Positions 1 through 64,000 of a stretch of DNA of 64,000 nucleotides are shown here, piece by piece. The stretch's first letter is position 1. Each line of letters starts with the position of its first letter. The notes beneath the pieces were generated by a model. That model made no database searches, had not been told where the DNA came from, and worked only from the letters and a program-made list of their open reading frames with translations. Origin of the DNA: Croceicoccus estronivorus (lineage in GTDB: Bacteria; Pseudomonadota; Alphaproteobacteria; Sphingomonadales; Sphingomonadaceae); the NCBI RefSeq assembly GCF_001625325.1, contig NZ_JRQQ01000010.1, forward strand, positions 62,001 to 126,000, in the 5' to 3' direction. The translations under genes and the position numbers were made by a program.

Positions 1-174
1 GTGCTAGCAAGGGTGAGCCTGTGCTTGCAACGCTCGTGAAAATCGCTATAGGCCGCGCCTTCGCCGCCGTATGAAACCGCTGCGATGTGCGGGCCACGAC
101 TTGGGCTTGTGCATCACCGGGGCTTCGCTTAGGGCGGCTTCAAACAATTTGATATTGCAGGAACAGGTGCCGCA
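1..174. other. Window start, possible 3' end of an upstream gene and rpmF leader
   Basis: An open frame without a start in this window runs from base 3 to a TGA at 72-74 and reads as a plausible hydrophobic C-terminus ending in ...GRAFAAV. It may be the tail of a gene cut by the window edge, but I cannot name it. A weak promoter-like pair (TTGCAA at 25-30, TATAGG at 47-52) also lies here. The stretch from 75 to 174 holds no convincing gene and is presumably the rpmF leader. Confidence 0.3.
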
Positions 175-354
175 ATGGCTGTCCCCAAAAGAAAAGTTTC
201 GCCTCACCGCCGGGGCAACCGTCGTGCCCATGATGCACTCAAGGTCGAAGCATTCCATGAATGCTCCAATTGTGGTGAGCTGAAGCGCCCCCACAACCTC
301 TGCTCGCATTGCGGTCATTATAACGGGCGCGAAATTGTTGCGGTGGGGCTCTAA
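175..354 (+). CDS. rpmF: 50S ribosomal protein L32
   Basis: This 59-residue protein begins [20 protein letters not shown], the hallmark start of bacterial L32, a structural protein of the large ribosomal subunit. Two CxxC-type pairs (C30 and C33, C43 and C46) form the zinc-ribbon seen in zinc-binding (C+) L32 paralogues. Length fits the family. It lies 25 bases upstream of plsX, the standard rpmF-plsX-fabH order in which ribosome and membrane lipid synthesis are transcriptionally coupled. An SD-like AGGAACAGG lies a few bases before the ATG. Confidence 0.96.
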
Positions 355-379
355 GCCCCTTTAGCCGGAGATGTCCGTC

Positions 380-1456
380 ATGAGTTTGCCGCGTATCGCT
401 GTTGACGCGATGGGCGGAGACGATGGCGTGCGCGTTATGGTTGAAGGCGCGGCGCTTGCCCGCCGCCACCATGATCAGTTCAAGTTCCTGCTTGTCGGGG
501 ACGAGGCGCGAATCAAGCGCGCGCTCGAAAAGCATCCAAACATGTATGCCGCGTCCGAAATCCTTCATGCGGAGGATGTCGTTTCGGGCGAGGAGAAGCC
601 GACGCAGGCATTGAGGCGGGCGAAGACCACCTCAATGGGGCTCGCGATCAATGCCGTGAAGCAGGGGGATGCGGGCGCGGCCGTCAGCGCGGGTAACACC
701 GGCGCTTTGATGGCAATGGCCAAATTGGCCTTGCGCACTATGCCGGGGATTGATCGGCCAGCTTTGGCAGCCCGTATTCCAACTCTGGGCGAGAATGACG
801 TGATCATGCTCGATCTCGGTGCGAATACCGAGTGTGATGCGCGCAATCTCCTGCAATTTGCAGTCATGGGTGCCGCTTATTCCCGGATCATTACTGGTCT
901 GGATGCGCCGCGTGTTCGGTTGCTGAACATCGGAACAGAAGAGATCAAGGGTACCGATCAATTGCAGCAGGCTGCCGCGCAATTGCGCGAGGTGAGCGGG
1001 CTGTCGCTGCAATTCGAAGGTTTCGTCGAAGCGGACAAGATTACCCGCGGTGATGTCGAGGTGGTCGTTACGGATGGCTTTTCCGGCAATATCGCGCTCA
1101 AGGCCATCGAAGGAGCGGCCCGGTTCGTCGGCGATTTGCTCAAACGTAGCTTTACCAGCTCGCTGAGATCGAAATTCGGTTTCCTGATCTCGCGCCCAGC
1201 CACCGAGCTTATCCGCCATCATCTTGATCCCAACAATCACAATGGGGCAGTTTTCCTGGGTTTGAATGGCATTGTGGTGAAAAGCCACGGGAGTGCCAAT
1301 GCGGCAGGCGTGGCTAATGCCGTGGCTGTTACGGCCCGCTTGCTGGAGGAAAACCTGACGGAGCGGATCATCGCCGATCTTGCGGAACTCGGTACCGGAA
1401 CCGTAAATGCACAGGCCTTCGCAGGCGCAGAGGTACAGGGAGAGGTCGCAAAGTGA
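380..1456 (+). CDS. plsX: Phosphate acyltransferase PlsX
   Basis: PlsX converts acyl-ACP and phosphate to acyl-phosphate, the acyl donor for PlsY in the first step of phospholipid synthesis at the inner membrane. The N-terminal [11 protein letters not shown] and the internal [14 protein letters not shown] motif are diagnostic, and 358 residues is normal. An in-frame ATG at 371 abuts a GGAG directly, while the ATG at 380 has the same GGAG at a proper 9-base spacing, so I prefer 380. The stop overlaps the fabH GTG (GTGA), indicating translational coupling. Confidence 0.96.
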
Positions 1457-2418
1457 TCCGTTCAGTTGTCCGTGGAAGCGGTTCGGCCTTGCCGAAGCGC
1501 TTGGTGACCAATGCCGACCTTGCCGGTCGGGTGGACACGAGTGATGAATGGATCGTCGAGCGGACGGGTATTCGCCAACGCTACATCGCGGATGACGATG
1601 AAACGACGTCTTCCCTCGCGATTGAGGCAGGGCGCAAGGCCATAGAAGCCGCAGGGATGGAGCCTGCCAGCATCGATCTTATCGTGCTTGCCACGGCAAC
1701 GCCCGACCAGACATTTCCTGCCACTGCGACTCGCGTGCAGGATGCGCTTGGCTGCAATGGGGGGACGGCGTTCGACGTTGCGGCGGTTTGTTCCGGCTTC
1801 CTGTATGCTCTCGGTGTAGCCGATTCGATGCTTCGCACGGGTATGGCGAAGCGAGCGCTTGTGATCGGCGCGGAAACATTCAGCCGCATACTGGACTGGG
1901 AGGATCGCACGACCTGTGTGTTGTTCGGCGACGGGGCAGGGGCGATGGTTCTCGAAGCCGCTGACGTGGCCGAGGACGGGCCGGGCATTCTTGTCACCAG
2001 ACTGCATGCCGACGGTGAGCATAATCAGCTGCTCTATGTCGACGGTGGCCCGTCAACCACGCAGACTGTCGGCAAATTGCGGATGAAAGGTCGCGAAGTT
2101 TTTCGTCATGCCGTGGTCAATCTGGCGGAAGTGCTGAACGAAGTACTTGGCGAAGCCGGGCTGACCCCCGCCGATATTGACTGGGTCGTGCCGCACCAGG
2201 CAAATGCGCGCATTCTCGATGCGACGGCAAAGAAACTTGGCCTTCCGGCGGAAAAGGTCATCAAGACCGTGGAATCGCACGCGAATACGTCTGCTGCATC
2301 GGTTCCGCTCGCTTTCGATGTCGCGGTCCGGGACGGGCGGATCAAGCCCGGCGATCTGGTTGTATTGGAGGCAATGGGCGGCGGCTTTACCTGGGGGGCG
2401 AGCCTCGTTCGGCTGTAA
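1453..2418 (+). CDS. fabH: Beta-ketoacyl-ACP synthase III (KAS III)
   Basis: FabH condenses acetyl-CoA (or another short acyl-CoA) with malonyl-ACP to start type II fatty-acid synthesis. All three catalytic residues are visible: the nucleophile Cys in [11 protein letters not shown] near residue 112, His in VPHQANARI and Asn in [11 protein letters not shown]. The 321-residue length is typical. Translation starts at GTG, overlapping the plsX stop, with GGGAGAGG about 7 bases upstream. The C-terminal [13 protein letters not shown] is the usual FabH ending. Confidence 0.97.
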
Positions 2419-2582
2419 TTACAGCCTAAAGCGCGAAATGTCCCAAATCGGGCCCGTTCGGTCCTGTTAAGACCCAGGATTGCAATTACTGTTCCTTCGG
2501 CATTGATAAATCGTGTGAAACGCGTAGTCTTCTGATTCGGGGAGTTTATAGCGTTCGCACAATTTATAGAGGGGACGGCCAC

Positions 2583-2882
2583 ATGATGCGTTCGGTGGGT
2601 ACGCTCACTCGCGCTGATCTGGCAGAGGCGATCAATCGTAAGATCGGCCTGTCGCGCGCGGAATCTCTTGCTCTCGTCGAGTCGATTCTCGATCGGATGA
2701 GCGACGCCATGGCTCATGGCGAGAATGTAAAAATCTCTGGTTTTGGCACTTTCATCCTGCGCGACAAGAAACAGCGCATCGGTCGCAATCCGAAGACCGG
2801 CGTAGAAGTGCCGATCACGCCACGGCGCGTGCTGACCTTTCGCGCCAGCCAGATCCTGAAAGACAGGATATTCGAAGGATGA
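2583..2882 (+). CDS. ihfA: Integration host factor alpha subunit
   Basis: This is a 99-residue DNABII-family protein. The DNA-binding arm signature [20 protein letters not shown] with the GRNPKTG proline loop is intact, and ISGFGTF precedes it. IHF-alpha pairs with IHF-beta (not in this window) to bend DNA sharply in transcription, replication and recombination. Linkage to fabH upstream and a MerR gene downstream is the usual alphaproteobacterial arrangement and supports the alpha rather than HU assignment. GAGGGG lies about 8 bases before the ATG. The upstream 160 bases carry two copies of TTTATAG 18 bases apart. Confidence 0.93.
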
Positions 2883-3244
2883 ACAGTCCTGTCGACCTGC
2901 GCTTTGCCGATGGCAAGGATGCAGGGGCTTTACGTACGATCGGCGAAGTTGCGAAAGCATTGGGAATTGCGCCGCATGTCCTGCGGTATTGGGAACAGCA
3001 ATTTCCAATGCTTAAACCGGTCAAGCGTAGTGGCGGACGCCGCTATTATCGCGCGGCCGATATCGACCTCATCTCTACTATAGACCGCCTCGTGAACCGG
3101 GAAGGGTACACACTGAAAGGCGCGAAGAAGGCGCTCGCATCTGGTGTTGCCGAGGAGATCGAGGCTCCCGAACTTACGGCAGCCGACCTGCTGCCGCGCT
3201 TGCGGGTATTGCGTGAGCAGCTGGCTTCGGCATTGGACGCATAA
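2879..3244 (+). CDS. MerR-family transcriptional regulator
   Basis: The 121-residue protein has an N-terminal MerR winged helix-turn-helix: [24 protein letters not shown] at about residues 20-43, then [12 protein letters not shown]. The C-terminus ([18 protein letters not shown]) is short and coiled, without an obvious metal-binding cysteine cluster, so a drug or metal effector cannot be proposed. It overlaps ihfA by ATGA and is likely co-translated. This MerR gene is the regular neighbour of ihfA in alphaproteobacteria; its regulon is not evident from sequence. Confidence 0.9.
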
Positions 3245-3258
3245 CGCACAAGCCTGCG

Positions 3259-3804
3259 TTACGGCACCTCTTCAGGGCCGAGAGTTGGGTCGAGGTCGCG
3301 CGGGCGGGCAAAGTGGACCATCCGGCCACAACCGCGTTCGATATCTGCCCAGTCGTCTATATCGAGTTCGATAACGGCAAAGGCTGCCGTAGGAAATTTC
3401 CGGACGGCTTCGTCGAATTTGGCATCCTGCGCCGATTCCGGAATCAGCTCGAACAGCATGTCCTGCAATCCGGGGTTGTGTGCAGCGAGAATGATGTTGG
3501 CAGGCTGCCCTTCGACATGGCGCAGGACGTCGAGCATCGTCGGGACATTGGCGAGATAGAGACGTTCATCCCATGTGACGGGCGGCGGGCTGGCCATGGC
3601 GGGAATCGCACTTTCCAGCGTTTCGCGCACACGAACGGCGGGGCTCGCAATCAGAATGTCCCAAGGGACACCGTGTTCGCCAATATGCTGGCCCATCAAC
3701 GTGGCTCCTCTGCGTCCACGCTTGTTCAGCGCGCGGTCGAAGTCGCGTAGATCCATGTCCTCCCATGAGGATTTCGCATGCCGAAAAAGTCCGAGCCGTT
3801 TCAC
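3259..3804 (-). CDS. SixA-like histidine phosphatase family protein
   Basis: This is a phosphohistidine phosphatase of the histidine phosphatase superfamily, about 181 residues. The N-terminal LGLFRHAKSSWED contains the catalytic RHxK variant of RHG typical of SixA, and the second catalytic His is in AAHNPGLQDML. SixA enzymes remove phosphate from histidine phosphotransfer domains or PTS proteins, but the substrate here is unknown. The open frame extends 35 codons further upstream into the helicase gene; the GTG at 3804 (VKRLGLFRHAK), 10 bases after the helicase stop, fits best. It is convergent with the MerR gene. Confidence 0.88.
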   Translation of the reverse strand: MKRLGLFRHAKSSWEDMDLRDFDRALNKRGRRGATLMGQHIGEHGVPWDILIASPAVRVRETLESAIPAMASPPPVTWDERLYLANVPTMLDVLRHVEGQPANIILAAHNPGLQDMLFELIPESAQDAKFDEAVRKFPTAAFAVIELDIDDWADIERGCGRMVHFARPRDLDPTLGPEEVP

Positions 3805-3814
3805 GCCCTTGCCA

Positions 3815-6598
3815 TCATCCTTTGTTCCCGGCGTCTTGTGTGTCCGGTGTTTCGGGTTCCGTCGTTCGGTCCAAGGAAACACTGGAGGCGATGCGTTGTA
3901 AAGCCTCATCCAGTGTCAGTCTTATGACAGGTGTGCCCTTGGGGAAAGCGGTGAGCAGACGGCTGGGGAACGCCGCGGACAGGACGACGAAATGCCCCCG
4001 ATCTTCCCTGCTGCGGATCAAACGGCCAAAACCTTGCGCCAGTCTGGCCCTGATAATGCGATCGTCATACGATGATCCGCCATTCATCGCGCGGCGCGCA
4101 CGGTGAAGGATGCCCGGTTTGGGCCACGGAACCTGCTCCATCACGACACAACGCAGTGAATGACCGGGGACATCGACTCCATCGCGGAGAGCATCGGTGC
4201 CGAGCAGGGATGCATGGGGATCGTCGCGAAAGATATCGACCAGTGTGCCCGTGTCGATCGGATCGACATGCTGGGCATAGAGCGGCAATCCGGCGCGGGC
4301 GAGATGATCTGCAATTCGTCCATACACTGCGCGCAGTCGCCGAATAGCGGTGAACAGCCCCAGGACTCCGCCTTCAGCCGCTTCGATAAGGCGGGCATAG
4401 GCCCCCGCCAGCGCAGGTATGTCGCCTCGCTTCACGTCGGTGACAATCAGAACCTCGGCCTGGTTCGAATAATCGAATGGGCTTTCTGCCATGCACAGGC
4501 GCGGCGCGACATCGATATGCGCGGCACCAGACCGGGCTATGGCAGTTTCCCAGTCGTCATCCTCGTGCCCGCTGCGGTCCGTCAGAGTTGCACTTGTGAG
4601 CATCACGCCGTGTGAGGGTTCGAGCACCACGCGCGCAAAAGGCTTCATTGGATCGAGCCACCGGCGGTGAATGCCGGTGTCGTATTCCCGGGCCTCGGAC
4701 CGGTCGACTGCGAGCCAGTCGACGAAATCCGGGTCAACCGGTCCACCCAGACGGTCAAGCAATGCCTCCCAGGCGGCAATCAGGTCGATCCGCCAGCCGA
4801 GCGAATGGCGGGCACCCTCGATCCGTGCGCGGCCCAATCCGTCGAGCCAGTCGGGCGGTTCCTCCAACAGAGCTTCCAGCCGATTGGACAACTTCATCAG
4901 CGGATGGCGCAGTTCGGCCAGTGCAGCTTGCGCTTGCCCGGCGAGTTCGACGAAGTTGCCATCCAGTTGAGCCGCTTCGGTTTCGATACCGTATCCCGCC
5001 TCTTGCCCGCCGCTTTCGTCGCGGGCGTAGGTGAGCGAACGTACCGCGCCGAGCAGGGTTTCCAGCGGCCCTGAAGGTGCCTCGTCATGCAGGCGTTGCA
5101 GCCATCCGTCAGCGGGCAGCGCTTCTGCGGCCTCGCGCGCGGCGGCGATCGCCTTGGCCCCTTGTTCGTCGTAAGAGGAGACATCGGCCAGCCGGGCGGC
5201 AAGACCCCGCCGCCGCCCCTTGGAGCCACGCTCGGGCCCGATGACCCAGCGCCTTAATTCAATCGTCTCACTACCGGTCAATGCGGCGGAAAACGTTGAA
5301 TCGGCTGCCTCGAATACGTGATGGCCTTCGTCGAATACGATGCGTGTCGGACGCTGGGCATGATCGCGTCCGCGTGCGGCATTGACCATCACCAGGGCAT
5401 GATTGGCGATGACCAGATCTGCCTGGGCCGAAGCACGAGCGGAGCGTTCGATAAAGCACTTCCGATAGTGGGGGCATCCGGCATAGACGCATTCGCCGCG
5501 TTGATCGGTCAGCGCCTTGATCCCTCGCTGGCGAAACAGTGTTCCGAGCCATCCCGGCAGGTCACCGCCGATCATGTCCCCGTCCTGCGTATAGGCAGCC
5601 CAACGGGCAATCAATTGCGCCATGATGGCCGGACGTCCGCTGAACCCCCCTTGCAGCGCGTCTTCGAGATTGAGCAGGCAAAGGTAATTTTCCCGCCCCT
5701 TGCGCACTACCACTCGCTGCCTATTGCCGGATGCAACGCTGCCTTCCGTCGACGTATCAGGCCATACGCGGCGGCTTTCGCGGCGGAGCTGACGTTGCAG
5801 ATTCTTAGTATAGGTGGAAACCCAGATCGTTCCGCCAGATTGCTCGGCCCATAGGGATGCCGGTGCCAGATATCCCAGCGTCTTGCCGGTCCCGGTGCCC
5901 GCCTGGGCCAGCAATACATGGGGGAGGCCCGGCTGCTGCCGCGGGGCAAACGTATGACCTGCCTCGCGCGCGTAGGCTTGCTGGCCGGGGCGTTGTTCGG
6001 CGCCTGCGCCGGTCAGGAATGCCAGTCTTGCGTCGATGGCTTCGGGATCAAGTACGATCTGTCCGGGTTGGGGCCTGTCAGGGGCCTCCTCCCATTCCGG
6101 GAGACGGGTGAACAGCCACCGTTCGGCCCGTGGGGGCTGCTTGATATGAGGGGCGATTACCTGGGCCCAGGGCCAGCGCAGACGGGAAAGGGATTGCAGT
6201 GCGCTCCAAGCGCCTTCGCGCTCTGCCCAGTTGGAGCTTTCACAGGTTTCCAGCAATTTGCCAGCCGCGTGTTGCAGCAGTTCGGGCACCGCATCGTCGC
6301 TGGCAGGCGGTGCCAGCCCCAATGCGGTTGCGAGACCTTTGGGTGTGGGCACGCAAAAGCGCGCAGGATGAACGAATGCGAACAGTTCCAGAAGGTCGAG
6401 ACCGGAAAGGTCGGGATATCCCAGGCGGGTTGCCACCAGAGGCGCATTGAGCATCAGCAACGGGGTATCGGCCGAGGCCATGATGGCTTCGCCTTTACCC
6501 AGACCGCGCGTCCTTCCGTCACTATCGCGCAGCCAACAACCGCCATGGCTGGCATGGAGTGCGCCCAGGGGCAGGGGGGAAGGACGCGGTGCGGCCAT
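3815..6598 (-). CDS. DinG-like ATP-dependent DNA helicase
   Basis: A 927-residue superfamily 2, XPD/DinG-type helicase. Walker A is AQAGTGTGKTLGYLAP; the DEAH box appears as FDEGHHVFEAAD. Between them four cysteines (CVYAGCPHYRKC plus an upstream NYLCLL Cys) are placed like the XPD/DinG iron-sulfur cluster. Motifs VMLTSATLTD and GFGRLIRSREDRGHFVV mark the C-terminal RecA domain. Such enzymes unwind forked, R-loop or G4 structures in repair. The N-terminal ~200 residues (LHASHGGCWL...) look like the sphingomonad subtype. It likely forms an operon with the phosphatase downstream. Confidence 0.9.
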   Translation of the reverse strand: MAAPRPSPLPLGALHASHGGCWLRDSDGRTRGLGKGEAIMASADTPLLMLNAPLVATRLGYPDLSGLDLLELFAFVHPARFCVPTPKGLATALGLAPPASDDAVPELLQHAAGKLLETCESSNWAEREGAWSALQSLSRLRWPWAQVIAPHIKQPPRAERWLFTRLPEWEEAPDRPQPGQIVLDPEAIDARLAFLTGAGAEQRPGQQAYAREAGHTFAPRQQPGLPHVLLAQAGTGTGKTLGYLAPASLWAEQSGGTIWVSTYTKNLQRQLRRESRRVWPDTSTEGSVASGNRQRVVVRKGRENYLCLLNLEDALQGGFSGRPAIMAQLIARWAAYTQDGDMIGGDLPGWLGTLFRQRGIKALTDQRGECVYAGCPHYRKCFIERSARASAQADLVIANHALVMVNAARGRDHAQRPTRIVFDEGHHVFEAADSTFSAALTGSETIELRRWVIGPERGSKGRRRGLAARLADVSSYDEQGAKAIAAAREAAEALPADGWLQRLHDEAPSGPLETLLGAVRSLTYARDESGGQEAGYGIETEAAQLDGNFVELAGQAQAALAELRHPLMKLSNRLEALLEEPPDWLDGLGRARIEGARHSLGWRIDLIAAWEALLDRLGGPVDPDFVDWLAVDRSEAREYDTGIHRRWLDPMKPFARVVLEPSHGVMLTSATLTDRSGHEDDDWETAIARSGAAHIDVAPRLCMAESPFDYSNQAEVLIVTDVKRGDIPALAGAYARLIEAAEGGVLGLFTAIRRLRAVYGRIADHLARAGLPLYAQHVDPIDTGTLVDIFRDDPHASLLGTDALRDGVDVPGHSLRCVVMEQVPWPKPGILHRARRAMNGGSSYDDRIIRARLAQGFGRLIRSREDRGHFVVLSAAFPSRLLTAFPKGTPVIRLTLDEALQRIASSVSLDRTTEPETPDTQDAGNKG

Positions 6599-6730
6599 AT
6601 CCTTGCGTTAGGACGGGCAGGTAGCGGTGGGCAAGGCGACAGCGCCGGCTGGAGCGCATTTTACCCAGACATGATCTCGATTCCGTCGCAGCGAGCGCGA
6701 TTCATGCTCGGGTCTTGCAAAATAACTTAC

Positions 6731-6742
6731 AAGATATATCTT
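6731..6742. promoter_or_regulatory. Palindrome AAGATATATCTT, candidate PadR operator
   Basis: The perfect 12-bp palindrome AAGATATATCTT lies 31 bases before the GTG of the PadR gene, in an AT-rich patch that stands out from its surroundings. PadR regulators commonly repress their own operon through AT-rich palindromes overlapping the core promoter. The position suggests autoregulation of the PadR-DUF2218 unit; the element could also contain the -10 box. Confidence 0.55.
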
Positions 6743-6773
6743 AGACGAACTTGAAATGGTCTGGAGATATTTT

Positions 6774-7379
6774 GTGAGATCAGGAAATGGCCATGCCCAT
6801 GGCCGGGGTCGGCATCGCGGACACGGTGGGGCACAGGAAGCCTTGGAGCCTCATCACGGCGGAAGAGGCCTGCACCATCATGAAGATGGATTTGGCAACC
6901 GGAGACGTCGGCGACGGCGTTTGTTCGATCAGGGCGAGTTGCAATTGTTGCTGCTGAGCCTGACCGTAAATCAGGCGCGGCACGGATATGAAATGATCCG
7001 CGAAATCGAGGCGCGTTCTCACGGAGGATATTCGCCCAGCCCGGGCGTGGTATATCCTGCCCTGACCTTCATGGAAGAAGCAGGTTTGATTGCGGTTGCC
7101 GCTGACGAAGGCGCTCGCAAGAGTTACGCCGCCACCGGAGAAGGTGAGGGGCACGTCGCGGCACATGCGGACGAAGTGGCGGCGGTCGAGGCGCGGCTGG
7201 CGGCTCTGGCGGAAATGAGGGAACGCACCGATGCAGCGCCTGTCAAACGGGCAATGCAGAATCTCAAGACCGCGATTTTTGACCGCTTGTCGCAGGAAAA
7301 TGCTGGGCGAGACACGGTGTTGCAGGTCGCGGACCTGATCGATCAGGCGGCGCGCCAGATCGAGAGGATCGAAACATGA
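6774..7379 (+). CDS. PadR-family transcriptional regulator with His/Gly/Arg-rich N-terminus
   Basis: Residues from about 52 on form a PadR winged helix (GELQLLLLSLTVNQARHGYEM, then SPGVVYPALTFMEEAGLI). The preceding ~50 residues are rich in His, Gly and Arg (HGRGRHRGHGG, HHHEDG, RRRRRRR), typical of proteobacterial PadR proteins and possibly metal-sensitive, although that is inference. The C-terminal half is a helical dimerisation arm (MRERTDAAPVKRAMQ). I choose the GTG at 6774, preceded by GGAG at 7 bases, over the ATG at 6756. It overlaps DUF2218 by ATGA. Confidence 0.87.
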   Translation: MRSGNGHAHGRGRHRGHGGAQEALEPHHGGRGLHHHEDGFGNRRRRRRRLFDQGELQLLLLSLTVNQARHGYEMIREIEARSHGGYSPSPGVVYPALTFMEEAGLIAVAADEGARKSYAATGEGEGHVAAHADEVAAVEARLAALAEMRERTDAAPVKRAMQNLKTAIFDRLSQENAGRDTVLQVADLIDQAARQIERIET

Positions 7380-7663
7380 CAACAGCGATCGCAATGGTCA
7401 GCACCGCCAATGGTGGGAAATACATTCGGCAACTCTGCAAGCACTGGTCGCACAAACTGGATGTCGAACAGGAAGGGCAGACCGGCGTGGTCCGGTTTCC
7501 CGACGCTGTGGCCACCATGGAAGCGGGTAATGATGCGATACGGGTCAAACTCGTAGCCGACGATCAAGAGACGGTCCTGCGTTTGCAGGACGTGATCGAA
7601 CGCCATCTTGACCGTTTCGCCTTTCGCGAAGCACCGCTGCTTTACAAGTGGAAGGTGGGTTAA
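7376..7663 (+). CDS. DUF2218 domain-containing protein
   Basis: The 95-residue protein matches DUF2218 in length and pattern: TANGGKYIRQLCKHWSHKLDVE at the start, VRFPDAVATMEAG in the middle and a C-terminal HLDRFAFREAPLLYKWKV. Family members are often encoded beside PadR regulators or siderophore-interacting proteins, suggesting an iron- or stress-related role, but no biochemical function is established that I know of. The start codon overlaps the PadR stop, so the two form a translationally coupled operon controlled by the PadR protein. Confidence 0.88.
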   Translation: MTTAIAMVSTANGGKYIRQLCKHWSHKLDVEQEGQTGVVRFPDAVATMEAGNDAIRVKLVADDQETVLRLQDVIERHLDRFAFREAPLLYKWKVG

Positions 7664-7674
7664 CCACCTTCCAC
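7648..7674 (+). terminator. Hairpin over the DUF2218 stop codon
   Basis: A perfect 11-bp stem (GTGGAAGGTGG / CCACCTTCCAC, 5-base loop) spans the stop codon of the DUF2218 gene, and a second short hairpin (GAGGCC TGA GGCCTC, 7676-7690) follows. There is no T-run. The position between convergent genes suggests a role in transcription ending or mRNA 3'-end protection. Confidence 0.5.
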
Positions 7675-7699
7675 GGAGGCCTGAGGCCTCGCCTTTGGC

Positions 7700-8569
7700 T
7701 CAGGCCGCGTTGGCGGCCGGCAGGGAAACCGGAACATCGTCTTTGAAGGTATGCGTGACATAGGGGAAAGGAATCTCGATCCCCGCATCGTCCAGTGCCT
7801 GCTTCACTGTGAAGACCACCTCGCTCTTGACGCCGAGAAAGTCGTTCTTGCCGGTATCGGTCCACCAACGCACGAGGAAGTCGATCGAGCTCGAATTGAA
7901 TTCCTGGGCATATATGTCGATGCCCCGCTGCTGCTCTATGGATGAGAGCCTGTCCAATGCCTTGCGGATGGTACTTTCGGCTTTCGCGAGATCGGTATCG
8001 TACGAGACGCCGACTACGATCTCGTTCCGGCGAATGGGGGCGTCGGTCAGGATTTTCACCGGGTTCTTGAAGATTGTGGAATTCGGAAGAATGGTCAGCT
8101 CGTTGGAAAACTGCCGGATGTGGGTTTCCCGCAAGGTAATCCGTTCGACCTTGCCCAGAATGCCGTCCACTTCGACAGCATCGCCGATCTGCATCTTTTC
8201 CCGCAGCATGATCAGAACGCCGGCGAGGAAGTTTTCGAAGATGTCCTGAAACGCGAAGCCGATCGCGACGGCGCCAATACCCAGCCCGGCGACAAGACTG
8301 GCGGGTGTCAGCCCAGGCATGACGATGGCGGCTGCGATCATCAATCCGATAAGCCAGATGCCAAGCCGCACCAGCGTCTCACTCAATTGCCTGAGATCCT
8401 GCCTCAGCGAAGTCCGGTTGGTAATCCGTGAGGTGATGCGGACGGCTGCCCGGGACACCAGCCATGTCAGCAACAGAACACATATCGCGATGGCGATTCC
8501 CGGGATGGCGGCGATCAGGGCATGGGACATCGCATCTACCTGCTCACGCAGGATATCGGCATAAGGCAA
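7700..8569 (-). CDS. MscS-family mechanosensitive ion channel
   Basis: A 289-residue inner-membrane channel. Three N-terminal membrane segments (residues ~15-38, ~65-85 and the pore-lining TM3 ~92-120) are followed by the MscS beta domain. TM3 carries the glycine/alanine pattern SLVAGLGIGAVAIGFAFQDIFENFLAGV, and IGDAVEVDGILGKVERITLRET is the canonical beta-domain opening. Such channels open on hypo-osmotic stress to release solutes. Length matches small MscS. It is convergent with the PadR-DUF2218 pair and is transcribed alone or after the amidohydrolase gene. Confidence 0.93.
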   Translation of the reverse strand: MPYADILREQVDAMSHALIAAIPGIAIAICVLLLTWLVSRAAVRITSRITNRTSLRQDLRQLSETLVRLGIWLIGLMIAAAIVMPGLTPASLVAGLGIGAVAIGFAFQDIFENFLAGVLIMLREKMQIGDAVEVDGILGKVERITLRETHIRQFSNELTILPNSTIFKNPVKILTDAPIRRNEIVVGVSYDTDLAKAESTIRKALDRLSSIEQQRGIDIYAQEFNSSSIDFLVRWWTDTGKNDFLGVKSEVVFTVKQALDDAGIEIPFPYVTHTFKDDVPVSLPAANAA

Positions 8570-8698
8570 CGTAAAATCTCCAGCTTTATCTCATTCCTCC
8601 AACAGTCAGAACGTGGCTCTGTTCCGACGAGGCGGGTGCCGGGTGCCATTTTCCTTCAGAAAGGGGCGGGCCATCGAAACAGGCGCGGTGCTGGAAAT

Positions 8699-10387
8699 TC
8701 AGTTCCTCGACCAGATGGTGCGCCCTTCCTTGATCGTTTCGAGTACGGCAATGTCACGGATGGCATCTGTTGGCGTTTCCAGGGGGTTGCGGTCCAGAAC
8801 AACGAAATCGGCAAGTAGCCCCGCGTGAATGCGACCCTTGCGGTTTTCCTCGAAGATTTGCCAGGCAGGGCCGGTCGTCAGCGCTTGCAGAGCGGCATAT
8901 GCGGATACCCGCTGGTCCGGGCCGCTTACCACACCCGATTTCGACACGCGGGCCATCGATGTCCACATCATCAGCCGGGTATCCAGCGGCGTAACCGGAA
9001 AGTCGCTGTGGTTGGATGGGTGGAGGCCGGCGGCCTTTGCCGCGCGCAGCGGGCTGATGAAGTCGACCACCTCCTTGCCGAAATTGCTGCGGTGTACGTC
9101 GGCCCAGAAATAGGTGTGATTGGTGAAATAGGCGGGCCCGACGCCAATCCGGGCATAATCGGCCAATTGCTCGGGCCGCTGGAACTGGGAATGGATGACG
9201 ATGGGCCGTCGATCATCCCCGGCCACGATGCCAAGCGCGTCAAAGGCGTGAATTGCCATGTCGATGGCTGCATCGCCATTGGCGTGCGCAAATATCTGCC
9301 ATCCGCGATCGTTTACCTTGCGGGCGAGGCGGGTGAAGGTTTCCTCGTCGACAACAGGCTGTCCGTGCCAGGGATGATGCCCTGCCGGACTGCCATTGGC
9401 ATAGTCGCGCGTGAAATAGGCAGTGCGGGCCTGCGGCGATCCATCGAGAATGAACTTGATGCCCTGCAGTTTTACATGTCCGCGATAGGAACCGAATTGC
9501 AGGTCATCGCGGCTGAGCAGATCGTCAAGCTGCGTATAGAATGGCAACAGGGCGAGATCGATGAACATGTGTTCGCCAGCTGCTTCGGAAAGGAAGAAGG
9601 GGAGGTCTGACGCCTGCGTCGCCCCGTCCTGAGCATGGGTATAGCCTTCGCGGGCATAACGCATTTGCGCGGCGTCGAGCGCGGCGAGTTTCTCCTCCTC
9701 CGTGGGTTGCGGCATAACCGGGAACAGGAGGAAGGAGGCGCTCTCGAACAAGGCCCCGGTCAATTGCCCTTGCTCATCCTTCAGGATCATCCCACCGGGG
9801 GGCACTGCTGTCGTTTCGTCGATCCCTGCTGCAGCCAGTGCAGTGCTGTTCGCGACCAGGCCATGTCCGGATATGTGCAGCAGGACCACTTTGCGGCCCG
9901 GCAGCGCTGCATCGAGTTCGGCACGCGTGACCTGACGCCGTTCGGACAATTCCTCCTGATCGTATTGCGTGGCGATGACCCATCCACCCTCGGGAATGTC
10001 CCTGGCTGCGACATAGGCGTGCAGGGCATCGAGCAGGCCTGGGATATCTTTCACTGGCGGGTCGGAAAGGTCGAGCGTGTTGGCCCCCTGCAGCGCTGCG
10101 GTGAAATGGGAATGAGCATCTATGAAACCGGGCAACATGGTCGCACCATGCAGATCCCGGTCGATGGCATCGGCCCCGGCAAGTGTGCGCGCCTTCGCTT
10201 CCGGCCCGGCGAATGCAATTAATCCGTCGCGCACCACGACAGCTTCGACAGTTTCCGGACTGTCGCCATCCATCGTGATGATGGGGCCACCATGATAGAG
10301 TGCTGCAGGTTCAGCCTGTGCCTGGCTGCCCGTAAACGCAGCAATGGCCAGACCTGCCGCCAGCCATTTGAAACGGAATTTGCGCAT
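8699..10387 (-). CDS. Secreted amidohydrolase family 3 protein (YtcJ-like)
   Basis: A 562-residue metal-dependent hydrolase of the YtcJ/NfdA type. A Sec signal peptide (MRKFRFKWLAAGLAIAAFTGSQAQA) precedes the mature enzyme, so it acts in the periplasm. GFIDAHSHF supplies the HxH metal ligands, FAHANGDAAIDMAIHAF another His, VIHSQFQ a further one, and SNHSDFPVTPLDTRLMMW contains the catalytic Asp. Substrates in this family (N-substituted formamides, other amides) cannot be told from sequence. The open frame runs 166 codons further upstream, overlapping the LysRS gene; the ATG at 10387, with GAGAGGAG upstream, is the sensible start. Confidence 0.92.
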   Translation of the reverse strand: MRKFRFKWLAAGLAIAAFTGSQAQAEPAALYHGGPIITMDGDSPETVEAVVVRDGLIAFAGPEAKARTLAGADAIDRDLHGATMLPGFIDAHSHFTAALQGANTLDLSDPPVKDIPGLLDALHAYVAARDIPEGGWVIATQYDQEELSERRQVTRAELDAALPGRKVVLLHISGHGLVANSTALAAAGIDETTAVPPGGMILKDEQGQLTGALFESASFLLFPVMPQPTEEEKLAALDAAQMRYAREGYTHAQDGATQASDLPFFLSEAAGEHMFIDLALLPFYTQLDDLLSRDDLQFGSYRGHVKLQGIKFILDGSPQARTAYFTRDYANGSPAGHHPWHGQPVVDEETFTRLARKVNDRGWQIFAHANGDAAIDMAIHAFDALGIVAGDDRRPIVIHSQFQRPEQLADYARIGVGPAYFTNHTYFWADVHRSNFGKEVVDFISPLRAAKAAGLHPSNHSDFPVTPLDTRLMMWTSMARVSKSGVVSGPDQRVSAYAALQALTTGPAWQIFEENRKGRIHAGLLADFVVLDRNPLETPTDAIRDIAVLETIKEGRTIWSRN

Positions 10388-10507
10388 GCCAGTCTCCTCT
10401 CCCAACCCTGTGCCTAGGGGAAGACAGGGCGATTTGCATCCTCTGACTGGAGGGCGCGGCTTTTGCGCACTTGCGAAAAGCGCGCATCTCCGCGAAAGGG
10501 CTCGGCC

Positions 10508-12121
10508 ATGACTGACAGCACTCTGATCGCAGCCGCGAAGACGTCCAAGGCATGGCCGTTCGAGGAGGCCCGCAAGCTCGCCAAGCGGTTCCCGCAAGGG
10601 AAACCGGGTGGTGAGCCGGTGTTGTTCGAAACCGGCTATGGTCCGTCGGGCTTGCCGCATATCGGCACTTTCCAGGAAGTATTGCGCACCACGCTGGTAC
10701 GCCGTGCCTATGAAGTGCTTACTGACGGTGCCCCCACTCGGCTGGTGGCTTTTTCGGATGACATGGACGGCCTGCGCAAAGTGCCGGACAATGTCCCCAA
10801 TGGGGAACTGCTGGCGGCCAATCTCGGCAAGCCGTTGTCCCGCATTCCCGATCCGTTCGGAAAGTATGAAAGCTTCGCGCATCACAACAATGCGATGCTG
10901 TGCGAATTCCTCGATCGCTTCGGCTTCGACTATGAATTCGTTTCCGCTTCCGATCGATACAATTCCGGCGCATTCGACGATGCGTTGCGCAACGTGTTGC
11001 GCAATTACGGTGCGATCATGGACGTCATGCTGCCAACCCTGCGGGCAGAGCGGCAGGCGACCTACTCACCGGTTTTGCCGGTCAGCCCGTCAAGCGGAGT
11101 GGTGCTTCAGGTCCCGGTCGAAGTGGTCGATGCGGAAGCAGGCATCATCCGTTTCGCTGACGAGGATGGCAGTACGGTCGAGCAATCGATTCTCGGCGGA
11201 CAGGCCAAGCTGCAATGGAAAGTCGACTGGGCAATGCGTTGGGTCGCGTTGGGCGTCGATTACGAGATGTGCGGCAAGGATCTGACCGATAGTGTCACCC
11301 AGTCTGGCAAGATCGCGAAGATTCTTGGTGGGCGGCGCCCGGAAGGATTGATCTACGAACTTTTCCTCGACGAGAAGGGGGAGAAGATCTCGAAGTCGAA
11401 GGGCAACGGGCTCACGATCGAAGAGTGGTTGCGGTACGGTACGGAAGAAAGCCTCGGCTTTTACCTCTTCCGCGAACCGAAGAGCGCCAAGCAACTGCAT
11501 ATCGGGATCATTCCGCGCGCGGTCGATGAATACTGGCAGTTCCGGGAACGGCTGGCAGAGCAGGATCTCGACAAGCAACTCGGTAATCCCGTGTGGCATC
11601 TGAGCCGTGCGAATGGAGGGGTTGCCGGGGCGGACGCACCCGGTGCGGGGGACAAACTCGCCGTTACTTTCGGGCTTCTGCTCAATCTCGTTGGGGTACT
11701 GGGACCCCGTGCTACGCATGATCAGGTTTGGTCTTATCTGGGCAACTACGTCCATGATGCGAACCCGGCGGATCATCCGGAATTGAACAATCTCGTTGAT
11801 CCGGCCCTGGCCTATAATCGGGATTTCGTGCTGCCGACGCTCCATCATCGCGCACCTGCCGCGAATGAGGCGGCCGCGCTGAAGGCGCTGGATGGGGAAC
11901 TTGCGGAGCTGCCGGAAGATACCGCAGCGGAAGACATTCAGACCAAAGTCTATGAAATCGGAAAAGACGAAGCATTCGGTTTCGAAAGCTTGCGGGATTG
12001 GTTCAAGGCGCTCTACGAAACGCTGTTGGGGTCCTCTCAAGGGCCGCGCATGGGCAGCTTCATTGCGCTTTATGGCATTGCCAACACGCGCAAGCTGATC
12101 GAAGAGGCATTGTCCCGGTAA
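10508..12121 (+). CDS. lysS: Lysyl-tRNA synthetase, class I (archaeal type)
   Basis: This 537-residue enzyme charges tRNA-Lys, but belongs to the class I fold rather than the class II LysRS of most bacteria. The HIGH-type motif is GYGPSGLPHIGTF (HIGT) near residues 37-50 and the KMSKS loop is KISKSKGNG. The C-terminal region has the helical anticodon-binding domain of class I LysRS (GSFIALYGIANTRKLIEEAL). Class I LysRS is standard in archaea, spirochaetes and many alphaproteobacteria. I saw no class II copy in the window. The ATG at 10508 is preferred over an in-frame extension to 10463. Confidence 0.95.
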   Translation: MTDSTLIAAAKTSKAWPFEEARKLAKRFPQGKPGGEPVLFETGYGPSGLPHIGTFQEVLRTTLVRRAYEVLTDGAPTRLVAFSDDMDGLRKVPDNVPNGELLAANLGKPLSRIPDPFGKYESFAHHNNAMLCEFLDRFGFDYEFVSASDRYNSGAFDDALRNVLRNYGAIMDVMLPTLRAERQATYSPVLPVSPSSGVVLQVPVEVVDAEAGIIRFADEDGSTVEQSILGGQAKLQWKVDWAMRWVALGVDYEMCGKDLTDSVTQSGKIAKILGGRRPEGLIYELFLDEKGEKISKSKGNGLTIEEWLRYGTEESLGFYLFREPKSAKQLHIGIIPRAVDEYWQFRERLAEQDLDKQLGNPVWHLSRANGGVAGADAPGAGDKLAVTFGLLLNLVGVLGPRATHDQVWSYLGNYVHDANPADHPELNNLVDPALAYNRDFVLPTLHHRAPAANEAAALKALDGELAELPEDTAAEDIQTKVYEIGKDEAFGFESLRDWFKALYETLLGSSQGPRMGSFIALYGIANTRKLIEEALSR

Positions 12122-12142
12122 TCTTCTGCGAGGTGGGGCGGC

Positions 12143-12679
12143 ATGAAACTTGATACCAGTCCCGAAGCTCTGGCAAAGGAGCTGCTTGGCCGTCCCTTTG
12201 CGGAACTGGACGTGGAAGAACGCGCGGTGCTCCATCGCGTTTCGACCGGGGAAGTCATGGGCCTCGATGCCGACGAGCGGGCCGCCGCAAAGATGACTTT
12301 CGGGGATCGGCTATCTGACAAGGTGGCCGCGATTGGGGGAAGCTGGGCCTTCATTTGCAGTTTTGCCGTGGTCTTGCTGACCTGGATGGTCATCAACAGC
12401 CGCGTATTGGAAGACTTCGGTTTGCATCCGTTCGATGCCTATCCGTACATTTTCCTCAATCTCATGCTGTCGATGCTGGCGGCATTGCAGGCTCCGATCA
12501 TCATGATGAGCCAGAATCGCCAGGCGCAGAAGGACCGGGTGTCCGCCCGTCACGATTACGAGGTCAATCTGCGCACTACGATCGAACTGCTTCGGCTCCA
12601 TCGCAAGATAGACCATGTCCTGGCCAGGCTGGGGCAATTGGAAGGGGTAGGTCCCGCAGATCGGGAACACCACGAATAG
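12143..12679 (+). CDS. DUF1003 domain-containing membrane protein
   Basis: A 178-residue protein matching DUF1003: FGDRLSDKVAAIGGSWAFI leads into the first membrane helix, then FDAYPYIFLNLMLSMLAALQAPIIMMSQNRQ forms the second, and the tail (RVSARHDYEVNLRTTIELLRLHRKIDHV) is a cytoplasmic helix. The function of the family is not established; some members are induced by metals or stress. It lies 21 bases after lysS and is likely co-transcribed with it, a linkage I would not over-read. Confidence 0.9.
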   Translation: MKLDTSPEALAKELLGRPFAELDVEERAVLHRVSTGEVMGLDADERAAAKMTFGDRLSDKVAAIGGSWAFICSFAVVLLTWMVINSRVLEDFGLHPFDAYPYIFLNLMLSMLAALQAPIIMMSQNRQAQKDRVSARHDYEVNLRTTIELLRLHRKIDHVLARLGQLEGVGPADREHHE

Positions 12680-12700
12680 AATTCATCCTGGCGCGCGTGT

Positions 12701-13384
12701 TCAGCCCCATTCGCGGACGCGATACCACTTCGTCACGACATGCTTTACGCCCTTGATGACAGGGTTTGCCGCATGCATTGTCATTTCGTTGGGCGTGCCG
12801 TCGGGGTTGGCATTGTTCCATACCAGCAGCGCCCCTTTTTGAGGTGTTACCGACAGGCCGACACGCGTGAAATAGGTGTGCCCGCCTTCCTCTACATCGT
12901 TCAGGAAAGCCATGGCCGTCCAGCAGCGTTGTCCACCGCGCTTGCGTTCGGTCTTCCAGTAATCGGTCTCCATCGCGAACCAGTCGTGATGCTCCTTGTA
13001 CTGCTGACCGGGATGATATCGCTGCCCTTGCAGTGTTTCGCCAAATTCGGAAGGCAGGCCCAGGAGATCGTCGATCCGCCGTGAAATCATCTGAATGAAC
13101 GGGTGGTGGTGATCGAGATTGCCGGAATACGATGTGCGATAGTCCGCTTCGGCCTCGCTTGATGCAAACAGGGTCGAGGGCTGGGCGACCGTGTCGATCA
13201 TCGTGGTCAATTGCCAACATTCCGCGGCGTCGAAAAACGCGCCCAGCGCATAGATCTCTGCATCTTCGGTCGGCAATTTATGCACATTCGGATCCGCCTG
13301 CAGCCGTTCGCGGACAGAGGCTCCGAGGCGGGCGAGGGCTTCCCGGTCGGGCGAGCCGGTTGATTTCCGCTTGAACAGTTTCAT
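12701..13384 (-). CDS. 2OG-Fe(II) oxygenase, prolyl 4-hydroxylase type
   Basis: The 227-residue enzyme has the double-stranded beta-helix core of 2-oxoglutarate/Fe(II) dioxygenases. Iron ligands are the HxD of YKEHHDWF and the distal His in MHAANPVIKGVKHVVTKWYR, whose Lys would bind 2-oxoglutarate. HTYFTRVGLSVTPQKGALLVWNN matches the P4H alpha-subunit domain. Bacterial homologues hydroxylate prolines on target proteins or peptides; the target is unknown. The ATG at 13384 (MKLFKRKST) is preferred over an upstream one because GGAAGGTGGCG precedes it. It is divergent from the cytochrome b561 gene. Confidence 0.9.
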   Translation of the reverse strand: MKLFKRKSTGSPDREALARLGASVRERLQADPNVHKLPTEDAEIYALGAFFDAAECWQLTTMIDTVAQPSTLFASSEAEADYRTSYSGNLDHHHPFIQMISRRIDDLLGLPSEFGETLQGQRYHPGQQYKEHHDWFAMETDYWKTERKRGGQRCWTAMAFLNDVEEGGHTYFTRVGLSVTPQKGALLVWNNANPDGTPNEMTMHAANPVIKGVKHVVTKWYRVREWG

Positions 13385-13470
13385 CGCCAGCCACCTTTGG
13401 AAGCGGATGCCCGGCATCGCAAGGGGGCTGTGCAAACCGGGTTGCCGAAAAGACACGAGCAGTTAAGACT

Positions 13471-14040
13471 ATGCTTATGGAGAGTTTGGGAACCCCCGCG
13501 GCGCGCAGCCGCTATTCGCTTGTCGCGATGCTCCTGCACTGGGCTATCGCGATCGGAGTCATCGCCAACTGGCGCATTGCCGAAGCGGCCGAAAATCTTC
13601 CGCAGGCGGAGCGAGGGGCCGTGATGAGCTGGCACTTCGCTATCGGCATGGCGATCCTGCTGGCCACTTTGGCACGGATCATCTGGCGGCTGGTGCACCG
13701 TCCTCCACCACTGTCCTCACGCCTCGCTGTCTGGGAGCGGGTACTTGCTCGCGTGACCCACTCGATCTTCTATATCCTGCTGCTTGCCTTGCCGCTCCTC
13801 GGCTGGATCGGGATGTCGGGTTACAAGGCTCCGATCGATATGTTCGGATTTGTCTGGCCCGTTCTGCCGGTGGGTTTCGGGGAAAAGACCGGACATGAGA
13901 TTCTCGAATTCCATGCGACCCTGGGCAGTCTGATGATTCTGCTGGTGGGCCTGCATTTGCTGGGTGTCATCAAACACATGGTTGTCGACCGGGATGGCAA
14001 CCTTTGGCGCATGCTGCCGTTCGGCACGCCAAAGGCATAG
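13471..14040 (+). CDS. Cytochrome b561-type di-haem membrane protein
   Basis: A 189-residue protein with four membrane helices and the histidines expected for two b-type haems: LLHWAIAIGVIANW in helix 1, SWHFAIGMAILLATLARIIW in helix 2, THSIFYILLLALPLLGW in helix 3 and EFHATLGSLMILLVGLHLLGVIKH in helix 4. Members of the bacterial cytochrome b561 family (CybB) oxidise quinol and can pass electrons to superoxide or periplasmic acceptors. No dedicated partner is encoded next door. An intrinsic terminator follows. Confidence 0.92.
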   Translation: MLMESLGTPAARSRYSLVAMLLHWAIAIGVIANWRIAEAAENLPQAERGAVMSWHFAIGMAILLATLARIIWRLVHRPPPLSSRLAVWERVLARVTHSIFYILLLALPLLGWIGMSGYKAPIDMFGFVWPVLPVGFGEKTGHEILEFHATLGSLMILLVGLHLLGVIKHMVVDRDGNLWRMLPFGTPKA

Positions 14041-14070
14041 CAGCCGGGCAGGTGCGCTAAGCGTCAGGCA

Positions 14071-14110
14071 AAGGAAAACCCCCGCCCGAGGGAAGAGGCG
14101 GGGGTTCCTT
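14071..14110. terminator. Bidirectional terminator between cytochrome b561 and RcnB-like genes
   Basis: CCCCCGCC at 14079-14086 pairs with GGCGGGGG at 14097-14104, extended by AAGGAA/TTCCTT with a 2-base bulge, across a 10-base loop. A- and T-rich flanks on the two arms fit termination for both convergent genes, though T-runs are short. Confidence 0.75.
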
Positions 14111-14151
14111 GCCCAAAACTGCCGAACCACTCAAACGGCAGGGGCTATTCG

Positions 14152-15051
14152 TTACCAGAAGAAGTCGTAGATCACGTCCACCACTTCACCGGAATAAATG
14201 TTCACCAGCAGCACGTCGTCATAATAGCGTACCCAGCGATAGGGGCCGTATGCGGACGGCAAGCGATAGTTGTAGGGATCGCTGATCCAATAGCGGTTCG
14301 AATAGAACAGCGAGTCCAGGAAGAAGCCCACAGTCAGGCGGCGATAGGACCAGTGGCTATACGGTGAATAGTAGCGGCCGATCCGGTAGGCATTCCGGTG
14401 CTTGTTACGATAATTATACCAATTGTACCGGTTGTTGTCGCGCCAGCGGCGATCCCATTTGCGGCTGTCGTCCCGCCCATTCCGATATCCGTCCCGATAG
14501 GCATCGCGGCGGTCATAGCGCCGGTCGTCCCGATTCCGGTTCCGGTCGGTATATGTCCGATTGCGGTCGCGGTCGGCATAGCTCCGATTACGGTTTTGTT
14601 CAGCCATGCGATCCCGGTTTGCGGTACGGGTATCGCGACGTTCGATGCGATCGGCCTGGCGTTCGCTCCGGGCATTCACTTGTGCGGCACGAATGTCACC
14701 CCGTCGCTCGATTTGCGCGGCACGACGTTCGCTGTTGCGTTCAATCTGCGCGGCCCGACGATCGCCCATACGTTCGACTCGCCTGGAGTCACTGTTGTTG
14801 GTGCGGTTCTGCACTTGCTGCGCGCGAATGTCTGCCCGGCGTTCGACACGCTCCGCGCGTCGTTCGCTGCGATTGTCTATCCGGGCGGCACGGTTGTCAC
14901 CCCGCCGTTCGACTCTGGCGCTCCGATTGTCGTTGTTCCAGTTTCGTTTGTTATCCGAATTGGCGAGAGCTTCAGCGGGAAGGGCGGTAATCGCCATTGC
15001 AGCGGCCAGCGCTGTCATGCCACCCGATCTCAGCATTTCTTTCACATGCAT
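14152..15051 (-). CDS. Secreted RcnB-family protein with Arg-rich repeat region
   Basis: The 299-residue protein has a signal peptide (about residues 1-30, ending ALPAEALA), then a long charged low-complexity region of imperfect repeats such as RRAAQIERRGDIRAAQV (roughly residues 45-145), then Asp/Arg/Asn/Tyr-rich sequence, and a C-terminal RcnB-like domain (YRLPSAYGPYRWVRYYDDVLLVN, ending VVDVIYDFFW). RcnB proteins are periplasmic; E. coli RcnB affects nickel/cobalt efflux, but sphingomonads carry many paralogues of unknown role. GGAG 8 bases before the ATG supports the start. A strong inverted repeat lies about 105 bases upstream. Confidence 0.88.
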   Translation of the reverse strand: MHVKEMLRSGGMTALAAAMAITALPAEALANSDNKRNWNNDNRSARVERRGDNRAARIDNRSERRAERVERRADIRAQQVQNRTNNSDSRRVERMGDRRAAQIERNSERRAAQIERRGDIRAAQVNARSERQADRIERRDTRTANRDRMAEQNRNRSYADRDRNRTYTDRNRNRDDRRYDRRDAYRDGYRNGRDDSRKWDRRWRDNNRYNWYNYRNKHRNAYRIGRYYSPYSHWSYRRLTVGFFLDSLFYSNRYWISDPYNYRLPSAYGPYRWVRYYDDVLLVNIYSGEVVDVIYDFFW

Positions 15052-15155
15052 TGCGGCATCTCCATCCGTCAGGCCGCATGAGTGGGAGGCGGCTTATTAC
15101 GAAGCCTGTATTACCCGAGTCGGCCTGTCGCGAAGGTGAACCGGGCGCATAGGCC

Positions 15156-15189
15156 TTTGTTCATGTTTATGAACTGTAACATGAACAAA
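15156..15189. promoter_or_regulatory. Perfect 12-bp inverted repeat between RcnB-like and ClC genes
   Basis: TTTGTTCATGTT (15156-15167) and AACATGAACAAA (15178-15189) are exact reverse complements across a 10-base spacer, and the inner part contains a second palindrome (TTCAT-GTTT-ATGAA) plus a 12-base-period repeat of ATGAAC. It is AT-rich in a GC-rich context. On the minus strand it is followed by GGCCTATGC, a possible -10, so the repeat would sit at the -35 of the RcnB-like gene. Likely an operator; the regulator is unknown. Confidence 0.65.
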
Positions 15190-15256
15190 CCTGAAGGTTA
15201 CCAAGAGTTTCTTTCCTTCACTGGACCTGAGGGCTTCCCGCCTCTAGGAGCCCTGC

Positions 15257-16588
15257 ATGCAATTTTTCCGACGGATTGCCGATCGTGTCGCAGGCGCTCT
15301 GCCGACCGAGCCCGTCCAATTGGACGATTGGCGCCGTCGCGTGGCAACTCTGGTCGCTGCGTTGCTTGTTGGTCTCGTTGCTCTCGCATTCGCCAAGATG
15401 GGCGACCTTGCGCAGTCCGCTTTTTCGCGCCTGGAAAACGAAGCGTGGTGGCTGCCGTTGATCTGGACGCCGTTTCTGTTCGTGTTGTTCGCGGCCATTA
15501 CCCGGCGGTTCGCGCCCGAGGCGCGCGGCTCTGGCATTCCGCAGGTCATTGCGGCCAGCCATAATGCGGAAGGACGTTATAGCGCGAGGCTTCTGTCCTT
15601 GCGCGTGGGATTGTCCAAGCTGTTCCTGACTGTGGGCGCCTTGCTGGGCGGCGCGTCAGTCGGCCGCGAAGGGCCGACCGTGCAGGTTGCTGCTGCGATC
15701 ATGGTGAAAGTTCACCGGCTGTTTCGGGTGAAATTAACGCCCGGTGTCATGATCGCCGGTGGCGCGGCAGGCGTGTCGGCTGCGTTCAATACGCCGCTCG
15801 CGGGAATTGCGTTCGCGATCGAGGAATTGGCTGTCGCCTATGAACAGCGTGTGGCTGTGCTGGTCATGGCAGCGGTGATGATTTCAGGCCTTACCAGTCT
15901 CGGGATCGCTGGCGATTACATTTACTTCGGCCAGATGGGGGCCAGTTTGCCCGTTTCGACAGTGCTTGTCGCGGCTCCTCTCGCCGGTATTGTCGGCGGG
16001 GTTGCCGGAGGGCTGTTCTCGCGCTGGTTGCTCGCTCTAAGAGGGCCAGAGGGCCGCTTTTCCAGCTTGCTTGGCAAACGGCCGATGCTTGCGGCGCTGG
16101 CCTGTGGTTTGCTGGTGGCCGTTCTTGGCGTTGTCACTGGCGGAATGACCTGGGGCACCGGCTACGAACCGACCAGGGCATTGCTGGAAGGTGGAGAGAG
16201 TGCCTTGTGGTTCGGCCCGGCCAAACTGCTCAGCACGCTGGCGACAGCGGCCAGCGGGCTTCCAGGCGGCATTTTCGCCCCATCTCTGGCCGTTGGCGCC
16301 GGTTTTGGCGAATTGCTGACGCCTTTGTTCCCCTCTGATGATGCCGGGGCAATCATTCTGTTGGGGATGGCGGGATATTTCGTCGGCGTAGTGCGAGCGC
16401 CACTGACTGCGGTGATTATTCTGGCCGAGACTACGGCATCGAGCAGCAGCATGATCCTGCCCTTGTTCGCAACCGCATTGATCGGGGATTGGGCCGGCTC
16501 TCTGGTGTGCAAGCAAAGGCTTTATCATGCGCTGGCCAAGGATTTCCTGCCCAAACAGGAAACGGCGGAGAAAGCAGGCTCAGCCTGA
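15257..16588 (+). CDS. ClC-family chloride channel or transporter
   Basis: A 443-residue polytopic membrane protein with the three ClC selectivity signatures: GSGIPQV near residue 94, GREGPTVQ near residue 135 (with the gating glutamate) and GGIFAPSLAVGAGFGELL near residue 336. The retained gating Glu permits either a channel or a Cl-/H+ exchanger. No C-terminal CBS domains follow. Short bacterial ClCs of this kind (ClcB-like) support acid resistance or anion homeostasis. It is divergent from the RcnB-like gene and shares the intergenic inverted repeat with it. TAGGAGCCC precedes the ATG. Confidence 0.93.
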   Translation: MQFFRRIADRVAGALPTEPVQLDDWRRRVATLVAALLVGLVALAFAKMGDLAQSAFSRLENEAWWLPLIWTPFLFVLFAAITRRFAPEARGSGIPQVIAASHNAEGRYSARLLSLRVGLSKLFLTVGALLGGASVGREGPTVQVAAAIMVKVHRLFRVKLTPGVMIAGGAAGVSAAFNTPLAGIAFAIEELAVAYEQRVAVLVMAAVMISGLTSLGIAGDYIYFGQMGASLPVSTVLVAAPLAGIVGGVAGGLFSRWLLALRGPEGRFSSLLGKRPMLAALACGLLVAVLGVVTGGMTWGTGYEPTRALLEGGESALWFGPAKLLSTLATAASGLPGGIFAPSLAVGAGFGELLTPLFPSDDAGAIILLGMAGYFVGVVRAPLTAVIILAETTASSSSMILPLFATALIGDWAGSLVCKQRLYHALAKDFLPKQETAEKAGSA

Positions 16589-16827
16589 CCAGTCGCAACT
16601 CGCTTGCGTTTTATTGCAGCGCACACTAGATGTGCCCGCGATTGGTGTTCGGGGACTTGTCCCTTCGCCGTCCGTAGCAGCGTGAGGCCCATTGATAATT
16701 GGGGCCTGCGCGGACGAATGATCACCAAAACCAGCTTAAGCTTCCTTATTCACGCAGGGTCGCGATTTTACGAACCCTGACCGCGCGCCGCGATTGCGCG
16801 CGCGCCGTTATTTATCGAAAGCATCTC

Positions 16828-18441
16828 ATGTCTTATTTTTCAGAACTCGGTCTGGCCGAGCCTCTTCTTCGTGCGCTTGGCAGCAAGGGCTATTCCGATC
16901 CGACCCCCATTCAGCAACAGGCTATTCCGGCGCTGTTGCAGGGCCGTGACCTCCTGGGCATTGCCCAGACCGGGACGGGCAAGACCGCCGCGTTCTCGCT
17001 TCCCTCCATTCACCGTCTCGCAGCGGACCCCCAACCGCGCAAGAATGCCTCCTGCCGCATGCTCGTCTTGTCGCCGACGCGAGAGCTGGCTGCCCAGATC
17101 GCCGAAAACATGCGCGGCTACGCAAAGTACCTCGCGCTCAATATCCAGTGCGTATTTGGCGGCGTTCCGGCTGGCAGACAGGCTCGCGCGCTGGTGCCGG
17201 GCTGCGACATTCTGGTCGCAACGCCTGGCCGATTGCTGGATCTGGTCGATCAACGTGCGCTGACATTGCGTAATGTCGAGATTTTCGTGCTCGATGAAGC
17301 CGACCAGATGATGGATCTCGGCTTTATTCACCCGCTAAAGCGGATTGCCGCGATGTTGCCTAAGGAACGGCAAAGTCTGTTCTTTTCCGCCACTATGCCC
17401 AAGGCGATTGCGGATCTGGGCAAGCAATTCATCCATGACCCGGTTCGTGTCGAGGTCGCGCCGCAATCGACCACGGCAGAGCGGGTCGAACAATTCGCGA
17501 CATTCCTCAATCAACCTGAGAAGCAGGCGCTTCTGACGTTGAGCTTGCGCGGTGGATTGGCCGATGGTTCCATTGATCGTGCGCTGGTCTTTACGCGGAC
17601 CAAACATGGCGCGGACCGCGTGGTGCGCCATTTGTCCACGGCAGGGATTCCGGCCGCTGCAATCCACGGTAACAAGAGCCAGGCGCAGCGGACGGCCGCG
17701 ATCAAGGGATTTCGCTCCGGCTCGATAGCGATCCTTGTTGCAACCGATATCGCTGCTCGCGGAATCGATATTCCGGGCGTGAGCCATGTGTTCAACTTCG
17801 AGTTGCCGAACGTGCCGGAACAATATGTGCACCGTATCGGCCGCACGGCGCGTGCCGGTGCAGATGGCGTAGCGATCAGCTTCGTGGCGCCCGATGAGAA
17901 AGCGTATCTCCGCGATATCGAACGCCTCACCAAAGTGAAGCTGACGCAGCAACCGCTCCCTGAAGATTTCACGAAGGAAGCCGCACGGTTGCCACTGCCT
18001 TCGCGTAAGGCCGTACAGGCAGCGGTGTCGGAAGATGGCCGCAGAGCGCAAAACCAGCCACGCGGCCGTCGTAATGATGGCCGCCGCAACGATGGCCGTG
18101 GCGAAGGTGGTCGCAGCAACGATGGACGGGGCAGGCGCGAGGGCGATCGGGATCAGCGGTCACAGGGCCAGTCGCGCGGGCCTGCGAGGCCGCGCACGGA
18201 CCGGACTCATATCCAACCGGGCCGGGCCGATGGCCAGCGCGGTCATGAGGAACGGCAGGCACGTCCCGCGCGCAGCGGGGGCAATTCTTCGCGTTCACAT
18301 GATGCTCGTTCTGCTCCACAAAAGGATGGTGGACGCAAGGCCCAGGGGCACGGCGGCCAGCGTGGCGGTGGCCAGAACAATGGCAACCGGAATAACGGTG
18401 GGCAACGGTCTTCGGGACGCCAGCGGCAACCGCAAAGCTGA
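16828..18441 (+). CDS. rhlE: DEAD-box RNA helicase (RhlE type)
   Basis: The 537-residue helicase has all SF2 DEAD motifs in order: Q motif (PTPIQQQAIP), AQTGTGKTAAF, PTRELAAQI, TPGRLLDL, VLDEADQMMDLGF, FFSATMP, ATDIAARGIDI and HRIGRTARAG. After about residue 400 comes a disordered tail of Arg, Gly, Asn and Asp repeats (RRNDGRRNDGRGEGGRSNDG...), which binds RNA nonspecifically in RhlE proteins. Roles include ribosome assembly and RNA decay, often cold-induced. The ATG at 16828 is chosen over an upstream in-frame start because homology begins there (SYFSELGL). The 240-base region upstream holds only small hairpins. Confidence 0.93.
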   Translation: MSYFSELGLAEPLLRALGSKGYSDPTPIQQQAIPALLQGRDLLGIAQTGTGKTAAFSLPSIHRLAADPQPRKNASCRMLVLSPTRELAAQIAENMRGYAKYLALNIQCVFGGVPAGRQARALVPGCDILVATPGRLLDLVDQRALTLRNVEIFVLDEADQMMDLGFIHPLKRIAAMLPKERQSLFFSATMPKAIADLGKQFIHDPVRVEVAPQSTTAERVEQFATFLNQPEKQALLTLSLRGGLADGSIDRALVFTRTKHGADRVVRHLSTAGIPAAAIHGNKSQAQRTAAIKGFRSGSIAILVATDIAARGIDIPGVSHVFNFELPNVPEQYVHRIGRTARAGADGVAISFVAPDEKAYLRDIERLTKVKLTQQPLPEDFTKEAARLPLPSRKAVQAAVSEDGRRAQNQPRGRRNDGRRNDGRGEGGRSNDGRGRREGDRDQRSQGQSRGPARPRTDRTHIQPGRADGQRGHEERQARPARSGGNSSRSHDARSAPQKDGGRKAQGHGGQRGGGQNNGNRNNGGQRSSGRQRQPQS

Positions 18442-18472
18442 ACCGGGCACCCGGAATTTCATCTCTTCAAAC

Positions 18473-18512
18473 AAAAAGGGGCCGCGTACCGAAAGTACGC
18501 GGCCCCTTTTTT
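18473..18512. terminator. Strong bidirectional intrinsic terminator
   Basis: A perfect 17-bp stem (arms 18473-18489 and 18495-18511) with a CGAAA loop is flanked by A5 on one side and T6 on the other. It ends both the RhlE gene and the convergent ettA gene. Confidence 0.95.
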
Positions 18513-18525
18513 GTCGATGTGACCG

Positions 18526-20205
18526 TCAGCGAGTCAGTTTCTTGTATGCGAGCCGTGTCGGCCGGTCTGCCGCATCACCCAACCGGCGACGCTTGTCCTC
18601 TTCATATGCAGCGAAGTTGCCTTCGAACCATTCGACGTGGCTGTTGCCTTCGAAAGCGAGGATGTGCGTTGCCAAACGGTCAAGGAAGAAACGGTCGTGG
18701 CTGATGACCACGGCGCAGCCGGCGAAATTCTCGATTGCGTCTTCCAGCGCGGCAAGCGTTTCCACGTCGAGGTCGTTCGTCGGTTCGTCCAGCAGCAACA
18801 CGTTGCCGCCTTCCTTCAGCATCTTGGCCATGTGTACGCGATTGCGCTCACCACCAGAGAGCTTGCCTACGTTCTTCTGCTGGTCCGCACCCTTGAAGTT
18901 GAACGCGCCGACGTAGGCCCGCGTGCTCATGTCGTGACCGTTGACCTTCATGTAATCGAGCCCGTCGGAAATCTCTTCCCAGACGTTCTTCTTCGGGTCG
19001 AGGTGGTCGCGGCTTTGATCAACATAGCCGAGATGCACCGTCTGGCCGATTTCGATCTCGCCTTCGTCAGGTGTTTCCTTGCCGGTGATGATCTTGAACA
19101 GCGTGGATTTACCTGCGCCGTTCGGCCCGATCACACCCACGATGCCGCCCGGCGGCAACATGAACGAGAGGTTTTCGAACAGCAGCTTGTCACCATAGGC
19201 CTTCGAAATGTTCTTGGCCTCGATGACTTTGCCACCCAGCCGTTCCGGCACCTGAATGACGATCTGTGCCTTGCCGGGTTTGCGGTCGCTTTGCGCTTCC
19301 TGCAGTTGTTCGAACTTGCGGATACGGGCTTTCGACTTGGTCTGGCGGGCAGCCGGCGTCTGCCGGATCCATTCCAGTTCTTCCCGAAGGGCCTTGGAAC
19401 GACCGCTTTCCTCACGCTCTTCCTGCGCCAGGCGTTTGGCCTTCTTTTCCAGATAGGTCGAATAGTTGCCTTCGTAGGGGAAGTATTTCCCGCGATCGAG
19501 TTCAAGAATCCATTCCACCACGTTGTCGAGGAAGTAGCGGTCGTGGGTGATCATCAGCACCGCGCCGGCATATTCCTTGAGATGGCTTTCCAGCCATTCG
19601 ACGCTTTCGGCATCGAGGTGGTTGGTCGGTTCGTCCAGCAGCAGAATTGACGGTTTCTGGATCAGCAGGCGGGTGAGGGCGACGCGACGCTTTTCACCGC
19701 CGGAAAGAGTGGACACTTCCCAGTCCGAGGGCGGGCAGCGCAAGGCCTCCATTGCGATCTCGAGCTGATTGTCGAGCGTCCAGCCATCGACTGCGTCGAT
19801 CTTCTCCTGAAGCGTGCCCATCTCTTCCATCAGGGCGTCGAAATCGGTGTCATCCTGCGGATCACCCATTTCAGCCGAAATCGCGTTGAACCGATCGACC
19901 ATGTCGGCGATTTCGCGGGCGCCGTCCTTGACGTTTTCAAGGACGTTCTTGGTCGGGTCGAGTTCCGGCTCCTGCGGCAGATAGCCCACAGTGATATTTT
20001 CGCCGGGCCATGCTTCGCCGGTGATGTCGGTATCGATCCCGGCCATGATTTTCATCAGTGTGGATTTACCCGCGCCGTTGGGCCCGACGATGCCGATCTT
20101 GGCACCCTGATAAAACTGCAGGTTGATATCGCTCAGCACCGGCTTCTGCGCGCCGGGGAAAGTCTTCGTCATGCTCTTCATGACATATGCGTATTGGGCG
20201 GCCAT
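18526..20205 (-). CDS. ettA: Energy-dependent translational throttle protein EttA (ABC-F)
   Basis: A 559-residue soluble ABC-F ATPase with two nucleotide-binding domains. Walker A motifs are GPNGAGKSTLMKIMAG (near residue 40) and GPNGAGKSTLFKIITG (near residue 360); signature motifs are TLSGGEKRRVAL and LSGGERNRVHMA; Walker B sequences are ILLLDEPTNHLD and VLLLDEPTNDLD. The inter-domain linker contains the arm and P-site tRNA interaction motif. EttA binds the ribosomal E site and gates the first peptide bond according to ADP/ATP ratio. I use the ATG at 20205 (MAAQYAYVMKSMTKTFPG); the open frame extends into smc without homology. Confidence 0.95.
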   Translation of the reverse strand: MAAQYAYVMKSMTKTFPGAQKPVLSDINLQFYQGAKIGIVGPNGAGKSTLMKIMAGIDTDITGEAWPGENITVGYLPQEPELDPTKNVLENVKDGAREIADMVDRFNAISAEMGDPQDDTDFDALMEEMGTLQEKIDAVDGWTLDNQLEIAMEALRCPPSDWEVSTLSGGEKRRVALTRLLIQKPSILLLDEPTNHLDAESVEWLESHLKEYAGAVLMITHDRYFLDNVVEWILELDRGKYFPYEGNYSTYLEKKAKRLAQEEREESGRSKALREELEWIRQTPAARQTKSKARIRKFEQLQEAQSDRKPGKAQIVIQVPERLGGKVIEAKNISKAYGDKLLFENLSFMLPPGGIVGVIGPNGAGKSTLFKIITGKETPDEGEIEIGQTVHLGYVDQSRDHLDPKKNVWEEISDGLDYMKVNGHDMSTRAYVGAFNFKGADQQKNVGKLSGGERNRVHMAKMLKEGGNVLLLDEPTNDLDVETLAALEDAIENFAGCAVVISHDRFFLDRLATHILAFEGNSHVEWFEGNFAAYEEDKRRRLGDAADRPTRLAYKKLTR

Positions 20206-20291
20206 GCGTCGTCCTTCGGGGGTGACTTGTGAATGTACGGAGTTGCCGCGCCATGTAGCGATGGCGAGGGGCAGGGGCAAGGTTTGCGAAC

Positions 20292-23200
20292 CTATTCGGC
20301 GGCCAGCAATTCCTCTGCCGCGCCCAGATCGACACTGACGAGCCGGGAAACACCCTTTTCCACCATGGTGACACCGAACAGGCGGTTCATGCGGCTCATT
20401 GTGACGGCATTGTGCGTCACGATCAGGTAGCGAGTCTGCGTTTCGAGGTTCATGGCGTCGAGCAGGTCGCAAAAGCGATCGATATTGGCATCGTCCAACG
20501 GCGCGTCGACTTCGTCGAGCACGCAGATCGGCGCAGGATTGGTAAGAAACAGGGCAAAGATAAGCGCCACGGCGGTCAACGCCTGTTCCCCGCCCGACAG
20601 CAGGCTGAGCGACTGGAGGCGCTTGCCTGGGGGCTGAGCGAAGATCTCAAGCCCTGCTTCCAGTGGATCGTCGGAATCGATCAGTGCAAGGTGGGCTTGC
20701 CCGCCTTCGAACAACCGCGTGAAGAGACGGCGAAAGTGCGTATCGACTTTCTCAAAGGCGGCGCGCAGCCGTTCACGCCCCTCGCGGTTGAGACTGCCTA
20801 TGGACCCGCGCAGACGATGGACTGCTTCGGCCAATTCGGCCTGTTCGGCGGCGCTTTCCCCATGGCGGGTCTCGATTTCGGCAAGTTCGTCGGCTGCCAC
20901 GAGATTGACCGGGCCAATTCGCTCCCGGTCGGAAGTGAGCTTTTCGAGGGCGGCGGACTCGTCGTTGGGATCCGTGATGTCCTGCTCATCGAAATCGAAC
21001 CGGCTGGTCAACAAGGGCGGAGGGCATTGGAACCGTTCGCCCGATATTCGGGCGATCTCACTGCGCCGCGTCTCTTCGTTTTCCGCTCGCGCACTGGCCC
21101 CGGCACGGGCTTCGCGTGCGCTGGCAAGCATTTCCGTTGCTTCCGCGAGGCGAGCGTCGATGGCCTTTGCGGCGACTTCGGCTTCCGTCAGCGCCGCTTC
21201 CGCAGCGGCAAGTTCCCGGTTCAACCGTTCGCGAACGACATCGCCCTGCTCGATGTCGCACATCAATGCGGCAGGCCTGGCTGCGACAATCGTGCGTTCT
21301 TCTTCGATTTCCTCGAACCGGCGGGCCATTTCGGAAAGGCGGCGCGTGGCTTCGTCAGATCGGGCCTGCCAACCCTTGATATCGGCGGCGCGAGTGGCAG
21401 TTCGCTCCCGCGCTACAGCCAGAGCCTGATCGTGGGCGGCCAATGTCGCAGTGGCGGTTTGCAGGGTGGAGCGGGCCGCCTCGTGTTTGGCCTGAGCCGC
21501 AGTCAGCGCGGACCTGCCCAATTCCGGATCCGGCAAGTTCGCCAGCTTGGCTTCCGCATTCTTCCACTCTGTTTCGGCCTGTTCGCGCTGTTCCTCCAGG
21601 TCGGTCGCTGTCCTCGCCAATTCGGCCAGGCGGGAGGCGTGCCGTTCCCACGCCGCTTCTGCCTGATCGAGTGTGCGTAGAGCCTTGCGTTCGTCATCCG
21701 CAGCCGCAGCTATCTCGCGTTCCGCCGCAATCAGGGCGCGTTGCAGTTCGCTGAGAGCCTCCTGCGCAGCCTGTTGGCGTGAAGTGGCAGCATCTACAGC
21801 AGCGCGCTTGCCGGGCAATTCCTCTTCCAGTTCGACGAAGCGATTTTCCGCTTCCAGCCGGGCGGCCTCGGCGGCGCCTTCGCCCCGTGCGATGAACCCA
21901 TCCCAGCGTCGCAGAAGGCCATCGCGCGTAACCAGCCATTCGCCCGGGGCAAGGTCACGTCCATCGTCCGCGTCCGCCACATGAACGAGAGCAAGACGGG
22001 CACCGAGTTCGGGAGGGCAGTCGGGCACATGCGAAGCAAGGCTGTCTGCCACGGAAGGAGGGACGGCGCTGCCGGTCCAGAATCGCCCTTCCACCACCGT
22101 ATCCGGCTGGCCAAGCGGTGCCTTGGCATCACGACCAAGCACGGCGGCAAGCGCTCGTTCGTAACCGGGTGCGGCACGCACCTTGTCCAATGCAGCAGGC
22201 ATGCCGTGCTTGTTTGCGGCCTGCTTGGCCCGTGCCTCACGATCCCGCAGTAATGCGTTGTATTCTCTCTCTATTCCAGTGAGTTCGGCCTTTGCGGAAG
22301 CCAGCATGGCCTCTGCATCGTCGCGCGCCGTGGCCATTTCTTCCTTGCGACCTTGTCGTTTGGCGAAATCGTCACGCAGGACGGACAATCTAGCACTGGC
22401 CTGATCTACTGAAACTTTGGCGTCGGTGACCGCGCGTTCAGGATCTTCCTGCGCGGTCAGAGCTGCGCGCATTTCTTCCTGGCGCCTCACTTCCTGATCC
22501 AGCCGCTCCAGACGCGACCGTGCCTGCGCCAGTTCGGCCTCTGCCACGCGCCATTCGGCTTCAACTCCGGCATGGTCTGCTGTCGCCTTGGCCAAGGCAA
22601 GCTCGGCGGCGCGGGCGCTGCGTTCGGCATCTTCAAGCTTCGCCGCCATACCGGGTCGAGCCTGTTCGTCCGCAGCGAGCGCCTTTTCGTTGTCGGCCAA
22701 TTCGGTTTCCAGCCGGGCCAATGCCTCGGCGGCGTCTCTCGTCAGCCGGTCGGCATCGCCGCGATCCTCTTCCAGCCTGCGATGCTGACGTTCGAGATCC
22801 GCCAGCCGTTGTTCCGCTGCCTCCAGCTGGCTCGTCAGAGTCGCCATGCGATGCCCGTGGGCACTGGCATCGTCACGTCTGTCAGCCAGCGTGTCACGCA
22901 CCTGGGCCAGTGCTGTTGCGGCTTCCGCTTGTGCTTTCTGAGCCTCGGTAGCTGCGGCTTGCGCGTTGGCAACCCTCGCGTCGCACGATTGGGCTTCGGC
23001 ACGTGCGGCATCGGCGGCTTGCGCTGCGTCGCGCCAACGGGAAAAGAGCAGCCGCGCTTCCGCCACCTGAATCTGTGCGGAGAGGGCTTTGTAGCGTTCC
23101 GCCTGTCGTGCCTGGCGTCGCAGAGTCGATATCTGCGAATCCAGACCAGCCATCATATCTTCCAGCCGGGCCAGATTGGCTTCGGTCTGACGTAGCTTGC

Positions 23201-23717
23201 TCTCCGCGTCCTTCCGGCGGACGTGCAGCCCGGCAATCCCGGCCGCCTCTTCCAGCATTTGCCGCCGTTCAGCAGGCTTTGCGGCAATGACTGCGGCAAT
23301 TTTGCCCTGACTGACCAAGGCAGGGCTATGTGCGCCGGTTGCTGCATCCGCAAAGACGAGCGCGACGTCCTTTGCGCGCACATCGCGCCCGTTGACGCGA
23401 TAGGCGCTGCCAGCGCCGCGTTCTATCCGGCGTGTGACTTCAAGTTCTTCTGCCTCCGAATCCTCGCATTGCAGGACGACTTCGGCAAAATCTCGCGGTG
23501 GGCGTTGGGTCGTTCCCGCGAAGATGACATCTTCCATCCCGCCAGAGCGCATGGACTTGGGCGAATTTTCGCCCATGACCCAGCGGATCGCTTCCAGCAG
23601 ATTGGATTTACCGCAGCCATTCGGGCCGACAACCCCGGTCAGTCCGGGTTCGATGCGCAGTTCAGCAGGTTCGACAAAGCTCTTGAAGCCCGAAAGTTTG
23701 AGCTTCTTGATCTTCAT
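20292..23717 (-). CDS. smc: Chromosome segregation ATPase SMC
   Basis: A 1141-residue structural-maintenance-of-chromosomes protein. The N-terminal head has Walker A GPNGCGKSNLLEAIRWVMGE (residues ~31-50). Two long coiled coils rich in Ala, Glu and Arg (about 160-480 and 650-930) flank a hinge near residues 490-620 (LDKVRAAPGYERALAAVLG). The C-terminal head carries the signature LSGGEQALTAVALIFAL and Walker B CVLDEVDAPLDDAN. SMC with ScpA/ScpB (not here) organises the chromosome for segregation. It lies 32 bases downstream of the DsbA-like lipoprotein gene and probably shares its transcript. Confidence 0.97.
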   Translation of the reverse strand: MKIKKLKLSGFKSFVEPAELRIEPGLTGVVGPNGCGKSNLLEAIRWVMGENSPKSMRSGGMEDVIFAGTTQRPPRDFAEVVLQCEDSEAEELEVTRRIERGAGSAYRVNGRDVRAKDVALVFADAATGAHSPALVSQGKIAAVIAAKPAERRQMLEEAAGIAGLHVRRKDAESKLRQTEANLARLEDMMAGLDSQISTLRRQARQAERYKALSAQIQVAEARLLFSRWRDAAQAADAARAEAQSCDARVANAQAAATEAQKAQAEAATALAQVRDTLADRRDDASAHGHRMATLTSQLEAAEQRLADLERQHRRLEEDRGDADRLTRDAAEALARLETELADNEKALAADEQARPGMAAKLEDAERSARAAELALAKATADHAGVEAEWRVAEAELAQARSRLERLDQEVRRQEEMRAALTAQEDPERAVTDAKVSVDQASARLSVLRDDFAKRQGRKEEMATARDDAEAMLASAKAELTGIEREYNALLRDREARAKQAANKHGMPAALDKVRAAPGYERALAAVLGRDAKAPLGQPDTVVEGRFWTGSAVPPSVADSLASHVPDCPPELGARLALVHVADADDGRDLAPGEWLVTRDGLLRRWDGFIARGEGAAEAARLEAENRFVELEEELPGKRAAVDAATSRQQAAQEALSELQRALIAAEREIAAAADDERKALRTLDQAEAAWERHASRLAELARTATDLEEQREQAETEWKNAEAKLANLPDPELGRSALTAAQAKHEAARSTLQTATATLAAHDQALAVARERTATRAADIKGWQARSDEATRRLSEMARRFEEIEEERTIVAARPAALMCDIEQGDVVRERLNRELAAAEAALTEAEVAAKAIDARLAEATEMLASAREARAGASARAENEETRRSEIARISGERFQCPPPLLTSRFDFDEQDITDPNDESAALEKLTSDRERIGPVNLVAADELAEIETRHGESAAEQAELAEAVHRLRGSIGSLNREGRERLRAAFEKVDTHFRRLFTRLFEGGQAHLALIDSDDPLEAGLEIFAQPPGKRLQSLSLLSGGEQALTAVALIFALFLTNPAPICVLDEVDAPLDDANIDRFCDLLDAMNLETQTRYLIVTHNAVTMSRMNRLFGVTMVEKGVSRLVSVDLGAAEELLAAE

Positions 23718-23749
23718 CGCGACCCGCCCCCGCTACTCAGCCTGGCGCA

Positions 23750-24505
23750 TTATCGCGCGCCTGCATTTTGAAGCACCGGTTCAAGCTTGTCCCAACTTTG
23801 CTCATCCAGCTTGCGGCCATTGAGCAGGAAAGTGGGTGTTCCCTCAATTCCAAGTTCTTCCGACTGGGTTTCGGACCGATTGACGATCCCTTCCGCGAAT
23901 CCCGGCTTGGCAAGGCAAGTGGCCGATTGCTCACGGGAAATGCCACGTGCAGCGAAAAAGTCGGTCAGGCCGCCGGCATCGGCAATCGTCTTGTAGCGTG
24001 TAGTCTGATCGGTCTGCTTCATCGCGGCTTCCACTTTCGCGGAATTGGCCTGAACGCCTTTTACGATGTCTTGCAGGTTGGCCCACACCTGCTCGCTCAA
24101 TGCAGGATAGCTTTCGGGAGTGCCGCAGCGAACCAACATGGCCAGTGTCAGGTCCAGCCCGTCATGCACCTGATTGCGCAATTCGTAGCTGACTACGCCG
24201 CTCGCGACATATTTGTCGCGCAATGCCCCTCCGGCTTCCTCGGAGAAATGAGCGCAATGCGGACAGGTCAGCGATGCATATTCGACAAGCTTGAGGGGGG
24301 CATCCGGATTGCCGATGCGATAGCCATCTTCGTCGGTGACACTGATTACCTCCGACCACTGCTTGCCCGCGGGAGGGGCAATGGCGGCAATCGGCCCCGC
24401 ATTTTGGGTTGCTGCTGCGTCATTGTCCGAGCCACAAGCAGCGAGGGCCAGCACCACTGGGGCCATCAGGGTTGCAAGGGCGGCGGGGCGAAGCAATCTC
24501 GTCAT
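23750..24505 (-). CDS. DsbA-family thiol oxidoreductase, predicted lipoprotein
   Basis: A 251-residue thioredoxin-fold protein with a lipobox signal (VVLALAAC, lipidated Cys near residue 24) and active site CPHC in YASLTCPHCAHFSEEAG. The cis-proline region reads GIEGTPTFLLNG. The helical insert (residues ~105-190) matches DsbA/DsbG-like folds (thioredoxin_4 type). It would act at the periplasmic face of the inner membrane, oxidising or isomerising disulfides. A second CPHC protein is encoded immediately upstream with a similar sequence around the active site (DGYRIGNPDAPLKLVEYASLTCPHCAHF versus GGYRMGNPDAKIALMEF...), indicating duplication. Confidence 0.92.
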   Translation of the reverse strand: MTRLLRPAALATLMAPVVLALAACGSDNDAAATQNAGPIAAIAPPAGKQWSEVISVTDEDGYRIGNPDAPLKLVEYASLTCPHCAHFSEEAGGALRDKYVASGVVSYELRNQVHDGLDLTLAMLVRCGTPESYPALSEQVWANLQDIVKGVQANSAKVEAAMKQTDQTTRYKTIADAGGLTDFFAARGISREQSATCLAKPGFAEGIVNRSETQSEELGIEGTPTFLLNGRKLDEQSWDKLEPVLQNAGAR

Positions 24506-24618
24506 GGTTGGTCCTTACTGTCGATCGGGAGGTTAGCCCAAGGGGCGCGGCGGGCAAAGCGGGCATGGCTCCGGATATGGGCTATTCCACAGATATCGGC
24601 GGCTTCAGTTGGATGGGA

Positions 24619-25305
24619 TCAAAGGCGCGCAGCGATTTGCGGTTGCAGAGTATCCCACGTGTGCGTTCCGCTCAGCAGTACGCCGTCGATGGCAAAGCTG
24701 GGAGTTCCGGTGACACCGAGAGCATCGGCGCCGGCCTCGCTCTGGGTCGCAATACGGCGGGCGGCGGCGTCATCGGAAAGACAGCGGTTGGCCGCGACAC
24801 GGTCATATCCACGTTTCGTCATGATGTCGTAAAAGCCGACATCGCTGGCGATCGCGCGCATCCGTTGCCCCATGGGGCCACTGCGCCAGCGCACTTGGGT
24901 GGCACTGCTTGCCGATGTCACACGGGGGAGCCATTCGTCCTGATTACGGAGAATGGCGGCGTGATTGCCGAAAAACTTGTCCTTCGGGCCGCATTCGGCA
25001 AGCAGAGCGGCTGCCAGGTCCACCGGATTGCGGATGACATGGCGAACTTCGACTGAAACCAGCCCAGGATTGACATAGGCAAGCTGTATTGCGCCATCCG
25101 CTTCCTTCTGGAAATGCGCGCAATGAGGACAGGTGTAGCTGACGAATTCCATCAAGGCGATTTTCGCATCGGGATTGCCCATGCGGTAGCCGCCTGCATC
25201 CGTTTTGGCGACGTATGTAAGCCATGAAGGATGCGTCGCTGCCACCGAGAGCAGGGCAACGGCGGCGAGAGCACAGAATGTGAGGGCTTTCGGCAGTATT
25301 TTCAC
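24619..25305 (-). CDS. DsbA-family thiol oxidoreductase, secreted
   Basis: A 228-residue thioredoxin-fold protein with a cleavable signal peptide (LPKALTFCALAAVALLSVAA) and active site CPHC in VSYTCPHCAHFQKEADG, followed by cis-Pro GVTGTPSFAIDG. It lacks a lipobox, so it should be soluble in the periplasm, unlike its paralogue downstream. Translation starts at GTG overlapping the DUF721 stop (GTGA). Sphingomonads often keep this DUF721-dsbA-dsbA-smc order; no DsbB partner is in the window. Confidence 0.92.
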   Translation of the reverse strand: MKILPKALTFCALAAVALLSVAATHPSWLTYVAKTDAGGYRMGNPDAKIALMEFVSYTCPHCAHFQKEADGAIQLAYVNPGLVSVEVRHVIRNPVDLAAALLAECGPKDKFFGNHAAILRNQDEWLPRVTSASSATQVRWRSGPMGQRMRAIASDVGFYDIMTKRGYDRVAANRCLSDDAAARRIATQSEAGADALGVTGTPSFAIDGVLLSGTHTWDTLQPQIAARL

Positions 25306-25874
25306 TCTTTCCCATCCTCCTTGCCGCCCAGGCTCCGGGCGAGCGATTCAAGCACTGTGCGCAGTTCGGAGTCCCCGATGTCGCGCAAGCTATCACCCAG
25401 TTCCATCGGGATAGGTTTCAACGAAGGCGGCGCGCTGGCGCGCTTTTGAGCATCGGGTGCCTTAACCACACCTTGCCGAAGCTTGACCCGGGCGACGGCA
25501 TTGTATCCGAAGAAGCGATTTACCCGTTCGATGATTTCCGGAATGACTTGCTGAATCAGGGGGGCGTGTGCGGGTTTCACCACCAGTTGCAGGATGCCTT
25601 CGCTTTTCTCGCCGGGCGGAAAACGTATCGCCTCCGGCACGCATGCGCGGGCGTGGACTTCGCCGACGATCTCCGGCCAGCGGGTAACGACGCTCGATTG
25701 GACGAAACCGAAGCGGCGAAAGGCTGTGCGTCCGATTTGAGGCATGAGATCGCCAATCGCGCGGGCCTGCCCCCCGCGTGGACGCTCATACGGCTTCGCC
25801 GTTTTGCCGCCTGGCTTGCTTTTCGCGCTGCGTTTCGGTTTCGGTTCGTCCGGTTCCATTGCGTTGTTCGCCAT
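25302..25874 (-). CDS. DUF721 (DciA-like) domain protein
   Basis: The 190-residue protein begins with a basic Lys/Arg/Pro-rich tail (PKPKRSAKSKPGGKTAKPYERPRGG) and then the DUF721 fold (GRTAFRRFGFVQSSVVTRWPEIVG ... PEAIRFPPGEKSEGILQLVVKPAHAPLIQQ). DUF721 includes DciA, which loads the replicative helicase DnaB in bacteria that lack DnaC/DnaI, so a replication role is plausible here but is inference. The ATG at 25874 (MANNAMEPDE) lies 14 bases from the divergent mutY start; the longer open frame would run into mutY. Confidence 0.85.
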   Translation of the reverse strand: MANNAMEPDEPKPKRSAKSKPGGKTAKPYERPRGGQARAIGDLMPQIGRTAFRRFGFVQSSVVTRWPEIVGEVHARACVPEAIRFPPGEKSEGILQLVVKPAHAPLIQQVIPEIIERVNRFFGYNAVARVKLRQGVVKAPDAQKRASAPPSLKPIPMELGDSLRDIGDSELRTVLESLARSLGGKEDGKE

Positions 25875-25888
25875 GCCATAGCCGATGG

Positions 25889-26941
25889 ATGGAGGATAGT
25901 GCTTCGACCAAACTGCTCGACTGGTATGACACCCATGCGCGTACATTGCCCTGGCGCAGCCCGCCGGGCGTGCAGCGGCCATTCGACAGGAACTGGCCCT
26001 ATCGGGTGTGGCTTTCCGAAGTGATGCTGCAGCAAACTACTGTCGCGGCGGTTATCCCCTATTTCGAAACTTTCATCCGGCGTTGGCCGGATGTGGAGGC
26101 TTTGGCTTCTGCACCGGAAGAAGACGTCATGGCCGCATGGGCGGGGCTTGGATACTACAGCCGGGCACGCAATCTCGTGGCTTGCGCCCGCGAGGTTGCA
26201 GCAAAGGGAGGCTTTCCGGAAACGGAAGCGGAGCTCCTGCAACTGCCGGGCCTGGGCGCATATACCGCGGCTGCGGTCGCTGCGATTGCATTCGGGCAAC
26301 GCGCGGTCGTGGTTGACGCCAACGTGGAGCGCGTGGTGGCGCGCCTATTCGCAATAGCGGAGCCGCTTCCTGCTGCACGCAAGCGGATTCGTGAATGTGC
26401 AGACCAGATTACGCCTGACACGCGGTCAGGCGATTTCGCACAGGCCATGATGGATCTGGGGGCGACGATCTGCACCTCACGCGATCCCAAATGTCTGCTT
26501 TGCCCGTTAACAGGCAATTGTGCGGCAAGGGCGGGAGGTGACCCGGCGAGTTTCCCGGTCAAGGCACCGAAAAAGGCACGCCCTGAACGGCATGGAACGG
26601 CCTACTGGATCGTGCAAGGCAGAGAAGTGTGGTTGGTCCGCCGTCCGGGGAAGGGAATGCTGGGTGGTATGCGTTCGCTGCCCGACGACTCGTGGTCCGC
26701 ACGGAAGAATGGGCATGGGACGGCCCCCATAGCTGGCGCGTGGCGTTCGGGAGGGGTGGTTCAGCATGGCTTCACACACTTTTCGCTCCATCTCTCGGTC
26801 GCATTGTACGATGGCCAGACCCCGTTGTCGGCCTTGGATGATGCGGATGGAGAATGGTGGCCGCTTGACCGGCTGGATGATGCCGGGTTGCCAACCGTGT
26901 TTGCCAAAGCTGCGCGGCTGGCGCTCGCCCAACTGGTATGA
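25889..26941 (+). CDS. mutY: A/G-specific adenine glycosylase MutY
   Basis: A 350-residue base-excision repair glycosylase that removes adenine mispaired with 8-oxoguanine. Catalytic Glu sits in SEVMLQQTTV, the helix-hairpin-helix is LPGLGAYTAAAVAAIAFG with the catalytic Asp in VDANVERV, and the [4Fe-4S] cysteines follow C-x6-C-x2-C-x5-C (CTSRDPKCLLCPLTGNC). The C-terminal NUDIX-like 8-oxoG recognition domain starts near residue 230 (RHGTAYWIVQGREVWLVRRP) and includes FTHFSLHLSVALY. The ATG at 25889 is taken; a longer in-frame extension overlaps DUF721. Confidence 0.96.
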   Translation: MEDSASTKLLDWYDTHARTLPWRSPPGVQRPFDRNWPYRVWLSEVMLQQTTVAAVIPYFETFIRRWPDVEALASAPEEDVMAAWAGLGYYSRARNLVACAREVAAKGGFPETEAELLQLPGLGAYTAAAVAAIAFGQRAVVVDANVERVVARLFAIAEPLPAARKRIRECADQITPDTRSGDFAQAMMDLGATICTSRDPKCLLCPLTGNCAARAGGDPASFPVKAPKKARPERHGTAYWIVQGREVWLVRRPGKGMLGGMRSLPDDSWSARKNGHGTAPIAGAWRSGGVVQHGFTHFSLHLSVALYDGQTPLSALDDADGEWWPLDRLDDAGLPTVFAKAARLALAQLV

Positions 26942-26968
26942 GCGGACGTTCAAATGGGAGCCGGTTTC

Positions 26969-28309
26969 ATGCGCGATGTAATGCCAGACTTTGAAAGCGG
27001 GGCAGGAACGGGAATGGGCAAGACCGGTCCGGCTCTGTCCCGTCGTGCTCTCCTCGGGCAGGGCGTGATGCTTGGTGCCTCGCTGGCTCTGGTTCCGCAA
27101 TTCGCGCTCGCGGAAGTGGCATCATGGCCTGGTGTAACCCGTTATGCCGATAATTACGTTCGCACCGGCAAGGTGGCCGGTGCCGTTGCCGCCATGGGTG
27201 TGGGGCAGGAAACATTGGACGTCATTGCCCGAGGCAGGCGGACGCTCCAGGGCGGTGTGATCGACGGAGACAGCCTCTTTCGCATCTATTCCATGACCAA
27301 ACCGATCACCGGCATGGCGGCCATGATGCTGATCGACGAGGGGCTGCTGGAACTCGATCAACCGCTGGCGGAAATTCTGCCGAAATATGCGCATATGCAG
27401 GTTCAACGTGTCGCTGACGGTTCGGTAAGCGATCTGGTGCCCGCAGAACGGCCTATCACCATACGACACCTGCTCACCCACACCTCGGGCCTCGGTTATT
27501 CGATTGTGCAGCAAGGGCCGATCAAGGCGGCGTATGTGCAAGCCGGGCTTGTTCCGGGGCGGATCAGCCGTTTGCCGCTCGCCGAAATGTTCGGTGCCGG
27601 CAACACGATGCTGACCTTGGCCCAGTTTGCCGATCGGCTGGCAACGATGCCGCTGGTCTATCAGCCGGGTACGAAATGGAGCTATTCGGTTGGGCTGGAT
27701 CTGATCGGGCGGGTAATCGAGGTGGTATCGGGGCAATCATTCGATGCATTTCTCCAGCAACGCCTGTTCGATCCGCTGGGCATGACCAGCACGTTTTTTC
27801 GGGTCCCGCAGACTGAAGTCGGCCGATTGACGACCAATTACGGCGTGCTCGGCGGTGTGCTGCTGCCTCTTGATCCGGCAGGAGCGTCGGTTTTTCTGAA
27901 CGAACCGGCGTTTCCGTTCGGCGGGTCCGGACTGGTCAGCAGCCCACGCGACTATGATCGTTTCCTTCGTATGTTGCTTGGTTTCGGGAAATTCGAAGGC
28001 AGGCGTGTAATGGCGGAGAGCGCCGTAAGGATCGGCACCAGCAATCTTCTGCCAGATGGGATCAGCACGGTGGGCACGTTTGCGACCGGAGGGGGCTTCG
28101 GAGCAGGCGGTCGCGTCGGGCTGGGACGAGAGGCCGGGACGTTCGGCTGGGCCGGTGCGGCGGGAACTATTGCTTTCGCTGATCTAAAACGCGGTTGGCG
28201 TGGCGGCTATTACACGCAATACATGCCGGCCTCGGCATATCCGATCCAGAAGGAGTTTCCCGAAGTGGCGATGAAGGATGCATTGGCGGCCCTTGGGGTG
28301 AACGCATGA
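26969..28309 (+). CDS. Secreted serine hydrolase, beta-lactamase class C family
   Basis: A 446-residue serine beta-lactamase-like hydrolase. The N-terminus has a Tat-type signal (SRRALLGQGVMLGASLALVPQFALA). The SxxK nucleophile motif is SMTK in LFRIYSMTKPITGMAAMML, the Tyr motif is WSYSVGLD, and the region FATGGGFGAGGRVGLGREAGTFGWAGAAGT is the KTG-equivalent typical of EstB/LovD-like esterases. Transesterase, esterase or D-peptidase activity is more likely than beta-lactamase activity. The ATG at 26969 has GGGAG at 8 bases and is preferred over 26954. Its stop overlaps nudC. Confidence 0.88.
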   Translation: MRDVMPDFESGAGTGMGKTGPALSRRALLGQGVMLGASLALVPQFALAEVASWPGVTRYADNYVRTGKVAGAVAAMGVGQETLDVIARGRRTLQGGVIDGDSLFRIYSMTKPITGMAAMMLIDEGLLELDQPLAEILPKYAHMQVQRVADGSVSDLVPAERPITIRHLLTHTSGLGYSIVQQGPIKAAYVQAGLVPGRISRLPLAEMFGAGNTMLTLAQFADRLATMPLVYQPGTKWSYSVGLDLIGRVIEVVSGQSFDAFLQQRLFDPLGMTSTFFRVPQTEVGRLTTNYGVLGGVLLPLDPAGASVFLNEPAFPFGGSGLVSSPRDYDRFLRMLLGFGKFEGRRVMAESAVRIGTSNLLPDGISTVGTFATGGGFGAGGRVGLGREAGTFGWAGAAGTIAFADLKRGWRGGYYTQYMPASAYPIQKEFPEVAMKDALAALGVNA

Positions 28310-29202
28310 TGGACGCACTGATTGGTTTTGTCGGGCAACCGCTCGATCGTGCTGACCATATCCGCAACGATCCCGAAGCGCTGGAGGCGCTCAAGGACGA
28401 ACGCGCATTGCTGCTGCTGCTCGAAGGGCTCGATCCGGTGATGGACGATGACAATCGTCTTCAGTGGGGTTCATTGTCCGACGCGCCAACGGGGGCGGAG
28501 CTCGTTTTTCTGGGTCTCATGGATGGCCGGGTCTGTTTTGCGGCGGTTCCCTCCGCGGGGGAGGGCGGCCCGCTCAATATGGGTTCGTCGATCCGCCGCG
28601 TCATGGGCGGGATGCCATCCATCGATCTCGCACTTTACGGAATGGCCCGCAGTGTTGTCGATTGGCATGCCCGGCATCGTTTCTGCGCGCAGTGTGGAGG
28701 CTCGACTGTTCCGGCCAAGGGCGGTTGGCAGCGTGATTGTTCCTCGTGCAAGGCGCAGCATTTCCCGCGGGTCGATCCGGTGACCATCATGGTGGTCGAA
28801 CATCGTGGGCGCCTGCTGCTGGGGCGTCAGCCGCGTTTCCCGGAAGGGTTCTATTCTGCGCTTGCAGGCTTTGTTGAGCCCGGTGAGACGGTGGAGGAGG
28901 CTGTCGCGCGCGAAGTCATGGAAGAAGCAGGCGTGCGTGTAAACAACGTCGATTATGTGATGAGCCAGCCCTGGCCATTCCCGTCACAGCTCATGATCGG
29001 CTGCTATGCACGGGCAGAAGATGACAGATTGATCGTGGATCGCACCGAACTGGAGGATGCGCGCTGGTTCACGCATGAGGAAGTCGCTCGTGCCGTGGCG
29101 GGGCAGGCTGAACAATCGCTAGAAGGTGCCCCGTTCGTCCCACCTCCGCCGGTTGCGATTGCCCATCATCTTCTGAAATGGTGGTTGAGGCGCGACAACT
29201 GA
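28306..29202 (+). CDS. nudC: NAD(+)/NADH diphosphatase, decapping Nudix enzyme
   Basis: The 298-residue enzyme splits NAD(H) into NMN(H) and AMP and can remove NAD caps from RNA. A zinc ribbon (FCAQCG ... CSSCKAQHFPR) lies near residues 126-150, the Nudix box GFVEPGETVEEAVAREVMEEAG near 187-209, and the family-specific SQPWPFPSQLM follows. The N-terminal ~120 residues are the substrate-facing domain. The ATG at 28306 overlaps the upstream hydrolase stop (ATGA), so both are co-translated. Confidence 0.95.
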   Translation: MMDALIGFVGQPLDRADHIRNDPEALEALKDERALLLLLEGLDPVMDDDNRLQWGSLSDAPTGAELVFLGLMDGRVCFAAVPSAGEGGPLNMGSSIRRVMGGMPSIDLALYGMARSVVDWHARHRFCAQCGGSTVPAKGGWQRDCSSCKAQHFPRVDPVTIMVVEHRGRLLLGRQPRFPEGFYSALAGFVEPGETVEEAVAREVMEEAGVRVNNVDYVMSQPWPFPSQLMIGCYARAEDDRLIVDRTELEDARWFTHEEVARAVAGQAEQSLEGAPFVPPPPVAIAHHLLKWWLRRDN

Positions 29203-29287
29203 GACTTGCCTTGCCAGCCGTTTCTGTCAGCTTCTCTATTTCAGGCATTAGACCGGTCCATGATCTGCAAGCAGGAGGTTTTGGCAC

Positions 29288-30757
29288 ATGGCTGACATTC
29301 TGGCCGAATTTGTAGCGAACCTCAGATCGGGCCTTCTCGACGGTGATGACAGTGCGATCATCCTCCATACTCCGGGTGAAACCTATACCCGTGCGGAATT
29401 TCGGGAGCTGGTGGCCAGTCTTGTAGTCGGTTTGCAGGATGCTGGTGTAGGTCCGGCCAGTCGGTTGGTATATCATTTTCCAGAGGCGCGGGCGCTTGGC
29501 GCTGCGCTGCCGATTGCCGCTTATTTTCTTGGTTTTTCATATATGCAGGCCAAGCCCGCGTTCGATTACGAAGATCTGGTTGCAACCCATTTCATAAAAG
29601 ATCCCGTTTCACCGCAGCTTTCGCTGCATGGTGCACAAGCCATGGCAACGCTGGAGTTTGGGGTTACTCGACGCGTCAGTAACGCAGCAGATGTCATTAC
29701 ACGCTGCCCGGGCCCGTCATCGGGCGAAGATGTCGGACCGATTATTCCTTCATCGGGCACCACAGGAATTCCGAAGGCCGTGCCGGTCGGGTTCAGGGCT
29801 CTCGCGATATACTGCACGAAAGCTCCGGCCGCTCACCCGGAAATCGTCCGTAGCGCCTCTTTGTTTCCTACGGCTTCCCTTGGGGGACTGATCAGGCTCA
29901 TGGTCGGCATCGCGGGTGGGGGAAGCTATTTCGATGCCTTTGGCGCGGACGCTGAACGAATACTACATTACCGTCCCGAGACTTTGGCGGGATCTCCAGC
30001 GCAGATTGCATCCTTTATCCGGCAATGCAGACCTCTGATGAGCGAACCATTGCCCAGGGCAACTTGTGGCGGTGGTTTTTTGTCCGCGCCTCTTGCGTTG
30101 GCGATGAGCAAACACTTCCGCGAAGTTTATGTTGGTTATGGAGCTTCGGAGGTTGGTGCGATCTGTGAGATGCTCGTAGAGCAGGGCTACCAGCCGGGAG
30201 TAGTGGGTACGCCGTGGTCAGGCTGTGAGGTTCAGGTTGTCGATGGGAATGACGATCCAAGGCCCGTCACAGATGTGGGTGCCGTCCGCCTGCGCAGTGG
30301 TACGATGTGCCATGGGTATCTGGGGAAATCGGATGTTCACGATGCAGAGAGTTTTCGTGACGGCTGGTTCTACCCTGGTGACCATGGGCGGCTGTTACCG
30401 GATGGCCGTTTGCAGATCGTGGGGCGTGAAGCCGATCATCTCAATATCGGCGGAGTTAAAGTCAACGCATTGATCATCGACGAAATTATGGTTTCGGCGG
30501 AAGGAGTGAAAGACGCTGCCTGCTTTATTCTGCCCGGTGAAATGGGGATTGGCCGGCTGTCGGCGATGATCGTGCGGGAGGACGGCTTCGATATCGAAGT
30601 TATCAAGCAGAATATTGTCGCCGCTTTTCACGGCGATCCACGTACCCGGCCGACAATGGTGCCTCGGCATATCTTTTCTGCAAGTGCGCTGCCGCGGAAT
30701 GAAAATGGCAAGATCATGCGGCATGTGGCCACCAAATTGGCTGGGCAACTGGCATAG
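29288..30757 (+). CDS. Orphan AMP-binding (ANL superfamily) acyl-adenylating enzyme
   Basis: A 489-residue adenylate-forming enzyme. Visible core motifs: SSGTTGIPKAVPVG (A3), GYGASEVGAICE (A5), FYPGDHGRLLPDG (A7, with Pro in place of the usual Thr), IVGREADHLNIGGVKV (A8) and PRNENGKIMRH (A10 catalytic Lys). The N-terminal region is short. It would activate a carboxylic acid as an acyl-AMP for CoA or a carrier protein, but no carrier, thioesterase or beta-oxidation gene is adjacent. Base use is visibly more AT-rich than neighbours, for example around 29520-29550, suggesting possible acquisition. AGGAGG precedes the ATG. Confidence 0.85.
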   Translation: MADILAEFVANLRSGLLDGDDSAIILHTPGETYTRAEFRELVASLVVGLQDAGVGPASRLVYHFPEARALGAALPIAAYFLGFSYMQAKPAFDYEDLVATHFIKDPVSPQLSLHGAQAMATLEFGVTRRVSNAADVITRCPGPSSGEDVGPIIPSSGTTGIPKAVPVGFRALAIYCTKAPAAHPEIVRSASLFPTASLGGLIRLMVGIAGGGSYFDAFGADAERILHYRPETLAGSPAQIASFIRQCRPLMSEPLPRATCGGGFLSAPLALAMSKHFREVYVGYGASEVGAICEMLVEQGYQPGVVGTPWSGCEVQVVDGNDDPRPVTDVGAVRLRSGTMCHGYLGKSDVHDAESFRDGWFYPGDHGRLLPDGRLQIVGREADHLNIGGVKVNALIIDEIMVSAEGVKDAACFILPGEMGIGRLSAMIVREDGFDIEVIKQNIVAAFHGDPRTRPTMVPRHIFSASALPRNENGKIMRHVATKLAGQLA

Positions 30758-30768
30758 CACGCAGGGGG

Positions 30769-31161
30769 CTAGACCAGTCCGAGTTTGGCCAATTCCTTTA
30801 CCAGATGGCTGGGCAGAACATCGCCCTGTATCTCGCCGGAACCGAGATCGGGTGGGGCATCTTCCGGCTTGAGATAGCGCCAACCCTGATGCGCGCGCTT
30901 GGCTCTGGGTTCGACGGGAATGAGGCGCGGTTCCAGCATGATGTTCCAACGGCCATCATCACGTTGCGTAAAGCCGCGAATTGGGCTGCGCCCGACCAGC
31001 GTGTGGTCGAAAATCCAGTAGAGTGAGCCGCCAAGCATCTCTTCATGCCGCTTGGGCAAGTAGCGTGTCGTGGCAAAGGCATCAGGGAGACGCTCCAGCC
31101 ATCCGCGCAGATCGTCCACGCTTTTTGCCCCAAAGGCGATCTTGGTCATGTGCAGGGCCAT
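30769..31161 (-). CDS. DUF1489 family protein
   Basis: The 130-residue protein begins MALHMTKIAFGAKSVDDLRGW, the conserved start of DUF1489, and continues with TRYLPKRHEEMLGGSLYWIFDHTLVGRSPI and the C-terminal HQGWRYLKPEDAPPDLG ... LPSHLVKELAKLGLV. The family is widespread in alphaproteobacteria and has no assigned function that I know of. The ATG at 31161 is preferred to a TTG at 31170. It is convergent with the ANL gene with an 11-base gap. Confidence 0.9.
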   Translation of the reverse strand: MALHMTKIAFGAKSVDDLRGWLERLPDAFATTRYLPKRHEEMLGGSLYWIFDHTLVGRSPIRGFTQRDDGRWNIMLEPRLIPVEPRAKRAHQGWRYLKPEDAPPDLGSGEIQGDVLPSHLVKELAKLGLV

Positions 31162-31215
31162 AAATGGCAAATTAGGCAGACTGTGGCAGCACGCAAGGCT
31201 TGAACGATAGGGCGT

Positions 31216-32655
31216 CTAGGCCAGCCCGACGACCACGGCCAGCCCGAGGAACGAGAAGAAGCCCATAACGTCGGTTGCCGTAGTCACAAAAACGGCAGAT
31301 GAGACGGCGGGGTCGATCTTCAGGCGCTCCAGTGTGACAGGTACCATGATCCCTGCCAGCCCTGCGGTCAGGTTGTTGATTATCATCGCGGCGCCAATCA
31401 CCGCGCCGAGGAGGGGGTATTGGAACAGCAGGGCGGTGCCGCTGCCGATCAGCAGGCCGAGGGCTGCGCCATTGGCAAGCGCAATCCGCAACTCGCGCCC
31501 GATCATCCTGACGGTATTCGAACTGGTGAGCTGGTTGGTGGCAAGTGCGCGTACGACCACGGCCAGCGTTTGTGTTCCGGCATTGCCGCCCATCCCGGAA
31601 ACAATCGGCATGAGTACGGCGAGCAACGCAAATTTCGTGATCGCGCCCTGAAATAGCCCGACGACGGACGACGCCACGATTGCTGTGCCGAGATTGACCA
31701 CCAGCCATGACAGGCGTGAACGGACAGTGAGGACGATGGGTTCGTTGATGTCGCCATCGCCTGCGCCAGACAGGCGCATGATGTCTTCGCTGGCTTCTTC
31801 CTGAATGATATGCACGACGTCATCGACCGTGATCTGGCCGACGAGGCGGCCGCCATCGTCCACAACCGCTGCCGAGATTAGCGCGTACTTCTGAAAGCGC
31901 AGCGCAACCTCTTCCTGATCCATGCTTACCGGGATCAGAGTTTGATCGCGCTGCATCACATCGGTCAGTGGGATATGGCGGGGTGTCCGCAATATCCAGC
32001 TCAGCTGGCATGTGCCGACCGGACGATGCTGTGGATCGACAATGAACGCTTCCCAGAATTCGGTCGTCAGGTCGCCATTGTCGCGCAGGTAGTCGATCAG
32101 ATCGCCGACTGTGAGATGTTCGGGCACCGCGACCAGATCGCGCTGCATCAGGCGGCCAGCGGTTTCTTCCGGATAAGCCAGCGCGGATTCGATCGCGGCC
32201 CGGCCTTCCGGCTCCATCTTGGCGAGAATCGCCTGCTGGTCTTCCGGTTCGAGATCCTCGATCAGCTGGACGGCATCGTCGGTTTCCAGCTGATCGGCAA
32301 TTTCGGCCACTGCGTCCGGAGTGAGCGATTCGACCAGTTCTTCCCGCACATAGTCGTTCAGTTCACTGATCACCTCGGCGGTCATCAGGTCGGTGATCGA
32401 CCGTGCGAGCTGGCGCCGCTGCTCCGGCTGAAGCAATTCGAAAAGATCGGCGATGTCTGCGGGGTGCAATGGCTCGACGAGGCTATAAGTCTCGTCAGCG
32501 TCGCCTTCATCCAGAGCTTCGCGGACTTGCTCGACGAAATCGTGTTTCAGCCGGTCTTCGTCGTCGAGGCGATCCTCGCGGGTCGTATCGACCGAAGAGT
32601 CGTCCCGGGGGAGGGACTCGTCCAGAACAGTATCGTCGAAATCGTCTGCTGCCAT
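31216..32655 (-). CDS. mgtE: MgtE-family magnesium transporter
   Basis: A 479-residue Mg2+ channel. The N-terminal superhelical domain (EPLHPADIADLFELLQPEQRRQLAR ...) spans about residues 60-150, two CBS domains (around 155-300, for example VAVPEHLTVGDLIDYLRDN and LVGQITVDDVVHIIQEEASEDIMRL) form the Mg2+-sensing gate, and five membrane helices fill the C-terminus (MPIVSGMGGNAGTQTLAVVVRAL is the pore signature). Intracellular Mg2+ closes the channel. No M-box riboswitch was recognised in the short upstream gap. Confidence 0.95.
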   Translation of the reverse strand: MAADDFDDTVLDESLPRDDSSVDTTREDRLDDEDRLKHDFVEQVREALDEGDADETYSLVEPLHPADIADLFELLQPEQRRQLARSITDLMTAEVISELNDYVREELVESLTPDAVAEIADQLETDDAVQLIEDLEPEDQQAILAKMEPEGRAAIESALAYPEETAGRLMQRDLVAVPEHLTVGDLIDYLRDNGDLTTEFWEAFIVDPQHRPVGTCQLSWILRTPRHIPLTDVMQRDQTLIPVSMDQEEVALRFQKYALISAAVVDDGGRLVGQITVDDVVHIIQEEASEDIMRLSGAGDGDINEPIVLTVRSRLSWLVVNLGTAIVASSVVGLFQGAITKFALLAVLMPIVSGMGGNAGTQTLAVVVRALATNQLTSSNTVRMIGRELRIALANGAALGLLIGSGTALLFQYPLLGAVIGAAMIINNLTAGLAGIMVPVTLERLKIDPAVSSAVFVTTATDVMGFFSFLGLAVVVGLA

Positions 32656-32813
32656 GCAGCGGGGTGTAGGTTTGTGCAGCGCAAAAGCAACCCAATATCA
32701 GGGCACGGCGATGCGAACATTCCCCGTTGTCCCAAATGCGATGCGAAATTGCGTGGGGAGTGACTTTGTCGTTCGCTTGCCTATATCGGTGCGCAAACTT
32801 CAGGAGATACCCG

Positions 32814-33278
32814 ATGTCCGATCAAAAGCTTACCCTCACGCTCGATACCAATAACGGAGAGGGGGGCGATGTTGTAATCAAGTTGCGCCCCGATCTTGCG
32901 CCGGGCCATGTCGCGCGGATTACCGAACTTGCCAACGAAGGTTTCTACGATGGCGTCACCTTCCACCGTGTGATCCCCGGTTTCATGGCGCAGGGCGGTT
33001 GCCCCAACGGCACCGGGATGGGTGGCTCGTCCAAGCCGGACCTGCAGGCTGAATTCAACGATGCGCCGCACGTGCGTGGAACGTGCTCAATGGCACGCAC
33101 ATCTTATCCGCATAGCGCAAACAGCCAGTTTTTCATCTGCTTTGACGATGCCAGCTTCCTCAACAAGCAGTATACGGTGTGGGGCGAGGTCGAGAGTGGA
33201 ATGGAACACATCGACGCCTTGCCGAAGGGTGAGCCGCCTGCGAATCCGGGCAAGATCGTCAAGGCTACCGTTTCCTGA
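32814..33278 (+). CDS. ppiB: Peptidyl-prolyl cis-trans isomerase, cyclophilin type
   Basis: A 154-residue cytoplasmic cyclophilin without a signal peptide. Diagnostic motifs are FYDGVTFHRVIPGFMAQGGCPNGTGMGG (catalytic Arg in FHRVI) and ANSQFFICFDDASFLNKQYTVWGEV. It catalyses prolyl isomerisation during folding. CAGGAGATACCCG before the ATG at 32814 gives a clean SD, so the upstream in-frame extension is rejected. Confidence 0.95.
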   Translation: MSDQKLTLTLDTNNGEGGDVVIKLRPDLAPGHVARITELANEGFYDGVTFHRVIPGFMAQGGCPNGTGMGGSSKPDLQAEFNDAPHVRGTCSMARTSYPHSANSQFFICFDDASFLNKQYTVWGEVESGMEHIDALPKGEPPANPGKIVKATVS

Positions 33279-33314
33279 ATTCGCGGGGCCGCAGTCTTCT
33301 GACTTGATCGCGGC

Positions 33315-34302
33315 CTAGTGTTCGGTTTTCAAAATGCGGCCGCGAAATACCTTGGCTGAGGTGTTCGCGGCCGTTTTGCATCTGTCAGTGCCATCATCGC
33401 TCATGACCATAAGCGTATCACTGGTCAGAAATACGGCACTTTCCGGAACGAAGTCCTGCCAGCCTGCTTGATCCGCCGCAGGTTGCGCGGGGCTTTGCCC
33501 ATCCCAGTGATAAAGTGCGAAATTGCGCCCTGTATCGACCGGGCCGGCAACAACGATGTAACCGCCTGCTGGATCAGCCTCGATGCTGCGGATACCTCTG
33601 CCACCGAGGTCGAGAAGGAAGGGGGCTGAGAAGCGTGGCCTTTCTGCTCTGGCTAGAACGGCTTGTGGGTTTCCCAAATTCGCAACGATTGCCTTTCCCT
33701 CGGCAAGCGGGCTGCGCAAGCCAATGAGCAATCCGCCATCTGGTGTTGAGGCGAGGCCCTCGATATTGATGCCGCCTGCTTTGGGTGGCAATTGCCGCTT
33801 TTCCGCCTCTGACAAACCCAGAGAGGCTATGCGCGGATCGGCGAGCAAATCGGACAACAAACGCTTGTAGGGCTTCCCGGCCATCGTGAGATGTCTGTCA
33901 TCCCATTGCGTGGCAAAAAGGAGGTGGCGCGCTTCCCTGACCTTGCCGTTCGCGTTGCGGCCGTGAGAGGATATCCAGTAAATTGTGTCACCGATCCGGG
34001 CCGCTGCTTCAAGGTCTGCCTCCTGATCGTGCTCAAGGCCGAGTTTGCGGCCTAATTCCAGTTCCCAGACCGGCAGGTGAATAGACACGCAGAATGTTAT
34101 CCTCGTCATTCGCGGTAATGAGGAGATCGGGTGAAAGCGCCGCTGCCGCAGAACCGTCGCAGGTCCCGGTGAATGTCTGGATGTCCATGGATGGCGGTGG
34201 TGCTTGAGCGGAACCCGTCACTGGCAGGCAGAGCATTGAGAGACCTGCCAGCAAGCTCAAAATAAGGAGGTCCTTTCTCCGATAAGCAAAGGCCTTGGTC
34301 AT
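33315..34302 (-). pseudogene. DUF3616-like secreted protein, broken by a frameshift
   Basis: Two overlapping frames together make one protein. The first (from 34302) has a signal peptide (LSLLAGLSMLCLPVTGSAQA) and then TCDGSAAAALSPDLLITANDEDNILRVYS; the second continues with LPVWELELGRKLG ... DLEAAARIGDTIYWISSHGRNANG to the stop at 33315. The switch is near 34070-34085, where one extra base (or two missing) separates YS from LPVWEL. DUF3616 proteins are beta-propeller-like and of unknown function. It is a recent pseudogene or a sequencing error; the downstream frame is otherwise intact for about 250 codons. Confidence 0.75.
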
Positions 34303-34410
34303 GTGCGGAGAATCCGTTTCTTGCGGTGACAGGCATTGCTGCCCCGCTATTCAGTTCAAAACGGCCGGGCTTCTTTGCGCACAATATGACCTTGGTGTGA
34401 CAAAATCGAA

Positions 34411-35298
34411 TCAAAGACCGGCATGCACCAGCCACTCATAAAAGATGCGAACCGGGCGTTGTTCCAGAGCTTTGGGGCGACAGACGAACCAATAGCTGTA
34501 GGGGCTTTCGACTTCCTGCCCAGGGAACAGGCGTGCCAGACGCTTGTCCGCTGCGCGGCGGAAGTGATCGTCATGCATGATGGCGATACCCAGACCTTGT
34601 GCCGCTGCTTCCAGCAGCAGCTGTCCAGAATCGAAATGGTCGATTGCTACGGGATCGAGGTCCGGCAATCCTACGGCTTCTTTCCAGGCACCCAGACTAT
34701 CCGGCATTTCCTGATGGACGAGAAATGTCTGGTGCGAGAGAACTTCCGCACTGGGCGTCTCGCCGATTTCATCGGCAAGATCCTGTGCGCAAATAGCATA
34801 GACCTGATTGTGATCCAGCCGAAAGGCATGGAGCGATGGATCTGGCTGTTTTACGAGAAGAATAGCGCAATCCAGAGTATCACCCACGCGCGCCTCGAGA
34901 TGCGGGCTGGTGTCCATATCAATGTGCAGGCGGGGATGTAGCTTGCGCAATTCCGGCAGGCGAGGAAACAGGCGCTGGCTGCCGAAAAGGGGCAGCATTC
35001 CCAGATGAAGCCGCCAGAGAGTCAGATTCTCTGACTGATCTTCCACCGCAGCGGCGAGCGCTTCGAGGTGCGGCGAGACAGCATCGTAGAATGCGCGACC
35101 TTCATCGGTCAGTTGCATTGATTGGCGTGCGCGGGTGAACAGCTTTTTGCCCGTGAATTCTTCCAGATTGGCAACCCGGCGGGACAGGGCCGATGGCGAC
35201 AGGGCGAGCTCTTCCGCCGCCGCGCGGGCGGAACCCAGGCGGACAATGCGCACGAAGGCTTCGAGCGAGCGCAGCGGCGGTAAGCGTCGCGTTGGCAC
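34411..35298 (-). CDS. LysR-family transcriptional regulator
   Basis: The 295-residue protein has the N-terminal LysR helix-turn-helix (LRSLEAFVRIVRLGSARAAAEELALSPSALSRRVANLEEFTG ... LFTRARQSMQLTDEGRAF) and a C-terminal effector-binding domain (EAAAQGLGIAIMHDDHF). It resembles the GcvA subgroup. No divergent target gene is adjacent: the upstream corC-type gene runs the same way 14 bases before it, so the regulator may sit at the end of that transcript and its ligand is unknown. Confidence 0.92.
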   Translation of the reverse strand: MPTRRLPPLRSLEAFVRIVRLGSARAAAEELALSPSALSRRVANLEEFTGKKLFTRARQSMQLTDEGRAFYDAVSPHLEALAAAVEDQSENLTLWRLHLGMLPLFGSQRLFPRLPELRKLHPRLHIDMDTSPHLEARVGDTLDCAILLVKQPDPSLHAFRLDHNQVYAICAQDLADEIGETPSAEVLSHQTFLVHQEMPDSLGAWKEAVGLPDLDPVAIDHFDSGQLLLEAAAQGLGIAIMHDDHFRRAADKRLARLFPGQEVESPYSYWFVCRPKALEQRPVRIFYEWLVHAGL

Positions 35299-35312
35299 TG
35301 TCGATCCGATTC

Positions 35313-36242
35313 CTAATCTATGCTTTCGCTGTTATCGTCCGTTACCGGCGGATGAAGCCGCAACCGTGTGACATGACGTTCGTCACCGTCGGTCACCTCA
35401 ATGCGCCATCCGCTATCATGTTCCAGCACTGCACCCACAGGCGGTACCTGCCCGGCCAGTACAAATGTCAGGCCGCCAAGAGTATCTACAGCTTCGTCCA
35501 CTTCGGCAAGTCGCGGATCGACCTTTTTCGATATGTCATCCAACTCGGCCCTGGCATCGGCATCCCACATCCCATTCCCAATGGAGACAATGAGTTCCTG
35601 GGGGGCATCATCGTGTTCGTCTTCGATATCCCCGACGATCTCTTCCACCAGATCCTCGATCGTGATGATGCCATCGACGCCCGAGTATTCATCGACGACG
35701 ACCGCAAGGTGAATGCGGCGGCTGCGCATGTCGGCCAGCACATCCAGTGCCCCACGGGACTGCGGGACATAGAGTGGCTGGCGCATCAGGATCGTCCAGT
35801 CGGACGGTGGTGGCGTGCCCTTGGCAAGATAGGTGAAGATGTCCTTCACATGGATCATGCCGATTACCGAATCGAGCGTGTCGCGATAAACGGGCATGCG
35901 GGAGTGGCCGTGTTCCGCAAAACTGGCGACCAGATCGTCCCAGGATGCATCGGCGGACACGGCAATGATCTCGCCACGCGGTATGGCCACGTCATCGGCG
36001 TCGTGTTCGCTGAAATGGAGCAGGTTGCGTAGCATCTGCAATTCTACGGGGGAAAGGTCGCCGTTCCTCCCTGCCGCAGATGTCTCGCTATGCTCTTCCT
36101 CATGTTCGTCGATCGCTTCTTCGATCTGCGCGCGCAACGACTGGTCGCCGCCTTCGCCTTCGAAGAAACGCCGGATGACGCGCCACAGGCTGTGCCTACT
36201 GTCCGCGTCTCCCGTGCTATCGCCTTGCCTGCTTTCGGGCAT
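35313..36242 (-). CDS. corC: CorC/hemolysin-C family CBS-domain protein
   Basis: A 309-residue cytoplasmic protein with paired CBS domains (ISADASWDDLVASFAEHGHSRMPVYRDTLDSVIGMIHVKDIFTYL region near residues 70-130 and LAVVVDEYSGVDGIITIEDLVEEIVGDIEDE near 165-200) and a C-terminal CorC_HlyC/transporter-associated domain (LGGLTFVLAGQVPPVGAVLEHDSGWRIEVTDGDERHVTRLRL). CorC proteins modulate Mg/Co efflux and ribosome or envelope stress responses. It follows ybeY closely, the usual order. A TTG at 36254 overlapping the ybeY stop is an alternative start; the ATG at 36242 is chosen. Confidence 0.9.
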   Translation of the reverse strand: MPESRQGDSTGDADSRHSLWRVIRRFFEGEGGDQSLRAQIEEAIDEHEEEHSETSAAGRNGDLSPVELQMLRNLLHFSEHDADDVAIPRGEIIAVSADASWDDLVASFAEHGHSRMPVYRDTLDSVIGMIHVKDIFTYLAKGTPPPSDWTILMRQPLYVPQSRGALDVLADMRSRRIHLAVVVDEYSGVDGIITIEDLVEEIVGDIEDEHDDAPQELIVSIGNGMWDADARAELDDISKKVDPRLAEVDEAVDTLGGLTFVLAGQVPPVGAVLEHDSGWRIEVTDGDERHVTRLRLHPPVTDDNSESID

Positions 36243-36250
36243 GGCCACTT

Positions 36251-36769
36251 TCAATTCCCCTCAATAGTGTGGTGGTCGCCATATGGGTCTGCAATTCCAA
36301 GAATCGCAAGCGCCTTTATTTCCAATTCTTCCATCGCACGCGCATCTTCCGGTGAGGTCTCGTGATCGTAGCCTGCCAGATGGAGCAGTGCGTGAGTGAT
36401 CAAATGTGTGGTATGCGCCTTCACCTCGATAGCTTTCTCGACAGCTTCGCGGATGCAGGTTTCATAAGCAAGAGCGATATCGCCGAGCAGTTCGGGTGGG
36501 CCGCCGATTGCATCCGTGCCGGACAGGGCAAGCAATTCCTCACGCTCCAGCATGGGAAATGACAGGACGTTGGTGGGTTTATCCTTGTTGCGCCATTCAC
36601 GGTTGAGCGTTCGGACTTCGGCGTCCGAGGTAAACAGCAGGCTGGTTACCAGAAGCGGATGAGAAAGCTCGGGTGCAACCTGCGCGACGGCATCGGCCGC
36701 ATCCATCGCCAGGCCATTCCAGTCCACCGTGTCAGGCCACGGCTCTTCAATGTCGATTTCCAGGTCCAA
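36251..36769 (-). CDS. ybeY: rRNA maturation endoribonuclease YbeY
   Basis: A 172-residue zinc metalloprotein. The family signature H-x3-H-x5-H is intact in THALLHLAGYDHETSPED, and the upstream part NREWRNKDKPTNVLSFPM is conserved. YbeY takes part in 16S rRNA 3'-end maturation and ribosome quality control. It lies between phoH and corC as in most alphaproteobacteria, about 46 bases after phoH. Confidence 0.96.
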   Translation of the reverse strand: MDLEIDIEEPWPDTVDWNGLAMDAADAVAQVAPELSHPLLVTSLLFTSDAEVRTLNREWRNKDKPTNVLSFPMLEREELLALSGTDAIGGPPELLGDIALAYETCIREAVEKAIEVKAHTTHLITHALLHLAGYDHETSPEDARAMEELEIKALAILGIADPYGDHHTIEGN

Positions 36770-36815
36770 CTGATGTTCCGCCAGTCCCGTGAATACAGGG
36801 ACGCCTCTATACTAT

Positions 36816-37850
36816 TCAGGCGTCCTTGCCTTCATATGCTTCGACAATCCGCCCCACGATCGGGTGACGCACGACATCCGCGGCAGTAAAGCGAGTGATG
36901 GCAATTCCATCGACTCCTTCGAGCCGTCCAACTGCGTCCTGAAGGCCGCTCAGCGACACACCGCCTGGAATGTCCACTTGCTTGGGGTCGCCGCAGATGA
37001 CCATCCGGCTGTTCATGCCGAAGCGGGTGAGGAACATTTTCATTTGTTCGCGTGTGGTATTCTGTGCCTCGTCCAGAATGACGAAAGCATCAGCGAGGGT
37101 GCGCCCGCGCATGAAGGCGATCGGGGCGATTTCAATTTCGCCGCTCGCCAATCGCCGCTCAACCTGTTCCGGCGGCATGCAATCATACAGCGCATCGTAA
37201 AGGGGGCGCAGGTAAGGGTCGACCTTGTCCTTCATGTCGCCTGGCAGAAAGCCCAGTCTCTCGCCGGCCTCGACTGCTGGCCGTGAAAGAATCAGACGTT
37301 GGACACTGCCGGTGATGAGCTGGCTGACCGCCTGGGCAACTGCCAGGTACGTCTTGCCGGTACCCGCCGGCCCCAAGGCGAAGATCATGTCGTCCCGGGC
37401 CAGTGCCTTCATATACTCGATTTGTGTGGCGGAGCGCGGAACGATCGTCTTGCGTCGCGTGCGGATCATGATCCCGCCGCCCAGAGGGTCCTTGCCTGAA
37501 ATGATACCGTCCAATGTCGGCTCGCTGGACATCGCTATGAGTGATTCGACGGCCCCGGCATCGAGTTCCTGCCCTTCAAGCAGGCGCCGATGCATGCCTT
37601 TGAGGACATCGCGGGTACGAGCCACCGAATCTTCGGAACCTTCGATCAACACACGATTGCCGCGGGCGCTGATATAAACGCCCAGGCGGTTCTCAAGCTG
37701 TACGAGGTTGGCATCGAATTCACCGAACAACGCGCCAAGCACGGTTTGTTCTTCAAATTCCACTTCAGCTCGCGCTCGCCGTGGCGAGGCGCGATCAGCG
37801 GGGCGGATCAACGCCGAATCGGAGTCGGCGCGTTGCGGTTTACGGCCCAT
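36816..37850 (-). CDS. phoH: PhoH family ATPase (PhoH/YbeZ)
   Basis: A 344-residue protein. After an N-terminal KH-like region (VLGALFGEFDANLVQLENRLGVYISARGNRVLIEGS) comes the PhoH NTPase: Walker A ALGPAGTGKTYLAV near residue 158, Walker B FVILDEAQNTTREQMKMFLTRFG near 255 and the sensor MVICGDPKQVDIP. YbeZ works with YbeY in rRNA processing, matching the adjacent gene. The start is taken at 37850; the preceding miaB gene ends 87 bases upstream. Confidence 0.94.
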   Translation of the reverse strand: MGRKPQRADSDSALIRPADRASPRRARAEVEFEEQTVLGALFGEFDANLVQLENRLGVYISARGNRVLIEGSEDSVARTRDVLKGMHRRLLEGQELDAGAVESLIAMSSEPTLDGIISGKDPLGGGIMIRTRRKTIVPRSATQIEYMKALARDDMIFALGPAGTGKTYLAVAQAVSQLITGSVQRLILSRPAVEAGERLGFLPGDMKDKVDPYLRPLYDALYDCMPPEQVERRLASGEIEIAPIAFMRGRTLADAFVILDEAQNTTREQMKMFLTRFGMNSRMVICGDPKQVDIPGGVSLSGLQDAVGRLEGVDGIAITRFTAADVVRHPIVGRIVEAYEGKDA

Positions 37851-37937
37851 GCGCTCCTTTCAACTGGTGCAGGCTGAAGATAATGCGCGTTTGGCCAAGG
37901 GCAAGCTGGCAGATGAAAGTGTACGGTGGATAACCGC

Positions 37938-39272
37938 TCAGACGGTGGCCGGAACAAGCAGGCGACCCGACAATGAATTGGGGCCTGCCTCGGCCAGTTC
38001 CACTGTCGTCAGGTCACCGATACCGGCATCGCCGGTGAAATGCACCGATTGCAGCCATGGCGATTTGCCCAGCCATTGGCCGGGGTATTTGCCCTTGCGT
38101 TCGACCAGCACTTCGCAGGTTTTCCCCACAGAGGCCTGGTTGAAGGCCAGCTGATCGCGATTGATGGCAGCTTGCAGCCGCTGGAGCCGCTCGTCCATCA
38201 CCTCTGCCGCAATCGTATCTTCCATATCGGCAGCGGGTGTCCCCGGACGAGCGGAATATTTGAAGCTGTAGGCTTGTGCGTAACGCACTTCGTCGACCAG
38301 CGAGAGGGTGTCTTCAAACTCGGCTTCCGTTTCACCCGGGAAGCCGACGATGAAATCGCCTGACAAGGCGATGTCGGGCCGCGCTGCACGGAAGCGTTCG
38401 AGCAGTTTAAGATAGCTGTCCGCCGTATGGCTGCGGTTCATGGCCCTCAACACTCTGTCTGATCCGCTTTGGACCGGCAGATGCAGGTAAGGCATCAATT
38501 TGGGTTCTTCGCCATGCGCCGCAATCAGCCCGTCGGTCACGTCCATCGGGTGACTGGTTGTGTAGCGAATCCTTTGTAAATCAGGCAGTTTGGCAAGGGA
38601 TCTTATCAATCCATCGAAACTGACGGCTTGGCCCGCCGCATTTTCGCCCGACCACGCATTCACATTTTGTCCCAGCAGTGTGATTTCACGCGCACCGTTT
38701 TCGACCAGCCTTTCCGCCTCGGCAACCAAATCCTTGAAGGGCCGAGAAATTTCTGCGCCGCGCGTATATGGGACAACGCAATATGTGCAGAATTTGTCAC
38801 AGCCTTCCTGTATGGTCAAAAAGGCTGCCGGGCCGATCCGGCGGCGCTGGGGAAGTTGATCGAACTTCGCATTCGCGGGCATATCCGTGTCGGTCGCACG
38901 CTCACCCTTCGCTGCCTTGTCGAGCAGAACTGGCAAGCGATGGTAAGCCTGAGGTCCGACCACCATGGAGACGGCGGGGGCGCGAGCCATGATCTCTTCC
39001 CCTTCCGCCTGTGCAACGCATCCGGCAACAGCGATAAGCGGCTTGGAACCGTCGACCTTTGTGAGGCGCCCGATATCGGAATAGACCTTTTCCGCTGCTT
39101 TCTCGCGAATGTGGCAGGTATTGAGCACCACCAGATCGGCGTCCTGCCCTTCGGCAGCGGCAGTCATGCCCCTGTCAGCCAGCAATTCGGCCATGCGCTC
39201 GCCATCATAGACGTTCATCTGGCAGCCGAAGTTTTTGACCCGGTACGTCTTGGGGGTGGTGGGATTAGGCAT
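37938..39272 (-). CDS. miaB: tRNA 2-methylthio-N6-dimethylallyladenosine synthase MiaB
   Basis: A 444-residue radical-SAM methylthiotransferase that modifies A37 of tRNAs reading U-starting codons. The N-terminal UPF0004 domain supplies auxiliary-cluster cysteines (NFGCQMNVYDGERM, NTCHIREKA, VAGCVAQAEG), the radical-SAM cluster motif is CDKFCTYCVVPYTRG near residue 155, and a C-terminal TRAM domain begins around 375 (GKTCEVLVERKGKYPGQWLGKSPW). The ATG at 39272 (MPNPTTPKTYRVKNFG) is favoured over an upstream ATG at 39350 that would overlap plsC. Confidence 0.97.
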   Translation of the reverse strand: MPNPTTPKTYRVKNFGCQMNVYDGERMAELLADRGMTAAAEGQDADLVVLNTCHIREKAAEKVYSDIGRLTKVDGSKPLIAVAGCVAQAEGEEIMARAPAVSMVVGPQAYHRLPVLLDKAAKGERATDTDMPANAKFDQLPQRRRIGPAAFLTIQEGCDKFCTYCVVPYTRGAEISRPFKDLVAEAERLVENGAREITLLGQNVNAWSGENAAGQAVSFDGLIRSLAKLPDLQRIRYTTSHPMDVTDGLIAAHGEEPKLMPYLHLPVQSGSDRVLRAMNRSHTADSYLKLLERFRAARPDIALSGDFIVGFPGETEAEFEDTLSLVDEVRYAQAYSFKYSARPGTPAADMEDTIAAEVMDERLQRLQAAINRDQLAFNQASVGKTCEVLVERKGKYPGQWLGKSPWLQSVHFTGDAGIGDLTTVELAEAGPNSLSGRLLVPATV

Positions 39273-39315
39273 GGCGCGCGCGTTTAGGGGAAAAGCGGGC
39301 TTTCGTGAAGGGGGC

Positions 39316-40086
39316 TCACGCACGCGCCATCTCTCGATCAATTGCTGCACCGGCTTCAGCAGCCATCTCCTTGCGGCTGTTCAGGGCATTGTCTGCGAGC
39401 GGGGTCAAGAAATGGACCTCCACCTTGATGGGGCGCCATCGCGCCAGGATGCGAATGAAATTGGCAATTCCGCTCTCTTCCCCATACCAGGCTATCGCTT
39501 GTGCTTCCGCTCCGTAATCGAGGAATACGGGCTGGACCGAGACGCCTGCGGGCAGAGGTTCAACTGCGGCCAGCAGGGCGGATTTAAACGGCAGAAGAGA
39601 TTGTCCATTGCCGGTCGTTCCCTCGGGAAACAGTGTGAGCGCCCCAGTGTCGTCAAGGGCATGGCGGACCTGTTCCGCCTGAGCCGCAACGCTGGTTCGG
39701 CGGTGGCGGGCCACGAAGACGGTATCGTTCATTGCGCAAAGCTGTTTGAGAACGGCGATTTGGGCCAGTCCGTCATGCGCGATGAAAGCGCTGCCGCTGA
39801 CTGAGGCAATGGCAGGTATGTCCAGCCAACTCAGGTGATTGGCAAGAAAGAGTGTGCGTTTGCGTGGAGTGCCGCTTCTTTTGACCCGAAGGCCTGCAAT
39901 CCATCCCACGCCGGCCAGGAAGATGCGAGGCCAGAAACGAGGGCGGCGAAGAAGTCGCCACAGATAATAAAGCGGTATGCAGGCCAGCAGGAGAACCAGC
40001 ATTGATGTGATCCGAATGGCTACCAAAGCCAGACCGGGCAAGCTGATTGTTCCTGAAGGCCGTGCTGTACTGGACGTAAGCGTCAA
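39316..40086 (-). CDS. plsC: 1-acyl-sn-glycerol-3-phosphate acyltransferase
   Basis: A 256-residue membrane-associated acyltransferase making phosphatidic acid. The HxxxxD catalytic motif is NHLSWLDIPAIAS near residue 88 and the substrate motif is FPEGTTGNGQSLLPFKSALL near 158. An N-terminal membrane segment (ITSMLVLLLACIPLYYLWRLL) anchors it. The start at 40086 is a TTG overlapping the fur stop; a downstream ATG (MLVLLLACIP) is a possible alternative. It is embedded in the fur-plsC-miaB operon. Confidence 0.94.
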   Translation of the reverse strand: MTLTSSTARPSGTISLPGLALVAIRITSMLVLLLACIPLYYLWRLLRRPRFWPRIFLAGVGWIAGLRVKRSGTPRKRTLFLANHLSWLDIPAIASVSGSAFIAHDGLAQIAVLKQLCAMNDTVFVARHRRTSVAAQAEQVRHALDDTGALTLFPEGTTGNGQSLLPFKSALLAAVEPLPAGVSVQPVFLDYGAEAQAIAWYGEESGIANFIRILARWRPIKVEVHFLTPLADNALNSRKEMAAEAGAAIDREMARA

Positions 40087-40505
40087 TCCTCGCGGTCGAG
40101 GCGGACGCCGTAAAGTTCCATCCGGTGATCGACCAGGCGATAGCCCAGCTTCTCCGCAATCTGGCGCTGGAGCGCCTCCAGTTCCGGGTCGACAAATTCG
40201 ACGACCCGTCCCGTTTCAACGTCGATCAGATGGTCATGGTGAGCCTCTGGCACGGCTTCGTAACGGGCGCGGCCGTCTCCGAAATCATGCCGGTCGAGAA
40301 TGCCTGCCTCTTCAAAGAGCCGCACTGTGCGATAGACCGTGGCGATGGAAATGCCGGGGTCGATGGCCGAAGCCCGCTCATGCAGTTTTTCGACGTCGGG
40401 ATGGTCTTCACTTTCCGAAAGGACACGAGCGATGACGCGCCTTTGGTCGGTGATTCTCAAGCCGCGATCATGGCAGAGTTGTTCGATATCTATTGCCTGG
40501 TGCAA
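40083..40505 (-). CDS. fur: Fur family metal-responsive regulator
   Basis: A 140-residue ferric-uptake-type regulator. The N-terminal winged helix reads LRITDQRRVIARVLSESEDHPDVEKLHERA, the metal-binding dimerisation domain contains PEAHHDHLIDVETGRVVEFVDPELEALQ with HHDH, and CHDRG lies at the N-terminus. There is no CxxC structural zinc pair, as in several alphaproteobacterial Fur/Mur proteins, so iron or manganese are both possible ligands. Translation begins at TTG with GAGGGG 5 bases upstream. A hairpin lies 20 bases before the start. Confidence 0.92.
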   Translation of the reverse strand: MHQAIDIEQLCHDRGLRITDQRRVIARVLSESEDHPDVEKLHERASAIDPGISIATVYRTVRLFEEAGILDRHDFGDGRARYEAVPEAHHDHLIDVETGRVVEFVDPELEALQRQIAEKLGYRLVDHRMELYGVRLDRED

Positions 40506-40525
40506 GGTAACCCCTCGGGCAAAAT

Positions 40526-40561
40526 GAAACGCCCCGCTACCTTAGCCGGGCAGGGCGTTTC
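40526..40561 (-). terminator. Hairpin between mucR and fur
   Basis: GAAACGCCC (read on the minus strand from 40561) pairs perfectly with GGGCGTTTC ending at 40526; the stem continues inward with one bulge and is followed by ATTTTG. It resembles an intrinsic terminator for mucR but lies only about 20 bases before fur, so it may act as a partial terminator or attenuator. Confidence 0.7.
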
Positions 40562-40580
40562 TCACAAGCGGAGGGAGGAC

Positions 40581-41027
40581 TTACTTCCCGGTCGAGCGCG
40601 GTTTGCGGCCACGCTTCTGGCCAGGCTTACGGCCCAGGCCAATTTTCTTCGCCAGTTCGCGGCGGGTTTCGGCATAATTGGGTGCCACCAGCGGGTAATC
40701 GGAACTGAGACCCCAGCGGGCGCGATATTCTTCAGTGGTCAGCCCGTGATCGGTGGACAGGTGCCGCTTGAGCATTTTCATTTTCTTGCCGCATTCGAGG
40801 CAGACGACATGATCGGGTTTTACCGAAGACCGAATAGAAACGGCAGGTTCAAGTTTTTCTTCAACTACAGGGGCAGTGTTGCCGAGCTCTGAAAGGGCTC
40901 CGTAGACATTGGCGATCAGTGAAGGAACATCTTCAACCGTTACGCTATTGTTCGAAACATGCGCTGCAACGATGTCGGAAGTTAGCGTAATAAGAGTTTC
41001 CTTCATGTCGTTCTCAATGCTTTCCAT
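40581..41027 (-). CDS. mucR: MucR/Ros family zinc-finger transcriptional regulator
   Basis: A 148-residue regulator with the Ros-type C2H2 finger C-x2-C-x9-H-x4-H (CLECGKKMKMLKRHLSTDH) at about residues 80-98, followed by GLTTEEYRARWGLSSDYPLVAP and a basic tail (LGRKPGQKRGRKPRS). MucR/Ros proteins are H-NS-like silencers of AT-rich DNA that control exopolysaccharide, motility and virulence. The ATG at 41027 has GAGGAA just upstream and is preferred over ATGs at 41039 and 41105. The preceding intergenic DNA is strongly AT-rich, consistent with autoregulation. Confidence 0.93.
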   Translation of the reverse strand: MESIENDMKETLITLTSDIVAAHVSNNSVTVEDVPSLIANVYGALSELGNTAPVVEEKLEPAVSIRSSVKPDHVVCLECGKKMKMLKRHLSTDHGLTTEEYRARWGLSSDYPLVAPNYAETRRELAKKIGLGRKPGQKRGRKPRSTGK

Positions 41028-41169
41028 GTCTTTCCTCATTATTTTTAACGACCACGTATATTCGAAATTATCAAAACTATATGGATTCGGTGCGGGCCCT
41101 TGCACGCGTGCCTAAGAATTTTCAAGTGTACGTATTATTAATATCGACGAACGGAGCAAAAAATCATCC
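41028..41169. promoter_or_regulatory. AT-rich mucR upstream region
   Basis: This 142-base gap contains several A/T-rich blocks (TTATTTTTAACG, TCGAAATTATC, GTATTATTAATATCG) in otherwise GC-rich surroundings. MucR-type proteins bind multiple AT-rich sites with T-A steps, so this is a likely autoregulatory promoter region for mucR. No single promoter could be fixed. Confidence 0.5.
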
Positions 41170-41658
41170 TTACACACATGCCAGCAATTTTTCGAAAGTC
41201 AGAGCATCTGTGCGAGCGCCGTTGGCACCTCTGTAGTACTGTGGGCGTCTGCCAATCGGTGTAAAGCCAAATTGGCGGTAGAGATTTTCTGCTGTATTGC
41301 CGTCTCTCATTTCAAGGAGAAGGCGTGTCGCTCCGTGTAAATGGGAATCTTCCTGAAATAATTCCAGCAGGTTATTGCCAATGCCGCGGCGACGGGCTTC
41401 GGGCTTTACCGCGAGGAGGAGCAATTCTGCTTCGTCGAGTACGCCGCGCGCCATGAAAAAGCCCGCGGCGGAGACGCCTTCTGCCGGAGGGGCTCCCCGG
41501 GCATCAAGCAAGCCGTAGCGGCAATTTCCGACCATCAAGGCATCCGATACCTGCCGACGTGTCCAAGCCTCGCCAAAGGCAGGATCGAATGCAACAGCCA
41601 TCACGTCCATGATTCGGTCGATGTCGTCAGAAGGGAAGACGGGAGGGCTCATCGGCAT
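41170..41658 (-). CDS. rimI: GNAT N-acetyltransferase, RimI-like
   Basis: A 162-residue GNAT enzyme. The acetyl-CoA binding loop is VKPEARRRGIGNNLLELFQED near residues 85-105, and the C-terminal NLYRQFGFTPIGRRPQYYRG is the RimI/NAT pattern. RimI acetylates the N-terminal alanine of ribosomal protein S18, and its gene commonly follows tsaB. The start overlaps the tsaB stop by one base (TGATG), indicating coupling. The second ATG at 41652 is an alternative. Confidence 0.9.
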   Translation of the reverse strand: MPMSPPVFPSDDIDRIMDVMAVAFDPAFGEAWTRRQVSDALMVGNCRYGLLDARGAPPAEGVSAAGFFMARGVLDEAELLLLAVKPEARRRGIGNNLLELFQEDSHLHGATRLLLEMRDGNTAENLYRQFGFTPIGRRPQYYRGANGARTDALTFEKLLACV

Positions 41659-42269
41659 CAGTCCGGTATCTTGGCGTCTGGCGGGCGACCGTAAAGGGGA
41701 GCGGGTTCGGGCACCAGAACACCTTCAGCGAGCAACGGGAATTGCCGCGCATCCGGAAGAAGGGGCAGGGCATGGCCTTTTTTGCGCAAGGCGCACAAGG
41801 CCTCTGCCTGGCTGCCGGCTACAAGAGTGGCGTTCGCGGTGTTGCTGGCATCTTGTGGGCGTAGAGAAGCCAAAGGTGCATCCGGTTCACCGAATGCGTC
41901 GAAATTTTGCAGAAACCACTCGCCATGCCCGCCGGTCATAACGACAGTGACGGGCTGGTCCCCGGCCTCATTGCGCGCCATGGCGGCTATTAGTGCCAAT
42001 GTGGGGTAGCCGATCACATCTGCCCCCCATGCCAGAGCCAACGCGCGCGCGGCGGCAAGGCCAATTCTGACACCGGTAAAGCTACCGGGCCCGAGCGAGA
42101 CCGCTATCCGGTCTGCTCGCCCCTGGTGCGGCAGGCGGGCTATCATGGGGATCAGATGCTCGGCATGGCCACGACCGAGCATGGCGCATTCGCTCCCCAC
42201 GAGCACATCACCTTCGAACAGAGCAGCTGAACAGTTTTCAGTCGCGCAATCTATCGCGAGAGTCCGCAC
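41658..42269 (-). CDS. tsaB: tRNA threonylcarbamoyladenosine biosynthesis protein TsaB
   Basis: A 203-residue ASKHA-fold protein that scaffolds TsaD and TsaE for t6A37 synthesis in ANN-decoding tRNAs. The start LAIDCATENCSAALF and SLGPGSFTGVRIGLAAARALALAWG are the family signatures. Translation starts at GTG. It lies 16 bases downstream of the nitroreductase gene and is coupled to rimI; TsaD is encoded elsewhere. Confidence 0.94.
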   Translation of the reverse strand: MRTLAIDCATENCSAALFEGDVLVGSECAMLGRGHAEHLIPMIARLPHQGRADRIAVSLGPGSFTGVRIGLAAARALALAWGADVIGYPTLALIAAMARNEAGDQPVTVVMTGGHGEWFLQNFDAFGEPDAPLASLRPQDASNTANATLVAGSQAEALCALRKKGHALPLLPDARQFPLLAEGVLVPEPAPLYGRPPDAKIPD

Positions 42270-42285
42270 GCCCTATCGTCCGCCG

Positions 42286-42882
42286 TCAAAGAATAGTGTT
42301 GAAAGTATCGAATTCAGGCCTTGGGCTGCGCGCAAAAATAGAATCCTTGTCGCCATAGCCAATAGAGCAAATGAAATTGGCCTTGACCTTGGCCTGATCA
42401 GCAAAGAATTCCTGCGTCACGCCTTCTTCATCGAAGCCGGACATCGGGCCACAATCGAGGCCGATCGCCCGAGCGGCCAGCATCAGATAGGCGCCTTGTA
42501 ATGAGGAATTGCGCAAGGCGTGGCGTGTCCGCCCTTCCGCATCGCCAGCATACCAGCTTTTCGCGTCCGTATGGGGGAACAGCCAGGGCAGTTCCTCGTG
42601 AAAATCCTGATCCATGCCAATAACCACGCAAACAGGCGCGGTCAGGATTTTCGACTGATTGCCTTGCGAGGCGTGTGCGGCGAGGCGGGCCTTTGCTTCA
42701 GGTGAACGACACCACACAAACCTGCTGGGCTGCATGTTTGCGGCTGTCGGCCCCATTTTCAGTAATTCGTATATTCGATGGATGTCGGCGTCGCTGACAT
42801 CTTGATCGAGCCAGCCATTAAAGCTGCGCGCTGTGCGGAACAACTGGTCGAGGGCACTATCCGGTATGGCTTCGGTCGTCAT
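42286..42882 (-). CDS. Nitroreductase family protein, RutE/HadB type
   Basis: A 198-residue FMN-dependent oxidoreductase. LDQLFRTARSFNGWLDQDVSDADIHRIYELLKMGPTAANMQP is typical of the malonic-semialdehyde reductase RutE and haloacetate-related HadB group; ARAIGLDCGPMSGFDEEG is the second FMN-pocket signature. It probably reduces an aldehyde or quinone-like substrate with NAD(P)H. There are no rut pyrimidine-degradation genes nearby, so the substrate is open. Confidence 0.9.
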   Translation of the reverse strand: MTTEAIPDSALDQLFRTARSFNGWLDQDVSDADIHRIYELLKMGPTAANMQPSRFVWCRSPEAKARLAAHASQGNQSKILTAPVCVVIGMDQDFHEELPWLFPHTDAKSWYAGDAEGRTRHALRNSSLQGAYLMLAARAIGLDCGPMSGFDEEGVTQEFFADQAKVKANFICSIGYGDKDSIFARSPRPEFDTFNTIL

Positions 42883-42914
42883 CGCTGAACTCCTGTTGTG
42901 ACGGAGCGTGAGGC

Positions 42915-43493
42915 TTAGGCGGCGCGCACTTCAGTTACCTCGGGGACATAATGCTTGAGCAGCGATTCTATGCCGTTCTTGAGCGTTGCAGTGGACGAAG
43001 GGCATCCGGAACAGGCACCTTGCATAGTCAGATACACGATGCCTTCGCGAAAACCGCGATAGACTATATCGCCGCCGTCACCTGCCACCGCCGGGCGCAC
43101 GCGGGTTTCCAGCAGTTCCTTGATCTGGTCGACGACATCAGCGTCGGCGGGATCGTCTCCGAAGTCTTCTGCGTCCTGCGTGGGAATTGCGATTGCATCC
43201 GCGCTACCACCCGCGAAGAGCGGAGCCTCGCTGATGAAATGATCAAGCAGGATGGAGACGACCTGCGGCTTCAATTGTCCCCAGTCCGCTCCGGGCCCAG
43301 CCGTAACAGAAATAAAATCCGAACCGAAGAAAACCCCCGTCACTTCCCCGGAATCGAACAGGGCACTGGCAAGCGGCGAACTTTCCGCTGCTTCGGGCGA
43401 GGTGAATTCACGCGTTCCCGCCTCCATCACTTTCCTGCCGGGCAGAAATTTCAGTGTGGCCGGATTGGGCGTAGTTTCGGTTTCAATATACAT
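42915..43493 (-). CDS. nfuA: NifU-family Fe-S carrier (NfuA/NFU1-like)
   Basis: A 192-residue Fe-S cluster carrier. The N-terminal Nfu_N domain (YIETETTPNPATLKFLPGRKVM) is the mitochondrial NFU1-like form, and the C-terminal NifU domain has the CxxC cluster ligand motif GACSGCPSSTATLKNGIE near residues 158-175. It would transfer [4Fe-4S] clusters to late targets such as lipoyl synthase or MiaB (also in this block). It is divergent from the M16 peptidase gene. Confidence 0.94.
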   Translation of the reverse strand: MYIETETTPNPATLKFLPGRKVMEAGTREFTSPEAAESSPLASALFDSGEVTGVFFGSDFISVTAGPGADWGQLKPQVVSILLDHFISEAPLFAGGSADAIAIPTQDAEDFGDDPADADVVDQIKELLETRVRPAVAGDGGDIVYRGFREGIVYLTMQGACSGCPSSTATLKNGIESLLKHYVPEVTEVRAA

Positions 43494-43605
43494 GATCCAC
43501 GCGATGTAGGGACCATTGTCTGCCGGTCAACCCGCGATCGCATCTGCCTGGGTCGAAGCAGCCTATTCACTGGTCCTTCATCGTTGCCCTTTCTATAGCG
43601 TTGGC

Positions 43606-46533
43606 ATGACCAGATTTGCACGGCTGTTTGCGGCGCTCGCTTTCCTCTTCTCTGCACTCCTTGCCGGACAGGTGACTGTCGCGCAGGCACGACAGAGTGC
43701 GCAAGCGCCTGTGCAGTCGCCTGTGCCGTCGATAGAGAAGGACGATCCGTGGATCTACCGGGGCACAGATATTCCCCATGATCCGGAATGGGTTTTCGGT
43801 ACACTGAAGAATGGTCTGCGGTACGCGGTCCGCCACAATGAAGTACCTCCGGGCCAGGTTTCCATCAGAATTATTGTCGATGCCGGCTCGCTTTATGAAA
43901 GCGAGAACGAACGGGGCTACGCTCATTTGCTCGAGCATTTGCTGTTCCGTCAGTCGAAATATCTCGGTGTTGCGGAGGCTATTCCGACCTGGCAGCGTTT
44001 GGGTGCCACATTCGGCAGCGACACCAATGCGCAGACCACCGCCACTCAGACGGTTTACAAACTCGATTTGCCGAACGCGAATGCGACTGGGCTCAACGAG
44101 AGTTTTCGTCTGCTTTCCGGTATGGTGCGCGATCCGGTATTGAGCCAGACCAATATCGACACGGAAGTGCCGATCGTATTGGCCGAAAAACGTGAGAGGG
44201 GCGGGGCCGCCAAGCGTGTCGGGGACGCTACGCGGGAAACATTCTTTGCAGGTCAGCCTTTGGCCGTGCGTGCGCCCATCGGAACCGAGAAGGCATTGAA
44301 AGGTGCCACGGCGAAGACTGTGCAGGCATTTCACGATCGTTGGTATCGACCCGAAAACGTGGTGATCGCGGTGGTCGGGGATGCAGACCCGATGAAACTT
44401 GCTGCCGAAATCGAGCAGTGGTTCGGTGACTGGCAAGGGGAAGGTCCCTTGGCGGCTGCGCCCGATTTCGGTTCGCCCAAAGCGCCGGCAGGGGTTGATC
44501 CCGCCAATCCGGTGGGTAGGGCCAATGTGGTCGTTGAACCCGATCTGCCGCGCAATATCGGCTATGTCATTTTGCGGCCCTATGTGCAGGTCGTCGATAA
44601 TATCGAGTATAATCGTGGGTTGATGCTGGACGCGATCGCGCAGGCGATCATCAATCGCAAACTTGAAGAACGCGCCCGGGCAGGTGGCAGTTATCTTTTT
44701 GCACAAGTCAATCAGGACAAGATAAGCCGTTCCGCCGATGGAACATTCGTCAATTTCACGCCGCTTGGCAGTGACTGGCGAGCCGCCTTGGCCGATGTCC
44801 GGGGCGTCATCGCAGATGCCTTGGCCAATCCCCCGAGCCAGGCTGAAATCGATCGTGAACTGGCGGAATACGATGTGGCATTCGCCAGTGCGGTTGAAGA
44901 ACGTGCGGTAATGGCCGGATCCAAGCTGGCCGACGATATCGCTTCGGCTGTCGATATTCGCGAAGCCGTGGCGACCCCGGAGACGGTGTTGCAGGTGTTT
45001 CGCGATATGCGCGCCCGTTTCACGCCGGAGGCGATCCGGGAACATACACGTCAGCTTTTTTCCGGTACTGTGATCCGGGCGGCCATGAATACCCCTGTTG
45101 CTGGAGAGGCGGACGCGGAATCGCTGCGTCAGGCCTTGTTGAAACCCGCTGATGCCAGTGGGGGGAGCAAGGGGGCGGTCAAGTCACTGACTTTTGGCGA
45201 TTTACCCTCCATCGGCACGCCTGGGACAGTCGAGAAAAGCGTACCGACCGGCATAATGCAGATTGAATGGCTGCAATTGTCGAACGGTGTCCGGGCCCTC
45301 ATCTGGCCGAACAACGCGGAGCCGGGACGGGTCAATGTGCAGGTCCGGTTCGGTTCGGGCTATCGTGGTTTCACTGCCGCGGATGCCCCATATATCCAGT
45401 TGGGTCAGATGGCGTTGGTCGGTGCCGGTCTTGGGCCTCTGGGCCAGGATGGGCTGGATCGAATTTCCACCGGACGCAAGATGGGCTTCGATTTCCAGAT
45501 CGAGGATGCGGCTTTCCAGTTCAGCGCGGAAACCCGTGCGGCGGATCTGGAAGATCAGCTCTACCTGTTTGCGGCCAAGCTGGGGATGCCGCGATGGGAC
45601 GAGAATCCGGTGCTGAGAGCCCGTGCTGCGGCACAGATGCAATATGAAAGCTTTGCCACTGCTCCGGGGGGGATCCTGCAGCGCGATCTCGACTGGTTGC
45701 TGTCAAATCGCGACGCGCGTTTTGCCACTCCCGATCCCGAGGCGATGGCGAAGACCACGCCACAGGGTTTTCGCAAGGTTTGGGAACCGTTGCTGAAGCA
45801 AGGGCCGGTCGAAGTGATCATGTTTGGTGATTTCAAGCGTGAAGACGGTATTGCCGCATTGGAAAAGACTTTCGGAGCATTGCCTGCTCGGGAGCCAATC
45901 CCGGCTGATGCTGCGGCTCGCACTGTTGCGTTCCCTGACCCCGTCGATGCGCCGACGGTTCTGCATCACCGTGGTGATCCAAATCAGGCGGCGGCGGTAA
46001 TCGCATGGCCCAGCGGAGGCGGCTCTGCCGGGTTGAGTGAATCGCGTCAGCTCGAAATTCTCGTGCAGTTGTTCAACAATCGTTTGTTTGACGCCATGCG
46101 CGAGCATGCAGGTGCCAGCTATGCGCCGCAGGCCACTTCGGACTGGCCGGTGGATATGCCCGGTGGTGGCCGCATCATGGCGTTTGCTCAGCTCGAACCA
46201 AAGGCTGTGCCGATGTTCTTTGCCGAGGCGAAGAGGATTGCGTCCGAGCTGGCTGCCGCGCCGCCGAGTACCGACGAGCTGGAGCGGATTACGGAGCCTC
46301 TGCGGCAAAAGATCAGCCGGGCGTCCACTGGCAACGCCTTCTGGATGTATCAGCTTGAGGGGGCGAGCTACGATCCGGTACGTGCGGAAAAGCTGCGCAG
46401 CCTGTTAAGCGACTACACCGAAACTACTCCCGAAAAGATGCAGGAGCTTGCCAGAAAATATCTGACCAGCCGTCCCGGATGGCGGGTGGCAGTGATTCCA
46501 GAAGGCCAGGAACTGGCCACATCCGCCGATTGA
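43606..46533 (+). CDS. M16 family zinc metallopeptidase, two-domain, secreted
   Basis: A 975-residue insulinase/pitrilysin-type protein with a signal peptide (ARLFAALAFLFSALLAGQVTVAQA). The inverted zinc motif HxxEH is YAHLLEHLLFRQ near residue 108, with the distal Glu in EVPIVLAEKRERGG near 190. A second M16 half follows from about residue 540 (IEWLQLSNGVRALIWPNN) and lacks the zinc motif, the usual inactive partner. It should act in the periplasm on small peptides. The ATG at 43606 is chosen since the upstream frame lacks homology. Confidence 0.93.
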   Translation: MTRFARLFAALAFLFSALLAGQVTVAQARQSAQAPVQSPVPSIEKDDPWIYRGTDIPHDPEWVFGTLKNGLRYAVRHNEVPPGQVSIRIIVDAGSLYESENERGYAHLLEHLLFRQSKYLGVAEAIPTWQRLGATFGSDTNAQTTATQTVYKLDLPNANATGLNESFRLLSGMVRDPVLSQTNIDTEVPIVLAEKRERGGAAKRVGDATRETFFAGQPLAVRAPIGTEKALKGATAKTVQAFHDRWYRPENVVIAVVGDADPMKLAAEIEQWFGDWQGEGPLAAAPDFGSPKAPAGVDPANPVGRANVVVEPDLPRNIGYVILRPYVQVVDNIEYNRGLMLDAIAQAIINRKLEERARAGGSYLFAQVNQDKISRSADGTFVNFTPLGSDWRAALADVRGVIADALANPPSQAEIDRELAEYDVAFASAVEERAVMAGSKLADDIASAVDIREAVATPETVLQVFRDMRARFTPEAIREHTRQLFSGTVIRAAMNTPVAGEADAESLRQALLKPADASGGSKGAVKSLTFGDLPSIGTPGTVEKSVPTGIMQIEWLQLSNGVRALIWPNNAEPGRVNVQVRFGSGYRGFTAADAPYIQLGQMALVGAGLGPLGQDGLDRISTGRKMGFDFQIEDAAFQFSAETRAADLEDQLYLFAAKLGMPRWDENPVLRARAAAQMQYESFATAPGGILQRDLDWLLSNRDARFATPDPEAMAKTTPQGFRKVWEPLLKQGPVEVIMFGDFKREDGIAALEKTFGALPAREPIPADAAARTVAFPDPVDAPTVLHHRGDPNQAAAVIAWPSGGGSAGLSESRQLEILVQLFNNRLFDAMREHAGASYAPQATSDWPVDMPGGGRIMAFAQLEPKAVPMFFAEAKRIASELAAAPPSTDELERITEPLRQKISRASTGNAFWMYQLEGASYDPVRAEKLRSLLSDYTETTPEKMQELARKYLTSRPGWRVAVIPEGQELATSAD

Positions 46534-46631
46534 GCAGGCTCTCCCGATCACTGTGAGTGGTTTTCCACGCTGGCCTTGGGCGCTCGCGCTCGCTATGGGG
46601 CCACGCAGTTAGATTGATCCCTATATGGGTG

Positions 46632-46668
46632 GCGGGCACGTCCCGCACAGTTCCGGTGGCCCCGGAAC
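46632..46668 (+). promoter_or_regulatory. Two tandem hairpins in the DAHP synthase leader
   Basis: GCGGG-CACGT-CCCGC (46632-46646) and GTTCCGG-TGGCC-CCGGAAC (46650-46668) are adjacent stem-loops about 20 bases before the start codon. No leader peptide rich in aromatic codons was seen, so this is a structured leader of unknown meaning rather than a recognised attenuator. Confidence 0.4.
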
Positions 46669-46687
46669 ATGAATTTGGAGAGTAACT

Positions 46688-48061
46688 GTGGCCAAGAACT
46701 GGACCCCGGATGGATGGAAAGCCTTCGAGGCAAAGCATCTGCCGAAGTATGAAGACCCGGCCGTGCTGGAAGCGGCTGAGAAAACGCTCGCTACTTATCC
46801 GCCGCTCGTGTTCGCAGGTGAAGCGCGTGCGTTGCAGGCTGAATTGGCGGAAGTGTGCCACGGGCGTGGTTTCCTGCTTCAAGGCGGGGATTGCGCTGAA
46901 AGTTTTGCCGAATTCCATCCGAATAACATTCGCGACACTTTCCGTGTGTTGTTGCAAATGGCCGTCGTGCTGACGTTTGCCAGCAAGCAGCCCGTGGTGA
47001 AAGTTGGCCGTATGGCCGGCCAGTTCGCGAAGCCTCGTAGTGCGCCGACCGAGAGCCAGGGCGAAATGGAACTGCCGAGTTATTTCGGCGACATCATCAA
47101 CGGGATCGAGTTCCAGCCGGATAGCCGGATGAACGATCCGCAGCGGATGATCCGCGCCTATTCCCAGGCGGCGGCCACGCTCAACCTGCTGCGGGCGTTT
47201 GCCGGCGGCGGGTATGCGAATCTGCGTCAGGTTCATCAGTGGACGCTGGAATTCATGGGTCGCAGCCCATGGGCGGAAAAGTTCAAGGATATTGCCGATC
47301 GCATCGGCGAAGCTCTGGATTTCATGGAGGCTTGCGGGATTGATCCGAAGACCGTGCCGCAGCTTCAGGCGACCAGCTTCTACACCAGCCATGAGGCATT
47401 GTTGCTGCCGTATGAGGAAGCCCTGACCCGTCAGGATTCGCTGACCGGGGAATGGTATGACACCAGCGCCCACATGCTGTGGATCGGCGATCGTACTCGC
47501 TTCGAAGGGTCTGCTCACGTCGAATACCTGCGCGGTGTCGGTAACCCGATCGGGATGAAGTGTGGCCCGAGTCTGGAACCGGATGCCTTGCTGCAAATGC
47601 TCGACACGCTGAATCCCGGCCGTGTACCGGGACGCATGACGCTGATCAGTCGTTTCGGCCACGACAAGGTCGAGGCAGGACTGCCTCGCCTCGTCCGTGC
47701 GGTTCAGCGCGAAGGACATCCGGTGGTTTGGTCATGTGACCCGATGCATGGGAACATCATCAAGTCGGAAAGCGGCCTGAAGACGCGGCCTTTCGATCGC
47801 ATCCTGTCGGAAGTGAAAGGCTTCTTCGCTGTACACCGGGCAGAGGGCACGCATGCTGGCGGTATCCATATCGAGATGACGGGTCAGGACGTGACCGAAT
47901 GTACCGGCGGTGCCGTTGCTATCACCGATGAGGCATTGTCCAGCCGTTATCGCACTCATTGCGATCCCCGGCTGAATGCGGCCCAATCCCTGGAACTTTC
48001 ATTCCTTCTGGCAGAAATGCTCAATCTGGAAGCGGAACAGCGCCGGGCCGCTGCCGCCTGA
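46688..48061 (+). CDS. aroF: Class II 3-deoxy-7-phosphoheptulonate (DAHP) synthase
   Basis: A 457-residue plant-type (class II) DAHP synthase joining PEP and erythrose-4-phosphate at the head of the shikimate pathway. Signatures are [11 protein letters not shown] near residue 60, [16 protein letters not shown] near 105, [16 protein letters not shown] and [24 protein letters not shown] near 350. Translation starts at GTG with TTGGAGAG upstream. Class II enzymes often have their own allosteric control by aromatic amino acids; two hairpins lie in the leader. Confidence 0.96.
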
Positions 48062-48074
48062 CCGTATGATCTTT

Positions 48075-48109
48075 GCCCGACAGTGCTGATTGTTTCGGTG
48101 CTGTCGGGC
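48075..48109 (+). terminator. Hairpin after the DAHP synthase gene
   Basis: GCCCGACAG (48075-48083) pairs with CTGTCGGGC (48101-48109) 13 bases after the stop codon. The T-run is poor (TTAGGTT), so termination is likely but weak. Confidence 0.5.
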
Positions 48110-48200
48110 TTAGGTTAAGTATTATCCCCTATACGGTCGTTGCGCAGGCCGAAATGCAAAAACCTTACGTTGTACCCCTTAACCTTGGGGAGACGGGTCG

Positions 48201-50006
48201 TTGTATTCGAGGTTGTCATATGGAGGGGCCGCGCTTGCCGCTGTGGCATGGCTCGTGGTCGCCCTGCCGGCATATTATGCATATGGCATTTTCCATGTGA
48301 CCTTTGCCGTATGGCTGCCCAGTGGTATCGCGGTAGCGGCACTGATGCTGGTCCCCGTACGCAAATGGCCACTCGTAATGGCAATATTTGCCTGTGGCAG
48401 CTTCTCCCTCAATCTTACGCTTGGCCTGCCCACTGCGTTTCTCCTCACCCATTTTTTAAATACGGTGATGCAGCCGACCTTAACCGCGTTGCTTCTTCGG
48501 AGGCTGGTGCGCGGCACCATGGTCGACACGATGTCTCTCTCCGATTTGATCGGGTTGACCGCCGCGGCTCTGTTGGGCGCCTTGCCAACAGCCGTGCCGC
48601 TGGCCTTCGTGCTCAAGGACCCCACATTCACTGTCATTCAGTACTATCTGACGATGGTACTCGGGACGATCATCGTCACTCCGATCGCGCTGAGCATAAG
48701 GGATAAGGTCGCAAAAAGGGCGGACAACCGCATATGGCGGCAAATCGCGCAGCAAGTCGTCATTGGAATCGCGTTATTTACTCTTTCCTATGTCGTGCTC
48801 GGAATTGGTCGCATTCCGCTGTTGTTCCTGTGCGGAGCGATAATCGTGATTACAGTGGCGCGATTTGGCCAGATCGGGGCTTCCACAGGCGTGTTCGCCC
48901 TGGGCATGGCGGTAACCATGCGCTCCGCCGGCGGGCAAGCTCCAGCCGCATTTCTCGATTTTACCACGATGCAGCAAGTCGTTTATCTGCAAATCTACAT
49001 GTTGGCCGTGGCTGCCGTATCCCTTCCTTTGGCGGCGTTGCTCAACGATCATAACCGGCTTGCCCGCAAGCTTGGTGCCCGTAACCAGGAACTGCATCAC
49101 GATATGATGGTCTTTTCCCTGGCGGAAACTCTGGCCAGAATCGGCCGCTGGCGGCTTGATCTCGCAACGGGTGAATGCTGGTTTTCTCCTGAACTCAAGC
49201 GAATGTTCGGCTATTCCGCCGATGCCCATGTCACCTTCGCCCAGCTGGCGGCATTAACTTCGGATAATGGTGCCGATTTCCGCTCATCCTTGACCACGCG
49301 GAGGGCCAGCCGCACGCCTTGGCGGATGGAATTGATTGTCCGCCGCCTGGATGGGCAGGAACGGATTGTAGAAACAATTGCAGTCAATGAGTTCGATGAT
49401 GACGGCCAGGTGCGCGAAAACCTGGGAGTGGTGATTGATGTCACGGAGCAGCGGCGGCGTGAGGAAGCACTGAGTGAAGAGCGGACACGGGCGATGAGAC
49501 TGGCAGCGGAAGCCAACCTGCTGGCCCAGACCGATCCGCTGACGGGGTTGGCAAACCGCCGGCGAACATTGACGCAACTTGAGAAGTGCGTTGTTCGTTC
49601 GAGGTCGGATGCAAAGAGTCTGTCGCTTGTCGTTTTCGATATCGACCATTTCAAACGGATCAACGATACCTTCGGTCATCAGGTTGGCGATGAGGTGTTG
49701 ATACGGGTTGCCGATATCGCGCGGAAACAGATGAGGGATTTCGACCTGCTTGGACGGACCGGCGGGGAAGAGTTCGTTTGGTTGCTGCCTCGCGCAGACG
49801 CGAAGGAGGCGCGCGTTGCTGCGGAGCGTTTACGGCTGGCGATAGAGCGGGACAGCGCAATGAATGGCTTGCCCGGCGTAACGGTCAGTGTGGGCTATGC
49901 AACGTTTCAGGAAAGCGACGATGCCAACGCGCTGTTCGCACGTGCCGATGCAGCACTTTACGAAGCCAAGCGCGATGGTCGCAATTGTGTGACGATGGCT
50001 GCCTGA
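48201..50006 (+). CDS. MASE1-PAS-GGDEF diguanylate cyclase
   Basis: A 601-residue membrane protein predicted to make cyclic-di-GMP. About 8-9 N-terminal membrane helices (to residue ~285) form a MASE1-type sensor (VTFAVWLPSGIAVAALML), a PAS domain follows (~300-420, RWRLDLATGECWFSPELKRMFGY), then GGDEF. The active site is GGEEF at 521-525, and RDFD five residues before it is an intact RxxD product-inhibition site, so activity and feedback are both expected. It starts at TTG 8 bases after GGGGAGA. The leader can pair AGGTTAAG (48112) with CTTAACCT (48178), close to the SD. Confidence 0.92.
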   Translation: MYSRLSYGGAALAAVAWLVVALPAYYAYGIFHVTFAVWLPSGIAVAALMLVPVRKWPLVMAIFACGSFSLNLTLGLPTAFLLTHFLNTVMQPTLTALLLRRLVRGTMVDTMSLSDLIGLTAAALLGALPTAVPLAFVLKDPTFTVIQYYLTMVLGTIIVTPIALSIRDKVAKRADNRIWRQIAQQVVIGIALFTLSYVVLGIGRIPLLFLCGAIIVITVARFGQIGASTGVFALGMAVTMRSAGGQAPAAFLDFTTMQQVVYLQIYMLAVAAVSLPLAALLNDHNRLARKLGARNQELHHDMMVFSLAETLARIGRWRLDLATGECWFSPELKRMFGYSADAHVTFAQLAALTSDNGADFRSSLTTRRASRTPWRMELIVRRLDGQERIVETIAVNEFDDDGQVRENLGVVIDVTEQRRREEALSEERTRAMRLAAEANLLAQTDPLTGLANRRRTLTQLEKCVVRSRSDAKSLSLVVFDIDHFKRINDTFGHQVGDEVLIRVADIARKQMRDFDLLGRTGGEEFVWLLPRADAKEARVAAERLRLAIERDSAMNGLPGVTVSVGYATFQESDDANALFARADAALYEAKRDGRNCVTMAA

Positions 50007-50035
50007 GTATCGGTTTTCCCGCAATCTCAAGGTGA

Positions 50036-50110
50036 TGGCTGGGGCGGCAGGATTCGAACCTGCGAATGCCGGTACCAAAAACCGGTGCCTTACCACTTGG
50101 CGACGCCCCA
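50036..50110 (-). tRNA. trnQ: tRNA-Gln (anticodon TTG)
   Basis: The minus strand folds as a 75-base tRNA with CCA encoded. The acceptor stem is TGGGGCG/CGCCCCA with discriminator G, the anticodon arm is CCGGT-TTTTGGT-ACCGG with TTG in the loop, and the T arm contains GGTTCGAATCC. The TTG anticodon reads CAA/CAG glutamine codons. A second Gln tRNA with CTG anticodon is not in the window. Confidence 0.97.
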
Positions 50111-50157
50111 GCAGCCGGGCGCCTCTATAGCGGGCGCGGCGGTGAAGGGAAGGGGGG

Positions 50158-51015
50158 TTAGGACGCTTTCAGCAACTTAGGGTCGATAGTATCGAAATCG
50201 CTTGCTGCATGACGTTCTGCCAAACCTTTTTCGGTATTGACCAGACTGCCGCGAATTGCGCCGGGACGCTCGCGAATCTCGTCGATCCATCGCCCGACAT
50301 TCTCATATTCATGAAGCGACAGAAAACGAGCGCCATTGTCATAGGCTTGGCCGTTATAGACGATGCTTAGCCAGGGGAAACTCGCAATATCGGCGATTGA
50401 ATAGTCATCACCGGCCAGAAAGCGGGTTTGACCGAGTTTCCGGTCCGCCACGTCGAACAGGCGCTTTACTTCCATGGCGTAGCGATCGATCGCATATTCC
50501 AGTTTCACTGGTGCATAAGCATAGAAATGACCAAATCCGCCGCCGATGTAGGGGGCAGAACCCATTTGCCACATCAGCCAGCTTATCGCTTCCGCGCGGC
50601 CTGCCGGATCACGTGGCAGGAGGTAATCGAATTTCTCCGCCAAGTGCAGCAGGATGGCCCCTGATTCGAACACGCGAAACGGTTCGCTGCCAGAACAGTC
50701 CAGCAGGGCAGGGATCTTTGAATTGGGATTGATGTCGACAAAGCCCGACCAGAATTGCTGGCTTTCCATGATGTTGATCATCCAGGCATCATACTCTGCG
50801 TCCGAATAACCTGCTTCCAGCAGTTCTTCGAACATAATGGTGACCTTCTGCCCATTGGGAGTGCCCAGCGAATAGAGCTGGAAGGGGTGCTTGCCCTGCG
50901 GCAGTTCCTTTTGCTCCCGAGGGCCGGCGGTTGGGCGGTTGATACCGGAGAAGCGCCCGCCATTTCCCTGGTTCCAAGTCCAGACCTCGGGTGGGGTGTA
51001 AGGTGCGTCAGCCAT
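50158..51015 (-). CDS. yghU: Glutathione-binding oxidoreductase YghU (GST family)
   Basis: A 285-residue glutathione transferase of the Nu class. The long N-terminus YTPPEVWTWNQGNGGRFSGINRPTAGP is characteristic of YghU, followed by the thioredoxin-fold GST_N (HPFQLYSLGTPNGQKVTIMFEELLEAG ... NPNSKIPALLD ... FESGAILLHLAEKF) and the helical GST_C (FLAGDDYSIADIASFPWLS). YghU reduces organic peroxides and disulfides using two glutathiones. It lies beside the tRNA gene and opposite the deacetylase gene. Confidence 0.94.
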   Translation of the reverse strand: MADAPYTPPEVWTWNQGNGGRFSGINRPTAGPREQKELPQGKHPFQLYSLGTPNGQKVTIMFEELLEAGYSDAEYDAWMINIMESQQFWSGFVDINPNSKIPALLDCSGSEPFRVFESGAILLHLAEKFDYLLPRDPAGRAEAISWLMWQMGSAPYIGGGFGHFYAYAPVKLEYAIDRYAMEVKRLFDVADRKLGQTRFLAGDDYSIADIASFPWLSIVYNGQAYDNGARFLSLHEYENVGRWIDEIRERPGAIRGSLVNTEKGLAERHAASDFDTIDPKLLKAS

Positions 51016-51162
51016 GCTGTATCTCTCCTGCGCGATTTCTCGTCTATGTTCTCAGGATGACTGCTGCGGGCGCGCGGAGCAAGAGAGGGGTTTCTTGCAA
51101 GGAGTGTAGACGGGCTTTCCCGCTAAACGTGATTTTAAGCGCAGGAGGGCTAAGACATAGCT

Positions 51163-52140
51163 ATGTTGCCGGTGCTCATCACGATCGATACCGAATATTC
51201 AGCTGGCTTGTACGCCCGCGGAAGCGGGCGGGATCGCTTGCGCAATTTCGATGTGGCTATCGCCTGTCGAGGGAAGAATGGCGAAGAGACCGGCATTCAT
51301 TACCAGATGGATGTGTTCGATCGTCATGGGATCCGGGCGGTGTTCTTTGTCGATCCCATGCCTGCCCTCGTCTGGGGCCAGGATGCTGTCGATCAAGTCG
51401 TAAAGCCAATCATGGAGCGCGGACATGAGGTTCAGTTGCACCTCCATACGGAGTGGCTCGCTTTCGCCGAAAACAACCCGTTGGGCGACCGCACGGGACG
51501 TAACATGCAGGATTTTACGCGCGAAGAGCAGCGCATATTGCTGGACTATGGCGCGGAAAAGCTGGTCGCGGCAGGGGCTCCGTTCCCGCTGGCGTTTCGC
51601 GCCGGTAATTACGGTGCCAATGACGACACTCTGCTCGCGCTTGCGGATTGCGGGATTGTATATGACTCCAGCTTTCCTGCGGGATTGGTGGGTGGCGACT
51701 GTGCCGTTGGCTTGCCACCTGGAAATTGCATGCCAGTTTCCCGAGGCCCCGTCGCAGAGCTTCCCATTGCGGCGATAGAGGCGGTTGGCGGCGGTTATCG
51801 TCATGGGCAGATAACCGCGCTTTCCGCGTGGGAAATGCAGGCGGCGGTTCGCCATGCCGCGTTGGGGGGCTGGCCAGCTTTCGTGCTGGTGTCCCATAGC
51901 TTCGAATTGTTTAATCGTGTTCGAGGCGTGGCCAATGTTGTCGTTCGTCGCCGATTTGAGCGATTCTGTACTTGGCTGGGCGCGTGCGGGATAGCGCGAG
52001 GGACGGGTTTCGCAGCGCTCGACCTTGATCCATGTAATGGACCGGAGGCTGGCAAAGCAGCCAAATTGCTACCGCACAATGCGTTGCGCACCATGCACCG
52101 TATGGCGGAACAACTCGTATCCAAGGGCCTCTACGGTTGA
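51163..52140 (+). CDS. Polysaccharide deacetylase-like protein (NodB fold)
   Basis: A 325-residue carbohydrate esterase 4-like protein without a signal peptide. It begins VLITIDTEYS with the metal/catalytic Asp pattern; GHEVQLHLHTEWL takes the place of the usual H-x3-H zinc motif; FRAGNYGANDDTLLALADCGIVYDSSF follows; FVLVSHSFELFNR near residue 245 supplies the late His. This matches cytoplasmic WalW-type proteins found in exopolysaccharide loci, but no other glycan gene is adjacent, so substrate and role are open. SD GGAGG is rather far (14 bases) from the ATG. Confidence 0.85.
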   Translation: MLPVLITIDTEYSAGLYARGSGRDRLRNFDVAIACRGKNGEETGIHYQMDVFDRHGIRAVFFVDPMPALVWGQDAVDQVVKPIMERGHEVQLHLHTEWLAFAENNPLGDRTGRNMQDFTREEQRILLDYGAEKLVAAGAPFPLAFRAGNYGANDDTLLALADCGIVYDSSFPAGLVGGDCAVGLPPGNCMPVSRGPVAELPIAAIEAVGGGYRHGQITALSAWEMQAAVRHAALGGWPAFVLVSHSFELFNRVRGVANVVVRRRFERFCTWLGACGIARGTGFAALDLDPCNGPEAGKAAKLLPHNALRTMHRMAEQLVSKGLYG

Positions 52141-52174
52141 ATTGATGCTGTAGAATTGTGACGCGGCAGGCGTC

Positions 52175-53272
52175 TTACCCCAGTTTCATGACCCAGCCGT
52201 ATTTATCTTCGATCGTGCCACGTTGGATGCCCACCAGCCGTTCACGGAACTTCTGAGTCAACTGTCCCGGCCCGCCCGATCCGATGGTTATTTCACCGTC
52301 ATGGCCAGCGAGCTTGCCAACCGGGGTAACGACGGCTGCTGTGCCGCAGGCGAATGTTTCGAGCAGACGACCAGAGGCGGCGTCTTCGCGCCATTGATCG
52401 AGGCTGTAACGTTCCTCATGAACGTCCAGTCCTTCTTCCCGCGCGAGAGTCAGCAGGCTGTTACGAGTGATTCCTGGAAGGATCGTTCCGGTTAGCGGCG
52501 GCGTAACGATTCGCCCATCGTCGAAAATGAAGAACAGGTTCATCCCGCCCAGTTCTTCAATCCACTTGTGCTCTTCCGCGTCGAGGAACACGACCTGATC
52601 GTGCCCGCGTTCGATCGCTTCGGCCTGGGGGACGAGGCTCGCGGCATAGTTCCCACCGCATTTCGCTGCGCCTGTTCCGCCCGGCGCGGCGCGGGAATAG
52701 TCGCGGCTGACCCAGATCGAGACCGCCGGGGCGCCTGATTTGAAGTAATTGCCGGCAGGGCTGGCGATTACGAGATATTTGTATTTCCTGGATGGGCGGA
52801 CACCGAGGAATGCTTCCGATGCAAACATGAACGGCCGCAGATATAGCGAGCCGCCTTCGAGGCTGGGGAACCACTCGCGGTCGGTTTCGACCAGCAGGCG
52901 GACCGATTCGACAAAAACGTCTTCGGGTAATTCCGGCATGGCCAGACGCTTGGCAGATTCGTTAAACCGCGCGGCGTTGGCTTCGGGGCGAAACAGCGCA
53001 AGCCCGCCATCGGCCTGCTTGTAGGCCTTCAGCCCTTCAAAGACTTCCTGCGCGTAATGAAGCACGGCGGTCGCCGGGTCGAGGCTGAGCGGTGCGCGCG
53101 GACCAATGGCCGCATTGTGCCAGCCCTTGCCCTCTTCCCAGTCAATCGTGACCATATGATCGGAAAACACCGAACCGAAACCGGGATTGGCGAGCGCCGC
53201 CACCCGCTGCGCTTCGCCGGTAGGCGCAGGGTGGGGAAGACGTTCGAATGTAATGCCCGGATTGTCGGCCAT
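52175..53272 (-). CDS. ilvE: Branched-chain amino acid aminotransferase
   Basis: A 365-residue fold-type IV PLP aminotransferase interconverting Leu, Ile and Val with their keto acids. The PLP lysine lies in GAAKCGGNYAASLVPQ near residue 200; EELGGMNLFFIF, LTGTILPGITRNSLLTLAREEG and the C-terminal GPGQLTQKFRERLVGIQRGTIEDKYGWV complete the BCAT pattern, closest to the 350-365-residue class. The ATG at 53272 with GAGAGG upstream is preferred to a GTG at 53284. A 500-base upstream region carries a short ORF and a terminator-like hairpin, listed separately. Confidence 0.95.
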   Translation of the reverse strand: MADNPGITFERLPHPAPTGEAQRVAALANPGFGSVFSDHMVTIDWEEGKGWHNAAIGPRAPLSLDPATAVLHYAQEVFEGLKAYKQADGGLALFRPEANAARFNESAKRLAMPELPEDVFVESVRLLVETDREWFPSLEGGSLYLRPFMFASEAFLGVRPSRKYKYLVIASPAGNYFKSGAPAVSIWVSRDYSRAAPGGTGAAKCGGNYAASLVPQAEAIERGHDQVVFLDAEEHKWIEELGGMNLFFIFDDGRIVTPPLTGTILPGITRNSLLTLAREEGLDVHEERYSLDQWREDAASGRLLETFACGTAAVVTPVGKLAGHDGEITIGSGGPGQLTQKFRERLVGIQRGTIEDKYGWVMKLG

Positions 53273-53387
53273 GGGGACAGCCACCTCTCATACTTTGTAG
53301 TGCCGCGCGCGGGTAAGCCGATGTGCGGTTTCGCGCAAGAGGGAAGGCATCAATCAGATCGAGAGGGACGTGGCATTCAGGCAATGA

Positions 53388-53424
53388 GAAAGGCCGCCCC
53401 GGCCCGTACCAGGTGCGGCCTTTC
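53388..53424 (-). promoter_or_regulatory. Terminator-like hairpin in the ilvE leader
   Basis: On the minus strand GAAAGGCCGC pairs perfectly (10 bp) with GCGGCCTTTC, followed by TCATTG. A competing upstream stem, GCGGC-ACTTCCTG-GCCGC (about 53433-53450), shares complementary segments with it, so the two can form alternative structures as in an attenuator. The hairpin lies about 115 bases before ilvE and 56 bases after the small ORF stop; it could equally be the terminator of a separate small mRNA. Confidence 0.6.
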
Positions 53425-53479
53425 GCATGGTCAGCGGCCAGGAAGTGCCGCCCACGAAGCCTTTATCGCTTTTGAATGC

Positions 53480-53536
53480 CTAGCGATAATGCTCCGCGCG
53501 GAACGTAGCCGACCTCTCTGCTGGACCATGAGACAT
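53480..53536 (-). CDS. 18-codon ORF with a perfect Shine-Dalgarno, ilvE leader
   Basis: The ORF reads MSHGPAERSATFRAEHYR and stops with TAG. It is preceded by the optimal SD at 53538-53551, with AGGAGG 7 bases from the ATG, which argues strongly that it is translated. It contains no Leu, Ile or Val codon, so classical branched-chain attenuation is unlikely. It may be a regulatory leader peptide for ilvE or an independent small protein with its own terminator. I do not recognise the sequence. Confidence 0.6.
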   Translation of the reverse strand: MSHGPAERSATFRAEHYR

Positions 53537-53537
53537 C

Positions 53538-53551
53538 GGATCACCTCCTTT
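53538..53551 (-). promoter_or_regulatory. 14-nt perfect anti-SD complement (ribosome binding site)
   Basis: AAAGGAGGTGATCC on the minus strand is complementary over 14 bases to the usual bacterial 16S rRNA 3' end (GGATCACCTCCTTT). Ordinary sites in this window match 4-6 bases. Such an extended match implies very strong or slow-release ribosome binding at the 18-codon ORF. Confidence 0.85.
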
Positions 53552-53685
53552 CGCGCTGTTTAGCCAAAGTCGCCGTTTTTTGCGGCTGGTCCGGGGTTTC
53601 TCCGAACCTGAGGACAATGTGATTCATGACGCGTTGCAACACAAGTCTTGCAATGATTTTTTTTGGCGTCAAAATCGGTATTTCG

Positions 53686-53713
53686 GGCCGGTTATCCACC
53701 GGCCTTTTTTCTT
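53686..53713 (+). terminator. Plus-strand intrinsic terminator with no upstream plus-strand gene
   Basis: GGCCGGT-TATCC-ACCGGCC (7-bp perfect stem) is followed on the plus strand by TTTTTTCTTTT. The nearest plus-strand gene upstream ends at 52140, beyond ilvE, so this may end an unannotated small RNA starting between about 53480 and 53640. It may also help end the minus-strand lipoprotein gene, but on that strand the T-run is missing. Confidence 0.65.
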
Positions 53714-53775
53714 TTCCCTCAAGTTCGCTCCCGCAGGCCGTCAGGCGACGCTTGCGCCCGAACTTGGGCAGCGGG

Positions 53776-54297
53776 TTAGCGACAGTCTTCGATTACGCGC
53801 GAAACCTCGACCCAACTGGGCAGGTAAAGCGTTGGGAGGCCTTGGACTTCCACTGCAAAGCGTCCCTTGGAAAACGCCATCGCATCAAGCAGCGGGTCGC
53901 GGGGCGCAAGCGAAGCGGTCACGCGTCCGGCATCCGGTCTTGCGTCAAGCAGGCGGGTAGTCGTCTCGGTAAGGATGCGCATGGGAACTGTTCCCGCAGC
54001 GGTCCCCGTACGGGACAGGAGGATGCGGCCGGAACCGCGCTCGCAGGTCATCGTGAATACGCTGGTGCCGCTGCCATAGGTGGCGCGGCTGGCAGCGTAG
54101 GACCAATCCCCTGGTGTACGCGGCGCATCCATCCAGTTGCTTGGCGCAGGGGGAGGTAGAGCCGGCTTTGGTGCCGGTTTCGGCGCTACCGGTGCCGGGG
54201 GCGGGGCGGGGGGCTGAGGTACACAGGCTGCTAGGGTGAACAGGGAGATGCCGATGAAGGCAGATGCAAGGCGTGTGGCGGCATGTTTGGCTATCAT
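53776..54297 (-). CDS. Predicted lipoprotein with proline-rich linker
   Basis: A 173-residue protein with a lipobox signal (FIGISLFTLAAC, lipidated Cys near residue 25), a Pro/Ala-rich linker (PQPPAPPPAPVAPKPAPKPALPPP), and a globular C-terminal domain (WSYAASRATYGSGTSVFTMTCERGSGRILLSRTG ... LPTLYLPSWVEVSRVIEDCR). The linker would span from the membrane anchor into the periplasm. The C-terminal domain recurs in sphingomonad hypothetical proteins as far as I recall, with no known function. The ATG at 54297 is preferred; an extension to 54474 would overlap tlyA. It is divergent from tlyA. Confidence 0.82.
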   Translation of the reverse strand: MIAKHAATRLASAFIGISLFTLAACVPQPPAPPPAPVAPKPAPKPALPPPAPSNWMDAPRTPGDWSYAASRATYGSGTSVFTMTCERGSGRILLSRTGTAAGTVPMRILTETTTRLLDARPDAGRVTASLAPRDPLLDAMAFSKGRFAVEVQGLPTLYLPSWVEVSRVIEDCR

Positions 54298-54361
54298 TCC
54301 GCAATGATGGCGCGAAGCCGGTGCTGGCTCAAGAGGCATGAAAGGGCTATCGGCTGAGGGC

Positions 54362-55099
54362 ATGGCCGGAAAACAACGCATTGACCAATTGCTCGTCGCG
54401 CGCGGGCTCGCTGAAAGCAGGGCTCGTGCACAGGCATTGGTGATGGCTGGGCTGGTCATGATTGGTGACCGCAAGGCTGAAAAACCTGGTCAGCAGGTGG
54501 CCGAAGATGTGGAAATCGTGCTCAAGGGTCGCGATCATCCATGGGTTTCTCGTGGCGGAATCAAGCTTGCTCATGCGCTGGAACATTTCCGGCTCGATCC
54601 GGCCGGTTTGGTGGCGATGGACATCGGCAGTTCGACAGGAGGCTTCACTGACGTCCTGTTGAACAAGGGTGCGGATCATGTCTTTGCGGTCGATTCCGGC
54701 ACTAACCAGCTTGCCTGGAAATTGCGTCAGGACCCACGCGTAACGGTTCTGGAACAAACCAGCGCCCGTGTTCTGACACCGGAAATGATCAGTGCCGATT
54801 GCGGCTGGGTAGTTTGCGATGCTTCCTTCATTTCCTTGCGTAAGGTATTGGAAGTACCCTTGAAACTGGCTGCTCCGCACTGCCGCCTGGTCGCTTTGAT
54901 CAAGCCGCAGTTCGAAGTGGGCAAGGGTGAGGTGGGCAAGGGAGGCGTGGTGCGCGATCCTGTATTACATGCTCGGGTGTGTGACGAAGTGCGGCATTGG
55001 CTCGAACAGGAGGGCTGGCGCATTGACGGGATCGTCGAAAGTCCGATCACCGGTCCGGAAGGCAACGTCGAATTCCTGATTGCGGCAGAACGTGGTTGA
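54362..55099 (+). CDS. tlyA: TlyA family rRNA (cytidine-2'-O)-methyltransferase
   Basis: A 245-residue protein with an N-terminal S4 RNA-binding domain (RIDQLLVARGLAESRARAQALVMAGLV) and a C-terminal FtsJ/RrmJ-type SAM methyltransferase domain (VAMDIGSSTGGFTDVLLNKGADHVFAVDSG, then ALIKPQFEVGKGEVGKGGVVRDP). TlyA methylates C1409 of 16S and/or C1920 of 23S rRNA and, where present, gives capreomycin sensitivity. ATG 54338 is a possible earlier start; homology begins at 54362. Genes dxs and xseB, common neighbours, are absent. Confidence 0.93.
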   Translation: MAGKQRIDQLLVARGLAESRARAQALVMAGLVMIGDRKAEKPGQQVAEDVEIVLKGRDHPWVSRGGIKLAHALEHFRLDPAGLVAMDIGSSTGGFTDVLLNKGADHVFAVDSGTNQLAWKLRQDPRVTVLEQTSARVLTPEMISADCGWVVCDASFISLRKVLEVPLKLAAPHCRLVALIKPQFEVGKGEVGKGGVVRDPVLHARVCDEVRHWLEQEGWRIDGIVESPITGPEGNVEFLIAAERG

Positions 55100-55219
55100 C
55101 GGTGGAATGGATCTCGCCCGCAATTTTCAGGGCGTCCCGTCTGGGAACAAGGTTAATCAGCGAGTTGCATGCCGGGGCACTAGCCGTCAGTATCACCTGC
55201 GAATCATGAGGTTTTGCCG

Positions 55220-55774
55220 ATGAATCTCCTCGCCTCGCGTGGGCAATTGCGGGCGAGTTTCGCTCGCTGGGCGCTATTGCTTGTCCCGGCCGTTCTTCTG
55301 GCTGGCTTTCTGTCTGGCGAATTTTCAGGCAGCGGGCCGGACAATCTTTGGTTTGCCTCGCTTGAAAAGCCCGGCATCTATCCTCCGCCGGCGACGTTCG
55401 GAATTGTCTGGACGATTCTCTATGCCTTGATGGGGCTGGCTTTTGCGATTGTTTGCTCCTCTTGGGGCGCGCGGGGGCGTGGCGCGGCAATCGGCGCCTT
55501 TCTTATCCAGCTCGGATTGAACCTTGCATGGTCCCCCGTTTTCTTCGGCGCGCACCAGATCAGTGCCGCGTTGGTGCTGTTGGTCGTCCTTGATGTGTTC
55601 GTGCTGATTACGCTGGCATTGTTCTGGCGAATTCGCTGGTATGCCGGCTTGCTGTTCGTCCCGTATCTGGCCTGGGTATTGTTTGCATCGCTGCTGACCT
55701 GGCAGTTCCTCGAACTGAACCCGGGCGCCGATGGCAGGGAAGTTTCCGGCGCAGTGCAGCGGATAGAGCTGTAG
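55220..55774 (+). CDS. tspO: TspO/MBR family tryptophan-rich sensory protein
   Basis: A 184-residue membrane protein with five predicted helices. WFASLEKPGIYPPPATFGIVWTILYALMGLAFAIV and the LGLNLAWSPVFFGAHQISAALVLLVVL segment are the family core, with Trp, Asn and Phe residues in the porphyrin-binding pocket. In Rhodobacter TspO responds to oxygen and tetrapyrroles and controls photosynthesis and stress genes; here a porphyrin-related stress role is likely. The ATG at 55220 is taken; a TTG at 55214 is possible. Confidence 0.92.
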   Translation: MNLLASRGQLRASFARWALLLVPAVLLAGFLSGEFSGSGPDNLWFASLEKPGIYPPPATFGIVWTILYALMGLAFAIVCSSWGARGRGAAIGAFLIQLGLNLAWSPVFFGAHQISAALVLLVVLDVFVLITLALFWRIRWYAGLLFVPYLAWVLFASLLTWQFLELNPGADGREVSGAVQRIEL

Positions 55775-55840
55775 CTATCGTTTGCCGCTGCAAAGCGTGA
55801 AACGCTGGACAAGCGTGGCAGGGCGCACCAAATAGCGCGC

Positions 55841-56089
55841 ATGCAAAGTGAAAATCCCCTGATCGCCGATTTCGTCAAGCTGATGAACAGCGCTGCCGGC
55901 ACATTCGCCGGCATGACTCGGGAAGCGCGTGACGGCGCGCGGGAGCGTTTGAAAGAAACCCTGGGCGGGCTCGATTTTGTGAGCCGGGAAGAATTCGATG
56001 CCGTCAAGGACATGGCGGCGAAAGCCCGCGAGGAAAACGAGGCGCTGTCGGAACGCCTTGCCGCACTGGAAGCCAAGCTGGCGAAATAG
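55841..56089 (+). CDS. ubiK: Ubiquinone biosynthesis accessory factor UbiK (BMFP family)
   Basis: The 82-residue protein matches the BMFP/YqiC family: NPLIADFVKLMNSAAGTFAGMTREARDGARERLKETL followed by FVSREEFDAVKDMAAKAREENEALSERLAALEAKLA, a C-terminal trimeric coiled coil. UbiK assists UbiJ in aerobic ubiquinone synthesis and binds membranes. It lies just before recO in this strand; no other ubi gene is adjacent. Confidence 0.9.
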   Translation: MQSENPLIADFVKLMNSAAGTFAGMTREARDGARERLKETLGGLDFVSREEFDAVKDMAAKAREENEALSERLAALEAKLAK

Positions 56090-56136
56090 CTTGGGCAGGT
56101 TGCGCAAACCGGGATGAGAGGCCACATCCTGGCCTG

Positions 56137-56739
56137 ATGGAAATCCGCACGCCTGCCATAATTTGTGCAACACGCGCACATGGCGAAACGGCGGTTATCG
56201 TCCGCCTTCTGACAGAACACTATGGTCTTGTCGCAGGGTATGTCGCTGGCGGCAGGGGAAGAGGCCTGCGGCCTGTCGTCATCCCGGGAAACCTCGTCTC
56301 GGCAGAGGTCCGGGCGAAATCCGATAGTCAGTTACCCTTCGTAAAACTGGAGTTGCTGGAGAGTCGGGGGCCGTGGCTGGCCGAGCCGTTGCCTGCGGCC
56401 GCGATCACGTGGGCCAGTGCACTGACTGCCAGTACGCTGCCGGAACGCCATTCCTTTCCTGCGCTCTATTCGGCGCTCTCGGCCCTGTTGACTGCGATTT
56501 GCCATGCCCCTTCGGCCCGTGGCTGGGCTGAGGCTCTGTTGCGGTACGAGGCACTGTTGCTGCGAGAACTGGGCTACGGTGGCGATGCACCCGGAGCGGA
56601 CGCGGAATGGACCGATGACCTGTCCGCCTTCGACCGGATGGGTATCTTGATAGAACGATACTGCCTTGCCGACCGGCGCGGAATGATTATGGCGGCCCGC
56701 ACAATGTTGCGCGACCGGCTCGCCCGGATCGCCGGTTAG
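56137..56739 (+). CDS. recO: DNA repair protein RecO
   Basis: A 200-residue RecO protein. The N-terminal OB fold is IICATRAHGETAVIVRLLTEHYGLVAGYVAGGRGRG, and the C-terminal helical domain contains ALLRYEALLLRELGYGGD. RecO with RecR loads RecA on SSB-coated single-stranded DNA during gap repair. The zinc cysteine cluster seen in some RecO proteins is missing, which is common in alphaproteobacteria. It precedes leuB by 21 bases. Confidence 0.92.
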   Translation: MEIRTPAIICATRAHGETAVIVRLLTEHYGLVAGYVAGGRGRGLRPVVIPGNLVSAEVRAKSDSQLPFVKLELLESRGPWLAEPLPAAAITWASALTASTLPERHSFPALYSALSALLTAICHAPSARGWAEALLRYEALLLRELGYGGDAPGADAEWTDDLSAFDRMGILIERYCLADRRGMIMAARTMLRDRLARIAG

Positions 56740-56760
56740 GCACAATCAGGAAGGTTTCCC

Positions 56761-57819
56761 ATGAAGATCGCGGTTTTCGCCGGTGACGGTATCGGCCCTG
56801 AAATCATGACGCAGGCGCTGCGCGTTCTGGACGCACTCGATCTGCCTGATGTGACGCTGATGGAAGGGTATGTTGGCGGGGCAGGCTATCGCCAACTCGG
56901 GCACCCACTTCATGCCGATACAATTGCAATCGCGCATGAGGCGGACGCGATTCTGTTTGGCGCCGTGGGGGATTTCGAATGCGATAATCTCGAACGCCAT
57001 TTGCGCCCGGAGCAGGCCATTCTGGGCCTGCGCCGCGAATTGACGCTGTTCGCCAACTTGCGCCCTGCGACGATGTTTCCGGGTTTGGAGGAAATGTCCG
57101 CGCTGCGCCCTGAAGTCGCCGGTGCGATCGACATGCTGATCGTGCGTGAGTTGAACGGGGATGTCTATTTCGGTGAAAAGGGCTTCCGGACCAATGCTGC
57201 AGGTGAGCGCGAAGGTTATGACGTGATGTCATATTCCGAGAGTGAAGTCCGGCGAATTGCCCACGTGGCATTTCGTGCGGCTCAAGGGCGTAAGGGACGA
57301 CTGTGCTCTGTCGATAAGGCCAACGTGCTGGAAACCTTCCAGCTATGGCGGGATGTGGTGACGGAAGTCGGCGCCGGATATCCCGACGTGGAATTGAGCC
57401 ATATGTACGTCGATAACGCTGCGATGCAGCTGGTGCGCGATCCGGGACAGTTCGATGTCATCGTTACCGGCAACATGTTCGGAGATATCTTGTCGGATCA
57501 GGCGAGCATGTGTGTCGGCTCGATCGGGCTGCTGGCCAGCGCAGCACTGGGTGAGACGCAGACTCAATATGGGACCAAGGGTCTGTTTGAACCGATCCAT
57601 GGCAGTGCACCTGACATTGCCGGGCAAGGCAAGGCCAATCCGATGGCAATGATTCTCAGCCTCGCGATGATGCTCCGGCACAGTTTTGGCCGTGATGCGG
57701 AGGCCGCGCGTATCGAAGCCGCGGTGGCCAGGGCTCTTTCCGACGGCATACGTGGCGGGGATCTGGGGGGAAGCGCCGGAACCGTCGAAGTAGGCGACGC
57801 CGTGCTGCAGCGCCTCTAA
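56761..57819 (+). CDS. leuB: 3-isopropylmalate dehydrogenase
   Basis: A 352-residue NAD-dependent enzyme of leucine biosynthesis. Signatures include [12 protein letters not shown] at the start, [45 protein letters not shown] and [30 protein letters not shown]. The usual leuCD genes are not in the window. Together with ilvE, this gives two branched-chain pathway genes about 3.5 kb apart, but they are on opposite strands. Confidence 0.96.
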
Positions 57820-57910
57820 AAACATGCGCCGGGGAACTTTCTTTCCCGATCGCCCGTTGGTCGGACAGGTGCTCGCAACGAGCGGGCCGTCCTGAAAAAG
57901 GAGCGCGATC

Positions 57911-58093
57911 ATGGAATTTATCCTCGGAATTGTTGTCCTGGTTCTTGATATCTGGGCTATCGTCAGTGTGCTGGGCAGCGGGTCTTCCGGAATGTCCAAG
58001 CTATTGTGGACAATAGGCATCATCGTATTCCCGGTGGTTGGTTTCATCGTCTGGTATCTGGCCGGGCCGAAGGGCCGGGCTGCCATGGCCTGA
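57911..58093 (+). CDS. Small membrane protein, PLDc_N domain
   Basis: A 60-residue protein with two hydrophobic segments (FILGIVVLVLDIWAIVSVLG and LLWTIGIIVFPVVGFIVWYLAGP), the pattern of the phospholipase D N-terminal (PLDc_N) domain found alone in many short proteins. It probably inserts in the membrane as a hairpin; its role is unknown. AAAAAGGAGCGCGATC before the ATG is a clean SD. A terminator follows. Confidence 0.88.
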   Translation: MEFILGIVVLVLDIWAIVSVLGSGSSGMSKLLWTIGIIVFPVVGFIVWYLAGPKGRAAMA

Positions 58094-58121
58094 GTCAGCC
58101 ACTTAAAATGCGAATGCAGAT

Positions 58122-58156
58122 CTGCCCCGGTGCAAACCGGGGCAGTTTCGTTTTGG
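58122..58156 (+). terminator. Intrinsic terminator after the PLDc_N gene
   Basis: CTGCCCCGG-TGCAAA-CCGGGGCAG is a perfect 9-bp stem followed by TTTCGTTTT. It separates the PLDc_N gene from metZ. Confidence 0.9.
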
Positions 58157-58167
58157 ATTGAACGAAC

Positions 58168-58196
58168 TTGCTCCACCGGGCGCGCAGGCCTAAATG
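58168..58196 (+). promoter_or_regulatory. Candidate metZ promoter giving a leaderless mRNA
   Basis: TTGCTC (58168-58173), a 17-base spacer and TAAATG (58191-58196) form a promoter whose expected start site (about 58203) coincides with the metZ ATG at 58204. No SD precedes the ATG. The same bases can form an H-type pseudoknot (GCGC and GGCC pairs), an alternative reading. Confidence 0.45.
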
Positions 58197-58203
58197 CGCG
58201 GCC

Positions 58204-59412
58204 ATGAAGAGAGACACTGGCCAGAACCGTTCGATCACGTCCAAGTGGCGGCCCGCTACACGTGCGGTCCGTGCCGGCACCTGGCGGTCGGAGCAGGGCG
58301 AAACGAGCGAAGCGTTGTTCCTCACGTCCGGCTATTGCTACGATGATGCGGCGACCCCTGCCGCGCGCTTTGCCGGCGAAGAACCGGGAATGACGTATTC
58401 CCGCACGCAAAACCCCACGGTTCAGATGCTGGAAGAACGCATTGCGATGATGGAAGGGGCGGAGGCTTGCCGCGTCCAGGCCTCAGGCATGGCGGCGATG
58501 ACGGCGGCCATGCTTTGCCAGTTGTCTGCCGGCGATCATATGGTGATTGCACAGGCTGCTTTCGGGCCAACCCGCTGGGTGACGGATAATCTTCTGCCGC
58601 GTTTCGGGATCGAGACGACGCCGGTCGATGGCCGCGATCTCGATGCGTGGAAGGCGGCAATCCGGCCCAATACGAAGATGTTCTTCTTCGAAACGCCTGC
58701 CAATCCGACCATGGATATCGTCGATATCGAGGCAGTATGCGGGCTCGCGCGCGAGCATGGCATCCGGAGCGTGGTGGATAATGCTTTCGCTACCAGCGCA
58801 ATGCAGCGCCCGCTGGAATTTGGCGCCGATGTTGTCGCCTATTCGGTCACGAAGCTGATGGACGGGCAGGGCCGGGTTCTTGCCGGGGCAGTGTGCGGTT
58901 CGGCGGAATTCATCAATTCCGTGTTGCTGCCATTTCAGCGGAATACGGGGCCGACCCTGTCGCCATTCAACGCCTGGGTGGTGCTCAAGGGGTTGGAAAC
59001 GCTTGAACTGCGTGCCGAGCGGCAGGCGGACAACGCTTTGGAGGTTGGGCGTTTCCTTGAGAAACGCGTGCCGCGTATCCTGCATCCGGGTTTGGAAAGC
59101 CATCCGCAATATGATCTCGTTCAGAAGCAGATGATACGCCCCGGTTCGATCTTTGCGTTTGAGATCGACGGTGGCCGCGCGGCGGCGCACGGGATTCTCG
59201 ATGCTCTGGAACTGATCGATATCTCGAACAATATCGGTGATTCCAAAACCCTGATGACTCATCCGGCCACGACCACCCATTCGAGCCTGGCGCCGGACGT
59301 ACGCGCCGCCATGGGGGTGAGCGACGGTATGCTGAGGATCAGTGTCGGGCTGGAAGATCCGCAGGACGTGATCGAGGATCTGGACCAGGCGTTGCGCAAG
59401 GCTGGTCTATAG
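58204..59412 (+). CDS. metZ: O-succinylhomoserine sulfhydrylase
   Basis: A 402-residue Cys/Met-metabolism PLP enzyme (fold type I) that makes homocysteine directly from O-succinylhomoserine and sulfide. The PLP lysine is in VAYSVTKLMDGQGR near residue 210; MTYSRTQNPTVQMLEERIAMMEGAEA and ISNNIGDSKTLMTHPATTTHS are family signatures, and the latter region matches MetZ. An in-frame extension to 58168 is rejected. It is preceded by a terminator and a possible leaderless promoter and followed by apaG. Confidence 0.94.
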   Translation: MKRDTGQNRSITSKWRPATRAVRAGTWRSEQGETSEALFLTSGYCYDDAATPAARFAGEEPGMTYSRTQNPTVQMLEERIAMMEGAEACRVQASGMAAMTAAMLCQLSAGDHMVIAQAAFGPTRWVTDNLLPRFGIETTPVDGRDLDAWKAAIRPNTKMFFFETPANPTMDIVDIEAVCGLAREHGIRSVVDNAFATSAMQRPLEFGADVVAYSVTKLMDGQGRVLAGAVCGSAEFINSVLLPFQRNTGPTLSPFNAWVVLKGLETLELRAERQADNALEVGRFLEKRVPRILHPGLESHPQYDLVQKQMIRPGSIFAFEIDGGRAAAHGILDALELIDISNNIGDSKTLMTHPATTTHSSLAPDVRAAMGVSDGMLRISVGLEDPQDVIEDLDQALRKAGL

Positions 59413-59515
59413 GGCCAGTGGATGTTCGAATCCCGTAAGCCTGTTTCAGGGGCGTGTGGATTTCGCACTTCCGGCTCTTGCACAACGGATGAATCGAGCT
59501 AGTCTGAGGCTTGCT

Positions 59516-59914
59516 ATGGAACAGCTATTCCAGCACGCAGCGATCACCGAGGGCGTTACCGTCCGAGTAGCGGTCAACTTTTTGCCAGAACAGTCACATG
59601 TCTCGGCGGGCAAATGGTTCTGGGTTTATCATATTCGGATCGAGAACCATTCCAGCGATACGATCCAGTTGCTCACCCGGCATTGGCGAATTACCGATGG
59701 CCGGGGCATGGTCAATCATGTCGATGGCGAAGGTGTCGTCGGTGAACAGCCGATCTTGCCGCCAGGTGGCTCGCACGACTATGTTTCGGGGTGTCCGCTC
59801 ACCACGCCGCACGGGTCGATGGAAGGGCATTACACTTTCCGCAAGGAGAATGGGGGCGCCCTTCGAGTCGCCATTCCGTATTTCCCGCTTGCTGCCCCTG
59901 CCACTGCGGATTGA
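59516..59914 (+). CDS. apaG: ApaG-family protein
   Basis: A 132-residue protein with the ApaG fibronectin-III-like fold: VRVAVNFLPEQS, YHIRIENHSSDTIQLLTRHWRITDGRG, and GVVGEQPILPPGGSHDYVSGCPLTTPHGSMEGHYTF. ApaG binds nucleotides or pyrophosphate in some species; its in vivo role (once linked to Co2+/Mg2+ efflux with corA) is uncertain. In this group apaG commonly follows metZ. The ATG at 59516 is chosen over an upstream start at 59456. Confidence 0.93.
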   Translation: MEQLFQHAAITEGVTVRVAVNFLPEQSHVSAGKWFWVYHIRIENHSSDTIQLLTRHWRITDGRGMVNHVDGEGVVGEQPILPPGGSHDYVSGCPLTTPHGSMEGHYTFRKENGGALRVAIPYFPLAAPATAD

Positions 59915-59980
59915 CCGGATATATCGGTTGTCCCACGTGACCTTGCGGGGCGGGCCCTGCGCGATTAGACGCAGAAATCC

Positions 59981-60784
59981 ATGAAGCGCACGCACCTGCC
60001 TCTCAACGCCCTGCGCGTATTCGACGCCGCGGCCCGGCATTTGTCGTTTACACGCGCGGCAGACGAACTGGCGGTGACGCCGGCGGCAGTCGGCCAACAA
60101 ATTCGCGCACTTGAAGACGTTCTGGGCGTTGTTCTCTTTCGCCGCACCAGCAAGGGGCTCGAACTCACGGATGAAGCCATGGCCGGGCTCGATGCCTTGC
60201 GCGAGGGTTTCCTGCACTTCGAGGAATCGGTCCGGGCGATGCAGGCGGGCCAAGCCAGTCATCATTACACGATCGCTGTTCCGCGTGATTTCTTTGGCGC
60301 CTGGCTGGGTGAACGTCTTGCTGCCTTTCGTGCTGACAATCCCGATGTTCACTATGCGTTGGTGGATGGAGAGACGAGCGACTTTACCGAGGCGAATCTC
60401 GATCTTGCGGTGCGTTTGGCGGAAGGTCCGGGTGAGCTTGAGGGTATCGTACTCGGCAAGGCGGAGAAATTGCGGGTTGGGGCGGTCGGTCGATCTGGTG
60501 AGAAGGATTTGCCGCTGATCCACTGGCAGGGGCAGGGTGAGGGGGCGGAGGAAGATGTCGCACTGAGTGTTCCCGATGCCGGACAGGCCCTGGCTGCCGC
60601 AGCGGCAGGGCTTGGAGTGGCCGACGTGCCTGCGCTGCTGGCCGAAAAGTGGATTGCGGAGGGGCGCGTGGAGCCATTGGGAGAACCGGAGCCCTGCCGA
60701 CGCGCTTATTGGCTGGTCGCGCCGATGCCGCAATGGAGACAAAAGAAGGTCAAGGCTCTGGTTGAGCGTTTGACCGCGGGATAA
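59981..60784 (+). CDS. LysR-family transcriptional regulator, short GcvA-like
   Basis: A 267-residue LysR-type regulator. LNALRVFDAAARHLSFTRAADELAVTPAAVGQQIRALEDVLGVVLFRRTSKGLELTDEAM is the GcvA/AmpR-like helix-turn-helix; the effector domain (VPDAGQALAAAAAGLGVADVPALLAEKW) is 25-35 residues shorter than usual in the group, missing part of the first subdomain loop region. The target is unknown. A strong SD is not evident before the ATG. Confidence 0.88.
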   Translation: MKRTHLPLNALRVFDAAARHLSFTRAADELAVTPAAVGQQIRALEDVLGVVLFRRTSKGLELTDEAMAGLDALREGFLHFEESVRAMQAGQASHHYTIAVPRDFFGAWLGERLAAFRADNPDVHYALVDGETSDFTEANLDLAVRLAEGPGELEGIVLGKAEKLRVGAVGRSGEKDLPLIHWQGQGEGAEEDVALSVPDAGQALAAAAAGLGVADVPALLAEKWIAEGRVEPLGEPEPCRRAYWLVAPMPQWRQKKVKALVERLTAG

Positions 60785-60918
60785 GCGTTTCAGGCCTTAC
60801 GAGGCGTTCGCCGCAAAAATTGACTTCAGTCTGTGTTGCCTCGGAGGAGGAGCTGCTCATCCAGCGTTAAGCCTGGATGGATAGACTTCGGGTTTCTGGC
60901 AAATGAGGAGGATGATCG

Positions 60919-61551
60919 ATGCGAAAGCTTCGTACAGCCCTTATCGCGGGTGTGCTCACAGTTGCGGCGGCAGGTGCAGCGGTGGCCGCGTCCGAGCATG
61001 TTCACGTGATGAAAGTCGACTTGCCCGATGGCGGGGTGGCGCGCATTCACTACACTGGTGATGTGGCGCCCAAGGTGGAATTCGTGCCGGCGAAGGCAGG
61101 TGTACCGGCCTTTGCCTTGCCAGTGGCCTTCAGCAGCCTCGACGATGAGGCTTTTTTTGCGCCGTTCGCCCGAATGGACCAGATCATGGCGCAAATGGAG
61201 CAGCGACACCGCGCGATGATGCAAATGGTGGCGCAGATGGATTCGCAGGCAAGCAAGGCCCGGGGCAAAGCTGCGGCCAATGGAACTGCGCCGGTTGGGT
61301 TCGTGACGACAGGGACTTTGCCTGCCGGAACGACCATGCATTACAGCTTTTATTCGTCGACCAATGGCAAGAACGGCTGCACGCAGACAGTGGAATGGCG
61401 TTCTGATGGTTCATCCAAGCAACCGCAGGTAACGCGGGCCAGCAGCGGCGATTGCGACAGTGTGAAACCTTCGACCACACCGAAACCTGCCGCAGCGGCA
61501 AAGCCGATGGGCAAGGACGATACCCGGAAATTGCCAGGTAATTCCACCTGA
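60919..61551 (+). CDS. Secreted hypothetical protein
   Basis: A 210-residue protein with a signal peptide (LRTALIAGVLTVAAAGAAVAA). A central Met/Gln-rich amphipathic helix (MDQIMAQMEQRHRAMMQMVAQMD, residues ~87-110) precedes a small domain with two cysteines (NGKNGCTQTVEWRSDG ... SSGDCDSVKP) and a Pro/Lys/Ala-rich tail. The Met-rich helix could bind copper or another soft metal, which is inference only. GAGGAGGATGATCG gives a strong SD; a CATCCAG/CTGGATG hairpin (60858-60879) lies upstream. Confidence 0.85.
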   Translation: MRKLRTALIAGVLTVAAAGAAVAASEHVHVMKVDLPDGGVARIHYTGDVAPKVEFVPAKAGVPAFALPVAFSSLDDEAFFAPFARMDQIMAQMEQRHRAMMQMVAQMDSQASKARGKAAANGTAPVGFVTTGTLPAGTTMHYSFYSSTNGKNGCTQTVEWRSDGSSKQPQVTRASSGDCDSVKPSTTPKPAAAAKPMGKDDTRKLPGNST

Positions 61552-61560
61552 CGTCCAATG

Positions 61561-61609
61561 AAACAGCCAGGCTCCGTCCACAATGTTCGCGCACGGAGCC
61601 TGGCTGTTT
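61561..61609. terminator. Perfect 17-bp inverted repeat, bidirectional terminator
   Basis: Arms 61561-61577 and 61593-61609 (AAACAGCCAGGCTCCGT and its exact complement) flank a 15-base loop between convergent genes. A/T-rich stem ends (AAA/TTT) support termination for both strands. Confidence 0.8.
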
Positions 61610-61670
61610 GGCACTCTATCCCGATGCGGGTTCCCGGATCAGGTCTGCTCGGCTGAATGCGGGATCCGGG

Positions 61671-61868
61671 TCAGAAACCGGACCAGTCGTAAGCCTTGCC
61701 TGGATCCTGTTGAATCACACGCATTGCCTGGGTCATGTAGCGATCCGCTCTTCGCCGGTGCCGGCCCTCTTCCCGGGCTGTCGTGGCACCAAGCGCCATG
61801 AGCACCTCCTCACGCGCGTGTTTGAGGCATAGCGGAACGTCCGTTGGTGTAAGCGGTTGCGTCTGCAT
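61671..61868 (-). CDS. Small hypothetical protein
   Basis: A 65-residue protein: Thr/Pro-rich start, then a charged helical stretch (REEVLMALGATTAREEGRHRRRADRYMTQAMRVIQQ) ending in DPGKAYDWSGF. The codon pattern looks coding and it sits between a clear terminator and a weak upstream region with GAGAGGACGGAC before the ATG. I do not recognise the family. It resembles short sphingomonad proteins of unknown function, from recollection rather than search. Confidence 0.55.
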   Translation of the reverse strand: MQTQPLTPTDVPLCLKHAREEVLMALGATTAREEGRHRRRADRYMTQAMRVIQQDPGKAYDWSGF

Positions 61869-62063
61869 GTCCGTCCTCTCAATCGAGGAGGGGGCCGGCT
61901 GCCGGTTGCGGGCCGGATTGCCGGTATTCCCGCCTCATTTCATGATGGCCACGCCGTTCTGGCAAAGTTTCGGCCATTGATGGTGTATTTGTATCACCTG
62001 CCCGCGAGTCGCCGCAAATACGGTGATCACGCCCGGACTGAAACAAAGGGCGGGCCACCGCTC

Positions 62064-62408
62064 TTAAGCGCGAGCTGTTCGTTGTGTCTGAGTGGAAAGG
62101 GGATCTGTCCGGCAATGGCGGATCAAATTTTCCAATGTATTCGGGTGCAACGATTGATCGAAGCGCAAGCCTGCCAAACCGTCATGAGCCCAGCGCACAG
62201 CGCCCGTTATTGGATCGAATCCGTCGATTTCCAAGGTGACGAGTTGACCGGTCTCGAATTCCACGGACTGCCCGAGATTGCTGATCCGGCAGCCCTGCAA
62301 GGACAGTTCGATCAACAGCCCGCTGATGGCATTGCAGTCGGATCGGGATAGGCTCACCATCCGGCGAACGGCGAACCGTTTGTGCGCGCGGATGTACAAT
62401 ACCGTCAT
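62064..62408 (-). CDS. PilZ domain protein
   Basis: A 114-residue single PilZ domain. The c-di-GMP-binding RxxxR motif is RFAVR in RAHKRFAVRRMVSL near residues 10-15, and the second motif appears as ELSLQG (canonical D/NxSxxG with Glu in the first place). It is a likely effector for the c-di-GMP made by the MASE1-PAS-GGDEF protein, though the two are 12 kb apart. GGGAGGGCAA immediately before the ATG at 62408 is a strong SD, so I prefer it to ATGs at 62420 and 62504 (also with a good SD). Confidence 0.8.
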   Translation of the reverse strand: MTVLYIRAHKRFAVRRMVSLSRSDCNAISGLLIELSLQGCRISNLGQSVEFETGQLVTLEIDGFDPITGAVRWAHDGLAGLRFDQSLHPNTLENLIRHCRTDPLSTQTQRTARA

Positions 62409-62584
62409 TTGCCCTCCCATCGTGGGAAATATCTCCGAAACTGTGTCTAACCTTATTTTCTTAAGTCTTTCCTGACCGCGGCGATGCCAATTGGTTTTTG
62501 TCATTGTACCTTCCCACGCAGCTGGCGCATGGTGAGAGTGGTTGGATCCCGTCGCATGTCGGGTTTGCGCAACGATGGAGATCA

Positions 62585-62932
62585 ATGATGAAACAACCGC
62601 TGGCGTTACTTGCTCTTGTCCTCGTCGGTTCATCCCTTGCCGGATGTGTGGCTGGTGGACCTGGACACGGTTTGGCGGGTGAACGCCACCATCCTTACGA
62701 AGGCTGGTACGACGACTATTACGGCCCGATCTATGATGGCTACTGGAGCGAGGACGGTTCCTTCTATTTCCGCGTTGATGGCCGCGATGCGCATTATCGC
62801 CGTGACGAACAGCAGCATTTCCGGCGTGGGGATCAACCGGAGGATCCTCGTTTCCATCGCCTCCAGGCAGCGAAACGGGCGGTGCCTCATGATGCAAGAA
62901 TGCCCAATTCCCCGGGCGATGACCGCAAATAG
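62585..62932 (+). CDS. Small lipoprotein, Tyr/Asp/Arg-rich
   Basis: A 115-residue protein with a lipobox signal (LLALVLVGSSLAGC) and a tail rich in Tyr, Asp, Gly and His (YEGWYDDYYGPIYDGYWSEDGSFYFRVDGR ... FRRGDQPEDPRFHRL), a composition shared with RcnB-like envelope proteins of sphingomonads. Function unknown. GGAG precedes the ATG at 62585; a second ATG lies at 62588. It is divergent from the PilZ gene, so both may share regulation. Confidence 0.8.
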   Translation: MMKQPLALLALVLVGSSLAGCVAGGPGHGLAGERHHPYEGWYDDYYGPIYDGYWSEDGSFYFRVDGRDAHYRRDEQQHFRRGDQPEDPRFHRLQAAKRAVPHDARMPNSPGDDRK

Positions 62933-62961
62933 CGGGGCGATTCCGCTCGGAGCATTACGAA

Positions 62962-62990
62962 AGAAGGCGGCCGAGGGCAGGCCGCCTTCT
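62962..62990 (+). terminator. Hairpin terminator after the small lipoprotein gene
   Basis: AGAAGGCGGCC and GGCCGCCTTCT form a perfect 11-bp stem with a 7-base loop 30 bases after the stop codon; only a short pyrimidine run follows. Confidence 0.7.
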
Positions 62991-63198
62991 CCGGACTTTG
63001 CCGATATAATGAAGGGGATGGCTCAACCCTTTCCGGCGTGTCCTTCGGGGATGGCTCTGAGTGAACATCCTCTCCTCCAGAGCAGCATCCTTGAACAAAA
63101 CATGCGAAAGTACGCTGGGTTCCCGGTTGTTCTTGAACCTGCGAGGACCAAACCGTACAAGTGCGTTCGTTTTCTGGGGAGAGGGACGGGACAGCTCC

Positions 63199-64000
63199 AT
63201 GTCTATCGATTTTGTTGTCGTCGGCTCAGGTGCGGGTGGGCTGGCCGGAGCGATCGCTGCAAAGCTCAACGGCCTCAACCCGATTATAATTGAAAAGTCG
63301 GCCGTATGGGGCGGCACCAGTGCGCTTTCCGGCGGCGGAGTTTGGATTCCCAACAACCCGTTGATGCAGCGTGAAGGCATTGCGGATTCGGAAGAACAGG
63401 GGCTGGCCTATTTCGACGCCGTGATAGGGGACGTCGGGCCTGCGAGCAGCCCCGAACGGCGCCAGGCATACCTCAGGGTAGGGCCGGAAATGGTAGTTGG
63501 TCTGGAAGAACAGGGTTTCGAGTGGTGTCGTGCGCCGCGCTATCCCGATTACTATCAGGATCAGCCCGGGGCTCACATCGGCCGCACGCTGGAAGCGACG
63601 AACTTCGATGCGAAGCGGCTTGGTTCGTGGCTAAAGACAATGCGCCGTGCCGGTTTGCCTGCGATTGCAGTCAACACTGACGTCGCCCCGCAGATTCCAA
63701 CGTCCTTTCGCTCGCTCAAGTCATTGGGCGGTGTACTGGGTGTCGTTGGCCGGACGCTGGCTTTTCGATTGAGAGGGCAAGTTCCCCTGTCGATGGGCGA
63801 GACGTTGGTGGGCCAACTGATGGCCATAGTTCAGAAACTGGAGATCCCGGTCCGGCTCGAAACGCCCTTGCGTTCGCTGGTGCAGGATGCGGAAGGCCGG
63901 GTGACTGGCGCTATCGTCGGGCGTGACGACGCAAGGGAGGAAATCCCTGCGCCGCGAGGGGTGCTGCTGGCGGCTGGCGGATTTGCAAAGGATGCCGCGT
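63199..64000 (+). CDS. FAD-dependent 3-ketosteroid-dehydrogenase-like flavoprotein, cut by window end
   Basis: The first 267 codons encode a flavoprotein of the succinate dehydrogenase/fumarate reductase and Delta1-3-ketosteroid dehydrogenase group. VVVGSGAGGLAGAIAAKLNG is the FAD Rossmann motif, IIIEKSAVWGGTSALSGGGVWIPNN is the typical second signature, and GVLLAAGGFAKD is the family's late FAD motif. Substrates include steroids and other cyclic ketones. The ATG at 63199 has a purine-rich GGGGAGAGGGACGGG upstream at longer than usual spacing. The gene continues beyond the window, so its end and neighbours are unknown. Confidence 0.88.
   Translation, partial: MSIDFVVVGSGAGGLAGAIAAKLNGLNPIIIEKSAVWGGTSALSGGGVWIPNNPLMQREGIADSEEQGLAYFDAVIGDVGPASSPERRQAYLRVGPEMVVGLEEQGFEWCRAPRYPDYYQDQPGAHIGRTLEATNFDAKRLGSWLKTMRRAGLPAIAVNTDVAPQIPTSFRSLKSLGGVLGVVGRTLAFRLRGQVPLSMGETLVGQLMAIVQKLEIPVRLETPLRSLVQDAEGRVTGAIVGRDDAREEIPAPRGVLLAAGGFAKDAA

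Follow-up and report, generated by a model that had tools for sequence, protein, structure and literature searches.

The window analysed here, a 64,000-nucleotide stretch of Croceicoccus estronivorus DNA, carries on its minus strand a Shine-Dalgarno (SD) sequence of exceptional length, followed by a tiny open reading frame (ORF), a terminator-like hairpin and the gene ilvE. This arrangement raises the question of whether the segment is a leader through which ribosomes regulate ilvE, a gene whose functional product is a small protein, or an RNA gene that is independent of its neighbours.

Organisation of the element

The 14-mer AAAGGAGGTGATCC, read directly at 53551-53538 on the minus strand, is complementary to the 3′ end of 16S rRNA, as a sequence-only reading of the window had reported at the same coordinates. 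The G that precedes it extends the complement to GAAAGGAGGTGATCC, which is counted as 15 nt because the 16S genes in three alphaproteobacterial records (Alloyangia, Rhizobium and Sphingobium) end in ...GGCTGGATCACCTCCTTTCTAAGGA; the 16S 3′ end of the organism itself was searched for in its assembly and not found. AAAGGAGGTGATCC occurs exactly once in the window and once in the genome assembly, and nothing else in the window matches it with fewer than three mismatches, consistent with the earlier statement that this SD has no equal there. The ATG (53536-53534) lies one base past the 14-mer and 7 nt from GGAGG, the ideal placement that had been described, and opens a frame of 18 codons, MSHGPAERSATFRAEHYR, closed by TAG at 53482-53480; the encoded peptide is indeed devoid of Leu, Ile and Val. 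Read along the minus strand, GCGAAAGGAGGTGATCCGATGTCTCATGG... is followed by the ORF, a structured spacer, GGCCGCTGACCATG and the terminator-like hairpin (Table 1). The hairpin, in which 53424-53415 pairs with 53397-53388 over 10 bp ahead of TCATT, a weak T tract, had likewise been noticed and is the sole minus-strand terminator-like match in 53200-53780. The downstream ORF, starting at 53284, is ilvE as proposed (TIGR01123, 420.6 bits; cut-off 250). The predicted fold of 53383-53610 is much better than those of shuffled sequences (z = −5.99, 0/200 as good). A misplaced 16S end on the other strand was rejected as the source of the motif: what precedes GGATCACCTCCTTT does not resemble 16S sequence, and a search of the window with Rfam at gathering threshold gave no rRNA.

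On the plus strand, upstream of the promoter region of the element, 53685-53705 comprises a GC-rich hairpin with a strong T run that resembles a terminator. Elsewhere, a one-mismatch copy of the motif, AAAGGAGGTCATCC (G000:C20:48485-48498, locus L002), has no start codon at the expected distance and is probably unrelated.

Table 1. Features of the element, in window coordinates.
Feature	Position	Strand	Basis or remark
Palindrome-like −35 region of predicted promoter, CAAGACTTGT	53641..53650	-	CAAGNCTTG near GANTC in relatives; putative promoter role
GAATCACATT, CcrM-type GANTC running into predicted −10 region	53616..53625	-	GANTC position in relatives
Predicted transcript, ~227 nt	53383..53609	-	5′ end guessed from promoter, 3′ end from hairpin
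Extended SD GAAAGGAGGTGATCC, 15-nt complement of 16S 3′ end	53538..53552	-	read directly
18-codon ORF MSHGPAERSATFRAEHYR with TAG	53480..53536	-	read directly; length common among relatives
Long-range helix 5′ arm CATGGTCCAGC, inside ORF	53520..53530	-	mostly invariant pairs, one compensated change
Second 5′ arm segment GGTCGG; alternative partner CCGAT over start codon	53509..53514	-	helix counts
Inner hairpin 5′ strand TTATCGC; stop codon follows, in loop	53483..53489	-	predicted fold
Inner hairpin 3′ strand GCGATAA	53463..53469	-	predicted fold
Possible internal anti-SD CACTTCCT, pairs with AGGAGGTG in minimum-energy fold	53440..53447	-	prediction; not above shuffles in Sphingomonadaceae-type
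Long-range helix 3′ arm GGCCGCTGACCATG	53426..53439	-	exact in 25/28 aligned elements; one compensated change in second copy L032
Intrinsic terminator-like hairpin	53388..53424	-	read directly; hairpins in listed homologues

Conservation, distribution and genomic context

A blastn search with a 311-base query against 59 genomes of the order, its own included (35 from the same family and 24 from other families), recovered the element in 27 genomes, all within the 35 of its own family, and in none of the 24 others. A pattern search found it in 30/35 own-family genomes and in 0/83 from other families of the order. The exact 14-mer is present in 25 of the 28 blastn-found loci (27 genomes plus a second copy, L032) and in 23 of 30 model-found loci, L033 included; these two sets are less biased than the pattern-found loci, which carry the motif by construction. 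In the alignments the stretch reaching from the SD to the end of ATGTCTCATGG hardly varies; the middle and the terminator differ in sequence. The helices are maintained: across 28 sequences 95.4% of helix cells are paired, 54 cells are changed on both sides compared with 18.2 in shuffles (0/500 as high), and sliding the partner by 1-3 columns lowers pairing to 24-48%. The inner stem, with 7 of its 9 pairs, accounts for most of this covariation; the long-range arms vary little and show single compensated changes. The alternative hairpin across the start codon is compatible with 92% of cells but lacks covariation. The sequence-only reading had named loss of the SD, ORF or hairpin in relatives as an outcome that would overturn it; instead, relatives retain the SD, the ORF frame and the helices, and compensatory changes are seen. 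The feature is real and appears to be functional.

Across the class, the exact motif AAAGGAGGTGATCCNRTG occurs in 59/385 genomes, once in each, and a reversed control gave 0. A phylum-wide draw returned it in 35/67 class members and in 0/182 genomes outside the class. A chance SD is ruled out by this conservation together with the zero counts of the reversed controls. The distribution is patchy, as 326/385 class genomes lack the exact motif, and since two genomes (G014 and G070) hold two element types, the figure of one per genome covers the exact motif only. A scan of named genomes gave at least 117 loci. The 80 titles among the matches listed all belong to alphaproteobacterial groups, apart from three labelled only Proteobacteria; the taxon labels of the peptide types used below rest on these titles, and the other 37 of the 117 listed loci were typed by peptide alone. 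Complementarity to 16S among these 117 matches spans 14 nt (1 locus), 15 (54), 16 (14), 17 (41), 18 (6) and 19 nt (1). The base after the 14-mer is A before GTG in 53 of them and G before ATG in 48, and GTG starts accompany complementarity that reaches into the start codon itself.

Some loci depart from the common form. In L169 (Azospirillum sp. B21, 6758-6777) and L067 the motif precedes Azospirillum-like ORFs of 59 and 56 codons, respectively, that resemble exported small proteins with a signal peptide. The match in L182 lies beside a tRNA-like stretch and a 44-codon ORF, with no clear terminator, and is probably due to chance.

Two accounts of the locus had been offered from the sequence: either ribosome occupancy of the SD controls read-through into ilvE, or the element is a self-contained mRNA for a small protein. 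The first draws on the weak T tract and on ilvE itself, which follows the element on its strand both in the window and in 16 of the 27 blastn genomes, the organism's own included (tblastn). It is opposed by the remaining 11 of 27, in whose loci (at most 1.5 kb on either side, less at a contig end) tblastn found no ilvE, by a window peptide without Ile, Leu or Val codons, and by the orientation of the nearest downstream predicted gene among the 117 matches listed, which is on the same strand in 57, on the opposite strand in 52 and unassigned in 8, counts that come from rough gene calls weighted for codon-position GC. Attenuators of amino-acid biosynthesis share with the element a short ORF, alternative helices and a terminator before a biosynthetic gene, but the window element has neither regulatory codons nor a fixed downstream gene; a branched-chain attenuator was rejected on these grounds, in agreement with the view already taken that this is not the textbook case. 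The element is thus probably not an ilvE leader, and we regard control of ilvE read-through as very improbable, although read-through into ilvE may occur in this clade alone. The second account largely holds: the unit and its terminator-like hairpin are kept while the neighbours change, and the element has the appearance of an orphan small transcript carrying a terminator of its own.

The neighbours differ by group: Vut_1 and an RF-1-domain protein for the Rhodobacterales-type, an aminotransferase IV for the Sphingomonadaceae-type and an AMP-binding enzyme mostly in Rhizobiales. This context gave no function. The RF-1-domain protein, ArfB-like by size, is a close neighbour of the element at L107 (2223-2642) and 12 other loci, among them many of the Rhodobacterales-type and one from Hyphomonadaceae.

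A simple sigma-70 scan found no promoter at the window element. GANTC marks CcrM/GcrA promoters, and in 24/33 Sphingomonadaceae-type loci this motif is found in the bin that opens 100 nt before the SD, compared with 1-9 of 32 in further bins; CAAGNCTTG lies within 40 nt upstream of the GANTC in 20/32 such loci. In the VSH-type (Caulobacterales and many Rhizobiales) GANTC occurs within 50 nt in 12/27 loci compared with 0-3 in other bins, and no GANTC peak was seen in the Rhodobacterales-type or the MSS-type. From these positions we infer that the element has a GANTC-containing promoter. At the other end, a terminator-like hairpin, commonly ~120-185 nt past the SD, was found in the listed homologues with enough sequence (up to nine per group); as the hairpin caller returned the best candidate and ran without a shuffle control, terminators outside the window are only suggestive, with that of L106 incomplete and that of L182 doubtful.

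Reading frame, peptide and fold

Among the 117 matches listed, 116 have a complete ORF in the frame opening one nucleotide past the 14-mer, and 112 of these ORFs end after 14-26 codons; for the other two frames the figures are 21/115 and 20/112. The start is AUG in 58 of the 116 ORFs and GUG in 58, and among the same matches the stop is TGA in 57, TAA in 37 and TAG in 22. Dropping the requirement for TC behind the start yielded 39 loci; 30 of them end at 14-26 codons, a length reached by 6 and 5 in the other frames, and in 35 the second codon is TCN. Length is still more uniform among the 66 distinct MSHG-type elements, of which 58 have exactly 18 codons, with TAA (35), TGA (18) or TAG (5) as codon 19; two lack a stop within the stretch and probably represent the Azospirillum form. 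The spacer from the stop to the 3′ arm varies in this type from 2 to 131 nt, with 32 different lengths. The presence of a stop at codon 19 is modestly above the expectation from independence (0.88 vs 0.77).

The peptide itself follows a different pattern. Among close pairs, pN/pS is 1.35 in the Sphingomonadaceae-type (50 sequences, bootstrap 1.18-1.54), a value to be read as no sign of peptide constraint rather than as positive selection, since RNA pairing constrains silent sites and can inflate the ratio. The corresponding values are 0.85 in the Rhodobacterales-type (19 sequences, close pairs, 0.69-0.94), where weak peptide constraint is possible, 1.21 in the Bradyrhizobium-type (6 sequences) and 1.88 in the MSS-type (11 sequences, very wide). 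Codons 5-14 do not differ among six distinct Bradyrhizobium-type ORFs, silent sites included, which points to RNA constraint. These data bear on the proposal that the 18-residue peptide is the functional product. The conserved frame, start and stop are what such a gene would show, the Rhodobacterales-type ratio leans the same way, and the Caulobacter ribosome-profiling study of Schrader et al. (PMC4117421) describes two predicted non-coding RNAs as translated. The Sphingomonadaceae-type ratio and the Bradyrhizobium-type silent sites argue against it, however, as does the observation that the peptides of different groups have little in common beyond Met/Val-Ser, and a small-protein gene appears improbable. 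The earlier term 'small-protein mRNA' may therefore overstate the peptide, since no sign of purifying selection is seen on its sequence in the Sphingomonadaceae-type. Frame, length and stop are apparently conserved while the peptide shows no constraint.

In predicted folds the ORF can pair with the stretch before the terminator. Against shuffles, this pairing reaches z < −1.5 in 30/31 Sphingomonadaceae-type, 15/21 MSS-type and 14/26 VSH-type elements, and in 2/7 Bradyrhizobium-type, 1/20 Rhodobacterales-type and 2/8 other elements. For the window RNA, the form in which the SD is closed (AGGAGGUG with CACUUCCU) is predicted at −109.4 kcal/mol and the long-range helix form at −102.5 kcal/mol, i.e. 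7 less stable; when the SD is held single-stranded, the long-range form is predicted at −96.2 kcal/mol. In the best predicted fold of 59 MSHG-type elements, the SD core is paired in 25 and the long-range helix is present in 26. Two-state switching between such folds is plausible on these models. Self-sequestration of the SD is not universal: it exceeds shuffles in the Rhodobacterales-type and the Bradyrhizobium-type (mean z −1.7 in each) and weakly in the MSS-type (−1.2), whereas the Sphingomonadaceae-type (−0.1) and the VSH-type (−0.4) are no better than shuffles. Placement of the stop in the apical loop has a mean probability of 0.38 vs 0.10 in the Sphingomonadaceae-type and 0.27 vs 0.12 in the VSH-type; as a general rule it was rejected, given values of 0.00-0.05 in three other groups and an overall p = 0.085 (109 elements).

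Relationship to named RNAs and proposed role

The statement that no named element fits this locus proved wrong. At a permissive threshold the window element matches a single Rfam family, CC2171 (RF01867), a Caulobacter sRNA, at 43.2 bits (E 6e-8) and over the full length of the model (positions 1-159 of 159), a score below the gathering cut-off of 75 bits. That cut-off is exceeded by the second copy L032 (77.5 bits), a Rhizobium locus (91.5) and a Brevundimonas locus (86.1). Across 289 class genomes CC2171 has matches at E ≤ 0.001 in 61, 9 of them above the cut-off, and among 14 named control genomes it matched Caulobacter only. Of eight loci chosen from other groups, seven gave a model match at the element, with E from 1e-17 to 0.046. 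The weakest match was that of Rhodobacterales L098 (E 0.046), and Azospirillum L169 was not matched, so the case for homology among the order-specific types depends in part on their common layout. CC2171 resembles the window element in having AAAGGAGGUGAUCC, NUGUCUCAU, a later long-range helix and a terminator in the same order; it differs in that the window sequence scores below its cut-off and in being filed as an sRNA, although its consensus has a GUG one base past the SD. RF01867 is listed among predicted sRNAs of Mesorhizobium huakuii in PMC5596092.

In two own-family genomes, G014 (L032) and G070 (L047), a second, MSHC-type copy lies nearer to CC2171 (77.5 and 68.9 bits, respectively) and accompanies an MSHG-type copy or fragment.

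The layout of the element also corresponds to a class of small mRNAs with an extended SD, rreB and rreR, that Hahn et al. described in 2017 (RNA Biol 14:1353). The rreB RNA of Bradyrhizobiaceae is said to encode 14 amino acids from a GUG start behind a 17-nt SD, to bind 30S subunits and to be weakly translated, its transcript reportedly becoming more stable if a stop replaces the start codon; rreR, of Rhodobacter and Roseobacter, is said to encode 18 amino acids. Similar sites of at least 16 nt have reportedly been found in Caulobacterales, Rhizobiales, Rhodobacterales and Rhodospirillales, a list to which Sphingomonadales presumably does not belong. We take the 14-codon Bradyrhizobium-type and 18-codon Rhodobacterales-type ORFs found here to fit the 14-residue rreB and the 18-residue rreR, and since the published RNAs thus seem to be the representatives of this kind in Bradyrhizobium and Rhodobacterales, the kind has already been named. 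The window element shares the orphan small-mRNA layout with an SD matching the 16S tail, a tiny ORF directly after it, its own terminator-like hairpin and no fixed neighbour, as far as sequence can tell. Unlike rreB, it has a 15-nt rather than a 17-nt complement, AUG rather than GUG and a different ORF sequence, and its 15 nt fall short of the 16 nt or more reportedly asked of such sites. It is filed in neither group, given the 75-bit cut-off of CC2171 and the 16-nt limit, but resembles CC2171 and rreB/rreR and probably works in the same way.

We favour, with somewhat better than even confidence, the view that an alphaproteobacterial gene for a small, orphan, ribosome-regulated mRNA, whose peptide is a by-product, is represented here by its Sphingomonadaceae branch. 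Comparison supports this through the retained SD, start, frame, stop, helix and terminator-like hairpin, through neighbours that change, and through the lack of any sign of peptide constraint in the Sphingomonadaceae-type. Such a gene would make an RNA of roughly 150-230 nt. As its leader matches the whole 16S tail, it should bind 30S subunits unusually tightly and capture them; the start codon one nucleotide on would open a frame, usually of 14-26 codons, on which the ribosome would end at a clade-typical place, the peptide merely arising from its passage. The ORF would form one strand of the fold, with the other strand just before the terminator, and because these strands pair, ribosome occupancy would toggle the RNA between folds and so set its lifetime or activity. 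For the window element we infer 30S capture, fold switching and an effect on stability or targets. A trans-acting sRNA, in which the 3′ arm or another exposed stretch would pair with target mRNAs and translation of the ORF would gate its release, is an unlikely alternative. The filing of CC2171 as an sRNA is consistent with it, as are CACCUCC(U)-like stretches that directly precede the terminator in several Rhodobacterales elements. The near invariance of the 3′ arm, which it would also account for, is explained equally well by pairing with the ORF, however, and the 3′ arms differ between orders.

A ribosome-regulated small mRNA invites a broader and more tentative proposal, that CC2171, rreB, rreR and the MSHG-type elements are one ancient alphaproteobacterial RNA that measures or buffers free 30S subunits. 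Its hallmarks would be a leader matching the whole 16S tail, present once per genome where it occurs, a frame of set length and free sequence and, in some orders, a GANTC promoter tying it to the GcrA/CcrM cell-cycle circuit. Three points are apparently new here: the branch in Sphingomonadaceae, the proposal that CC2171 and rreB/rreR belong together, and the evidence that frame, length and stop are retained with no sign of peptide constraint; the last of these, the most informative, is drawn from comparative counts. If correct, this would unite a family filed in Rfam as sRNA with the extended-SD mini-mRNAs already published as one widespread gene, and the ORF would be a clear case of conservation for the act of translation and not for its product, so that catalogues of small proteins that score ORF conservation should handle such ORFs with caution. 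The exact SD-plus-start arrangement, once per genome where present, would also provide a testable handle on a natural near-perfect SD.

Other small alphaproteobacterial RNAs touch on the same pairing. The SisA-D sRNAs of Caulobacter (PMC12559287) are likewise built on SD-type pairing, but they carry an anti-SD motif and the window element carries the SD, the reverse arrangement. CcnA of Caulobacter, which is described as lying at the replication origin and for which a CCCC stretch is emphasised, was set aside. An 11-nt internal anti-SD, CGGAUCACCUCCG, is present ~112 nt downstream of the SD in L161, a Rhodospirillaceae locus, where it could close the SD of its own RNA.
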